From Phlyctochytrium arcticum (taxonomy: Eukaryota; Chytridiomycota; Chytridiomycetes; Chytridiales; Chytridiaceae): a stretch of DNA of 64,000 nt. Below are positions 1 to 64,000 of this stretch, piece by piece (position 1 is the first letter of the stretch; the number at the start of each line of letters is the position of its first letter). The DNA is taken from assembly GCA_025602905.1 (NCBI GenBank), contig JAHLKI010000052.1, positions 29,594 to 93,593 on the forward strand, written 5' to 3'. Both the position numbers and the translations under genes were made by a program. The notes beneath the pieces were generated by a model that saw only the letters and a list, made by a program, of their open reading frames with translations, did no database searches and was not told the origin of the DNA.

Positions 1-20
1 TGTGCGCCAGTGTTGAGAAT

Positions 21-245
21 ATGGAGATGGGGGCGGGTGAGGACGCGTCTAGTCTTGGTTTGGACTTGACAAAGCCTCCCACGAAGCGTCGGTGCACAGG
101 GTGCGGATCGACCGAGCACCAGTACGACCATGTTCTGAAGCAGTGTAGGAAGGTTCGGAAGGCAGCTCCCAAGCCCAAGACTACTGGACGAGGTCGAGGA
201 GGACGCAGAGGACGAGGTCGCGATGGTGGTTCTACGCGTGCGTGA
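21..245 (+). CDS. Zinc-knuckle-like C-terminal fragment, probably of a mobile element
   Basis: A 74-residue open frame with a CxxC-x4-H-type cluster (CTGCGSTEHQ) followed by another Cys, and then a tail rich in Arg-Gly (RGRGGRRGRGR). Small zinc knuckles with basic RG tails are common at the C-termini of transposases and gag-like proteins, but this one is too short to assign. It starts at the window edge, so it is probably the end of a longer gene. The degraded virus-like and transposon sequences immediately downstream support a selfish-element origin, which is inference. Confidence 0.3.
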   Translation: MEMGAGEDASSLGLDLTKPPTKRRCTGCGSTEHQYDHVLKQCRKVRKAAPKPKTTGRGRGGRRGRGRDGGSTRA

Positions 246-373
246 AGTGTTGACGTCCGTAATAAACATTTGTTGCTATGGCAATCTGTCTTTTTTTGTT
301 GCTGTCTTGTTTCTCTTTGACCACCTGTTCTATTTATTGTCATAATTTTTCATTCTCAATGTTATCATAATCG

Positions 374-908
374 TTGTTGGGTGTGTCTGGCAAAAATCTG
401 TCGAATTGTGGACATTGTGAAAAGTGTATGAACATAAACAAACATTGTTACAGGGAAAAGTTGTTAAACGTACGACGCCCAGATGAAGAACTAGGTCCGA
501 AACCGTGGTTTAGAGGCTCTGGGAGCACATCTGGCAGCACAAAGACAAAAAGTTGTCCTAAAAAGGATATAGCGCGTCCCCCAGTGGGAGAACCCCGCAT
601 TTTAGCGATCGGCACCGTGCATTCGAGGCGCTCTCATTGAACCGACAAACCCTAACCTAAATAGAGGTCGGTCAATAAGAGTCAACCGTCCACCATCTCC
701 ATCACCCATTGATCCTCTCCAAGATGTAAGGGTGGAAGCACCTGCTCCCTTATTGAGACCTTTAAAGAAGCTCAATCGTTCCGACCCGGATTTCGCGATC
801 GTTTCCAATAATACAACTCCAGATGCACCTGAGCCATCTTTGAGACGACGGCCTAGAGCAAGCCAAGAGCCTGTAACCCGCCCGAAGAAAAAACGTCGCT
901 TAGTTTGA
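374..908 (+). pseudogene. Decayed gene: Cys-cluster piece followed by Pro-rich basic tail
   Basis: Two consecutive open stretches in different frames. The first (374-640) has a Cys cluster (CGHCEKC...C). The second (606-908) is open without an ATG, because an in-frame stop lies at 603-605. It is rich in Pro and Arg and ends in a nuclear-localisation-like tail (RPKKKRRLV) with a stop at 906-908. Only about 39 bases separate it from the fibre-like gene, in the same orientation, as in a compact viral gene block. A frameshift near 600-640 would join the two pieces. The product is not recognised; a basic virion protein is one possibility, with no proof. Confidence 0.35.
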
Positions 909-1246
909 TTTTTTTCCATAGAATTAGATTACAAAGGAGAGACTCTTATGTCTGGGATCAACAGCAGAACAAATAGCGGTCTACGCTATCTTCAAGACAC
1001 TCATTTAGAGGGCCCGCTGGTGTCAGGAGAGCTTAAAGGGTTCAGTCGGGCGAACATCACTGGTTTTCAACATGGAGAATTCGAAACCCTTAGTAATGAA
1101 AATGGTCCTTTGGAAGTCAATACTGTTTCAACGGAGGACCCATTGGTCGTAGAAAATCAGAATGGAGCATGCTGCATCAAACTTGAGATGGATGAGACAT
1201 GCTCCGGGACATGCTTACGGGTGAACTCGTCCGGCGCGCTCGAAGT

Positions 1247-1254
1247 CATTCCGG
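1247..1254. repeat. Target-site duplication, left copy (CATTCCGG)
   Basis: CATTCCGG lies directly before the inverted repeat starting GGGTGCG. An identical octamer follows the right end at 2426-2433. Confidence 0.75.
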
Positions 1255-1283
1255 GGGTGCGGCAAACCACCATCAAACCGGCA

Positions 1284-1709
1284 TCACACCGGATTGTGGC
1301 GCAGCAAATTTGGCGGGCGTTCAACTTCGCAGACACTGTGGGGTTGCACTGTAACGGTACCAGCAGCCGGGTTGTGAAGGACCTCCAGGCGCGCAGGACA
1401 AGGAGTAGGAAGAAAGACGGAGGTGACGCGGCGTTTCTTCTCAGCTTCACCCGCAGCATCAGGACGCTTGCCAGAGGAATGAGAAACGCGGTGCTTGTTG
1501 AGCTTGCATCGGTATGTGGTTTTCTTGATGCCATCTCCACGGGTAAAGCTGGTGTCTCTGGTCCAGAAGTTGTTTCCTAGCTTCCATTGGATCTCGAACT
1601 CTTCAAGAGGCAGAGTGAAGGGAGCAGCAGGGCTGAAAAGTCTTTGGCGAATGGGCCATATGGACGACTGCTCGGCGGACAGCACGTTGGCGGGTTGATG
1701 GGAGAGCAT
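1284..1709 (-). CDS. Possible N-terminal DNA-binding exon of a transposase inside the element
   Basis: A 141-residue frame entirely inside the 1171-bp element. It has a Cys/His spacing reminiscent of FLYWCH/WRKY-GCM1-type zinc domains (YRCKLN ... PTPCPARLEV ... VQPHSV), which sit at the N-termini of MULE transposases. A minus-strand TATA-like box about 80-90 bp upstream of its start supports transcription. No catalytic DDE part follows, so it would be a remnant. The domain assignment is tentative. Confidence 0.35.
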   Translation of the reverse strand: MLSHQPANVLSAEQSSIWPIRQRLFSPAAPFTLPLEEFEIQWKLGNNFWTRDTSFTRGDGIKKTTYRCKLNKHRVSHSSGKRPDAAGEAEKKRRVTSVFLPTPCPARLEVLHNPAAGTVTVQPHSVCEVERPPNLLRHNPV

Positions 1710-1920
1710 GTAGGAAATTTGTGGGCGATGGGAGAGTTCAGAAAGAGGAGTAGAGGATGAAGATTGGTTTTTGGGGGCGCCTGGACGCTCCTATTTATAT
1801 GCAGAGGAATATGTTGGGGAAACTGACTGATTTCCCGCACTCTACAAGATGATGACAGGAGCTCGGGGCTTCCTCTGTCAACATCTACTATCAAAGTTTT
1901 TTTATTTACTTAAAGTTTTT

Positions 1921-2116
1921 CTCACCAAGATCACAGTTTCAAAGTGAAAGTAGCGTGCATCAATGTAAACTTTTCCCACAAAAACACAGTTTCAACGTCC
2001 AAGTAGTGTGCACCAATGTAAATTTTGTATTTGCAGTAAAATTTCCCACCATGATCACAGTCTTAAAGTCAAAGTAGCGTGCATCAATGTAAATTTTTGT
2101 TTGCGATGAAAGTTTC
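1921..2116. repeat. AT-rich tandem repeats inside the transposon
   Basis: Three to four degenerate copies of a 53-72-bp unit centred on ATCACAGTTTCAAAGT and GTAGCGTGCATCAATGTAAA begin near 1921, 1974 and 2045, with a shorter copy after 2116. Subterminal repeats of this kind often bind transposase. Confidence 0.6.
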
Positions 2117-2425
2117 ACACAAAGTCAAAGGTACCGTACACAACGTCAAACAAGATCGTACCCACGCAAATTTTTTAGAGCATTGTGGTAGGTCCCAGCA
2201 CAAGCAGCGACAAGGTATCGTTGGCAGAGCGACCTGAAACTGGGTGTGCTCACGGTGCATTGTCCACTGAAAATTTTATTCTACAGTACATGAGCCTGGA
2301 AGATGTTGCAAGATCTACTTGAAGATCCCTGGATGCAAACCCATCATTGACCGGCAATCCCACCCGCCAAATTGGCTGCGCCACCATCCGGTTTGATGGT
2401 GGTTTGCCTCGCCCCATACGCACCC

Positions 2426-2433
2426 CATTCCGG
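2426..2433. repeat. Target-site duplication, right copy (CATTCCGG)
   Basis: Identical to 1247-1254 and placed directly after the CGCACCC end of the inverted repeat. Confidence 0.75.
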
Positions 2434-2750
2434 AGAGCCCCTCAGTAGAGATGCTAACGATGGCCGGACATTGATTTTAAAGTACAACACAGACACTTTA
2501 GAAACCAAAGGTGGGGTATTGAATGTAAAAACGACTAGTCCAGCAGTCAATAGTCCTTTGTTCATAAACGACGATGGCGAGATCGAACTTCAATATGCGA
2601 GTCACTTTCAAGATGACCAAGGGTTGTTTGACGCCGACGGGAGTCTGCTGGCCAAAGGATTGTCACTCAACATCACCGATCCCTTTAAGTTTGATAGCTT
2701 AAATAGTCACCGATTGTCGTTGAAGATTGACACTTCGTCCTTAACCCTTA

Positions 2751-3690
2751 AGCGACTCATGGTCGGACACAACGCGAAACGGGATGCCTTCAAGATAGGG
2801 CCTCCAGACCCGGAGCGCGTCGTGAATAGCCAAAAGCTCCTGCTCCCTAATATCATATCTGGTCTCAGCAGGAGTCATTTTTCGAGAATGGAAAGCGACG
2901 GGTTTAAGCCCACTGCCGTCGTCTTGCCCCAACCATGCCCCTACAGCAAATCCAGACGCGTCAGGAGAAACCGTAGTGGGGAGACTGGGGTCAAAATGTC
3001 GGCGAACTGGAGCGGTCGTGACCAACTCCTTCAATGCGTCAAAAGTTTTCTGTTGCAACTCTCCCGATACCCATTTCTGTTCATGCTTCAAGAGGTCAGT
3101 CATGGGGGCCGCGATAGCAGCTAGGTTCTTCAGGAACGAGTGGAAGTAGTTGACTAATCCCATAAATTGGCGTACTTCCGAAACGTTCTGTGGCACTGGC
3201 CATTCCTGAACTGCCTGGACTTTCTTTGGGTCTAACTTGACGCCCTCGGGAGTAACAACATGCCCAAGGAAGTCAACCTCTTGCTTGGCAAACTGGCATT
3301 TTCCGGGGTTGGCGTATAACTTGTGTTCTCTCAAGGTCGTGGGGACTTCTTGTAAATGTTGAACGTGTTCTTCCGCTGACTTAGAGTACACAAGAATGTC
3401 GTCTAAGTAAACTATGACCGATTTGTCCAAGAACGGTCGCAACACGTCATTCATTAGCGTCATGAAGGTTGCTGGTGCATTTGTCATCCCGAACGACATA
3501 ACCAGGCCTGAAAGCCGTCTTGGGGACATCGGCCGGGTGTACCCGGATCTGGTAATAGCCAGACTTCAAGTCGAGTTTCGAGAACCACTTGGCACCGGCG
3601 AGCCTATCCATTAGCTCGTCAATGCGCGGCAAGGGATAGCGTGTCACAGTGCGAGTTTCGCGAACACGCGAACCTAGCAAGTCTATCGGG
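2751..3690 (-). mobile_element. Ty3/gypsy reverse transcriptase-RNase H fragment, antisense, frameshifted
   Basis: On the minus strand, in order: [40 protein letters not shown], then after a frame change [15 protein letters not shown], the catalytic YLDD box (VIVYLDDILVYS), FLGHVV, and an RNase H start (SPDASGFAVGAW; YDIREQELLAI; VSDHESLKG). These are hallmark blocks of a Ty3/gypsy polymerase. A small deletion near 3500-3530 removed the RYG-type block and shifted the frame, so it is inactive. No LTR, primer-binding site, protease or integrase accompanies it, and I see no target duplication. Only the polymerase core seems to have been captured inside the fibre-like gene. Confidence 0.88.
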
Positions 3691-4189
3691 TGGATCGCCT
3701 ACCCTACCCTCCTTATCAATTACAGGTGACCTCAATACCCCCATTCTGAGCAACCTTAATAACAGAGTTCTAATAGACGAACCGGCATCTCGAGGCACCT
3801 TATCAAGCGCAGCCATTTTAGCAGGAAATGCTTCTTACAATCCGACGACTGGGGTCATTCAAACTATCGACGGCAATGGGAACAGAGAAGGCAGAATACT
3901 GTACAAGATTAACCCCGGAAATTGTTGGGTTTTTGAAACTGAATATAGATGGAACGGCGTAGGCGACGGTAGTTACATATCTTTTTATCAACCTACAACA
4001 GCAAACACCTATTCTAATGGCGCGAATCCATCTTATGGCTTCCAGTTTGCGCGTTTTTCACAACAGACAAGTTTGAAGACTCCGAATGGTGCTGTGGCAG
4101 GACCGTCATATCTGACGATCTTTCCCAATCCAAATACTTGGTACAAGATCAAGATTGTTTACAACAATGGGAGCCTACACAACGACGGC

Positions 4190-4554
4190 CTGTGGATGTC
4201 GTGAACGGTACACAACAGCCGGTTCCAGAAAAAGAGCCCAAGCTCCACACGATCGAATTAGGTACAAAAGTGAGATTGATTCTTAATCGGAACAAATTTT
4301 CGAAAGGTTATGAAGCTCGTTTTACCAAAGGGTTATATTCCGTCACTGGCAAAAAAGGAAACCGCTATCTAGTGACTGGTAGGGACGGGCTTGAAAACCG
4401 CCGAAGCTATAAAGAGTCTGAGCTTCAAGTCGTTTTGGATTCTCAGAAAATCCCTGCAGGAGAGCGAGAAAACGAACGCCTGAGAGACATTTCTCTGCAG
4501 CTACCAACCGGCAAACAAGTTCCCAAGAAGAAGATACCTTACGGGGCAACTTGA
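4190..4554 (+). pseudogene. Polinton/retroviral-type integrase C-terminal (SH3/chromo-like) fragment
   Basis: The frame running to 4554 contains LGTKVRLILNRNKFSKGY, then FTKGLYSVTG and a closing YKESELQVV. This follows the pattern of the SH3-like C-terminal domain of integrases: G-x-K-V-R, F-x-K-G-Y, E/K-x-F-x-V, and a final fY-x-x-E-L. It resembles those of Maverick/Polinton elements more than gypsy chromodomains. It begins within about 15 bases of the end of the lectin frame but in a different frame. A deletion therefore seems to have fused a truncated fibre gene to a truncated integrase. The catalytic DDE core is absent. Confidence 0.5.
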
Positions 4555-4577
4555 GTTGCCAATTTCGGACTCATCAA

Positions 4578-5183
4578 ATGGATCTCCCCCTCGACCTCCT
4601 TCGTACTCAAATGGATGGGATTTTCGCCCATCCTTCTGAGCTAGCCCTTCTCGCAGAGGGATCCACTCCACGACACGGGCTTTTCTGGAAAGGTCCCCGT
4701 AGGGGTCGCTGGACGCACAGCACACGTAAAGAAGGACGCATCACAATGCTGCTGGGTGGCCAGTCAGACAGCGACCCTCACCCATACATACCACCAGAGG
4801 AAATCTGCCTTGATGAAGATCGGACAACAAATGTTTTCTCCTGGGTAGGCATTTTCGACGATTCGGTAATTGAGGTCTGGTTCACAACCTTGACCAAAGC
4901 CCAAAATCAACACGGAGAGGTTGAAGTATTCGGTATGCACGATCTAATTTGTTCGTATCCCATCGCCAATCATTCTTTTGGAATGGTCATTGGGGCGATA
5001 CTGCGTGATATAAAGAACTATTATTTCGCGAATCAACAATGCACTTCAGATTTTGTTTCTGAATGCATCAGATGCTTATACTGGGACTTGGTAGACTGCA
5101 CAGAGGAACTTCGGGGTAAGGCCAAATCGAATGCAGTGGAAACAATTATAAAAAAGATCACCGGAGTCCGAATCTGTATTTAA
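4578..5183 (+). CDS. Hypothetical protein, intact frame next to the virus-like block
   Basis: An open frame of 201 residues from ATG 4578, in the same direction as the virus-like relics. I recognise no family. The second half (about residues 65-200) has a regular globular composition with Trp, Cys and aromatic residues (FSWVGIFDDSVIEVWFT; ECIRCLYWDLVDC). The first 55 residues are less protein-like, and an alternative ATG at 4746 would remove them. It may be a surviving gene of the virus-like element or a fungal gene fragment. Confidence 0.35.
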   Translation: MDLPLDLLRTQMDGIFAHPSELALLAEGSTPRHGLFWKGPRRGRWTHSTRKEGRITMLLGGQSDSDPHPYIPPEEICLDEDRTTNVFSWVGIFDDSVIEVWFTTLTKAQNQHGEVEVFGMHDLICSYPIANHSFGMVIGAILRDIKNYYFANQQCTSDFVSECIRCLYWDLVDCTEELRGKAKSNAVETIIKKITGVRICI

Positions 5184-5639
5184 CCATTTTGATGTATTTT
5201 GTAATCTATACAACTTGCTCGTCGGCTTTGCAGGGTCCTCTGTCAATCGTGTCTTTCCTTATGTCCGAGTCGACTGAGCCAGATTCAGCGCGCTGCAGTC
5301 CGCTTCGCGGATTCTGAGCAAAGCTCAGTCAGCCGCTACTCGAGTATTCCAACCTCCTCAGCCGGATTCAGCAAATGAAACTACACGCCTTGCTCGGAGC
5401 CTCGGAATAGCAGCTGATGGGAACCGTCGCTGAATCCAGCCGAGCAGGATCGAATCACAGCTGATTCGGACCAATAAATCAGCGGTTTGTCACGAGATTA
5501 CTCGCTGGATCCAACCGAGGAGGTTCGAATCACGGATATTTAATTAGTAACTTTTAGTCTCAAAGTGAAGGCACCCTCAGACTCACTCCCAAATGCCACT
5601 GACATTCGCTGTCGTTTCCTTTGTCTCCTCGCTATAGAA
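5184..5639. other. Intergenic repeats upstream of NAR1, with two Pol III B-box-like motifs
   Basis: The stretch holds related direct copies (around 5430-5470 and 5506-5535) sharing GGATCC/GAATCCA-ACCGAG-AGG-TCGAATCAC, and an inverted partner near 5352-5371 (CCTCAGCCGGATTCAGC). The motifs GATCGAATC and GTTCGAATC match the tRNA B-box pattern GWTCRANNC, but no tRNA cloverleaf can be folded. A TACTCGAGTA palindrome lies at 5337-5346. This could be a SINE relic; otherwise it holds the NAR1 promoter. Confidence 0.4.
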
Positions 5640-7289
5640 ATGGGATTCTCTGGAGCAGTGGTACTGTCAGATCTTGACGACTTTATCAATCCTTCTCAGG
5701 CCTGCATCAAACCTGTCGAAGTGCAAAAGAATGGGAGCAACCAGTCCAAGGACATTCGGGTCGATGCTGGCAATTACTATGAGGTCTCGCACGACGGTAA
5801 CGAGACCAAGCTGGACACTGCCAGCATATCTTTGGACGATTGTTTAGCTTGTAGCGGATGTATTACTTCGGCGGAAAGTGTGCTTATCACCTTGCAAAGT
5901 CAACGGGATCTGTATGATGTTTTAGCTGCTAACAAAGCAGCTGTACAAACAAATCAACCCCAGGATGTCAAGACAGTCATAGTATCTGTGTCTCCACAAT
6001 CGCGAGCTTCGCTTGCCGCTAAATATGATCTCACACCAATAGAAGTGCACCGCCGTTTGCTCTGGTTCTTCAAGCAGTTTCTCGGTGTGCATGATGTATT
6101 TGATACGGCCTTTTCTCGTGACTTTGCCTTGTTGGAAAGCGCGAAAGAGTTTGTGAGGAGGTATTCCGCAAAGTACTCAGTTCAGCCAGGGGTGGGCCAA
6201 ATCTCTACAAATACAAGCGGCCCCCTTCCCATGCTGGCAAGTGCATGCCCGGGTTGGATCTGTTACGCGGAGAAGACGCACGACCACTTGCTACCATATA
6301 TAGACTCCACTAAATCACCACAGCAAATCATGGGCTCACTAGTGAAGAACTATCTGGGGGACCATCTGGGTGTGCCACCCAACCGAATATACCATATTAC
6401 TGTCATGCCGTGCTACGACAAGAAACTGGAGGCATCAAGACAGGACTTTTTCAACACGGATTTCGATACGCGTGATGTTGATACGGTCATCACGACGGGT
6501 GAGGTGGAAAAGATGTTCACAGAACAGAACGTTACTTTGACAAATATGGAAGAAGTACCCATAAACAGTCTGTTCACCAAAGCAATCGCAGGATCTGAAA
6601 ACATTATAGACAGTGCTCTTTCTATACCGCTGTTGGTCGGAACCGAAGGATCTTCCTCGGGTGGATACTTGTCCTATATCCTGCGATACGCGGCGTATAC
6701 CCTTTTTGGAATAGTCTTGACCATGGAGGACGTCGAAATGGGGAAAAATGGTGTCGAGGTGCGACCAGGCCGCAACAGCGATTACACGGAGTACCTATTT
6801 CATCTACCCCCGGACCACCCGCGACGACCATCCCACCTGCCAGCAGACCCAGCTGTTCCCGTGCTGAGATTTGTCGCCGCATATGGTTTCCGCAATGTTC
6901 AGAACCTCGTTCGAAAACTGAACCCAAAATCGTCAGCCACGGTTCGTCGCCGCAATGCGGCCTCTTCTTCAGCGGGGAACGAATACCATTACGTTGAAGT
7001 GATGGCTTGTCCTTCCGGTTGCATCAATGGTGGAGGGCAGCTGAAGCCTGCTAATGCGGAGACTGCTACCCTTACAGATTCGAAAGCATGGATCCAAAAA
7101 GCGGAAGATTCATATAAATCTGTTGCTGAGTCTGCTGGTGTACAATTCCCAGAAGCCAATGCAGCCATAGAATTGCTCTATCAGGAATGGTTAGGTGGTT
7201 CGGATACCTCAAAAGCCAAAGAGATGCTGCACACCAGCTACCGTGGCCTCGAAAAGGCAAATGTCAGCGGTCTAAGCGTCAAGTGGTAA
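5640..7289 (+). CDS. NAR1: Cytosolic Fe-S cluster assembly factor NAR1 (NARFL/CIAO3, hydrogenase-like)
   Basis: Single-exon gene, 549 residues from ATG 5640; the family start is MxFSxAVxLSDLDDFI. NAR1 is an [FeFe]-hydrogenase-like protein of the cytosolic iron-sulfur assembly machinery. It links the NBP35/CFD1 scaffold to the CIA targeting complex. Seen here: the N-terminal Cys22 (ACIKP) and the Cys68-Cys71-Cys74 cluster (DCLACSGC) that bind the first 4Fe-4S cluster. The hydrogenase-like core follows, with CPGW, MPCYDKK and the closing CPSGCINGGGQ, which hold the second cluster. Length is normal for the family. The open frame extends upstream to 5565, but the family alignment favours 5640. 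Confidence 0.95.
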   Translation: MGFSGAVVLSDLDDFINPSQACIKPVEVQKNGSNQSKDIRVDAGNYYEVSHDGNETKLDTASISLDDCLACSGCITSAESVLITLQSQRDLYDVLAANKAAVQTNQPQDVKTVIVSVSPQSRASLAAKYDLTPIEVHRRLLWFFKQFLGVHDVFDTAFSRDFALLESAKEFVRRYSAKYSVQPGVGQISTNTSGPLPMLASACPGWICYAEKTHDHLLPYIDSTKSPQQIMGSLVKNYLGDHLGVPPNRIYHITVMPCYDKKLEASRQDFFNTDFDTRDVDTVITTGEVEKMFTEQNVTLTNMEEVPINSLFTKAIAGSENIIDSALSIPLLVGTEGSSSGGYLSYILRYAAYTLFGIVLTMEDVEMGKNGVEVRPGRNSDYTEYLFHLPPDHPRRPSHLPADPAVPVLRFVAAYGFRNVQNLVRKLNPKSSATVRRRNAASSSAGNEYHYVEVMACPSGCINGGGQLKPANAETATLTDSKAWIQKAEDSYKSVAESAGVQFPEANAAIELLYQEWLGGSDTSKAKEMLHTSYRGLEKANVSGLSVKW

Positions 7290-7599
7290 ATTATCCTGCA
7301 CAGAATATCCACTCTTCACTACTTCTCGCGTAGTTTGTACATATAGATTTCTATTTTCAGTTGCCCGCTTGTAATTTTCGGCCGGCAACGTTTCAGATAG
7401 TTCGATAGCATATAATTAATCACTCCTTCTGCGTCACTCATTCCACTGGCTCCACCCTGACTCTAAATGTGAACCGATCCTATTACACTCCTAATAAGAA
7501 TAACTTCACCATGAATGGATCATCTCAAGTTGAGTTGTTGTATTAAATAGCTCTACATGAAATTGGTAAGATGGAATGAGTGCAAGTCAATGTAGCGGT
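7290..7599. other. Convergent 3' region between NAR1 and mS29
   Basis: About 310 bp of AT-rich sequence between two convergent genes. I see no further gene. Confidence 0.6.
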
Positions 7600-9446
7600 C
7601 TAAATTGAGGCGGCCGCACGGCGGTACACTTTCAGAGCGTTTCCGCCAGTCACCGCAAGGAACTTCTCAATAAGTGGGCGATTCAATTTCTCTATTGAGG
7701 GGAAGAGCAATTTAGCAAATCGCAGAGACAACAGGGTATTTGACAATGCACAAACCTTCGCGCAAGACACCAGCGTTTTGGTAGAAATGAAGAGCACTGG
7801 CAATTTCAAACAAGTTGTACGGAGGTAATTCCCAGACCTGGAATTTTTGGGGGATGGTCTTGATTGAAGACGTGTATGGGTCGTACGTCTCTGGGGACAA
7901 AGTCTTTGGCAGAAGAGCGCCATACGGACTAGTTTCAGGAATGGGTTCTTCTGAGCTATTCAAGTTGGTGGTAGTCTTTGTAGAAGATGATGCGCGGGAT
8001 TGCTCAGCGGTGATGGCGTTGAATAATGGGGCTTGAATATAGGTGTCGCTGTAATCTTTCGCGCCGACGATGGCGGAATTGATGGCCTTCTGCGGAGAAG
8101 TGAGGATGTTGTTAAAAAAGTTTACAATCGACAAGCTGGTTGCAAGAATCGGCTGGCTCTCGGTGTCCCGATAGGCGGTTTTGCTGTAGAAAGTGTTGAT
8201 CTGGTCGATGGCCAACAGAAACGGCCTGCAAAAATCGTAAGTCAACTGGGGGGTATATCGCGAACCTCCCACGTACTTATCCTTTTGGGCGAGCAACGTG
8301 TTGACAATCTCCTCTAATGCCTTGTGAGCGCGGGCAGAGTTCTTAATCCCTTCATTGGCTAAATCCTTTAGCGTCTGACCATTGGTTGTCTTAATCTGCC
8401 AAAGCGTAAGAAAGTCATTGGCCTGGCGTCATTCAAGTATATACGCACCGATGATAAGTCCTTGTTTAGTGCTAGAAACTGAGTCAGAAGCCCTGACACC
8501 AATTCAGGCTGTTCGTACAGCTTTGTGTCTTTGACGAGAGCAAATGGTTGCGTTCCATCTGTCCATACCGTTGCTGAAACATTCGTTCAGTTGGACGAAT
8601 AACACTGTGTTTCCGAACGATCATAACATACTCTTTGGGATATACATGGTAATCCAGCCTTGCTTGCGGAAATGGCTCGCCAATTGCAAAAGCGCAACAG
8701 ATTTGCCTGCTCCTCGAGGTCCATCTGAAAACAGGTCGTTAATCATCAGCAGGAAGAACAGTTGGTGGCGGGGAAGGAAGGACCTATTATGACTGGAGTG
8801 CTGCTAGCTTTGGAAGAGGATGTGATCTTCTGAATTAGATCTAATGTGGTTTGTCGAAGCATGAAGGCGAACTGGGGCTAAATAGAGAGAGAAAGTATTT
8901 GGTCAATCAACCAATGCTGATAATGTCTATACAGATGCGTGCATCACTTACATGGCTGGCAACGGTTCGGGAGAATGAATCTTTGGAGATGGCATCCGTC
9001 AGATCATTTGGGATCCGCAAGACCTCCCCAACATTCGTCTTGACAGCCTTTTGCTACAAGTGCCTCCATCAATCATCTCATCGTTGTGCTTGTCCGTCTC
9101 CCAAAAACCTACTGGCACCCATTCCCCTAGATCCAGCGACTCTCCCAGTGGCTCGATGTGAAGTTTTGAGTCCTATGTGTTGAAGCGTGAGTGCCCGTAC
9201 CCAAATTACAACAAGGACCAGCAAATACCCCGCGGAGCTCTTCTTCTCGCAAGGTCGTAGAAGTCTAGTTGGCAAACCGTTTAGTTTAAAGCTTTGACCG
9301 GCCTTGCCCTTCGAGAGATAAACAAATACCGTATGCAATGTTTGAGCTCGTCCCACACTCGACAGAACCTTTGGCCCGATTTGACTAGCTCTTTGAAGTG
9401 CCGAAACTCGTCCTCTCGATGCACATCGCCAGCTTGAGCGCAACAT
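7600..9446 (-). CDS. Mitochondrial small-subunit ribosomal protein mS29 (DAP3 family)
   Basis: Eight exons on the minus strand: 9330-9446, 9113-9172, 8952-9053, 8784-8871, 8632-8724, 8449-8573, 7756-8395 and 7600-7691. They join in frame to about 438 residues. All introns are GT-AG and 53-157 nt long. The N-terminus (MLRSSWRCASRGRV) is Arg/Ser-rich like a mitochondrial presequence. The P-loop is GPRGAGKS, assembled across an intron, followed by SVALLQLASHFRKQGW as in DAP3. The C-terminal half has PFLLAIDQINTFY (Walker B-like region) and the family ending VTGGNA. DAP3/mS29 is the GTP-binding protein of the head of the mitoribosomal small subunit. The 8396-8448 intron could be read as only 26 nt; the 53-nt version ending TTGGCAG is preferred. 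Confidence 0.88.
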
Positions 9447-9750
9447 GTTCTTGGTGCCGTCGGGTTGATTAAAGATTCTCCCAAGTTACAATTTGCCAAA
9501 TGCCCAACCAAATTCCAGTTCGTTGGCAACAATCCCAATCAAATTCATTCATCTAGCCCGTTCGGGTTAAATGATCTTGAACTTAGCAGCCGGTCTCCTC
9601 TCTGGCATGAGTGCTGGCCTGAGTGAGTCCTGATCAGAGTCCTGATTCACAGTCGCTTTTCGAAATCGAATCCCATATCGATCAGACAGCTTTCCGAGCG
9701 ACTATCTAACCTTCAATCATACACCTCCCTAAGCCTTGGCTGACCCAATA
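9447..9750. promoter_or_regulatory. Divergent promoter region between mS29 and the ZC3HC1-like gene
   Basis: 304 bp separate the two divergent start codons. CCAAT occurs in it (ACCCAATAATGG directly before the plus-strand start). No TATA box stands out. Confidence 0.4.
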
Positions 9751-10964
9751 ATGGCGACTATTACCAGACGCAACCTAGAGCAGGCACTTGCGGCAACAGG
9801 TAGTCCAAGCCGCGGCATGGTAGACCAGTCAATACGACTGAAAGACGCCAACCTGTTCAAGAGATTGCAAACATTTATGATATCCTTCCCTGGCTAACTT
9901 GTCCCGAGTGTTATTGATTTTGTAACATTCATTCCTTTGTCTGATGTTATCCTTAACCCAACATTTTGGTTTACCAGCCTACCTGGTACGACAGATCTAA
10001 TGAACTATCCCCCCCGCTTTGGGCTCTACACGGATGGGCTCATGCCGGGGCGAAAGATGCCGTAAAATGTGAAATATGCGGAGCGACGATAGCATTGGAT
10101 TTCCGCGGTCATTCAAATAGAGAGGAGAAAGGTTTGTCTAGGAAACCGAAGTATGTGAATATTGGACCTTGTTTGACAAATGTGATAGAAACGCAAATAA
10201 AAAGATATGTCGATAAGCTTGTTTCGGGACACGACTCGGCCTGTCCATGGGCAGTTCATCAACTTGATGGTGCGATTGTTCCCGCAAGTGCTTCACACCA
10301 ATACTGATGATCATACAGAGAGCGATTATCGCTTTCCAGTGGGATCTCCATCAACCGCATATAACGCCTTCAAGAACCGATTGAAGGTACTGAGCAGTCA
10401 CGAAAACATTTTACCCCATTGCGTGGGTATGGAAGAGGTGAGAATGGAACGATGAAACAACAGCCATGTTCTAAAAAAGTATGATACAGGGGATAACGTC
10501 AAAGGTAGCAGCTCTAATCCAATCGGACATGTCGGATGCTTGCAGTGCTTCGAGCCTGGCGCTCGCCCTGTTCGGTTGGGAATTGGTGACCAGCACACCA
10601 CAAACAGAGTATTTGCAATGTTACCTATGCGCACGAAAGCCTGCTTTGTGGAATTTTGGGCGTACAGCAGCCTCGCAGGCAACAGCAAATGATTCAGAGG
10701 ATACGCAGGATGGGGCAGGAAGTAAAGGGAAATTGCGGCCGTTTCATGTCGTAAATGAGCACAAGTAAGCCGTCGGGCATCTCACTTTCAACTTAGTACT
10801 GATGCACCCCCTCCCTCAGGTGGTTTTGTCCATGGATTTCAGTTTTGCCAAACACTGGCCAGCTTAAACCTGGGTGGACCATGACCTTGGAAGCCCTTGG
10901 AAACATGAGCAAGGCAAGCAAAGCCACAGAGCATATCTGGAAGCCGCAAACGACCGTTTCGTAG
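9751..10964 (+). CDS. ZC3HC1/NIPA-like C3HC zinc-finger protein
   Basis: Five exons: 9751-9879, 9975-10269, 10319-10386, 10490-10764 and 10820-10964, giving about 303 residues. The first zf-C3HC domain shows RLQTFM|QPTWYD, WALHGW, CEICGA, then HDSACPW. The second half (Rsm1/NIPA-C-like) shows LALFGWE, LQCYLCARKPALWNF and EHKWFCPW. The paired C-x2-C...H-x3-C fingers define the family. In animals and yeast its members act at nuclear pores or in nuclear export and ubiquitination (ZC3HC1, Pml39, S. pombe Rsm1). The first intron is unusual: it begins ATATCCTT, not GT. The gene converges on NF-YC, with stop codons only 51 bp apart. Confidence 0.85.
9880..9974 (+). other. Putative U12-type (minor spliceosome) AT-AC intron
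   Basis: The exon-1 codon ATG is followed directly by ATATCCTT, the consensus 5' site of AT-AC U12-type introns. TCCTTAAC at 9950-9957 matches the U12 branch-site consensus. The intron can end at TTTAC (9974), 17 nt after the branch motif, leaving CAG CCT ACC TGG in the right frame for the zf-C3HC domain. Without removing it the frame hits TAA. An AT-AG ending at 9977 is also in frame. No GT donor gives a sensible alternative. Confidence 0.8.
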
Positions 10965-11015
10965 ACAAATATGAAACAGCTTGCCACCATTCTCATGGTT
11001 CGTGGTCAACAATAA

Positions 11016-12364
11016 CTACCGGCGATTGGGCTGCTGCTGTTGTTGTTGTTGCTGCTGTTGCTGCTGTTGTTGCTGCTGTTGCGACTGAGATTGTTGCTGC
11101 TGTTGTTGCTGGTGCTGATTATGCAGCTGATGTTGTTGTGTATGGGAGTTTTGCTGTTGTGGAGCCTGCTGAAGGGCTTGCATCTGACTTTGCAGTTGCT
11201 GGAAGTAATATTGTTGGTCACTTGCAGACACTTCCTGCGGCTGAGTATCCGCTGACGATGTTGGCTGAGAAGCATGGCCGAGTGATGGAAGCGAGGCGTC
11301 ATTGGTTTGCTCTGCCTGAGTGTCTTCTTCGCCTCCAGCTTGTTGCCGCAACATCTGCAAACCCAGCTGCGCAGCCTAGCCCATTGTGAGAGGGATGGCC
11401 GGTTTATGTAACAATTAAAAATACCTGTGGGTTGGCGATTTGATACGCTAGAAGAGCTTGTTGTTGCTCTTGTGTGAGGTTCTGTGGAGCCAATGCCATG
11501 TCAATACTTGCCAATACGCCACAGATATCAAATGGAGAACATACCGCAAAGTATTGTGCAGGATTTTGATAGTAGGCATATGCGGAAGCAGGAGCATCGG
11601 TCTAGTCACAGTTTGTTTATAACAGGACAGGCAATTCGCAATTCTGTTCTTACCTTAACGACCGGCTTGTTGATTTCGTCACGCGGGACTATGTCAATAA
11701 GGACTAAATCAAAATGCGAATCAGCGGACACAACGCTTATGTCCACGGTTGACGATACGTACAATCATACATGTCAGCCTTGCTGATCGCGGTAGCGACA
11801 TCGCTCTTCTGTAAAGTGCGACGCTTGTGCTCCTCAGTATGAATCCAGGATCGCATGGTCAACTCCAGAATAAAAATTTCACATGCTTTGGAAAAGATCA
11901 TAGGAGCCTCCGCACTAATCATCTATAGCAACAAACATCGTAAGCATGCCACCCAGGAAGGGAAGGCGACTGCCATACCATTGTCTGGAAAGGGCCACAG
12001 TCAATACACTTTCAATCAATCAAAGACGTATGAAAAACTGCCCACCTTTGCATCCTCATCCGCCTTCATAACTTTCTTCACACGAGCTAGTGGCAATTGA
12101 TGAAACTTGAAATCCAGTGCCCCATGTTCTACTTCGGATGATTGTTGCTACAACCATTGTTGATATATAAGTAGAGTGGCAGCATGCCAGCTTGGCAATC
12201 GAACGCACCTCCCAAAAGGCCTGCATGCTCTCTTGAATCTGTTGCACGGTAGCCGAAGCTGTGTTGACTCCTGGATCGGAGCTGCCGTGCGCTGCTTCTG
12301 ATGATCCCGAGGCTGTGGCCGCTGCAGCTGCTGCAACGGCATTAATAGCGTTTTGATCCGCCAT
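11016..12364 (-). CDS. HAP5: CCAAT-binding factor subunit C (HAP5 / NF-YC), histone-fold protein
   Basis: Seven exons on the minus strand: 12209-12364, 12046-12147, 11763-11922, 11654-11703, 11545-11601, 11425-11481 and 11016-11375, about 313 residues. The histone-fold core is complete across introns: [68 protein letters not shown] and IVPRDE. This subunit pairs with NF-YB/HAP3 and, with NF-YA/HAP2, binds CCAAT boxes. The N-terminus is Ala-rich. The last exon encodes a long Gln-rich activation-like tail ending QPNRR. The acceptor of the last exon could be CTAG (used here) or a few bases downstream, both in frame. A decayed second copy lies near 20.2-21.0 kb. Confidence 0.92.
11028..11115. repeat. 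CAG/CAA-type glutamine repeat in NF-YC
   Basis: On the minus strand, runs of CAA/CAG codons (about 17 consecutive Gln, with a second run nearby) form a trinucleotide microsatellite in the last exon. The plus strand of the same DNA reads as poly-Leu, which is not a gene. Confidence 0.85.
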
Positions 12365-12537
12365 TGTTTCTTCGTTCTTTTGTTGCTTTTACAAAGGTCA
12401 GCGTTGCCTGAGAACGTGTTTGTTGGAGAGTCGAGACTAAAGTACAGATGCAAAAAGTGCGTCACATGATCGTGGAGTCAAAGCAGGTTGGGATATCAGA
12501 CCCTGCAGGGATCTAGCGATTCCTATCCGAGATCAAC

Positions 12538-14119
12538 ATGCGCCGAGAGGCCCGAGTTGAATTCTACGGCGCCCGCCTCTGCCCACTATGCGGCATATGT
12601 CTTGACAATACTTACGGGCATGGACCGAAGGGCCAGGGCTCTTGGGTAGATAGGGATCCAGCTACCAAGATTTTGCGGCCAGGAGACGGAATATGGACCC
12701 AGTGGTCGGTGGGTCTGTTCAGCGACTTTGTCACCCCGGTGGGAATATCCGACCCGGAATTCTTCGTGGGAACGTTCGAAGTCGAGAGGATCATTGATAA
12801 CCCAAAATACCTTGACGGCACCATTGAATACCCGGGTGCCTATTTCCGAACAAGATTAACGGAAGATGAAGACGTGCCCGTGATGCGATCGTTTGCGGAT
12901 ACGGCCGAGGATTCGGATGAGGACGCCCCCCTCCTGCCCTTCTGCCATCCGGGTTTAGGATACTACTCAACTTTTTCTCCCCTTGGCATTGACACAGACC
13001 TGGACAAGGAAAGCGATGGTGGATGCGTCCCCGTGCACGTAACCTGCCTGTCCCTCGCCTGCGCCTGGTCGGGAATTCCCTCGGATAGACCGCTGGACCT
13101 TTTCACCCACCCCAGTGGCAAGGGCATCTTGAACTGTAGCTGCCTAAGCGACAGAAATGAGGGCTACGGCATCGGAGACAATGTATGGACGCAAGAGCAA
13201 GTCGAAGAGGAGCGGAGGAATGCAGGTCTGTCGGAAGAATCGGCGGAACACCAACAGTGTCAATTTGGAATACATCACCTGCATGAAGTCGCGCCCTCCA
13301 ACGGTAGATACTTTGACGAGCAAGTTCGAATTCCATGACATCAACTATGAAGTCCCTTTTGATATGTCAAATTGGTTCAGCGAGCGATATAAAGGAAAGC
13401 GGATGGATGCACCCATAAGACCCGCAGATAAATGGGTATTGGTCCGGCCAGATCGATTCCCAAGCCTACATACCATCACTGGTGACAACGCCAAATCCGA
13501 GGATGTGGCGGCCGGGAATCTACCGGAAACCTCGGGACTACTGTCACACCCGTCGTCAAATGATCTACTCGCCAGGCTTCCAGTGGAAGTGAAGCTGCTG
13601 ATATTCCAATTTGTCATGCAGCCAGAGGAGGAGAGCGACAAGGGTGATACGGCCTTGATTTGCTTACAGGGCGCAAATCGTTTCTGGAGCAGCTTTTTCA
13701 ACAGTCGAGAGGCTCCTATTCAGTCGCATTACAAGACCAGATGCGCTGCCATGGGCCTTATCCCCACAACAAGCGACACTAGGCGCAGGGCAAAGGCCTT
13801 TCGAGCCGTCCTAACGCAAAACGTGGATAATGCCCAGAGTGACTGGTCCCGCTACTACAAGGATTGCAAACACTCGCGCAGCATGCGCAACCGCCACCGG
13901 ACTTTCAAAATTGTGAAGAAGATATTCCGGATTATCCATTTGGAAGAGTTTCGGACCAAGAAGACACACCCCGATCATCTCCGTCTCCTGATCGCACGAT
14001 CCTGCTTTCTGGGTTTAGAGCCAACCAGGAGCCCTCCGGTGCGTATCCGTAGATATTGTCAAGACACATGCCGCATAATGGGCAGGGGCGTGCGCCTTCG
14101 AATCCTCTGGGCATGGTAA
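12538..14119 (+). pseudogene. F-box-like protein with N-terminal CPLCG motif, frame-disrupted
   Basis: Two overlapping open frames (12538-13338 and 13157-14119) look like one gene with a frame change between about 13,200 and 13,330. The N-terminal part begins MRREARVEFYGARLCPLCGI, a possible small zinc site, and includes a CVPVHVTCL segment. The second part has an F-box-like segment (LLARLPVEVKLLIFQFVM...ALICLQGANRFW) typical of fungal F-box proteins. The last 50 residues are antisense to a partial inverted copy of the gene's own 5' end, so they are not genuine. No single GT-AG intron I tried restores the frame cleanly. It is probably a decaying member of a local paralogous family; the substrate is unknown. 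Confidence 0.5.
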
Positions 14120-14150
14120 CGCTCAGATCCATGATAAAGTGTTTCGGATA
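13998..14150 (-). pseudogene. Inverted partial copy of the CPLCG gene start
   Basis: The minus strand reads GARPCPLCGMCLDNIYGYAP and then GSWLALNPESRIVRSGDG. This matches ARLCPLCGICLDNTYGHGP...GSWVDRDPATKILRPGDG at the start of the neighbouring plus-strand gene. Only about 45-50 codons are matched, then similarity ends. It is a truncated paralogue in head-to-head inverted arrangement with the F-box-like gene. Confidence 0.65.
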
Positions 14151-14438
14151 CGTCTGCGTAGATCCCTGCCGGACGTTGATTCCCATGATTATCTGGCACT
14201 CCTCCCGGCCACATTCTGGCGATTCCTCAATCCGAGAGTCAATCGCTGAATTGGCCGCCAATCAGCCAATCCCTGGCCAATCCCTGCGCCGCAATCTTCT
14301 AGAAAGAAAATATAGTCCATCAAGCAACGGAAACGGTGAACAAAGTGTGCTGAAACGTGCACCACTTGCGCAGGGGGTTCAACCCTATGAAAGTGGAAAC
14401 CACTCGTGCCAATCGGTTTGTGCAAATCTATGCTGCAC

Positions 14439-14904
14439 ATGTCAAAGAAGCTTGCTGAACTTGCGCAGCTTTTTATGCAATCTCTGGTATTATATGAGCC
14501 ATTCAGCGCCTGGACGGACCAGACAGGTCAATCAATGCACATCAACGATTTCGAATTTGCACTTACCGGGTAGTTTCAGATGTCGCGAGTAGTGATTCTG
14601 CAAGCGAACTATTGCCAATCATCAATAACTTGGCAACCCTATTGCCGAAAGAGCTAAATCGGAAGACCACACTCCTCGCAATGGGCGTCGATGAGGATTC
14701 AGAGAGCTTGTTGCCGGACTTGTCTGTTTTCCTGGACGACGCACTCCAGCGACTCATGGTATAACGCAGTCTCCTCATTGTGTTGTACATATCGACCTTA
14801 TCATTAAATCTATGGAACAGCCGAAGGAAGTTGTGCTGGCAATTAGGTTGTTGCGAGCGAGCGGTCGTGACCTCCAGTCAACAACGTCGCTGGAAGAAAA
14901 ATAA
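14439..14904 (+). CDS. Small hypothetical protein, three exons
   Basis: Exons 14439-14526, 14574-14758 and 14821-14904 join in frame to 118 residues (introns 47 and 62 nt, GT-AG). The product is mostly helical with no transmembrane segment (KLAELAQLFMQSLVLYEPF; LLPIINNLATLLPKELNRK; VVLAIRLLRASGRDL). I do not recognise it. Small helical subunits of kinetochore or adaptor complexes have a similar look, but that is only a guess. A different-frame stretch downstream (14905-15292) might be an alternative C-terminus. Confidence 0.5.
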
Positions 14905-15292
14905 ACTGGCTACTACTAGCTTCTTCGCACCTATCTCCTCCCAATCTTCAGAATCGTCCCAAGATCTCGCTTCAACAACGCCAGGCAGTACGATTGATCT
15001 CTCCTCACCAACGCATGAATCCCCTACTGATATGGCCACCACTCCAACAAAAAGCACTGCTAACTCGGAATCAGTGTTGGTAGAATCTTTGGATCAGAGA
15101 ACCCGTGACGATCTTGTGGAAGGTCCTGTAGAGTTCCGTGCTGCACCCACTCCCGCCGAGGTACCAGAGCCAAGAAAGCGCAAAAGGCATGGCATGGGGA
15201 CTGTCTTCCATTCCCTTTCCCTACCGGAACGCGCATCAAGTCCCGGAAGCATCCTTGAAGAATTGCCCGATTTGCCATTCCCAGATTTCTGA
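14890..15292 (+). CDS. Ser/Thr-rich open frame, possible alternative 3' exon
   Basis: The frame overlaps the last codons of the preceding small gene in another phase. It encodes a Ser/Thr/Pro-rich, disordered stretch with a basic patch (PRKRKRHGMG) and an acidic end (EELPDLPFPDF). I could not find a splice pair linking it cleanly to the upstream exons. It could be the real C-terminus of that gene after a missed intron or indel. Confidence 0.3.
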
Positions 15293-16516
15293 GTCTACCC
15301 CATTGATGCTGCTCACGGCCACCAGGAAGCTCCTCTGAAAGAGTTCCCTGTTCTGTCGCATTTCTTTCTCAAGGTATGTACTGTTGAACGCTTTGCAGCG
15401 CACATGTATTATCTTGTGTTGCGATCTTCCTTTCAATCTATGCATACTCTCGATCTCAAATGAACCTTGCTATAAATAATGTTTGCCATGGGTACTTTGA
15501 GTTTTGACTATTGTTACAGTCTGCCACGTAATAAACCAACTTCTGCTCCCCTTTTCTCCTCTTTTTCTCCCTCTCCCTCTCTCGGAATCTCTCCTTCTTC
15601 CTTTTTCTCTCTCTCTCTTCTCTATTCTTTGGGCCAGAAAAAAGTCCAAATATGGGATGATAGCCATTTGTTGGCATATGTACATATAATGCTTTCTGGC
15701 TTGTCATCCTTACTGTGGGGCTAGTAAATTACATTCTCAATGCGCCTATTCAGTTGATACCATGTGGCCGTCGGTTCAGCCACTGTTATAGGATGCACTG
15801 AATTTAAGATGCCGTTCACTCAAGAGGTTTCATATGGTGGGTATATAGGTTTTCGCCATCTGGAAATCGTAGGCATCCACGACGTGAGAATTACAACCAC
15901 GCGCCACATAACATCCTACTCATCGCGCCGAATGGGCGCGGGATACCACATGAAAGGATTGCCGATGTGATGTAGAGGTTTAGTCAATTCACAAGTCGGT
16001 CGGCAAGGACACAGAGTAAAAAGATTGGCAATGCTCATATCTTAACAATTGTCCGGGCTTATCTTGTTCTTCGACTTGGCACAATAAAAAAGACATTCAA
16101 GCAAAAATCTACATTGGAAATTCAGATTAGGCACATCTTCACGGTGCTATATCATCACGCAATGTTTAGGGGTTCGGCAAAACCCTCAACCTCGCCGCCA
16201 AGATTTTGACAGGCATAGCCCTAGCTCGACATCTGACATTTCAGTTCACTTTGACAGCCGTGTTTTGACGGCCCTCCCTCGCCCTTCCGCCCCATATAAA
16301 TTCGCGAGCTCTTCCCTGTTTTTCGTTTGGCATTATACTCGTTTCTCGTTTCTCATCTATTGCATTGAGCACACAATTTCGCTACTCTCGCCTTTTCATC
16401 GGCCCATTCACTACTCTCAAATCTCCCATTGTTCAACCCGTTCACCAACACCACGCATTAGTGATTTTCCCGGACACACTTTTCTGTTCTCTTCTTGATA
16501 TTCTCACCATTTCATC
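15293..16516. other. Long 5' region of the Fanzor gene; CT microsatellite
   Basis: No gene is visible. A pyrimidine-rich (CT/TTC) microsatellite spans about 15,540-15,620 and creates false frames on both strands. A short GC stem (CGCGCC-GAAT-GGGCGCG) lies near 15,927-15,943, and an AGGGGTT...AAAACCCT hairpin lies near 16,168-16,187. The last 220 bp are the likely promoter and leader of the Fanzor gene. Confidence 0.5.
16294..16300 (+). promoter_or_regulatory. TATA-like box upstream of the Fanzor gene
   Basis: ATATAAA in the context CCCCATATAAATTCGCG lies 217 bp before the start codon at 16517, followed by a pyrimidine-rich leader. Confidence 0.45.
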
Positions 16517-19500
16517 ATGCCCAATTTCTACGTCACCCGGAAAGTCGGTCGCCTGAAGAATCTCATCAACCCAGCCATCCCACCTGCTCAAGCTACCACC
16601 ATCGTTAACCACCTTAAAGCAGCAGCTCGAGATCTATCCGCCGCAGTATTTGACGCCTACAATCTACTAGCGATCCATCACCAACGTCAAGCTGGCCACT
16701 TTTTGGACCAATGTCGCCAGTTGCTGCGCAGCAAATAGCACCAGTTCCTGGAGGTATGTATTTGTCGGGCGTTTTCAAAGACTTTATGAAATCCTCACAC
16801 CTGTTTCTACATTAGGTATTTTGGTACCGCAAAATCTCGCTCTTGAAGGATGCCGCAGCGATCAAACCTTTTTCCGCAACGTCCTCTTGCAATCTATTGG
16901 TCAAAATCCACGTCAAAACAACCCCTTCCTTTCGGCAAGCTACGACAACTTTCTCCGACCCGCAATGACTACCGGATATGTGCCAACTGTCCCGCCTGCC
17001 GCCCCTACAGCACCAGTAGCGGGTGCGCCTCTGGTCTACACGCGACCCGTATACACTCACGGATTCAACCAACTTTTTTCCATCGAGGCACGAAAGATCA
17101 AAAACGCGTTTTGCCGCTTGGTGGTCAGCGGACTACCCAAACACCTGGAACAGACACTACTACATTACTTGGAACACAGCAATACGATAGGGGCCACTCT
17201 GGTTACTCGCAATGAATTAGGTATGCATCGAAATGTTACTAAAAGGAACCCTTCTCATTACTCACGCCCGCTTTTCATATTTACGTAGTTCGCCGAACCA
17301 TCTGTTTACTTGAACCATTGTACCTCTTGTCTTCGGAACTTTTTGGGGTCGGTCAACATTCGGTGAGCGTGGGAAATCCTTTGCTCTTCGCCGGTTTGCT
17401 CGACTTTGCCGACCCGAATGCGCAGCAAAACTATGTGGAATTTTTGCAGTAAGTTCAAATTACTTCTTCTCTTCATTCATCATGATGTATACTTACAAAT
17501 TTGCCCCTGTAGACCGATTGTGGAATTGTGTTTGTGGGCCGCTCAGAACATTGCTTTGGATCACGTACACGACCCGACCATGGCTGTAGCAAATACTTTC
17601 GATGCGATGAGTGGGGAGCTCAGGGGAAGTGGATGGCAGTGGGTCCGACTTATCAAGACATCCAACGCCCGTGCACACTTTCTTCTACCTCTTCTACAGT
17701 ACTTGTCAGAGTGCGCGCACCGCCCCCAACACATTCCCGGCCAGCGTCCCCCACCTCGCACTCTCAAACACGTCAAACTGTCACCGGAAAGGACGAGTCG
17801 CGGACCCGATTATGCCCAATTCGACTTCCGGGCGCTGTGTGAGACATTGGGCCATAGGATGAGAGATAATCCAATTTTTGCATCGGTGCTAGGTCAAGAT
17901 GGACAACAACCACTCTTGCCCGCTATTACCACACAGTGCACAAGACACCCCGCGGCTCGTTTGGATCTCATCGCCCAAATTTTCAACATTGGCAAGGTCA
18001 AGAGCCTGCGACAGATTGTTCCGGGTGCCGCTTGGACCTTCCGCAACCAGGGTATCAGTATGCCATTTGACAAAATGGGCATTCTTACCAATGGCGACAA
18101 TACCATGTTGGGATTCGAAGTTCAACCACCGGCAAATTTTCATCGTGAGTATTAGATATTTTGTTGCTAAACTGAGCGGCATCATTCTAAAATGAGATTT
18201 TGTTTTTTGTTCCCGTCCTTTCATAGGTCGCATTCCCACGATCGAGGAACTGAAGGACCGCGATCATGCAGCCCATGCCGAACATCGAATCGTACAAAAT
18301 CCCGATCAAGCTGGAGGCGCATTACACCAACTCAACCGCCGTCCTATCCTTCCCGCTGCCCGTGTTCTCGTGCTGCCCGGTCCAGCTGTTCCAAGTCCAT
18401 ACGGGCCCACCGCAACCGTACCCCACACGCGGCCTGTTATAGGAATCGACTTTGGTCAAAGATTCCAAGCGGTCGCAGTGCGGGACAACTTGGCATCTCT
18501 GGCAAACGCGACAGGAAATACCCTTCAAACCAACCCTCATCAGCAAGCTCAACTGAGACAACTCCATAAGGACAGAAGACGGGAGGCCATCACCAGAGTT
18601 CGGGGACGTCAATATCGAGAACTGGACAAGTCGGCGTGGTTTGAACGAAAAGACGCTATCCGGAGGTCCCTGGAGACGCAGCGTAAGACAAATATTGGGG
18701 ATAATTTCATATTTATCGCAAACTTATACATTTTTGTTTCACAAAATTGATCGACAACCTCCGAGGCCGCGCTGATGCACTGTGGGGTGCTGGAGTTACC
18801 CAGGCCATCAACTACTTGAGTAATGCCTACGCGCAGCTCGACCAAATTCGCAACCACTTCTTTTCCTCCTTCCACTACCGGGCATCGGTAACAAGATCGT
18901 CTTACCAAGAGCGGGCACTCGACCTCACGGCTCGCTCTCTCCTTTACCCAACCCAACTCAATGCTCGCGGCCAGACACCAGCCAAAGTTCTCGAGCAGAT
19001 CGGCTTCCGCCGGGATCCCAACACCAACCAAATGTTGTCCCGACCAACCCACCGCCAACAAACCCTTCCTCCCATCATCCGCCCTGCTGCACCAGCACCC
19101 ATTGCCCCATCGTCGCCTGTGGATGGGCCAACTTTACCTGGGCCAACTTTACCTGGGCCAGAGGCCAACCCAGTGTCCCAACAAAGTCCTTGGCGCGCTG
19201 TATGGCCGTTCATGGCGTAACCGTTGTTATGATGCCCGAGAAGGGGACCACCGCCGCGGACTCGGCCCGGCTTGTTCTGTATGAGGAGTTGGTAGTCGGA
19301 ATACCAGCGTGGGGAATCCCGGCGGGGACTCGGAAATTGGATGCGGGGGCTACCACTCCACTTCTTCAGGACAAAGTGGTGTGCACCACTCACAGAAAGA
19401 AATACGTTTGGCGGGCAGATCACATTGGAGGACACCGCATCCGGCAGTACTGCGTTGATCTTGATGGGATTCTCCGGCACCCAACATCATCCTGTCCTAA

Positions 19501-19873
19501 CCGCTTCGTCCGTCACAATCAGCCAAATGGACGACTTCGAGTAAGCGTAGGCACCAACAACAACCCACCTTTCCCATCCGTATTTTCCCAAAATCCCTGC
19601 ATCCATGACCGGGACATCAATGCCGCGATGGAGATGGGCCACTCTCTTTGGCACTATTCGACGTTTGGTGGAGCTCGCCTTCCGTGGAATCTGCCCGATC
19701 ACTTCAACTACCCTACTTTACAGAAATGGTACGTTGAATTGTCCTCTGATTCATCATTGTGAAAGAGCCGCTCACTAACCATACGCTTTCCTTCTTTCTT
19801 TTTCCCTCCCCTCTGCACTTCCTTGGTTTCTCACTCACTCCGAACTCCCGAATCTAGGGTTGGCGTAATGTAA
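16517..19873 (+). CDS. Fanzor (eukaryotic TnpB-like RNA-guided nuclease), one frameshift
   Basis: Proposed exons are 16517-16712, 16816-17220, 17289-17448, 17513-18144, 18227-18682, 18766-19728 and 19858-19873, about 942 residues. Fanzor proteins are eukaryotic relatives of transposon TnpB and use an omega-RNA to guide RuvC cleavage of DNA. Seen here: a helical N-terminus, RuvC-I with Asp ~539 (VIGIDFGQRFQAVAV), RuvC-II with Glu ~775 (VTVVMMPEKGTT, cf. the family pattern E-x-x-TS), and RuvC-III with Asp ~900 (CIHDRDINAAMEMG, cf. DRDxNAA). The zinc-ribbon region between II and III has scattered Cys (CTTH, YCV, SCP) rather than clean CxxC pairs. Codons ATG GCG TAA at 19212-19220 stop the frame; reading continues one base back into RuvC-II, so one base is missing or mis-sequenced. 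The first intron (103 nt) is uncertain; a 26-nt plus 62-nt pair is the alternative. The last intron ends TCTAG and leaves stop TAA at 19871. Confidence 0.82.
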
Positions 19874-19901
19874 CCCTAGACGGCAGAATGACTGATTACG
19901 T
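19867..19901. repeat. 35-bp repeat, copy A, overlapping the Fanzor stop codon
   Basis: AATGTAAC then five variable bases, then ACGGCAGAATGACTGATTACGT. A second copy with four differences lies at 21114-21148 in the same orientation. Copy A includes the Fanzor stop codon, so it may mark the element's right end or an RNA-coding region. Confidence 0.6.
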
Positions 19902-20231
19902 ACGTGTGAATTTCACAAGACTGGGGGATGAGACTGGGCATTATGCATAGTGCGGGGTCGCTCAGCAACCTTTCGATTGGGCCGTGGGGTAATGATGTGA
20001 GACTGGGTATAGCTTTTATGTAAAAGTACATGGGAGATGGACGATGACTATGCCTATCCTTCGACCTTCGGTACCTCTCAACCCAACGGAACATGGGAAT
20101 GCGATAGCAGAGAGCCCTCTACACATCACAGAGTCATTGTCCATGCCACATGTACTTTTTATCTTTCAGACAATATCACATCATTGGATGCTCGTTCCGT
20201 TGATGCTCTTGGATGAAATTCTATGGACCGT

Positions 20232-21045
20232 ATGCCATTCTCAATACTTACCGATATGGACTTTGTTGGTAGGCATATGCGGAAGCAGGAGTATCATTCT
20301 ACTTACAGGTTCACGGCAAAAGAGGTGAATTGCAATTTCTGTGCTTACCTTCATCGACACAGTGCCCCGTGACGAAACTAACGAAATCGGCAAACTGAAG
20401 GGGGTGCAAGCTTCTGCTGGACGCTCATGTCGATTGGTTGACGAACGTATAGTCATACATGTCAGTCTTGCTGGCAGCGGTAACGACATCGCTTTTCTGT
20501 AAGTTGCGACGCTTGTGTTCCTCAGCATGGATCCAAGATTGCATATTCAATTCCATAAGAAAGTTTTCACATGCTTTTGAGCTTTCGAAAAGATCATAGG
20601 AGCCTCCGCACTAGCAACAAACATCATAAGTATGCCACCCAGGGAAGGGAATGCAAGTGCCATACCATTTTCTGTAAAGATCCACTGTCAATATACCTTT
20701 ATTATATGGAAAACAAATGAAAATTTTCATTTGCATTCATCCTTTACTGCTTCACGCGGGCTAATGGCAATTGATGAAATCCAGCGTCCCATGATCCATT
20801 TCGGATGATTGTTGTTACAAGAAATGTTGGCATATAAGTAGAGTGGCAACATATCAGCTTGGCAATCGAACGCACCTCCCAAAAAGGCCTGCATGCTTCC
20901 TTGAGTCTCTTGCGCGGTAGCCGAAGCTCTGCGCACACCTGAGTCTTCCGAACTACCGTCACCGTGCGCAGCTTCTAGTGATGCCGATGCTGTGGCCGCT
21001 GCAGCTGCTACGGGCGGCATTGATAGCATTCCGGTCTGCCGCCCT
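20232..21045 (-). pseudogene. Decayed second copy of NF-YC (HAP5), with introns and an inverted exon
   Basis: The minus-strand sequence parallels NF-YC exons 1-4 and their introns. Visible are the Ala-rich start, the QESMQAF-like segment (here QGSMQAF), the LPLARVK-like segment, the MRSWIH/EEHKRR region and the SKADMYD-like segment. The initiator ATG is replaced by AGG (21043-21045). A base insertion shifts the Ala tract, and further indels break the histone fold. Introns are retained, so this is a DNA duplication and not a retrocopy. The final Gln-rich exons are missing. The exon matching NF-YC exon 4 is present in the opposite orientation. It sits between the two 35-bp repeats, just downstream of Fanzor. 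Confidence 0.8.
20346..20400 (+). other. Exon-sized microinversion inside the NF-YC pseudogene
   Basis: The plus strand reads FIDTVPRDETNEIGKLK, homologous to [17 protein letters not shown] of NF-YC exon 4. Flanking pseudogene segments on both sides match the intact gene in the opposite (minus) sense. About 50-55 bp, almost exactly one exon, has flipped in place. Confidence 0.75.
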
Positions 21046-21113
21046 TTGCTCGGTCCAGGCGCTCAAAGTTGAACGTCTATTCATTTTAAATTAAATTTAA
21101 TGTTATCACTCTC

Positions 21114-21148
21114 AATGTAACTCCAAACGGCAGAATGACTGATTACGT
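21114..21148. repeat. 35-bp repeat, copy B
   Basis: Near-identical to 19867-19901 (31 of 35 positions), same orientation, directly 5' of the NF-YC pseudogene. Confidence 0.6.
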
Positions 21149-21638
21149 GATACTGAATATGAAACGCGTCGGCGCGTCTTGCGCTGGTTTTGTGGTGGTC
21201 TTGCACTCAGCCGCAGAGGCTCACTTCGGCTCCTGAGTCGGCTCAAGAAGGAATACAACATTTGCTATGGCGTGGCGGCCAGTCCAGGATCTCTCTGTAG
21301 ACTTAGGACATGACCCCGCACAGGTATCGCGGGGTATCGCTGGGTCACTGGGCAGTCCTCGTGGAGGGTGGAGGTTGGATTTGCTATGTCGAGATCCATG
21401 GGCAATGGGATGAGATTCAATAAAACTCTTGCTCGCCTGGCCATCGTTGCAGCATCCATAATATCATACGAGCAGCAAAACATCTGTATCGAGTTTTTCA
21501 ACGCATAACTGAATAGTACCAAGGTCGACAGAGACCAACCCATCGGCAGTGTGAAAAGGACAATATCACTGCTACTCACCATCTGGATTGTTTACAAAAT
21601 CGAGTTACCCGCCAAATTAGAGACAACCATCTAGTAGA
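21149..21638. other. Intergenic region before the DUF3712-type gene
   Basis: 490 bp. A minus-strand frame at 21265-21582 has no recognisable product. It probably contains the promoter of the downstream gene. Confidence 0.4.
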
Positions 21639-24600
21639 ATGCAGAAAAGCGAGCAAAGGAACTCTCAGCTTTCGCTGAACGACCCGCTGCCCCTATTCCG
21701 TACGGACTCGCTAGCGGACGCATTCATGGCCGGTTCACCGGGTAGAGACGCTAGAGAGCCTCATATTCGGAATGATCTCCCTGCCGATGAATTTCTTGAA
21801 AACTACAAGTACGAAGATCCCTTCGCACCAAATGTCGAGCAGCATCAGACAACTATGGCGGATCCGCACCGACGAGAGCTTTTTGCGCGAGATTCCCAAG
21901 GTCTGAGTAAAGACGCATTACCCCTGAGGGGGATTGAGACACCCGCCAAGTCACAGGCAACCCCTTCTCGTCGCTATCTGAAGGGACGATTCTCCAAATG
22001 TCAATTCATCACGTTGTGCATCTTGATTGGCATGCTGATTTTCAGCATCATATTTCTGCCCCTCTTGTACTTTGTAAGTAGTCTCGCTTTGCACCATCAC
22101 TTACTGCCTACTAACGCTGCACTCAGGTGATTGTACCCGCCATTATTAAAAAAGAGTTTGCTACGCGACCATTGGATTCCGGAGGCAACATAACACCTGT
22201 TATGCAGACGATTGCCCTAAATCGCTTCACTGAGCAAGGATTAGACCTGAAGCTGGGAATACAATTAGTCGGACTGAAACTGTCATCTTCAATTCTTTCT
22301 GGAGGGCTAGAGTCTGGAAGGTTCCAAGTTTCGTCACAGGACAATGCTCAACTTGTCGAAATAGCGTTGTCAGATCCCGTCAGCATTAACGGGAAGGAAG
22401 ACATGAAGTTTGAGCAGGTATGCTGATTCTCTGAAAGTGGCACGGACTTTCCCTCATTAAAGTATTGAACCTTCTAGAATGCCTTTCAAGTTAATTTCCC
22501 CGAGCCTCCAAATACTCAAAAGTTCACCAAATCCTTCTTGTCAATACTTCAACAGCCCCGCCAGCCGAATCAAGCAGGGCCATCAAAGCCCACAACATTT
22601 GTAGTCAGCGGTCGTGCGCGATTCACGTTGATGGGTATCACTTTCAAGGAGATGGACCTGCGGCGGGAGCAAGTGGTAGATTTGGCGGAAATTGCAAACA
22701 TGATAGGTTTGTGAAAAATCTATTCCAAGCTGCAAATCAAAAATTAATCTTGATAAATCTCCAGATGATCGAATGAATGGGGCGACCACCACTGCCCCAA
22801 CCGGAATCGACACTCTCTTTGTACAAAATGCTACATCCCTGTCATTTCAAAATGTGTCTCTCATGGTAGCCCAAAAAGATATTGGAGGCTCCGTTCGGGC
22901 GAACGTCGCAGCGTTGCAATCATTGGATGTCAAAATCGGCAAATTCAACTTCCAGCCGACCCTGTCAGGGCAGCCCTTGGCTCAAGTGTCCATTCAGAAT
23001 ATTGTAGCTGCGCAAGCGTTTGCCATTGATTTTGCGATGGCCCCGGTAGCTATCACGGATGATACTGCAAATCGTATCAAAAGTATAATTTCTGGGAACT
23101 TGGACGACCTGTCCGTGGGAGTATCTGCCATCTCTCTTGTTGACAGCGCCAACAAGCCAGTGGGGTGGTTCAACGCCATTGTAGACAAGCTTGCAGTCGA
23201 AGTCAGTGCTAGTAGATTGCTAGGATCAACCGTCACCGCCGTGAAGACAGCATCGGCCGATGCGGGGAAAAAGTAAGTACGCGAATTATCTGTCTGATTC
23301 GAGCGAAATTGTAACACATTATTTTTAGCAATACTGAGGCCCTGAAAGCGTTCAGCAAGTACGTTAAAATTCAATCTGCAAAGATCGCGGCCGTAGCCAG
23401 CGGAATGGAGGTTACTGCAACTGTTACAACCTCCATACCCTATCCAATCAAAATGGACATTCCCTCCATCGGTCTATCGGTGATGAACAGCAACGCGACT
23501 CAGTTGATGGCCATCACCCTTCCTCCTCTTTCGCTTTCGCAAGGCGAACAATCTGCTGATTATATAGTGGTTGTTACGCTCGATAATGCGGACGATGCCA
23601 GGACAGCAGCCACGGATTTGATTAATCAAGTTATGAAGGGCACTTCCACCAGCGTCCGAGTGGGAAGGTTCCAAATAGGCATGAACCAGTCTGTTGAGCC
23701 GTCGTTGAACAATCTTTTGGGCGTATTTAGCCTGGCTATTCCTCTGGATTCGTTGAATGGTGCTATCAGTCAGCAGGTACCCGCCCTTGCTCCAGGACAG
23801 TTACCATTTAACGCAACCGCAGCATTCTCTTTGGTCAGTACCGGGGTTCAAGGAAATCTGAAGTTGACACCTCCCAGTCTTCCCTTTCCTATCAGTGTCG
23901 ATATGGGACAGGCGAGTGTCAACTTGGATGTGGGGGGAAACGTCTTTTGCAACGCGGTTCTACCCACGCTTCAACTAGCCACGGGAGGAGATGTCAATAT
24001 TGCCCTTGATTTGCGTTTTGCGGTCAAGCCTGACGTTTACCCAAAGCTGGTGACCGACCTTTTGGGTGGACAAGCGGCTTCTGTCAACATTGGCGGATTG
24101 GCTTTCGGACTTCAAGACAAGCCTATGACGCTTCTTTCCGCCTTTCAAATGCCATTCTCATTCAAAATTCCCATTCCCCTTCCTGGGCCGAAGCCTCAAC
24201 TTAACATCATTCCGCCTTCCATTAGTCTGCAGATACCTATACCATTTCCGGTGACAGCCGATGTGGGAACTTTAACCGTTCAAGGACTTTTGGGGGACGC
24301 GAAAGCAGCAACACTCACAGTAAATCAGCTCGCAATTGCGCAAGGCACCAATCCTGTCAAGATTGAGGTTTCCCTCAATTTGCTTGCTGGCATCAAGGGA
24401 CTGTTTGAGTTGATCGGCGGTGGGGGATTGGGCGGAACCGATTTGACAATTGTTGGAAAGCAAGGGGATGTCACCTGGATTTCGCAAAGTTTTGCAGGGC
24501 AGAGGGTCACTATCAATCTGCCGCTTCTCTTGGGTGTTTCCAAACCTGCACGTCGCTCGCTGGCGACCAATGATTGGCAAAACATGATTTCATCGTATAA

Positions 24601-24661
24601 TTGGACGCAAGAATCGCGAAAGTTGTTGGAGCGGACGTACGCACTACCACTTGCAGCATAG
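21639..24661 (+). CDS. DUF3712-type (LEA-2-like) fungal membrane protein
   Basis: Five exons: 21639-22073, 22127-22417, 22478-22706, 22765-23272 and 23329-24661, 931 residues. A hydrophilic N-terminal tail of about 115 residues precedes one membrane segment (FITLCILIGMLIFSIIFLPL). This implies type II topology with a large outside/luminal C-terminal part. That part is built of repeated beta-sandwich-like segments of about 150-200 residues rich in Val, Asn and Pro (for example PFPISVDMGQASVNL; IPFPVTADVGTLTVQG). This architecture is typical of fungal DUF3712/LEA14-like proteins of the cell envelope or vacuole, whose exact role is not established. All introns are 53-60 nt. It converges on ESA1. 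Confidence 0.8.
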
Positions 24662-24843
24662 TGATCTGTTATGTAGCCGCTGATATAGACCGTAGTGTTG
24701 CTTGAAATTGTAGTATATGTACATCTCTGTAAATATTTGAACTTTGATTTTGTACAGGATGGTGGTTTCTAAACCAAAAAATACTGAAAATATTTTACAA
24801 TTGAATGGGGTCATGGTATACGGATGGGAACAGACCAAACTTC

Positions 24844-26824
<1,981 letters not shown>

Positions 26825-28326
26825 TTGGTCCGCCAGGGTCATTATGTCCAAGTCTTATTCCAAGATTGTCCAACCGAGACCAGAGGTGTGATCAGCCAAA
26901 TTGCAACCTTACAAGTGCAATCTCCAGTCGTCGCCTCAATGCAATCGACTCCTGCTGCAGCATGAATGGCAGCATAAGCCGCCCTACTCCGGGTGTGTTG
27001 AAGGTGATTCACAAGTTCTTTCTATCTGTGCAAGGAGCCCGACCTAAATAAACAACCCAGTTCCAGCAAGTTAGACGGGAGTGCTTTGAACTTCGAACAT
27101 TATATGAATGTCTAAGTGATACAATCTTTGGATTGGATCTTGATGGCGATGGGAACGGCGGCGACTTACTGCTGGTTGGCATCATCCTATCGTTCCTCTG
27201 AGGGTTGACCTATACTAACAAACAAACTTACAGTATCAAGACCAACTGAATCGTTTATTGACGGCTGCCGAGATTGAATATGACCTGCAAGATGCACCGG
27301 TTGGCGGTTTCCTTGTAGCAAAAGGACTGGATCATTCAGCAGCCGCATACTCAAGTATTATGCGCGAACATCTCGCCGTTGAGACCGCCAAAGATCAGGT
27401 ATACCTCTGGTATGTGAAAAATGTCAAATGGACGTGCTCATGTTCGACCACAGATTCCTGGGGAGGTGTTCGCAATGCTGGTGGAAGATATTGAGAAGCA
27501 ACTCCGCGCAAAGTGCCAATACCTGTGCCGGAACGTATACGGGTCAAAGTCTGTCAATCATGGTGCGATCACTACTTTGTATGCTTTGCTGTCCGAAAAG
27601 GCTGGCTCATCCCAGTGTTTGTACGTATAAGACGTGAAGCTCAACTCTGCCAAAACTGCCGGTCTCGCTTCAATCGTTACCAATCGACAGAGCCGCATCG
27701 ACAAACGGCGGAAAGAAGCACAAACCCTGCAAATGCAACTGCTTGAAAACCTGTCGCAGTACTATGAGGTTCGTAAAGAAGACATATCTCATCTTCCCGC
27801 GGATCTATTGACAGAGGTTGTGGTCAGCTTTGGGACGCTATGATGGACAATCTTCAAAAGATTATACTACAGGTGAAAAGTAAACTGGAGCCAGAACGCC
27901 ACCAGTCTTTCGCAGAGTACAGTGAGGCGGTCATGAACAATATCCATTTGAAGCTGAGGTACAGAGCTGGATGCAAGTTTTGCACGGAAAAAACAGGTGA
28001 TTTATAGTTTTAAAAGGTGTTTCAAGGCCGAAGCAGCCCTCGCAATGACGCAGGGCGAACAGGGTGAAGACCTTCGACGAATGCGGTATGAAAACTAGCT
28101 ATCCGTATTTCAATCATTCCTAGCGCAAAATTTGACCAGCCATCTTATCAGGGCTTCATTGGACAATGTTTATGCAGATCTGCAAAAGCAAATGCTGCAT
28201 ATTAACGAGAATCTGCGGTCATACGAAGACGTCGGCAAGGAATTCAATGACCTGGTATCAGTATATACAGCGCTCATGCGAGATATAACTTTTGTCGCGG
28301 ACGACATCAAGTATATGTCAAGATGA
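26825..28326 (+). pseudogene. Coiled-coil protein gene, fragmented across many exons or frameshifts
   Basis: Several protein-like helical stretches occur in order: ETRGVISQIATLQVQSP; VRRECFELRTLYECLSD; then after a 51-nt intron YQDQLNRLLTAAEIEYDLQ; EVFAMLVEDIEKQLRAKC; RQSRIDKRRKEAQTLQMQL; LEPERHQSFAEYSEAVMNN; and DNVYADLQKQMLHINENLRS. Typical GT-AG introns join some of these. At 27,841 an in-frame TGA interrupts what should be continuous (FGTL|DNLQK), and the first exon ends in stops. I do not recognise the family; the composition suggests a 350-450-residue helical scaffold protein. It may be a pseudogene or contain sequence errors. Confidence 0.45.
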
Positions 28327-28421
28327 AAGCCAGGCGACTCGGCCTAAATCCACGACCTGATCAAAGTGTCCGATACAAGTAAAAAACACGGAAACAACAG
28401 TCAGGTTCCCCTGGAAGGCTT

Positions 28422-31400
28422 TCATTGCCATAAAGTTTGGTCAAATTGAGAGAACTCAACAATGTCCTCGGTTGCGGACTGTTCCGCCACTTTGTAGGTG
28501 ACTTTCAAACGTAATTTGACAGATGTCTGCCCCAAGAGTCAGACTCAAATCCAGTAGAATTCGACAAACTCGATGCCCCTTACCTTTGTGGGATTTTCCA
28601 CCCGTATAGCTTGATTCGCGGAGCTTCCTTGTGGAATTGTAGTAGAACTTTGGGGATACATAGTAATTTGTAAAGACTGTAATAAAGCAATTAATATCAT
28701 AGCGAGGCGTGTTGAGTAAAAGCATACATACCCGTGGGACAGCAACTTGCATGCCAACCTCGGTGAGCACACCTGCTGCGCCATGATTTTTCAATTCAGC
28801 TTGAATGTCCAGAGGAGCACCTTGACCAGACATGTCACGCTTGGCGCTGAGAGTGATGCGAAAACCATTCTTGTCGTATGCGACATAATGCTTGGCAGCG
28901 CTAGGCGACGCAGAGGAAGGTGATCCAAACCCCGCTCCGCTCCCACCGAACAGATCAGCAAGAGGATCCACAGTGAGAGCCGCAGAAGAGTTCATTGAGG
29001 GGATAGATACAGATGGGCTTCCTGAAGCATTTGACGATCCGAAGAGATCTCCCAATAAATCCGTGGCGGCCTGCGTGGGAGCCTTCGTTGATGCAGCAGG
29101 AAATTGCTGACCAGCAGATGTTGGCGCGCTTCCGAATCCAATTCCGCCCAACAGATCCATGATGTTCTATGAGCAAATCCGATAAAGGTCAGTAAAACAA
29201 AGCTGAGCAGCAACTTGTATCATGGATGCGCTTACATCAGAGGTTGGTGCCTGCCCGCCAAGAGAAGGAAGATCATTACTACCGCCAAATACAAGACTGT
29301 AAATGTCGTCTGGTTTGCTGGCACCTTGGCCACTTGGCCGGGAGCCGCTCACGGACAGTCCCAAAAGATCATTTCCAAGGTTGGCCATAAGATCAGGAGC
29401 ATTTCCAGTGGCCGGAGTGTCCGCTGTTGTAGAAGTAAGGATCATGGGTACCTGCGAGTCACAAAGAATAGCCGCACAAACCTGTGGCGGTGGGCATCCC
29501 CAGTCCTTTCTTTGCTTCTTCCTGGACAGCACTTTCAAGGACGGGCATTTTTTCCAGCAATGCAATCCTACCGACGACATTAGGATAATTCATGGGATTC
29601 AAGAGCACACACGGCCATACCGAGTTTCCCGGTCAAGTTGCTGAAGCTGAGTGTACTCCACTGAACGCTGTTGAAGTTCAACTTGAACATCCGTTCGATA
29701 TCTGCTAACCAGATTCTTGATTTGGCTGGACGAATAAAGCGGTAAGTATTGCTCGCTCCTGCTGCTCATGACGTATGAACTTACTTTAACACAGACTCCT
29801 GAGTGAAGCGACTAGTGAGTTTCACCAATGCCATAATCGAGTATTCTTTGACTACGTCAGTCGCGAATGGGCCTTTGAACATGCTACTGAACATATCCAG
29901 CACATCTTGTTCACTCGGCGCAATTTGATAATCACTCTGACTTGTCGGGTCTGCCATGGTATCCTCTTCGTCTTTTCCGGGAGAACCCGCAGTTCCCGAC
30001 ACCAGGATATCTCCATATTCTCCGATACACCAGACAGTAGCTTGTACAAGACCTTCCTGAGTCAGAGCTTTATCGCCTTCATTCTTGACAGTATTGTATA
30101 GCTTGCGGACAGCGTATTGCTGCAAGTCAGGTTCCGAGGTCGTGACCAATTTCACGAAATGGTTGACAACTGCCTGGTCAACAAACGCACCCGCCACTCG
30201 GAGGACACGGCAAACAGTATCGATCTCCCATCGCTTATTTGATCGGTAACGTCCCGCAAAGTCACATATACGCGAAGCAACAGAATTTTTGATATCGCCT
30301 TCGCATATTTCCAAAAAGCTTAGAAGCTCACGGGTCAAGATACGGATATTTTGAGAGTTTATCAGGAAAAAGGAAAGATCCAGAGCCCGTCGCCGAATTG
30401 AAATATCACTGTCACGCAAACAATCCAGAATAGTCGATCGGTGACGTTGCAGAGCAGAGGAATCGGAAGAGCTGGTCTGAGAGGTCTTTGTCAATGTGGT
30501 GAGTGCTACGTATCTAGAATCAAGATCATCAGGAATAAGTTGTGCAAGCTACATCTTCAGAGCATACCGAATATTGTTGTCGCGGTTCGCGAGAAATCGA
30601 CCGAGAATGTTAATTGCGAGGACTCGCAAACTACTTTCACTTTCAATGTCCATGATAGTCAGGACAGCCTCGTATAAAATCGCGTTCCCCACATTTTTGG
30701 AAGCTTCAGTGTTTGTGGCCACCTGGAAAAAGACAAACAATGAGACTTTCTCCCGCCGGAGTGACACCGATAAAAAGCAGACTGCAGATTGCCAACACAC
30801 CTGCGCTAATACATCATTCATTGCTTCACTAGCTTCGGCATCGCCCTTGCCTAGGATACGCATCAGGCGAAGAATCTTCACTTGAACAAATGGGTCTGTA
30901 ATTCCATTGACGTCGTGTTCAGGACTAAATCCGGCAGTCACAAGGTTTTTCAAATGCCGAACGAGCGTGCCAACCGTATGCTGGCAAATGGAGGTTAATG
31001 CTGGTGCATCCTATTGCTTCTATGATGGCAAACTTACAGTTCGCAGGTCCGTCGTCACCTCGGGGTTAATTTTGCACATTTCTGTGAGCAAAGTAATACC
31101 CGTCAAAAGCACACCGTGATTTCTCTCATTCAATAAGCTTTTGGCGCGAGATTGGAAGTTTTCCATCAAATCAGGAACTTTTCTAATGATGCGGAGTGCA
31201 CAAAGTGCAGCCTGTCATGACAAAGACTTGAGCATTACGCGTCATCAAACATTTGAACTGAGGCTACCTTTTTGCGGATGTACGTGTTGGAGCTGGCCAA
31301 CAAGCGTTCTACCTCCCCAGACAGATCCCGTGACATGGCCGGGGAAGAGATGTTTCCGAGTGTACAAAGTGCCAGACCAACGACAAACATGTTGGCGCTA

Positions 31401-31877
31401 TTCATGTCGCTGTAAAACAAGGTGTCGCATTACAATCGATTTCGATAAGCCGCTACTTTCGTGGGAAAATACTTTTTCAATGAATTCGTCACCAGCGTGA
31501 GAACTTCCTGATTCTCATCCAAAAGTAGCATGATGCCGAGATAACCCAGTCGCTTGTCGGCAAATCGCGGAGAGGCAACTATTGGCAATCCATATCGTGA
31601 GCATTACTACATCCTCGCGTGAGCAACAGTGAAGCCTACCTAATTTCAGACACTCTATCTGTCCAAAATGAGCCGGATATCCCAGCATGTGGATGTAGAG
31701 CAACTTTGCAACATTCGAGTGCCGCATCTCTACATTCTCCTCCTTGAAGCTAGTTCGCAGGTATGCGCTCTCTTTGGCGATGACGGTTCGCTCATCCGCG
31801 GCAGTTTTGCAAGCTCGAATCGCCTTGATAAGGTCCTTCAGGCGATAAGCGCCGAGCTTTGGGATAAGCTTGTCCAT
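28422..31877 (-). CDS. APL4: AP-1 adaptor complex gamma subunit (gamma-adaptin)
   Basis: Thirteen exons on the minus strand join in frame to 911 residues: 31640-31877, 31473-31578, 31268-31409, 31038-31211, 30801-30980, 30568-30722, 29785-30513, 29621-29725, 29482-29567, 29236-29423, 28732-29166, 28584-28676 and 28422-28526. AP-1 sorts clathrin cargo between trans-Golgi and endosomes. The trunk shows [60 protein letters not shown] and [20 protein letters not shown] blocks (here [19 protein letters not shown]). A Gly/Ser/Pro/Asp-rich hinge contains DLLG-type clathrin-box-like repeats ([24 protein letters not shown]). The C-terminal ear begins [16 protein letters not shown]. All introns are GT-AG; one (29424-29481) could be misread as 30 nt. 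Confidence 0.93.
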
Positions 31878-32652
31878 TCCCAGTCTCTCTCTTGTCTTTT
31901 AATGTTGAAGTTCTTTAGGTATTCTTTAGGTATCAAGCTAATGGCACGAAACGTCCAAGATGTGTGGTCCTCATTGATTAGCGTCGAGAAGCGTCCCAGG
32001 ACGGACCTCCCAGATATGGTTAAATGAAGTATAGTCTTTACCCGAAGTTTTTTTTTCTTTCAAGTTTGTATATGAGCTTTCTCCCGACTGGCCCGGGATT
32101 GCAGGAACGATTTTTAACAAGTATTTGAAGATGATTTTGTATATGAAGTTCATATGGAAATGATATACAATTTTGTCTTTATCATGTAACATCTGATGTC
32201 TTGACCCCCACCTTTTCCACAAAGATGTCTCTAACTTTTTTCGCACATCGCCTCGGCGGCTGAAACGTTGAATAGTTGCTGAATATACATATATAAGTCA
32301 TCTGCCAAGCGGGTTGCTTCAACACGAAGGTGTTTACGAAGTTCTGGGGCAGGTAAGATCCCCAATAGATAGTATTGATGGGGCAAAGAATGAAATTGTG
32401 TTGATACATGATGGTGAAACAGAAGAAGAGGGCTGAAAAGTGCTGAAATAAAGGGGACAGATTAAAGTATTTATAAAAGAGTGACAGATTGTGAATGTGA
32501 AAGGATGTAAGGGTAGAGAGAAAGAGATAATGCTTGAAGAATGACCGACCAAATGTGAGGTGGTTAAAGCAGAGGAGTGATCACTTTGAGATCTGGAAGT
32601 ATCTTTTGTTCAGGAAATGTGGGAAAGGTAGTTTACAAAGGTAATTCTCACC
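31878..32652. other. Intergenic region upstream of AP-1 gamma
   Basis: About 775 bp, AT-rich. Short minus-strand frames only. It includes the AP-1 gamma promoter and the 3' flank of the next minus-strand gene. Confidence 0.5.
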
Positions 32653-35548
32653 TCATTCTTCGTCATCGCCATCATCGTCTTCCAACTCGACTTCTCCAGA
32701 TGTGCAAGCCAAATTGGTGACCCAACTTTTCCAATGCTTTACGCAAATCTCTTGCATGAGATGCTCACACGGATCTTGCTGGAAAGAATCGCAATGACAG
32801 GCGGGAATGATTTTAGAAACTGGAGAGTCGACGGTTAGCCACTCTATCTTATCCGGCTTGACTTTTGAAGCGCTCGCGTTTGGCTTCGGCGTAATGTCGC
32901 CCAGCGGCTGGCGGTCTTCAAGGTTCGGGGCATTGGGAGTATTGTCGGCGACTGGTTGGCGGGGTTGGCGGTCTTCGGGCTGCTTGACAAAATCATAGGC
33001 ACGGTATTCCTCCAGCTTCGTGATGGAACCAAGGTTTAAATCCGCACTCCAAAAAGGCAAAGGCAGAATTCTCTCTGAGATAAATGCCAAGACCCCAGGA
33101 GCCGGTTTTACGAAAGAAAAAGTTCCATTCTCTTTCCTCCGCTTAGGAGGACTAGCCTCCATGGCGTCGGTGAGACTGTGATCACTCATCAGCTGGTAAC
33201 CCGGCACGAGCTTTTGCGAGGCCGAGTGTTGCTTCTCCTTACTGCCTTGAATTGAAAAGCTCCCGTCGACCGCCATGACTCGCTCGAATATTTTGGTGAC
33301 ATACGTGGCCATGGTGGCGAGCTGTTCATTGTAATAGGTTGCGCGTCCACTTGCTGCGGTACCCCGCGATGCATCGCTGGCAGGAAAGGAGCCCATGAGA
33401 TGCGAGTGGGCGATGCGCCTTTCCTTCTCCAGCTTGTTCTGCTTCGCTGCTTCCGCTAAAAACGCGGATGCCCCAATGTCGGATACAGCGGTAATGAACA
33501 TCGTGTTTACAACAGCGGAGTTTTCCGAATCATACGGTCTCAAGGCGGCACGAATAACGGAGTGGAAGACTTCCAGATCTTCCGAGCTTGCCCAGGGGAG
33601 GAAGCTGCGGAGGGCTCTCAAAACCTCCTCCTTTTTCATACCCTTGAAGTAATGAAGGTTGCCGAGAATGTATAGGATGATGTTGACATAATTCTTTTTC
33701 CCGTATCTGATAAAGAATGGGAGGAGACGCGTGCAAACATCACGGTATTTTCCCATATCACCAGATGCCATAACATTGCCGGCGTCAAGTGCCATAGGTA
33801 GGTCCTCGTCGAAAACGCGCAGCAATGCCTCTACAAAAGTTCGCTGCACATCTGTCATTTGGTCTTTGCGTGCTTCATACAGTGCCTTCATCTCTTGACG
33901 ACATTCATTCTAAGCCAAAAAAATCATCGAGAGAAGCATCACCCGCCTTTCCGGCCTCATTTTAACCACCGAGACAGTGAAATTTGGGAAAGCGGAACCC
34001 CAAATGGGCATAAAGAGCCCAAAGTTCCAAAGAATCAAAGCTATAGACGCTCGGTTAATAATTTGTCAGACCATAAGTCAGTTACCACAAACCTTGCTGT
34101 GCATTGAGGGCGATATGCATGCCGTCCGGCCACGCGAGCAACGCTGTCCGGAGACTCCGCCCTGGCTGCCCCCAAATGACCTTGAGGACATTGACCCACA
34201 CGTAGTAGTCCCCTACTACCCACGTGCATCCGTTTGGGTATTCTCTGACAAAATCCATCATGAGTTGGACCAGAGTTTGGACATCCTGCCAGGTCTTCAT
34301 CTTATTGGGGACGGCAGCGAAAATTTTGCAATCTTTCAATTGCGCCGCTTTTGTTGAAAGGTCGAATTGATAAAGTGTTCGAAATTTTCGGTCATCCAAA
34401 GACTCCAAAAAGTGGTCAACATAGTTGAGTGATGATGAGTATTGAGTGGATGAGGGCAACGAAGCCAGAACAAAGTCTTCAGCATCAGTTTTGGTGGGAT
34501 CCGACATGACACTGAAGTCGATGTAAGGCTGTTCTGGTCTTGGGAGTGGGGCAAGGGTTTCACCAAAGTTTTCAGAGACATTCGGTGGAGCCTTCTGATA
34601 GAATTTGACAGCCAGGTTAGCCTGGGTGTATGCTTCTGAGAACTTGGAAGTGTTCGCTGATCCCGGGCTTCCTCGAACGCGAACGCGATTAAAATCGTCA
34701 AGTTTGAGAATGATCACTTCCGCACCGCTAGCGACTCTAGCCTCCAAGTCGACCTTGCTCTGATCCACGGTAACTATCATCTTTTTCCGCCAGTGCCTTG
34801 GTGCAAATGACAGGTTCAGTGCAGACAACAGCTCCTTGTCTGTGTCAGTGAGAGATTTGCAGGTGGTGAGAACGTGCTGTTTGACATAATTAATTGAGGA
34901 TGTATGGTCTAGCAAGCTAGCAGCCTGCATTGCGATCGCCACCATGATCACGCGCCTTCGTCTACCCAAATCTGTTTTCCATGAAGAGGCCTCAAACCCG
35001 AGAAAAGTCGCCATCTTGGTTGCCAGTTGGTCACAGTTCGAGTCGAGATGGTCGATAAACTCCTCCAGACTGGCTGCAAACGGCATTGGAGAGGTGAAAG
35101 GGTTTTCGCGTAATAACTTTGTGGATTCTTTGATGTTGATGGGTTTGGGTTTGGGGGTGGGGGTGGGAGTTGGGAGTGTTGCGACAATGGTAATGTGAGG
35201 AGTATCAGTTTGTGTACCGGCATCAGTGTGGTGGCTCACAGCAGGCTCGTCCTCCACCAATGTCCTTCTTCCGAATCTTTCAGGATGCTGTTCAGCAAAG
35301 CTCTTGAAGCATCTGTTACAGAAGACTGCTTGAAGAATCCAATTCTCCTTGCTATCATAATGCAGCTTCGATCCATGCGATTGTAAAAAGGCAATATCCG
35401 AAAGATCACGAACGTAGAAGTTCCCAGATTCTTTGCACCGACACTTCATACATCCAGCAGCATATAGCACTACCCGCTGTGATTTCCTCTTCACCCTCTT
35501 CAGTTCACAGACTCGCGGACTATCGAGAATCGCGTCGGTGTCGCTCAT
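32653..35548 (-). CDS. Large transposase-like protein (resembles DUF6589-type DDE proteins)
   Basis: Two long exons, 34093-35548 and 32653-33893, join across a 199-nt intron to about 898 residues. The N-terminus has Cys clusters (CMKCRCKESG; VFCNRCFKSF), then Thr-Pro repeats (TPTPTPKPKP). The core has TWVVGDYYVWVNVLK and then LLAWPDGMHIALNAQQ. A G-D-x5-7 segment followed by D-G-x-H resembles the second half of the DDE core in fungal DUF6589 transposase-like proteins. The C-terminus has a CHC...C...H...C array (IPACHCDSFQQDPCEHL) and an acidic tail. No terminal repeats are visible and the frame is intact, so it could be a domesticated gene. The family link is my inference. The intron acceptor (GTCAAG) is uncertain. 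Confidence 0.55.
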
Positions 35549-36121
35549 CTTGACTTGCAGCCTGAGGCTTTCGCATACACCGTATGGGCTTGACCTTCGA
35601 TTCCGAGTTAGAATATAGGCCCAAAAACAATCTGTGTGAATGCCAATACTTATCTCCAGCTGGCCTCTTGCTCAGGAGCAGCAAAAAAAGAAGGGAAATA
35701 ATAGCCAATCATGTTCGTTTGGCACGATGTAACCATTACAAAATGGCGCCAAAGAAGCTTGTACCACAAATGAATCTGATACTCATACTTCTTGTTCAGC
35801 GAAATGTCGCGCCGGTAGGCCATCTTTTGGAGCTTTCCAGTAGCAGCAATGCTGGTCAAAGATTCTGGAGAGTGCTTTTGACGCTGGCGGAGATCGCGTA
35901 TTACCTCAGCAGCGCAGCGCAATTATTTCCTTTTTAGTACAGGGTTGATTTAACTAAAGCTGGGAGGTCCGCCCTGGGAGAAGCGTCGAACTGATTACGG
36001 CGGGAGGGAATTCGCGCAGTCACTTTGCCGTTCCGTGGTCGTGGCTCGTTGCAGGAACCATTCTGCTTCTACCAGAGAGAATTTCCAGAAAGCTTTACGA
36101 CAAAGATCGTACACTTTGGAT
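35549..36121. other. Divergent intergenic region between the transposase-like gene and PRP17
   Basis: 573 bp. A minus-strand stretch (about 35,730-35,905) reads SPESLTSIAATGKLQKMAY and then RRDISLNKKYEYQIHLWYKL, which has coding-like composition. It might be a very small gene, but it lacks a clear start or family. Confidence 0.4.
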
Positions 36122-38024
36122 ATGGCTTCCAGCAGCATAAACCCCGCTCCAAACGCTGGCAGCGATGTCGAAGAGTCTCCGTACCCTGTTGTTCCAATCA
36201 AGCGAGCAAAGATCAGCGCGGCACCGGATGTTTCTACCCATGACCTCGACACATTTAGCTATCTACCTGCACCAACAACGAAAGAAATCACCCACAACAT
36301 ACCCTACAGCGACCTTTCCCGTCCCGTTGCTGGCCCGCAGAATCCATTTGCAACTCAAACAACAGCTCCCAATCGAAATGTCTTAACAGGTGGGTCGTTA
36401 TTTCGTGGGATTGTTTATATGCAGATTGGAAGGGGTTGACTGACCATACCTCAGGTTATATGGAGAAATACACCATGTCCGACTACCACTTTGATAATAT
36501 GTCAAGAACGTTTGACAACTTCGGCTATGCTTATGATCCTGACAGTAACGGTGATGTTATCGTGGGGGATCTGTCCAAGGCTGCTGCAAGGAATGGGGCG
36601 ACTGTTTTCGAAAATGTAAAGGGTGCAAGCGGACAGGAGAAGCGTAAACGAAAGTCTGCGGGAGATCCAGCGTCTATCGAGAATTACGCTGGACCTTGGG
36701 CAGGTTTCGAGGGGGAAAATGTTGGCGAGCCTGTTGGTCCAACAGAGGAAGAAATTGCTGAAGCGGAGGCCAACAGCACGCCTGCGAACGTATCCAAAAA
36801 TGACGATGGAGAAGACCCAGGCACAGAGCGCTCGATATTTCATGGAAAGGAGGAACGCGACTATCTTGATCGCACTTATATGCATATTCCGAACGATCTC
36901 GACGTGGATCTGCGGGCGGAATCTGGAACCAAGGATTGCTATTTACCCAAAACACTTATACATACATGGACGGGTCACACCAGGGGTGTCAATTCCATCA
37001 GCCTCTTCCCCAAGAGTGGCCACCTGTTTTTGAGTGCTGGAATGGATGGCAAAGTCAAGGTGACTATTGTGAAAACCACGCGCAATCTATTCCGAATTAA
37101 CGAATTGTTTTTTCAGCTGTGGGACGTCTACCATGACCGGCGTTGTCTACGTACATTCATGGGACACTCCAAAGCAGTCAAAGACACAACATTCAATAAC
37201 GATGGATCCAAATTCTTATCCGCTAGTTATGACAAATGGATCAAATTGTGGGATACGGAAACGGGCAAATGCATCTCTCGTTTTACAACAAAGCGAATTC
37301 CTCATTGTGTCAAGTTCAACCCTGACTTTGATAAGCAGCACTTATTCTTGACGGGTTGCGCAGACAAAAAGATTTACCAATTCGATATCCGCAGTGGAGA
37401 AGTTACCCAGGAATACGATCAGCATCTTGGAGCTGTTAATACAATCACGTTTGTGGATGAGAACCGGCGATTTGTAACCACAAGTGACGACAAGACACTA
37501 CGAGCTTGGGAGTTTGACATCCCAGTAGTCATCAAGTACGTTGCCGAACCCTCCATGCATTCTATGCCGGCCGTATCCGTCCATCCAAATAGTACGTTTC
37601 AGCTGCTACAGGTGACCTGTGTCTCTGATACTGATGCATTTTAACAGAAAAATGGCTGGCATGCCAGAGCTTGGACAACCAAATTGTGGTATATGGGGCA
37701 ACGGATCGCTTCCGAATGAATCGCAAGAAATCGTTCCGTGGTCACCTCGTTGCTGGATATGCGTGTAAACCATCTTTCTCTCCGGACGGTCGATTTGTCA
37801 CCAGTGGAGACTCGGAGGGCCGTGTATGGTTCTGGAATTGGAAGACTTGCCGCGTGCTTAAGAAGTTCAAGGCCCATGACAAGGTGGTTATCGGGACGGA
37901 ATGGCATCCACATGAAACAAGTAAACTCTTTACGTGCTCATGGGATGGTACCATCAAGTAAGTGTTATAGTTGTGCATAGTGTGGTCCTATTCTCATTGT
38001 GTCCCCTTTAGATTTTGGGATTAG
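36122..38024 (+). CDS. PRP17: Pre-mRNA-processing factor 17 (CDC40), WD40 splicing factor
   Basis: Five exons: 36122-36389, 36455-37059, 37117-37591, 37648-37957 and 38012-38024, 556 residues. PRP17/CDC40 joins the spliceosome for the second catalytic step. The N-terminal part contains the family motifs NPF and [19 protein letters not shown] (here [14 protein letters not shown]), and [18 protein letters not shown] (here [19 protein letters not shown]). Seven WD repeats start near residue 245: [39 protein letters not shown] and so on. The last three codons plus one base form a 13-nt terminal exon (FWD-stop), completing the last blade. Start and exon phases all agree. Confidence 0.95.
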
Positions 38025-38221
38025 TTTGTGCTTCTTTTAGAGCTGTCGAGTCGTTTAGCTTTCTTGTAAATAAGGATGCGTTTTGAGCGCGTGCATCGGA
38101 AGGTTGTGGGAGATTTGAGTTTTTATATACACAGAATGAACCCGGCAACAACAGATTACAGATTGAAAACGAGAAGGACGACTCCAAATTCTATTTACAA
38201 ATTTATACTACGACATGGCAG

Positions 38222-39778
38222 TTAGCCAGAACCGGCCATTTGGGCGTCTGGCTCGCCATTCTCCAAAATGCTATATTCTTTGATCAGAGTACACTCTCCA
38301 CCAGACTCCATGTCCATCCGGTATTGATAAAAGTATCCTTCGGCGGTCACGACCATGAGCATCGCATTGTTAATGGCACATATGTTTTGCACTTTTTTCG
38401 CCGTGCTGGGCAGTTTTGCGAATGCGAAATCTCTTGTTGGCTCCCACATTTCTGTAAACATGTCTGGAAGAATGTAAGAGCCAACGGACCCTGCCATACT
38501 CGCTATTGGCGTTTTGCTAATGGAAGAACATCGATTAATTTCTGATAGCACGGACAAAATGATGAAACTACTGACAAGGAACTTATGACGCTGTTCTTGC
38601 GGGGTGGGATGCTGTTACGTCGCTCCAACTCCATATCCTTTTCCTCTTCCGAAATCAACTTGAACACATGGACCGTATGTGTAGCACTGGATACACACAG
38701 TAGTGTACTATCCAGGTTAAATGAGATGGAATAGATCCGGGCTGCCATAGTCCCGCGTCGAAACTGGAACAGTTTGTCGCCTGTAGGAACTGAAAACACT
38801 CTAATGACAGTCCCCTTATCACTAGCTGTGGCAGCCATGGTTCCTTGATAGTTGAAAGCAATCGAGCTGAGTGGGCTTTTGTGCGCTTGAATAATGTTGA
38901 TTGCTTGAAGGTTGATGGCATCAAATAGTAACAGTTCGCCAGCTGCGCCAGACGTATTTGGTGGGTAGGCCAGGTAGCAGTTATCTGATGAAGGGGACAA
39001 AGCGCTGAGAGCTGTAAAAATATTTACGAGTGAGCACATCATGAGGCTTGCTTCGCTTCCTTGTTCCTACCATTTGGATTTGGACTGGTATCGATCGCAT
39101 GCAAAAGCTTCATGTTGCTGATGTCATAGATATATATATGCTCCTCAAGTACCACCACAAGCCGCTTGCGATTCAGCTTGACCGCCAGGATTGCAGTTAC
39201 GAAAGTAAGTTCGCATATGGTGGATTGTCTCTGGACCATCCGGATTAGTATTCAAATCATACGTTCAAATCGTTCTGCTACCCGCCATACCTTGGTATTG
39301 TTTATTTGTAAACGGCGAGGCGAAAAGGCTGGTTGCTCGCCTGCGCCTACTAATGCTACAAGGCTCGTGCAGAACAACATTTCCACAATGCCGATGCCAC
39401 CCTCCGCTGTCCACGTAAAATTAGCAACTGTCATCCTTGCAGTCAAATAGATGTCATTTTCTCGTACCTTTTCCATAGCACTTGCCGATGGGATCACAGT
39501 TGTATATCTTGTAGCCATGTCTTGTTCCAACTGATATGCAACTACAGGTTCACAAAATGAAAGGAGGCTGCGTGAGGACATTATTCGTGTTCATAATAAG
39601 CGTTGCTTGCGCAGTGACTACACTCAGCCAACAGCAATTGCCCAACGATCTCGGTTCCATGGACCAGATTGTCCTGCAGCATGCAACAAAGACCAAGCAT
39701 AAAAGTGTGTGCCTACCTAAAATCCTGGTTGAAGTTTATGAACAACAGTTCATTGGTAGATTTCCGGCCGATGTTCAT
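38222..39778 (-). CDS. ATG18: PROPPIN autophagy protein ATG18 (WIPI family)
   Basis: Six exons on the minus strand: 39717-39778, 39468-39541, 39291-39406, 39071-39230, 38583-39011 and 38222-38541, 386 residues. ATG18 is a seven-bladed beta-propeller that binds PI3P and PI(3,5)P2 through an FRRG motif. It acts with ATG2 in autophagosome growth and controls vacuole size. Seen here: FINFNQD at the start, [56 protein letters not shown] and the lipid site FRRG ([12 protein letters not shown]). A Ser-rich loop lies between blades 6 and 7, then RDFAFAKLP. It converges on PRP17 with 197 bp between the stop codons. Confidence 0.93.
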
Positions 39779-40299
39779 ATTCACTGCTTCGTCCTCATGC
39801 AGCAGTTTCGCCCAAATTCGCTTCTAACCTAGATGCTCAACGCGAAACTCCTCGTGGTGTGTCGTCTTAGTAGTTGGTGTTACTTCTGAGGGTTTACTTT
39901 CGATTGGATTGATCCGTTTGTCAGGTCCTCCTTTTTGCGTTTGAGCTCGCGCGTTTGGTCATGACCCCAACATTTTGAGTCAGAAAGCCAAAAACAAAAG
40001 CGTTTTTTTTGCAGATCGGCAGGCAGTCTGAGGCAGATCGGAGAAGGAAAAGCTAGACTTTGAAGACAAGGGGGCTGCAGGGCAAGTCGCAAAATCAGAG
40101 CGAATGGTATTATTGAGGGCACCTTCTTGATCTCCGGCCCTGATCTCCATTGCGCAACTGTTCGAATGGCTTCTACAATTACCTGTTCAACCGCACCACG
40201 CGAGAGAGATACAGGCGGGAAGACGACGAACCTCATGCGCACCGTCGTTTCCTGCAGCAATCTCTGCTTGAGGAACAGTAGTTTGCGTGCTTCCATTTT
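39779..40299. other. Intergenic region between ATG18 and the hAT remnant
   Basis: About 520 bp; no supportable gene. It contains the ATG18 promoter. Confidence 0.5.
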
Positions 40300-42688
40300 C
40301 AGCTCTTTTCTCGAAGAAGGAACACCTCTGCCACAACATGGACAAAACAGATAATATTCAGAAGGAACGAACCGTCAATTTATCAGTGGCAGTAGGAGGC
40401 ACAAGCTACCATGGGAATTCATACGACACGGAGGACGAACGACGTACGAATGTTGATTTGGCTGCTCAACCGTGAGGGGAGATGTTGAAGTGGCCGGTAA
40501 ACTAGAAAAAAAGATCAACGGATGCGCAACCGACACCTACGGAAGTATGCAGCAAAACACGCCCCAAACAATATTTGGAAGGAACGCACTGGGAACCTGT
40601 CAGTTTTGGTCGCGGGCAAAAGTTAAGTAAGAGATGTCGTATGACACGGAGGATGGACACCGCACAGCAATCAATTTGGCAGCGCGGCTCAAGCAGGATA
40701 CATTGAAGGTTGCCCCCAACTACGCTTCGGAGGAGGCAAACATCAAGATCCCCAAGTTTTTCAAGTCCATTCATTTTTTGCATTATGTTGTGTGGGATCC
40801 GGTCAGCTCCGCTATTTTTTGCAAAAGCGAAATGGACAACTTTTTCAAGCATTACGCCCGCTTGAATGAAGAGGGAAGTTTTGGGAAGGTTTCCGCGTAC
40901 TTCGGTCTGCTGCAGACAAATTAGCGGGGAGCCTTACACTTTACACTACTTCAATATGACCACTACCTTTCACCTTACACGAACAACCTTAAAAGCTCCT
41001 CATCTACTACGACGCCTGCGAGACTTGTTACCGTCATGAACTTTGTGCAGCGAATGCCCCCGGCTCAGAATGAAAGGCTGCAGCAACTGTTCGCGAATGC
41101 AACATATGATGGTGAGTACTATGCATCTTGTTACTTCATTTCATACCTACGATGTGACTAAATATTCAATTCTTATTTACTTAGGTGGTCTTCCTTTCAC
41201 ACTATACGAACAGCCCAGCATGCACAAAGCGCTACTTGCGCTCAACTCTGCCTTTGTCCCACCCTCACGAAAACCATTTGGGGGGAAATTTCTGACTCGA
41301 ACATATGCCACCATGAAAAGACAGGTTGAAGATCTTTTTGCAAATGAAGAAGACCTCTGTTTCACCACCGACGCATCAGACAACATCCGAAAAGAGCGTA
41401 TTGTCAATCTCTCAGTCATGGCGGCGGACAAATCGTATTATTGGCAGTCTTACGATACGGGGGATGAGAGACACTTGGCAGAAATCTTGGCAGCGCGTCT
41501 AAGGAAGACATGCTGGCTGTAGCTGGAGGAAAGCTGGAAAAGATCAACGGCTACTCAACCGACACTTGCTCTACTATGCAGGCTATGTGGAGGATCCTGA
41601 AGGCCGACCCCGACTTTGTGAAAGTCTTTCCGATCGCTTGCGCAGCGCATGTGTGCCAACTTTTCATCAAAGACATACTGGGGCTGCCAGCGTTCGTGAC
41701 CGCTTTCAAGAATGCGTCGGCCATTGTATCTTCTTTACCGGGTCACCACTGCAGTATGCCGCTCTGAAGGCCATCCAGAAAGCGCAAGGACGAACAGAAC
41801 CACTCAGTTTTGTCAGATCTGTGGGAGACCCGCTGGGGAACCCAGCTGGGCATGGTTAACCGCCTCATCAAGCTCAAGACAGCCGTCCAAATCTATGCTC
41901 ATGACTCCCGCTGTGCCTTCAGCGAAGGGCTTCGGAGCCGTGTCCAAAACTTTTGAGTTCTGGTCAAGTCTGGGACGAGTAGCAAGCCTGCTACAACCGA
42001 TGGACAAGACAATCCGACAATCCGAAGGGGTCCGCAACCACTTTGGGCACGTCTTTGCCGATTGGGTCACCGACTACGTACGGTACGGAGCAGCTGATTC
42101 CTGCAACAGACGCCATGTTCCTCAAACCAAACAGATACCTACGGAGCAGCTGATTCCTGCAGCAGACGCCATGTTCCTCAAACTAAACAAATACCTACGA
42201 AAAGCACTCCAGAAACCGGTCAACTCACACGCAACAATCCTTGACCCAGTGGCGCTCACGGGATTTGAAAGGTTCGATGGCAGTACCTGTGCAGCGATGC
42301 GCACATATTGCCCACAGCCTGGACCCCAAGTACTTGGAAGGTATGCAAGTTGGAAAGTGCCTGACACTTTTTCTCCAACGGGCACCCATATACACCCGGG
42401 ACAACCACGTCGACCTCCAGAATCAAGCAATATGGGAGCTCAAGGATGACTCGATTGCATTCTGGACCATCGCACGGAAGGTCGTACCAGCTCTCGGCAA
42501 TGTGGGCTCGCCGCGTCTTCAAACTACCAGCAACGTCGGTTGCAAGCGAGCGATCCTTCTCCGTCCAGAACTTTATACACAGCAAGAAACGGGCTCGCCT
42601 CGGACAAAAGAAAGTGGACCAACTGTCATTTGTCTACATGAACCGGCGATCATTGGCAGGTAGCAAGTATGAAGACCTTGAAGCATAG
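40300..42688 (+). mobile_element. Decayed hAT-family transposase, with internal partial duplications
   Basis: From ATG 41036 an exon (RMPPAQNERLQQLFANATYD), a 76-nt GT-AG intron and a long second exon encode a DUF659/hAT-like core (LCFTTDASDNIRKERIVNLS, INGYSTDTCSTMQAMW). The frame is then lost. The C-terminal hAT dimerisation block survives at about 42,520-42,688 (ATSVASERSFSVQNFIHSKK, LSFVYMNRRSL). Upstream, at 40,340-40,720, shorter stretches repeat the same core (NIQKERTVNLSV; SYDTEDERR; SYDTEDGHR), so pieces of the element were duplicated. A near-identical 60-bp block is repeated at about 42,087-42,180. Multiple frameshifts make it inactive. Terminal repeats were not identified. Confidence 0.8.
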
Positions 42689-42948
42689 GAAAATGCCGAG
42701 GAGAAACATGCTGACTGCGAGTTTGAAGAAGAATGCCGCGGTCAATACCGATTTCATTATGACTTGCCTTGCCGTCATGACCCCTCTAGGTTTACCCCGC
42801 TACCGTTTTCCACTTGCTCTCACTATTTTTTCGCTTCGTCTTTTACGTTTCTTCTTGTATTATATCTGTCATACTCCTGAGAATGTGGAAAAAACAAAGG
42901 AAATGTAACATTCAAGTATAATACAAGAAATGGTAGCAACAGTGCAGT

Positions 42949-44141
42949 TTAGAATATCACATCGGGGTCTTGCTCATACTCCTGCAGCAGATTTGAGGCT
43001 GCGGGACCTGAATCTGATGCCATGGCTCCTCCTGCCGCTATTACATGACCATCATAAGTCCATCCGAAAAAAATATACAATCCGAGTATTGCTTACCTTG
43101 CCGTGCTTCACGATTGGCCGTCTCAACCGCCAACTTATCCTTCTTCTTTCCCTGCACCTTCTTCAATCTACCCCCAAAAAAACCCATCAATTCAAAACCA
43201 TCGCAAAAAAGAAAAAAGTCTATCATAACGCACCGATAAAACTCTTCTCGATCCGCTTCATCCAATTCAGATGTAATAAATTTGATCGTGTTTTCTATTT
43301 TGGGGATAATCACATGTTCGATGGCGTTCACGCGGCGGTTGGTCACTTTGATGACTTCGTCCAGGATCACGAATGCCGTCTATAATGAGAAAAAAGGGTA
43401 AAGATGGTATTTACGCGGAGGAAAAGGAAGAGGGCGGACCTGGAGAGATGCCAATTCGACCAGAACTTCGATGGCCTTCTTATATGTCTCTTTGCATTTT
43501 TGTACAGCCTGGCCTCCCCGTCCCAGTCCCGTCAACTCAAATGCTATTCATAAGATCATTTAACCCCACGCGCACACAAAGAGAGAGAATATAATAGGAA
43601 AACGCACCATTGGATCCATCCACATACATCTCAAACGCGGGTAACTGTACACCCGACACATTCTCTGATTTGGCCCGGACTTTGAGTTGGGCGTGTTTGA
43701 CACTTTCCCGAATCTGATATCTATTTTAAGTCCACTCCATTAGTAACCTCGTTGTATCGTTCATTGGATAAAGGAGAATGGTACCCGATATCCCCTGTAC
43801 TGTACATAACCTCGGCATACGAGAAATTCGCGACCTGCATAATCTTTCCCATCTTTCGTTTGGCCTAGAAGTTCCCAGTATCACTTCCACATCTAAGAGG
43901 GGAAATGGAGACGGACGTACATCATCGATTTTTTTGACGATATCGCGGAACCGGCGTGTGAGGGCCTCGCTCTTTCGTTTCAACAGGGAGTGACCGGTAT
44001 GAGCTCCCTTGAGCCGATTCTTCATGGTCGTGAGCGCCCTACACCATCCAATCGTAAACCGTCAAATCCACCCGCAACCAGTCATAGGATCTCTTACATT
44101 CGGGTCGGGAAGATGGCGATACGGGGCCCGGCGCCGCTCAT
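42949..44141 (-). CDS. VMA8: V-type proton ATPase subunit D
   Basis: Eight exons on the minus strand: 44098-44141, 43921-44038, 43785-43864, 43608-43720, 43440-43543, 43234-43379, 43097-43167 and 42949-43037, 254 residues. Subunit D is the central stalk of the V1 sector and couples ATP hydrolysis to rotation of the proton-pumping ring in the vacuole. Family blocks are continuous after splicing: [94 protein letters not shown], and the C-terminal DPDVIF. All phases agree. It is divergent from the tropomyosin gene. Confidence 0.96.
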
Positions 44142-44352
44142 GTTTGATTGTTTTTGATATTAGGTGAAATGTTCGAAGATGACTCTTGCCAAATTTCCTA
44201 GTCTTTTGACAATCACCCGAACTTCCCAAACCTTCGCGCGCGTGTCATGGATCATGTGATTTTGGCGCAGCATGAGAAACGTAATCTGTAGGTCCGCCTC
44301 TCAAGATTTTGGTGTCGAAACGATATACTAGTGAAAAAAAGCTCAAGTCAGA
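44142..44352. promoter_or_regulatory. Short divergent promoter shared by VMA8 and tropomyosin
   Basis: Only 211 bp separate the two start codons. No TATA box is evident; a CTCAAGTCAGA sequence lies directly before the tropomyosin ATG. Confidence 0.5.
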
Positions 44353-45024
44353 ATGGATAAAATCAAGGAGGTACAGCGGGACGTGTGTTTTTAATATGGA
44401 GGATCCAGCTGATGAGATGTCACTCTAGAAACTCGAGAAATTGCGCATTGAGGCCGAGACCCATGAGTCGCGCGCGACCAAGGCGACAGAGGAGGTCCGA
44501 CTACTGAAAGAGGAGGTCGCCAAAAAGGAAACCGAAGTCCAGAGTCTAAAGAACAAGGCCACGCTTCTATCGGAAAGCGTTGAGCGGACCGAAAAACGCG
44601 TCGAGGAGGTAGATTGACACTTGAAGCGTTGTTTTTTGGAGAGTGAATTTTGACCAGCGGGATTTGTTGTTCTAGGTCAAACTCCGACAAGCTGAAGGGG
44701 ACCGGGAGAGTTCTCAGGCTGAAGCCCTGCAACGAAAAGTCACGATGCTGGAAGAGCAAATTGAAGAAAAGGAGCGTCAACGAAAGGATGTGGTTGAAAA
44801 GTAAAATCTGCAAGCCCCAAAGATCTTTGAATTGCATTATTGATATGTGAGAAAACTTTAGGGCACGGAAACTGGAAATGAATGCTGAACAAGCCGAACG
44901 GAAAGCCAAACAACTCGAATCTGATAATCACGAATTGGAGCGCCAGGTTACGGAGATGTCGGAAAAGTATACCAAGGCTAAAGCCGATTTGGATTCTTGC
45001 CTCAAGGGTCTGGAAGATCTATAA
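44353..45024 (+). CDS. Tropomyosin (161 residues)
   Basis: Four exons: 44353-44370, 44429-44608, 44676-44800 and 44862-45024, giving exactly 161 residues, the length of S. pombe Cdc8 and yeast Tpm2. The whole product is one coiled coil with heptad spacing (KLEKLRIEAETHESRATKAT; EALQRKVTMLEEQIEEKE; ERQVTEMSEKYTKAKADL). Tropomyosins stabilise formin-nucleated actin cables and the cytokinetic ring. The first exon encodes only MDKIKE, as in other fungi. All introns are GT-AG. Confidence 0.93.
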
Positions 45025-45218
45025 CCTCTTCCATATGAGCTCTTTATCACCATCAATAGGATATTGTCTCCCTTTTTTCTTTCTTCTGACACAATGACTT
45101 TCAAATATATATGAGGCAAAGCACTGCCGTACTTTTCAGATGGGTAGTGGTTTTTTGAACCCAATGGATACGAACATAATGTACAAGTTTTGTGCGCTAC
45201 CGGCGTTTATCCCGTTTC

Positions 45219-46112
45219 TCAAAACGCATTTTCAAAGCGCCAGACATCGCGTGCTGAACTGGTCAGAATATCCCCTGTGCTATCCGTTCCTGCCCAGCCC
45301 ATGTACACCTAGCCATTGACATCAGTTTGAGAGATTCATTTTGAAAATGGGCGAGGGGGGCATACCGTGATTGTACAATTGCCAGCTGAACATGGCTCGG
45401 TACAAATATTGTCCAGGCATGAACACGTCGATAGCGTACAAGCAGTCGAGAACCAGTCAAATGACTTGACGGCTCCTAAAAAAGCGTCAATAAAGCTGCC
45501 AAGTAATGATATGAGGGGTAAAACATACCGTTTTCCAATGTGGCAACAACAGTACGGGCGGGTACGTATACCGTCTGACCATTAGCAATCACGGCAAACC
45601 GCCTGTCCTCGGTTTCGTACAATGTGTTGCGGTACAGGAGTTTCATGGCTATACTGGGTTGGGTGGATTCACTCAGGTTGGCTGTGAGGGCCGGCCAGCC
45701 TAAAAACGTAAAGCACGTTAGTCCACCAACCAAAAATCAAACAGTCGAAACGCAACATACTGTTTGGAATAACCATCTGAGAGTAATCATCCACAGTGGG
45801 GAAAAAGACGGCAGTGCTATTATACTTGTCCTGGGATATCGGATCGGTGGTCTGTAACCGCATATACACGACAGACGATCCGCCTTTAATGTAGAGGGTC
45901 GATGTGGCATTGTTCCGGGCTTGGTTTTGGGCGAGACCGCAGCCGGCGTTGGGAGAGGTGAGGAGGGATTGGGGGGTGGATGCGCAATAGCTTCGGGAGG
46001 GGGTGTCAAAGTCGGACGCGGGGATGGCTGACATAGCTCCTGTTGGTTTGACGGGGAGGAGGGCTAGGGAGAGCGTGAGGAATATCAGGTGGAGGGAGTG
46101 GAGTAGGTACAT
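45219..46112 (-). CDS. Small secreted protein with N-glycosylation sites and a Cys-rich segment
   Basis: Four exons on the minus strand: 45761-46112, 45529-45699, 45366-45475 and 45219-45308, 240 residues from ATG 46112. The N-terminus (MYLLHSLHLIFLTLSLALLP) is a strong signal peptide. Two NxT/S sites (NNATST, KYNSTAV) precede a beta-rich middle. A Cys-rich segment, TACTLSTCSCLDNICTEPC, then SAGNCTI, follows near residue 195, and the protein ends without a membrane anchor (WRFENAF). I do not recognise the family; an extracellular or vacuolar-lumen role is inferred from the signal peptide. The upstream in-frame ATGs back to 46247 would destroy the signal peptide. Confidence 0.65.
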
Positions 46113-46372
46113 GGTTGGATGTTGTCGGATGTGGATTTTTGGGTTTGAGTCGTCGCAAGTCGCAAGTGCATCAGACATGTCGGAGCTGCTTACGATGCGG
46201 CGCAGCGCAGGAATGTCATTATGCCGAGCCTGATGCCGAGGCGACATTCTGGCAGACTGGCAACGGAGGATGGGAGCAGCGAAAAAAACATACGATCGTG
46301 CGATGAAAACAACGTAAATTCAGCAAAAATAAATTACACGCACGCCGATTCATAAATTACAAATGCAAAAAA

Positions 46373-47649
<1,277 letters not shown>

Positions 47650-47812
47650 GTTTGCCAACACAATTTCAACATTCCTGAAAATTGGAATTTGGAATGGTTG
47701 ATGTTGAACTAGACGTTGGGATGGTAACACCAAATGAACTCTGGACCTCCAAAGTCATCACCAATGACTTTTGACCCGCACTCTCGATCCAAAAAGTCGA
47801 CCGCTATTAGAT

Positions 47813-48633
47813 ATGACTGCCACCAAGGATATAAGGACCAAATGGTCCTTCCAGCTCGCCAACCGTGAAGTCTCAACGTGAGTTCTCCGTCTGTCGTTAC
47901 ATGCTACTCGATACCCATATACTGAGATGTGACATTTTTAGAAAACGGAATTCAAAATTGGATCCACCCGGGTTTGGCGAATCAGTATCAGGGGATGGTC
48001 GATCATCGGTATGCCTTATACGACCCATCAAGAAAGGAGGAGGTGTATTGACTATGATTCCTACAGAGACGAGACAAAACCGAAGACCAATCCGAAAAAG
48101 ACGCGCAAATCGCCAATCTCAAACTCAAGGTAATAAATAACCTCTCCATTAACAGAGACCATCTATACTCAAATGTATGAGTAGAAAGCATGGGATGTTG
48201 CCCTCGCACCCGGAAAATCCATCCCGATGAATGCGATTATGCTCTACATGTCGGGCAACAGTATCCAGATTTTTAGTGTATTGGTGACCGTCATGTTGCT
48301 CTGGAACTCGTTAAAAGCCATTATGGGGGTTAATACCGGTTTGTGTTCCCGTTCATGTTTTGGAATTGTGCAAGAAAGCTAATGACGGGGTTTTGTTTAG
48401 TGTTTAGTAAATTTGCGAACACAACCGCAGAGAAACGACCACAGGGAATCGCGGCACTGGTCGCGTTGGCGAGTGATCCGCTCATGATGCCCAAACTTGT
48501 TTATGTATTGTTGCAGTGTGGGTGTTTGGGGCTGGGAGTGTGGAAGTGTGGAGGGATGGGGTTGTTGCCTACGACGCAATCGGATTGGTTGGCGTTTATG
48601 GACCCCAAAGTTCCGGTTGATTGGGCGTATTAA
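47813..48633 (+). CDS. EMC4: ER membrane protein complex subunit 4
   Basis: Five exons: 47813-47877, 47942-48008, 48067-48129, 48185-48338 and 48401-48633, 193 residues. EMC4 belongs to the ER membrane complex that inserts tail-anchored and multipass proteins. Family blocks are LDPPGFG, then AWDVALAPGKSIPMNAIMLY, MSGNSIQIFSVLVTVMLLWN and MGLLPTTQSDWLAFMDP. Two to three hydrophobic segments follow the conserved W-D-x-A-x-x-P-x-K-x-I-P-M core. Exon phases all agree. It converges on the nitronate monooxygenase gene, with 122 bp between stops. Confidence 0.94.
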
Positions 48634-48755
48634 AGCTTCTCTCTCACGTTATATAATACATTGGCATGGTAACTTTTTTTTTGGGAGTTTTGTGTGGGTG
48701 TTTGCGGGCAAGTGTATTAGTGTACAATAAAAATTAAAAAATCAAGAGGAGAGAG

Positions 48756-50119
<1,364 letters not shown>

Positions 50120-50230
50120 TCAGGCCACCTGGTCAGGCCAGGTTCAGCGGTCGGGCGGAGTTCAATTCAGCGAGGCTGTCACTGAGCAAAGAGCGAGCTC
50201 TTCACTTTATCCTCAACACAAACAACCATC

Positions 50231-50998
50231 ATGAAGATTGATGATTTAATATTTTCCATAGGCGACCATCGACTGCCTCTGCGGCCTCGGACAAAAGCGC
50301 TCCTTCAAGCACACAGGCAATTGGTGCTCGACGATATCAACCGACTTCAGGGCGTCCTTTCCAGCACACAGGCAATTGGCCTCAAAGACCGGCTCAAAAT
50401 TAGGAGCCTGGTCGACTTGGCTCGAGCGCTAGAAAACAAAAATGAGATTATACCGAGTCCGGTACGTCTTTTATTCCCGTTGGGCCCACCTGCTGTGACA
50501 AAACGTCACCTGGCAGAGGCCCGGCGCCTTCTTCCTCCCTATCTGGATCATCTTTGCTCTCAACTTTACAATAACAACCACCTCGCTCAGTCACAATTCG
50601 ATACTCTCTTTGACCCTGACACGGGCGGAAATCGACGCGATATTGATTATATTCTTATGGACATGGGTGCGTGGAAAATCGAACCGGACTATTATTTCGA
50701 AACATTATTGGTGTGGGGAAACATGCCGCGAGAGGAGTTTCAATTCTCGCTCGCTTCCAAACATCAGATACTCTCAAAATATGTCGAGTATACAGAGGAG
50801 AAGCGTATATTTCGGGAACTGCGGGAAGACAATCTCGAATGCCCAGATACTGATGATTTCCTTGACGATTATCGCTTCGGTCTCCAGCTCAGCGTAAAGG
50901 AGATTCTGCAGAAGTATGAAAACGCAACAACAAGCTCTTCTGCGGAGGCGGGCACGCTGGAATGTATCTTGAAATGGACAAGCGATACTATGTCGTGA
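50231..50998 (+). CDS. N-terminal part of a trypsin-fold protein; helical, unrecognised
   Basis: 255 codons from ATG 50231. The product is helical and charged (TKALLQAHRQLVLDDINRLQ; AVTKRHLAEARRLLPPYLDH) with no signal peptide. Its end (TSSSAEAGTLECIL) overlaps the start of the next frame, which carries the trypsin-like motifs. A -1/+2 frame change at about 50,940-50,960 would join them into one protein of about 450 residues. I cannot tell whether this is a sequencing error, an overlooked intron or a real disruption. Confidence 0.5.
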   Translation: MKIDDLIFSIGDHRLPLRPRTKALLQAHRQLVLDDINRLQGVLSSTQAIGLKDRLKIRSLVDLARALENKNEIIPSPVRLLFPLGPPAVTKRHLAEARRLLPPYLDHLCSQLYNNNHLAQSQFDTLFDPDTGGNRRDIDYILMDMGAWKIEPDYYFETLLVWGNMPREEFQFSLASKHQILSKYVEYTEEKRIFRELREDNLECPDTDDFLDDYRFGLQLSVKEILQKYENATTSSSAEAGTLECILKWTSDTMS

Positions 50999-51558
50999 CG
51001 GCCGCGCATCGCCTGTTTCCGGAGCTGACCGCCATGCCTCTGCATTCGGAGGAGCTGTCTACCTTCAATGACCTTGTTCCTTTTGCCATCTACAATGACG
51101 AATTTGACATTGCCATTGTTCCCTGCCTTAAATCCTTCCATCCTGACGATAGCAACAGCTTTGGGCTCCCTAACCTGGCAAATCCACATGTCTGGGACAC
51201 TAGTTTTGAGGATGTCAACCTGCAAATCCTCAAGGAGGGTGAGACGGGTGAATGGACGGTGGGTTCGGTGGTTGCCGCTAGTGTAACGTTTGGAGGATAT
51301 CGAAATATGGTGAAAGTGCAAGCAAGCAAGTACGGGCGGGTTAGGGTCTTTGGAGACTCTGCCGATAGCATGTATTATGGCACCATCGGCATAATGGGTT
51401 GGCCGATTCCCATTCACCGGACGTCTGATGATGAAGAAGGGGTTGGCTACGGATGTCGTTTTTTGCCTGCTTTTGAGGCTGTTTTGAAGAAGCTTGGGAT
51501 ACCTGACCGCAATGACTTTCGAGTTCCAGAACGGCGGCCACTATATTTTCCATCATAA
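50962..51558 (+). CDS. Trypsin-like (S1-fold) domain with degenerate catalytic site
   Basis: 198 codons from ATG 50962; the open frame extends a little upstream (GGGHAGMYLEMD). YYVVTAAHRLFPE matches the trypsin His box (TAAHC) but lacks the Cys. EFDIAIVPCL matches the Asp box. The Ser box expected near residue 130 reads YGTIGIMGWPI, with no G-[D/x]-S-G. It may therefore be an inactive S1-fold domain or use another residue. No signal peptide precedes it, so a cytosolic trypsin-fold protein of the kind found in fungal NLR-like or effector families is possible; this is inference. Confidence 0.5.
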   Translation: MYLEMDKRYYVVTAAHRLFPELTAMPLHSEELSTFNDLVPFAIYNDEFDIAIVPCLKSFHPDDSNSFGLPNLANPHVWDTSFEDVNLQILKEGETGEWTVGSVVAASVTFGGYRNMVKVQASKYGRVRVFGDSADSMYYGTIGIMGWPIPIHRTSDDEEGVGYGCRFLPAFEAVLKKLGIPDRNDFRVPERRPLYFPS

Positions 51559-51762
51559 CTGCTTTGATGGTTTTTGGCGGCTTGGCTATGCTGGACAGCC
51601 CCCTTATATTAGCTCTATGATGATGGCAGCCCGGACGAGTTTTGAATGCAAAGGTTCTCTCATATACTTGACCAGAGAGCTTGGTACCATCATCATAGTT
51701 TACGGTCCAGAGGAAACGCCATGACACGTTCTTGAGTGCTATGATAGGCAGGCAACGGAGCG

Positions 51763-51774
51763 ATACTCGAGTAT
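51763..51774. promoter_or_regulatory. 12-bp palindrome ATACTCGAGTAT
   Basis: A perfect palindrome; the core TACTCGAGTA recurs at 5337-5346, 57319-57328 and 57358-57367, always outside genes. It may be a binding site or part of a dispersed repeat. Confidence 0.4.
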
Positions 51775-51968
51775 ATGGTATACGTGCATTGCATCTTTTC
51801 TACTACCTGACATCCTGTGATAAGTAATGGGGGTCAGACATACATTGCTTTGAACTTTTCCCATCTATAAAGTAAATCATCAGACGTGATGATATAGATG
51901 ATATAGAAGTAGCCAAAGGCGGTTGAAGTAGAGTTAAAGGTCATCCACGCTCCGCTTCTGGCTCCGCT

Positions 51969-51988
51969 TCGGCCCCGCTTTTTCCCGA
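51969..51988. repeat. 20-bp direct repeat, right of the trypsin-fold gene
   Basis: Identical to 50065-50084, same orientation; the pair brackets 1.9 kb. Confidence 0.8.
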
Positions 51989-54524
51989 ACCTTGTTGTCC
52001 GTGGCTTATATATACCGAGGGGGACGTGACAAATCTTGCAGACAAATCTTCTCGCGACAAATCTATAAACGACAAACGGTAACTTGGATCTTGTAGTAGC
52101 GCCAGAGGGTGACAAACGTTTGGATAGTTCCGCCGGGAAACGGTCGCGGTTCAGCAATGCCAGAAGAAGAACGCGTCAAACCTTGGAGACGCGTGTTATG
52201 GAGCCCCCTCTGCAAGCCTCTACTGTCTTTGCCCTGCTGCCTTTCCTGACTGGCTTCGCCCTGCATTTTTTAATTTGTTTTGCCGTTCCCCTTTCATGTC
52301 TTGCGCTCTTTCGCTTTCCCTTTATTACATGTACTTCCACTATTTAACATTTTTTAACACGTTTGCTTCCAGGTTCCCCATCTCTTACCCTGTAATTAAG
52401 CAACACTTACGACATGCAATAAAAAACCTATGAAAACTGCTTACTTTTCCGCATGATCTTAGTTTTACATGCATGCTTTTCTCTTCCTTCTTTCTTACTT
52501 ACCATCCAGGTCACACTTAGGACATGCGAGGCACGAGAACTTACAAATAATGCCTACTTTTCCATATGATCTTACTCTTGAATGCTGACTTTTCTCATCT
52601 CCCTGCTTTCTTACCATCCAGGAAACGATTAGGAATTGTAAAATGCGTATGAAAACTGCCTGCTGGCTTTTCTGTGATTACCTTCCTTCTCTCTTACTCT
52701 GCGGGAAACACCTACGATATGCAATCTATATAACAGACCAAGCATGCATGGATCAAATTCCACTGCCCTGTTCATCTTACACTTCTTCATGTTACGATAC
52801 AAATGAAGTCTGTTTCTGTTTCACACCCCTCATACGATCGATAGTCATCTTTCTACTCGAATCGGTACCATGTTCTTCTTTATACCTGCACTGTCGTTTG
52901 TAATCTTCTTCATACACTTTTATTTGGTCACTTATACGAAACACTTCCAACATTGAACTCCGGTCCTGTTCCTCCATTCGTTCGGGCGTAATACTATAAT
53001 AATCAATCACTTGGCACGGACAACATTTTCATAATCAATGTGTATACAGTTTGCGCGCGAATATATCAACTAAATCATGCCATACTGTAATATAAAAGTC
53101 CCATGCATCTGTATTGGAGAAGGATAAATGAGAAGTTACGCAAAAGAGGCAGGCCGCCGTCGGTTGACGAACAACTCGGTCAGCCCGAAACATACTTGCT
53201 GCCTTGAACTGTTCGGAAGAGGAAGAAGCTGTACTACGAGACGCAACGATGATTGAAAATTGGCTAGTTTTTAACGTGATCTTTTATGGATGTGTAGATG
53301 ATACCTCACTGCGACGGTACGAAAGCCCACAGGACACCGATTATCATGTTGACGGGGTTGACCACGGGCAGAGATGATCCAGGACGTCAGGGTGGACGTC
53401 CGTCTGCAACCAAGCCGGTTTCGCTGCGCACCCTGAAATGCTGCGCATAAGCGGGGGAATGTGTCTCCTCTGCAAGCCAAACGCGAGCAGGACCCGCTCG
53501 ATTTAACGAGGCGTTGAGTGAAGGCATATGTTCACATGTTGGGTGGGAATCTGTATCCATACAAAAACATTTCTCGAGAACGAAGCCGGAGCGGTGTACA
53601 TGTTGAGTCGTGTTGGCTCCCCCCAACGCCAAAACCATGCTCTCATGACCGATCTCAGTAGCACATTTTGATATGACAGAGTCCCAATAAAGAAAGGGTC
53701 CAAGTTGCAAAATGCAACCGCCCGACGCGTTGAAATCGCGTTCAACAAGTTTTTCTCAATGGATAGCATTATCAAAGACCTCAACTATACTTGAAATCGG
53801 GTCTGGTCATTGTCATCCGTTCACGAGGAGCTCTCGTAAGGACACTCGCTTTTTTTTGGGAAAGTGGGTTCCAGTTTAACCGGAAAAAAACAAAAAACGT
53901 TGGGAAAAAGGTTCGGGAAAAACTTTTGCCCAGTGATGGATTTGGTACTTGGCGGACGAACACACTCCGTTGCATTCTTCAACATGTGCGCAAAAAAAAA
54001 GTACTCTGGGTCGGAATTATAGAATTGACACACCCGAGGATTTCCGTCATTTTCATCGGTTAGCTTACCCTCGACGTCGTCGTCACCCGGACTTTTTCTT
54101 TATACAGGAGGGTCCGCTATATATCATGCACCAACAGCGCTACTGCGCCTCGCATGCCGAGTAGCAATTTGAGAGCTTACATTTTCCAATCAAGACCTAG
54201 ACATCCGTGTGGGCGCTACACAAAGGGCGAGGTAAGAAATGGACCTTTTGCAAGATGACCTTTGGCTACGGATTTCCGAATCCACACATTTCACAGAATT
54301 CGGGTGGATATTTAATATTACTTGGAGCTTTGCCTGAAGGCGCCGTCTTGAAAGTAACCAAGGGATTTTGCGCAGTCGGTCATTACAAGTATCGTGAGAG
54401 CCTGCACGCGTGGGCACATCGAGCATGGACCGGCCGAATCCCGTTTAAGGTGATGTGCTTTGTTCAACTTGAGGAATGTCTGGCCAGAAAAAGTTTTCTT
54501 TCAACGCGCTTGTACTGCGCATCC
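51989..54524. other. Gene-poor region
   Basis: About 2.5 kb without a supportable gene. A frame at 54,207-54,527 is open but unrecognised. The stretch from 52,370 holds degenerate tandem repeats (listed separately). Confidence 0.5.
52370..52720. repeat. Degenerate ~110-120-bp tandem repeats, about three units
   Basis: Successive units share ACACTTACGACATGC / ACACTTAGGACATGC, then TGCTTACTTTTCCGCATGAT / TGCCTACTTTTCCATATGAT, then TTTCTTAC..ACCATCCAGG. The third unit is more diverged (GAAACGATTAGGAATTG; ACTGCCTGCTGGCTTTTCTG). Confidence 0.6.
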
Positions 54525-55080
54525 TGAAAGTATTTCACGCACATAGTGGAACTGACAAGGTGATGCGCACTCCCCTAACCCAAGCACGTCCGATAGTATA
54601 TCAACGCAACAAATCATCGACTACACCTACCCATTGAACTTTTTAGCCAACCCCAACGACACACACCCGACTTGTTCCGGACGCACGCCAACGACAATGT
54701 TTGTGCTGGTAGATCGCTTTGTCCAAACGTGCCCCACACGGAAGACAGCAACTGCCAAGGAGACAGCAGAATTGTTTCATGGCCATGGATCATAGTCTCA
54801 GACAGCGATCTAAATCATTAGCAAAATTTCTGGTCCGAATTACCTCAAGATCCTGGATTTGCGAAACACACATGTTCACCAACAGACATATGGTCTCGCC
54901 GGAAAAACACCATCAAAGGACTCAAGACCTATATTTATGCGCATTTGTCGAACCATCATATGCCAGACTTGCTTCATTTTCGCCGAGTTTTGCTCTCCGC
55001 AACGACTGGCAAGACCCCAATCTACCCCGACACAGGGCAACACACCCCCGTACTCCCAAAAATTACCGAGCTCCTTTAAG
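54525..55080 (+). mobile_element. Ty3/gypsy integrase relic
   Basis: In shifting frames: HAHSGTDKVMRTPL, YQRNKSS (cf. the CQRNK linker after the zinc domain), VDRFVQTCPTRKTATAKETA and ELFHGH (cf. the integrase core block DRFTK...A..T...A..F). FWSELPQD and then GKTPIYPDT (cf. the TGKTPFEL region) follow. Many stops and frame changes show it is long dead. It is unrelated in position to the polymerase fragment at 2.7-3.7 kb. Confidence 0.7.
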
Positions 55081-57954
55081 GTAGATCGCGGCAGGCCCAA
55101 CAAAGACAAGCACTTGCAAAAACACAAATTTGTGCATCGCAACCCTTCTCCCCTCGACATCGGTGTTGTCTGTAGTCAAAGGATCGTTTCAGAAATAGAT
55201 CCACAACCTTCTAGCGACAAAGTTTGAACGCATCGAAATAACAACTGCTATATCTAGTCAAATGGCCGCAAGATATTTCAGCTTTCTTTCGTGGTGGTCA
55301 TGACGCGTCGAGACGCGAACGCGTGCTGCGCGAATGTCTTTGTCTGTGTTCGTTTCTTCACTTTATACAGAGTATATTAAAACCCCGGTGCGCTTCGCGC
55401 TTGCGGGGGAGTGCTCTGGTTTATAAAAACGGTCAAGGTAGAAAAAAATTTAATTCAAAACAACAAAATATGCAAAAAGCAAAGAATGGACAAATGTACA
55501 AGAATACGGAAACAGGAAAGAGATAGTAAACTGAATGAGAGCAGAGGGTAGATGGGGGATCAGAGGGCAAAATTGGTAGTGAAACCGGCGAAGTAATCAT
55601 TGCAGAAGCCATTGTGGAGAGCACAGAAGGTCGCATCGAACAACCGCAAGCCAAGCCTTCCAGGACTATCTTTGCGAAGCAACAGTGACGGATCCCCTGT
55701 TACAAATCATACACGTGCAATTCCTGGAGGAAGCAGCGGATGGCACCATGGTCGCCCCAGCGCAGGACACCGCAACCGGAAAAGTGACGCGCAGCAACCT
55801 GAGCAACGTTGTGTGGGCGACCCGATGGACGAAAAGTTTGGGAAGATTATTGCCCTTGGTATTGGGATGTGAAGGCTCCGGAGGAACCTAGCGGTGGGGG
55901 CGGAGATAACCATTACCGGGCAGCTCCGCTCACTGGGCATCATGACAGCCAGAGAGTATGTCTTCGCCGGAACGTCTACCAAGGTCTAGACAATCTGAAG
56001 ACAGCCAACGTGGAAGTTGGACAGTTTCGGGGAGAGATATGTAGTCAGTGTAGTTGCGTGAAGATGAAGGAGGCAATCTGTAGTTCGTAGATAGACAGCG
56101 AGAATAAACATTGTAAGGAAACAGAGTTCCCAAAATCATTATAATAACACATCGCACACATTGAAACAGCCAAGATATGGCATAAGAAGAGATCCAGGCG
56201 ATGAAAAGGGACTAAACGGTACAGAGCCAATATAGAGTGGAGATTAGTGGGGAAGGAACGAGTTATTTTTTGTAAGGTTGTCCGGGACACATACATGGGA
56301 GGGGAAAAAATTAGGAATAACGCTGTTATTCACGAAATTAGAAAAACTTGTAGATCGCCGACGGAATATCAGAAAGAGAGAAAAACGAGCAGCCCAACAG
56401 ATACAGCAAAAGATGCAGGATTAAATAGCAAATTGTAGAGAACGTACTGAAGCATTGCTACAGCGTCAATGAATAAATTAGGAGAAAATGAACAGAAGGG
56501 GAATTTCTTTTGAAATTCTGAAAATGAGGCCAAAAAACTTAAAGGACGTGTTGAATCTGCCGAGAGGGACCTTGGAAAGGACACCCACATAGAGAAACTG
56601 AGCCAATTGAAAGAGAAATGTGGTGGGGAGGGCACGAGCCCAAAAAAGGGCACATATAAGGATGCTTGCGGAACAACATGGGAGAAAAAAAAAATCAGGA
56701 AAAACGCGGAAATTCACGAAATTAGTCAAACGTGTAGATCGCCGACGGAATATCAGACAGAGAGAAGAGTGAGCAGCCAAACAGAGACTGCAAAAGATGC
56801 AGGTAATAAAGAGCAAATTATAGAGAATGTAACGAAGCATTGATCCAGCGGAAATGAATAAATTAGGAGAAAATCAAGAGAAGGGGAAAAAATTCGATGG
56901 AGTAACAGAAATTCTGAAAATGAGGCCAAAACGGTTGAAGGACGCGTTGAAAGCCGTGGAAGGGACATCCAAGGGAATATGGACACTAGAAAGGCACACG
57001 GGTGTAGAGAAGAAATTGATGCGGACGGTGCAGGCGTAAAAGCAGTTGCTATGAATCAAGTATGCGGGACATATGCGAAAAGATTATGGAAATTACAAAA
57101 ATGTCGGGATTTGGCAGAGAGTGTGGTTACGTAAGCAGATAGGGTGACTGTGCCGGACTGTGCCGCAAAACGCACACCTGAAACATTTGTCACGGACCCC
57201 GTATAACCAGAGAATACATAGCGTTCGGTAGACGGAATTGTACTGGCTCAGTTGAATATACTTTACACTGAACAACAACGTTATAGTTTTATGATATCCA
57301 TGGAACATCCTCCCCTGCTACTCGAGTAAGTAGCCTTGTCATAGAGGGTGGTTCCTCTACTCGAGTATATAAAGCGACTTATTCTTTGCACCCACCCTGA
57401 TCCATCCGGCATCTGAACGGGCTGAGGCACATCTCCTGGATCATTTCCAAAAGTCAAAGCAGAAGAAGACGCCTGTGGACGCTGCCAAAAACTCAAAGGG
57501 CGGGGACCGGGTAAATGCGGGAGCCGAGAAGGAGATGTGGCGTAAAGTGATCAGAGCATCACGTGAGCGCTCACTTTGTCATACGGGGCGTTGGGCTGGC
57601 TCCGTGGGGACGGGCTCTATAGAGTCTCGACAGGCATGGAGAGAACAAGAAGAAGAGAAGAGAGGTAAAGACTATCGATAATGCGTGCATCAACTATAGT
57701 CTATATCAAATGAATGACAATATGCTTAGTCTTTGAAACGCCGTATCTGTTCCAGGAATCCAGGACGAACAAACAACCGCGTACAGGAAACGCGCCAGGA
57801 TATATATCATTCATCACTTCTGAACACTTGAAGGGCGTTCATCTCCTGATTCTCCCGGCGGGCAGACTCCAGACTCCAGACTCAGACTCAGAGGGAACTC
57901 TGAAGACTTCAAAGTGGCATATCGTGGGAGAACCCCCCAGGAAAACGTTGAGCC
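55081..57954. other. Gene-poor region with tandem duplication
   Basis: No supportable gene. Frames at 55,600-56,090 and 57,475-57,681 are unrecognised. TACTCGAGTA palindromes lie at 57,319 and 57,358; the second runs into TATATAAAG and looks like a core promoter facing right. The 1226-residue gene follows. Confidence 0.45.
56300..57015. repeat. Two tandem copies of a ~384-bp unit
   Basis: CACGAAATTAG at 56,331 and 56,715 are 384 bp apart and start long parallel stretches: GTAGATCGCCGACGGAATAT, CAAAAGATGCAGG, ATGAATAAATTAGGAGAAAA and ATTCTGAAAATGAGGCCAAA. Indels of a few bases separate them. Confidence 0.75.
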
Positions 57955-58338
57955 ATGACTACTGTGTCCACCACCTACGACGACGACGACAACGACGACA
58001 ACGACGACGACCACCACCACCACCACCACCACTCCAAGAACAACAACCAGAACAACAACCAGAACAAGAACGCCACTAATTTTACTCTTACCCAAACACC
58101 AACACTCCCAATCACCATCACCCATCACCACTACCACCCCCTGGTACTCACTCGGTCTTGGACAAAGATCTCACCACTGCCGGCGGCGGCGTTGGACTCG
58201 TTCAGCGATTTCTCATCAACACGGTATCCTCCGAATCACCTTCCTTCATCACCTTCTTCTTTGTCCCCGAAACCTTCCATTTCCATTGCCTATACCACTA
58301 CTACTTTAACGCCGCCCCCGACGTCGGCGTCGTCGTGG

Positions 58339-58374
<36 letters not shown>

Positions 58375-59522
58375 CCGCCGCCGCCGCCAACGAGTCCAAC
58401 GACAACAACGACGACGACCATGACCTTTAACCCCGGCAACTCCAACCATCATCAGCAATCATCACATCCACGCTCAACAACGACTGCAACCACGATGAAC
58501 GACAACGCTAATAACCAGAACCCGCACAGACTATCAAACTACTTGCTCACAGACCCATTCATCCCAGCTTCCTCCCCTCCATCCCCCCCTCCTCCTCCTC
58601 CTCATCATCATCATCACGCCTTGATGAACCGTCGCCCTCCTTCACACTCACTCTCCCTATCACATCAGTCACATCCACAGCAATCACATCAGCAACAACA
58701 TCCACAGCAACAGAGACCATACCCATTGCATCTTCAACAGCGACATCCCCCACCACCACCACCACCACTTCTTTTACTCCAGCAACAATCATCACCACAG
58801 AATTCACATCATGCGGGTCATAATGGGAATGCTGGATATCATCAGCATCATCAGCAACATCATCATCAGCAACACTACTCTTCATCGTCGTCGTCTCAGT
58901 CTCAGTCTCAGTCTCAGCAGCAGCATCAATTGGCTTCCCCACCCCAACAACATTACTCTCCTTACCCTTCTTCAAATCATCATCATCAACATTATCCCCA
59001 GCAGCAGCAGCATCAACACCCATCAAGCTACTCTTACCCTCCTCCGACACCCGCTTCTTCTTCCTCACGCCCATCCACTCCCTCACAACAACAACCACCA
59101 CCATTACCATCCCCCTTGACTCACAACAACCCATCCACATCCTCGACAAAAGATGACTTTTCCTACGACTCTAGTGCAACTGCTCCTGAACCACCCAGTA
59201 AATCCCCCTGGTTCACCTCTAATCCCCAGCAATCATATCCTGCTGGACATGGTCGGAATCAGCAGCAGCAACAACTATCGTTTTCCGCATCATCCTCGAC
59301 ATCGTCATCTTCGAGTCTGGGACCCGTCTCGTTGCGGGGCTTTGATCAGGCTGGATACCAGCATCCCCCTCTACCCTCCTTGCAACAGCATCAACAACAA
59401 CATGTGAGGGGACAGTCGTCGAATGGATCGATGGATTATATGGAGATGGAGCATGATTACCCTTATTCCTTACCCCACCCTTCCACTCAGAATCATCATC
59501 ATCAACATCACTCTACTCACCA

Positions 59523-59577
<55 letters not shown>

Positions 59578-61635
59578 AGGCGACAGTCGTTACAACAGCA
59601 ACAACAACATCAACGATCCCAGTCTTTGCAAATGTATCAACAACAACCCCCAGGACTGAATCTACCACCCTTACCTTCAATTCATAGCAGGAGCGGCCAG
59701 GGCTACGGCATGGTCGGTGCGGCACCCGGGGGTGGCATGCTCACACCCTCCAGTCCCTCGTTTCCCATGTTTGGTAGTGGTGCCAGTGGACATGATGCGG
59801 AAAGGGAAGAGCGAGGAATGTATTTGGACGGATTTGTCTATCCGAAACAGGAAGCGGGGTTGTCGTCTTCGGCGCCGGCGTTTTCGGGTGGACCGCTTGT
59901 CACCAATTTTGGGCATACGTCTTTGAATCAACATCAACAACAACAACAACAATTGCAGACACCAACGTCGGCGACTGCATCTGGGTTCCCACTTCCTCCC
60001 CCCTCTCAACAACAACAACAATCCCAAACGACAACAACAACAACTGCAGTCACAAGTCTCCGCCGCAAAAAAACCAGTTTGGAAGAAACGGCTTATTGCA
60101 CTCAATGCCATTCCCCCTTGGCCACATTTATCCTTCACGGGTTACCCGCTCACCTCACCACCCCCCACGTCGCCGACACGACCTGTCTCACCTGCGACGT
60201 CGGGCCCCACCTTGCTCATCAAATCTTGACTGTCCCCCCGCCCCGTCGACGGCGCAAAAGAGTACAGACTTATGGCCCTGGAGCCGAATTGGACTGTGAT
60301 GTGTGTATGCGCCGCATTGGGAGTGGAGGTGTCCGTGCTCTCTTTATGGGTGAAGAACGCGATGTGGCGTTCTTTGGGGGCTCGAATACCCGCATCCTTA
60401 CCCGTCTCAAACCCGATCCTTCTTCTACATCCTCACATCAAGACTTGCAACAGGAATGGACCGAACCGTCATTTGAAGTCGAAGTCGTCTGTTTACCGTG
60501 TAAATCCAAATACGCGCTATGTACCGAATGTGGGGGTGGGGGCACGTTTCGGACGGGGAAATGGCGCCCGCACCAGTTATTCCCGGCGAATCGGAAGACG
60601 TGTTCATTGAGTCATTTACGGGTTGGACCTTCGGCGAGTATTGATATTAGGGTATGGGAGTTGCCGCATCAAGTCTCGGTTCCTACTTGTGATCGCGGGG
60701 TTTTGCGCGGCCGCGAAGGATTAGATTTCCTATTGGGAGAGTTGCGCGGGGTCTATGAAGATGGGTTTATGACGAATCTGGCTGTACCCACTGTGATGGA
60801 AGGTCTGGATGTGGTGGGCGACTGGGACCGGATACGAGATCGGATGGGCCGGGCCTGGACTGAGACTGTCAATGTCCTCACTGGACAAGTTTTGGGTACA
60901 CAGACTACAGTCGATCGACGCGTTATGCTGGCTGTGGCGTGGATGGATATGCCGGGTGGGGGTCGAGGCCGGGGTGGCAAAAAAGGAAGTGCGAGTGCGG
61001 TTGCCCGAGTCACGGCCCCGAGTCTTTCTTCTTGTTCTTCTGCTGCTGAGGAAGAGAGAATTGGGGAGTTGGTCTCTTCCTCTTCACCTACTACTACTTC
61101 ACCCAATCAACGATTGGCCGTCTCGTTTATTTCCGTCATTTATACGCCATCCACCCACTCCATCTTACTTACACCCTGCGCGGACCGCGGGACCGACCCG
61201 ACACCCAACGGAATTACAGCAGAACTTTTACGACGCATGATTTCACGGGTGAAAGCTGATGCGGCTGCCATGGGACTTGGAGTTGACCATATCTGGTGTT
61301 TTATGCGGAACCCGGCCGCCACTTCTCCACCTACAACAACTACTCCTCAAGATCCACCTTCTTCTCCACCACCCCTAACAGGCGGATCGGGCGGTTCTTC
61401 GGGTACATGGCGGGCTGCGGGTATTTTAGGACGACTGGGCCTGGTCCCTGTCCATCAGTATTTGAGGTCGAACCCCGCTACGGATCCGAGTATATTTGTC
61501 GAACGTGCGTTCCCGGAGGAGATTCGGGGCTTGTATGCGGTTTATTGTGGACGGGTGGCGGATGTGGAGGGGGTGTTGAGACCTAGAGGGCGGGGGGCTG
61601 GGTCTTCAGGAGGGGCCAGTTGGGGACGGAAGTAA
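57955..61635 (+). CDS. 1226-residue low-complexity protein with Cys-rich C-terminal module
   Basis: Intronless. The first 700 residues are Gln/His/Pro/Ser/Ala-rich. They include an Asp-His tract near the start, an 11-residue Ala run (58,338-58,370), a Gln run of about 17 (59,521-59,575) and Pro-Pro tracts. These are typical of a disordered regulator or transcription co-factor. The last ~500 residues are globular, with CxxC pairs (YCTQCHSPLATF; TTCLTCDVGPH; LDCDVCMRRIG; VVCLPCKSKYALCTECGGGG), then TGKWRPHQLFPANRKTCSLS and a C-terminal alpha/beta part (RLAVSFISVIYTP; RMISRVKADAAAMGLGVDHI). A Zn-rich module followed by an acetyltransferase-like alpha/beta segment is known in some uncharacterised fungal proteins. 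I recognise no named family. Start ATG 57955 is the first in frame. Confidence 0.8.
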
Positions 61636-64000
61636 CATATTTGCATATGTTTCTCTCTCTTTTATTTTTGTGTATATTTTTTTCTTTTAGACGTCTTTTT
61701 TGCATATATATTTTCATTTTTTTTGAATAGAAGCCGTGTTTTTTTGAGATTGTTATTAAAAATATTTTTTTCTGGTCTCTTGTTTTGGGGCCGGGCCGTT
61801 TGAATCTTTTGCATGGAGCAAAAAACAAATGTTGTGAGAGGTTTCTTTTGGGTTTCGGTGCATCTGGGATGCAAAATGAGACGAAAGGGAGAGAGTGAGG
61901 TGAAGGTGGATGGGTAAGGGCGGGGGGGAATCAAAATGGATATATGGTTTGTGGACTTTTAGGTTGGATGATTACCAGTATAGGGAGTTGGTGTATGGTT
62001 GCTGGAAGGAATTGCAAAGAAAGGGATAAGTAGGAAATAAGGGGATGTGTCAAAACTTGTTTGGGTGGGTGGGTTGATAGACATGATTCTCTTTTGGGAA
62101 GGCCCCGTAAACAAAAAATTTCATGACTTTGGGTGATAGGATTTTCATGTGTTTTGCGATGGGGGGGGGTTGTTTTGGAGAAAACCGAGAGGGGATATAC
62201 GGTAGTGGAAGGAAGGAAACGGTGAGGGTGGGTAGTGACCAAAGATGTAGGAACTTTGGATAGATGATGACAATTGGGGGGAGTTTAGATGGGTATTGAA
62301 GAATGGGAAATTTTTTTTAAGGCGTGTGAAGTGTTTTGATCTGACAGTGATTGAAAAATAATAACTTACGCGACCCGTGTGAAAAAATCTGTCGACAGCG
62401 TGTGTGGAATGGTCTTCAACATTGGGAAAGAGAAAGGATTTTGGGGTCAGGAAGGGTAGACAGACAGACAAACTCTCCAGTATAAAAAAAAGAATTAGTG
62501 ATAATGGACAGGTTATAGGAAAGGTAGGAGAAGCCCATAACAGAAAACAGCTGCGTTTTCTTCGCGACTGCAATTGGAGGGAAAAAAAGCATTGAATAGT
62601 AATGCAAAGAAAAGGATTAAACAGTGAATTATGTGCCGTACAATGTGGAAACAGTGGAAAATGCTATGCTAGATCTAGCACCAATGAGCTTGAATGACAA
62701 ACATATAGTAATTAGAATGTTTTCATCCTCTTCCTGATGCGGGAGGAAACGAAGCAATGAAACAGGTATGGACAGACTTGGTAGACTCTGGAGGACGAAT
62801 GACATTTTAGGAACACTCAAATAGAACATGAGCGGAAAGGAAGAGTGGGGAATGCAAAGTCGTCAGCGCACACCCCGAAGCCGGCGAGGAAAGAGTATGA
62901 ACAACGGAATCGGTTTTTTTCTAGCGAGAAAAACAAATAGCAGACATTAAGTCGTAAATGTTGGACGATCAAATTTATAGTCAGGTCAAATGGCACTTGG
63001 TATAATCTGCGCAATTCTTGAATTAGGAAATATCCGATAATTGAGTGTGAGAGGAGAGCCCGAATATAGGAACAGATCTTATAGGAACTTTATATACGAA
63101 AAGGAAATATGACATCCCGAGTACAAAGGATAGAACAGGAATACTGTAGTGGGGAACAGACCTACATCCTTTGTAGAAAGGAGCAAGTCTGGAAACATGT
63201 TGAAAAAGACAGACAGACTACAGAACGGCTAAAAAAAATACCTTGTAAATAACGGAACACGGACAGATTATGTAGAATTGCAGGAGAGCCCATGGGTGAA
63301 GAGGTCTCTTGGCATATTAGCGGAAGGAATAGGGGAGAAACACTATATATATCGGTGTCTCCGCTGTGAAGAATATTTGATTTGGGCAAGCCCGATATGG
63401 AAGACCGCATTGTCAAAGTTTTCAATCTAATTGTCTTTATTCGGGAGGAGGTGGCTAATGGCAGCAAGCATTTATAATTTCAATTTACACCTGTGAAGCC
63501 CCGGACTTGAACTTGCTCCTGTTTCAACTATTACTTTGCTACGTGTGCAATGTATCCTTGGTCTACGGTACAGTGACTTCAATGGTATTGATTTAAAGAA
63601 TATATTACTCGTATATGTGAGTATGGTGAGAGCGGAGTTACATAACCGGATTGCATATGTCCTTTCACAGGATCAGGCAAGATCATCCCCAAAATTGGTC
63701 CAAGATGGCTCCGGAGCAAGTTGCTTCCATCCTTTCTTCTACCCTCACTGAGTTGTACAGAATGTGTATATTCCGATGACTGGCCCGAAAAAACGGCGAA
63801 TGGCAATAAACCTTCTGGTGACGATATTGTTAACAGATTAGAGAGCCTCAGAAAGAGATGTAGAAGTTGACATACCCATCAGGGACACATCTGTCTCATA
63901 CATAAATGACGGATAATTGCCCGACAAGAATCATCGAGGTTCACAGGATACAGCAGCGTAGAGGCATACTGCGCCCAGCGGACAAGTGCCACGAAGCATA
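61636..64000. other. Right end of the window; no gene supported
   Basis: About 2.4 kb, with poly-T and G-rich tracts just after the stop codon (a likely 3' processing region). Only short unrecognised frames occur. A GTATCCTTGG near 63,549 resembles a U12 donor but has no exon context. Confidence 0.5.

Follow-up and report, generated by a model that had tools for sequence, protein, structure and literature searches.

Fanzor1 proteins, as defined by Bao and Jurka (PMC3627910), carry the motif D-X(125,275)-[TS]-[TS]-X-X-[C4 zinc finger]-X(5,50)-RD, and the same report already describes Fanzor1 genes of 5 and 10 exons in the elements CRe-1 to CRe-3. According to Yoon et al. (PMC10711439), the fingerprints of Fanzors are DPG and an alternative RuvC2 glutamate, along with a TDG motif in the WED domain of Fanzor1; in their account DPG is near exclusive to the RuvC1 of Fanzors, the alternative glutamate (Ealt) lies 6 residues before the zinc finger, and DFG is typical of TnpBs, not of Fanzors. 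Saito et al. (PMC10432273) described SpuFz1 together with its right-end omega RNA. GtFz1, as reported in PMC11423790, has an Asn as its third acidic residue and retains cutting, and thus single departures from these marks need not kill activity.

In this study, we analysed a stretch of 64,000 nucleotides from the chytrid Phlyctochytrium arcticum, hereafter the window, and found that positions 15912-19839 probably hold a transposable-element copy in decay, its one long gene being for a divergent nuclease related to Fanzor1, the open members of the family being most likely Fanzor-like. Three RuvC-like motifs, IGIDFG, MMPEKGTT and DRDINAAM, had been pointed out by a sequence-only reading of this DNA; they are real, lie in order at the places then given, and are conserved. 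Such a set does not arise by chance, since the same protein matches 21 further places in the genome. The multi-exon structure, which that reading also brought out, is not new for Fanzor1 in view of CRe-1 to CRe-3 (PMC3627910).

Searching the genome twice with protein queries yielded 18 and 50 matches at exon level, which were grouped by eye into 22 places including the window (E <= 0.001; C12:663414, at E 0.08, was left out). Ten copies were read through and an eleventh, L040, was compared base by base, the remaining places being search fragments only. One relative, L039, has a complete frame of 960 residues in eight exons, with seven GT-AG introns of 47-82 bp, which bears out the large size earlier proposed for the protein. 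Of the 11 differences between L040 and L039 in 3633 bp, none an indel, one falls just outside the right end; the 10 substitutions inside the compared part of the element change 5 residues, and L040 is open over the 954 codons checked, showing a recent duplication of an open copy. Protein identity between the two clades of the family, A and B, is 41-43%. The dN/dS ratio (NG86) was 0.11-0.27 in the 8 scorable of 11 pairs, 5 of the 8 being rough values with dS near 2 or more. The pairs with dS < 0.7 gave 0.27 (L039-L046), 0.27 (window-L033) and 0.19 (L034-L038) by NG86, and 0.32, 0.33 and 0.22, respectively, by YN00. These low ratios, from pairs whose dS is not saturated, favour selection on the family protein.

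The acidic residues D553, E786 and D919 of L039 are invariant in all five aligned rows, and so are four putative zinc ligands (C826-x2-H829-x20-C850-x19-C870 in L039), which would bind zinc. Several of the published Fanzor1 marks are present. From D553 to T789 of L039 there are 235 residues, within D-X(125,275)-[TS]-[TS], and the five rows have TT, TS or SS at the latter position; 47 residues separate C870 from R918-D919, within X(5,50)-RD, with RD in four of five rows and SD in L037 (DSD in place of DRD). As expected of genes encoded by transposable elements, the copies are dispersed and have a common right end and differing flanks. The RuvC2 glutamate retains the ExxT[TS]/ExxSS spacing and aligns to the Fanzor1 ExxTS in hhalign, with the finger displaced: instead of a C4 finger directly after [TS][TS], the first ligand of L039 comes 35 residues after TT. 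Furthermore, DFG replaces DPG in all ten read-through copies, and TNG replaces TDG in all five aligned rows (T459-G461), a site equated by order, not by structure; likewise, LTNGD of the window copy is equated with the TDG mark from motif order only. The proposed Fanzor1-type assignment thus keeps its motif order, size, many exons and mobile element, whereas three published marks are altered and no Fanzor/TnpB profile of Pfam matches. On the points tested the family falls outside Fanzor1 as defined, and the best reading is that its members work like a Fanzor. Among the papers listed by literature searches, 40 of 82 in one case, none reported a DFG/CHCC Fanzor variant, although hyphenated 'Zinc-Finger' spellings may escape a search.

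These changes also bear on whether the protein could descend from a Fanzor but have lost RNA-guided DNA cleavage, its fold being kept for, e.g., RNA or DNA binding in element control. The displacement of the zinc finger and its change to C-x2-H/C/C, the loss of DPG and TDG, and the DSD of L037 would all fit such a descendant. We nevertheless consider it unlikely, given the invariance of the three acidic residues in five rows and the purifying selection on the protein; moreover, a third residue other than Asp is tolerated in GtFz1, as reported in PMC11423790.

The gene and element coordinates of the window copy are given in Table 1. Its ATG was confirmed on the sequence, and the sites and phases (1,1,2,1) of its first four introns are common to L033, L034, L035 and L038 in spliced alignments, made with a home-made program that aligns protein to DNA, allows GT-AG introns and penalises frame breaks.

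Table 1. Coordinates of the window copy and of selected features in related copies (window positions unless a copy or contig is named)
Feature	Position	Strand	Remark
Upstream stretch	14296..15911	+	97-98% to closest copy, L033 (C8)
5' non-coding element end	15912..16516	+	In common with L034 (86%) and L038 (88%); bodies far more diverged
Exon 1, relatives' model (MPNFYVTRKVGRLKN...)	16517..16753	+	Break near 16720; in-frame TAG 16736-16738
Exon 2	16816..17220	+	Spliced alignment to relatives
Exon 3	17289..17448	+	Spliced alignment to relatives
Exon 4, with LTNGD at 18084-18098	17513..18144	+	Spliced alignment to relatives
Exon 5, with RuvC-I IGIDFG	18227..18682	+	Spliced alignment to relatives; motif 18439-18456, Asp codon 18448-18450
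Introns 1-4, GT-AG	16754-16815 (relatives' model), 17221-17288, 17449-17512, 18145-18226		
Intron 5, relatives' model	18683..18744	+	Donor GTAAGA retained; acceptor AG 18743-18744 lost, present in L033
Last coding exon, end approximate	18745..19699	+	Frame change near 19106; RuvC-II MMPEKGTT 19229-19252 (Glu codon 19238-19240); RuvC-III DRDINAAM 19607-19630 (Asp codon 19613-19615); putative Zn ligands C 19382, H 19391, C 19451, C 19493
3' region remnant	19700..19839	+	Retains ACAGAAATG|GTACGT and CACTAAC
Right ends with hairpin, 5' splice site, CACTAA and AG-poor tract to ATAG|TA	L039 5474-5731; L034 6145-6340		
Clade B left end joined to clade A body	L035 local 7012-7902 and 3641-6830		
Split right end of one copy	G000:C43:60063-60220 and 67443-67515		7.2-kb insert, 8-base overlap

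The earlier reading gave the gene of the window copy seven exons with agreeing phases. With the splice sites of its relatives, exon 1 runs into the TAG, and the frame changes near 19106, where L034 and L035 of clade A read through with no intron and the clade B relatives have an intron close to the equivalent position. The spliced aligner fitted four introns and three frame changes to the window, the latter corresponding, by the relatives, to a break near 16720, the lost acceptor of intron 5 and a break near 19106. A deletion has removed the normal stop, the residues after ...FNY and the hairpin present in relatives; roughly 60 bp at the element's terminus are also missing, so that the copy has no right end, and its frame continues after the deletion to a stop at 19760-19762. 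Homology to the element stops near 19839, so that an exon reaching 19873 would extend outside it. Part of the supposed Pro-rich linker comes from reading, in another frame, a conserved stretch whose product in relatives is CGWANFxWAxGxxSVPTKSLAR.

Seven exons with agreeing phases, not necessarily the set first proposed, can indeed be joined so that the frame stays open from 16517 through RuvC-II to a stop at 19760-19762, although this depends on three substitute splice sites, two of them scoring below the family minimum. The donor at 16686 (GTCAAG), which avoids the TAG of exon 1, scores 2.4, within the range of 55 family introns. The acceptor at 18765 (AG 18764-18765) keeps the frame and scores -1.3 against a family minimum of 2.9, and the donor at 19037 (GTCCCG; acceptor 19095) scores -1.3 against a minimum of -0.7, the matrix being derived from 55 introns of nine copies that are not mutually independent. 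A full-length protein from the window copy is therefore possible but unlikely, and we call the copy probably decayed instead of broken because substitute sites can bridge its breaks.

That it is still a working gene, through these sites or because its breaks are single-base read errors, seems to us quite unlikely. The in-frame seven-exon reading exists, and a dN/dS of 0.27 to the closest relative implies that the protein was selected until lately. However, two of the three substitute sites score under every one of the 55 family sites of the same kind, and the lost acceptor, C-terminal deletion and missing right end are not run-length errors. Decay is, moreover, common in the family, with breaks or stops in eight other read-through copies: L033 and L035 have three breaks each, L036 and L041 two each, L037 one, L038 two (and is cut by a contig end), L046 five and a stop, and L034 two stops and no break, counts for which substitute splice sites were tried in the window copy alone among the nine disrupted copies. 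The window copy is thus presumably inactive, in contrast to the working gene that the earlier reading implied.

Profile searches recovered little. No Pfam family, Fanzor/TnpB profiles included, passed the cut-off with the window model or L039, and PF07282, which has 15 matches in the genome, has none at the 22 places of the family; a PF07282 search of the genome misses it entirely. Searches of PDB sequences with a single sequence and with a profile gave no credible match (best with the profile, a reductase at E 0.31), and there was no phmmer or hmmsearch match between the family and SpuFz1. Among viral contigs, two scans with the family alignment and one with L004, a canonical Fanzor1 of the same genome (C2:594541), found no relative at places holding exact patterns, and neither did a scan of prokaryote contigs, which sees only places holding a few exact patterns. 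The genome also holds genes or pieces of Fanzor1 type (L004, L005 and L008) and of Fanzor2/TnpB-like type (L002, L003, L006 and L007), typed by eye, so several Fanzor types coexist in one genome (L001-L008).

Comparison of alignments by hhalign was more informative. The family alignment matched L004 over the RuvC-III segment (E 0.002, probability 14%); ten family cores matched five Fanzor1 C-termini over the RuvC-II segment (score 31.1, probability 14%); and the ten cores against L004 alone gave the RuvC-III segment (score 33.7, probability 30%). In 150 column shuffles per comparison, the highest scores were 23.1 for the five Fanzor1 C-termini and 26.2 for L004, with 13.6 for the reversed alignment; three Fanzor2/TnpB-like C-termini from this genome gave E 0.57. 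The RuvC-II and RuvC-III segments are distinct, each in register with the catalytic residues, the first at ExxT[TS] of RuvC-II and the second from RuvC-III through GGxR. Against a Fanzor reading stand hhalign's own probabilities of only 14-30% and the differences of DFG, TNG and the displaced CHCC from the published marks. We take the family as homologous to Fanzor1, short of structural proof, and as Fanzor1-related rather than a proven Fanzor1.

Alternatively, the protein might belong to another RNase-H-fold family, such as a RuvX/YqgF-like resolvase or another transposase, that has converged with Fanzor in short motifs. The sole Pfam listing, RuvX at a sub-cut-off E = 0.23, lies at RuvC-I of our first window model, and DFG is, in the account of PMC10711439, what one expects of a TnpB and not of a Fanzor. 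The RuvX listing vanishes with L039, however, for which nothing is listed up to E 10, and D-X(235)-TT, ExxT[TS], RD-N and the C-terminal GGxR match Fanzor1 in register, making this alternative improbable.

That the family is a mobile element is evident from its right end, ...ATAGTA, which is common to five clade B copies and to L033, L034 and L035. It reads GGTTCGAATCTTTGCGAATATAGTA in L037, L039, L040, L041 and L046 of clade B and CGTCAATAGTA in L033 and L034 of clade A, with differing flanks in both, and TTGAATAGTA in L035, which has its own flank. A search with 267 bases of the right end reached the border (query position 258 or later) at seven of eight places; at the eighth (C43) it stops short, and the remainder is found 7.2 kb further along, overlapping by 8 bases, showing that an insert split that copy. 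On the left side, GCGTGGCTCCAATAGCG occurs in L036, L037, L053, L054 and L055, and further upstream bases are common to some of them. This recurrence at five places speaks for a real left end with a fuzzy exact border rather than for 5' truncation as in LINEs, which the variable left ends may still reflect. Inspection by eye of L037, L039, L040, L041 and L046 revealed neither inverted repeats nor target duplications, and a search with the joined L037 flanks for an empty site matched the occupied site only. Upstream of the L037 gene, the longest stop-to-stop frames inside the element have 116 (+ strand) and 154 (- strand) residues. A Helitron origin was rejected: none of the 101 Helitron_like_N matches listed for the genome is inside a family place, and no TC/CTRR ends were seen by eye.

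Upstream of the window copy, 14296-14884 also matches C8:517683 (94%) and C8:648448 (97%, longer) with an identical first base, and 14296 is a possible left border of a larger unit. Elsewhere the window holds a 258-bp repeat at 15408-15665, found at four other places at 81-87%; a weak Helitron_like_N remnant at 40787-40942 (E 1.9e-4, below cut-off, one stop); and, at 2741-3565 (-), a frame resembling a retroelement reverse transcriptase by eye. The genes of the window, again by eye, have a fungal look.

The 3' region has features of its own. After the stop, a hairpin UGGCACA(C/G)...(G/C)UGUGCAUC is present in six distinct copies; 40 of 40 scorable cells pair, and the two gap cells are both of L033, which has a shorter stem. 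Both sides are altered in one of seven pairs; the covariation score is attained in 52 of 500 shuffles and the count of compensatory pairs in 356 of 500, and covariation support for this stretch, picked by eye, is slight. Except in L035, the hairpin is followed by ACAGA(A/T)ATG|GTA(A/C)GT, a branch-like CACTAA site and an AG-poor tract to the border. The exclusion of AG before the right end (P 0.04-0.29 per copy, with one AG in two of six copies and L035 lacking the donor) is suggestive only. Predicted folding of the 3' region was not stronger than that of shuffled sequences (z 0.12 and 0.49), and Rfam had no match in the window at gathering scores. The 3' motifs may be part of an omega RNA or form an intron-like 3' end; some fungal telomerase RNAs get their end by a splicing step.

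Comparison of copies in 200-nt bins gave an unexpected pattern, in which similar ends (mostly 83-99% identical) surround diverged bodies (50-84%). L037 and L041 are 83-99% identical before the ATG (39% in the outermost 23 bases), 58-76% in the body and 99% in the right-end 191 bases. For the window copy and L034, identity is 88-92% in the three bins adjoining the ATG but 66% in the 136 bases farthest out, and then 50-76% in the body and 94% on the right; for L039 and L046 it is 96-99% upstream (except for 80% and 35% in the two farthest bins), 68-84% in the body and 90-93% on the right. For window-L033, a close pair, the contrast is small, with 95-100% upstream against 89-97% for the body. By eye the introns are as diverged as the exons, so that the contrast seems positional, not coding. 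Furthermore, L035 is 93-96% identical from -1000 to -400 to L041 of clade B and only 42-46% to L034, whereas its body is of clade A (48-78% to L034 against 44-59% to L041). Exchange or conversion between copies would be the plain reading of these identities.

In the most likely scenario, the open members would encode a protein of ~960 residues whose large N-terminal half would correspond to REC and WED domains, followed by a split RuvC core with the D-E-D residues and an altered putative Zn-binding module. By analogy with described Fanzors, RNA from the 3' end of the element would serve as scaffold and the sequence just past the right end as guide, and the RuvC domain would cut matching DNA, such that the element is retained or copied by repair. 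If L039-type proteins do cut under RNA guidance, then Fanzors can do without DPG and the C4 finger, two marks regarded as near-universal among them; this would matter for understanding the RuvC and TNB parts and for designing search profiles. Old bodies between young ends would also offer a natural case to ask whether such nucleases drive copy exchange. It is tempting to speculate, though doubtful as a whole, that the family forms a Fanzor lineage of its own whose nuclease lobe has been rebuilt (DFG, TNG, displaced C-x2-H/C/C), that its elements swap whole bodies between homogenised ends, perhaps when nuclease cuts beside the ends are repaired from other copies, and that its 3' end, with hairpin, 5' splice site, CACTAA and AG-poor tract to the ATAG border, uses the spliceosome to form the end of a guide RNA or mRNA.

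Among known systems, the family resembles SpuFz1 of Spizellomyces punctatus (PDB 8gkh) and L008, which is close to it (E 4e-49), in its long N-terminal half, split RuvC, ExxT[TS] glutamate, RD in RuvC-III, G-R motif after RD, and mobile element. It differs from both in DFG for DPG, TNG for TDG, a CHCC set displaced by ~35 residues, the 7 introns and 960 residues of L039, and the lack of recognised inverted repeats. L004 is the best profile match and has FSxxxRGxxxxPVKxL, ExxTS, NRDxNAA and GGxRP in the same order, but also DPG and a zinc ribbon matching PF07282 (E 9e-9). Like CRe-1 to CRe-3 of Chlamydomonas, which are Helitron2-borne, the family combines a multi-exon gene of Fanzor1 kind with ends shared beyond the gene, although those elements, as described, were placed as Helitron2 by their ends and the present family has no such assignment. 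MCi-2 of Mucor circinelloides, as presented in PMC3627910, is also unclassified, with no recognised inverted repeats, uncertain 5' ends and a constant 3' end. Unlike the family here, with none recognised, it has 11-12-bp target duplications, and its Fanzor part is 99% identical between copies with variable 5' regions, whereas in P. arcticum it is the ends that are alike and the bodies that differ.
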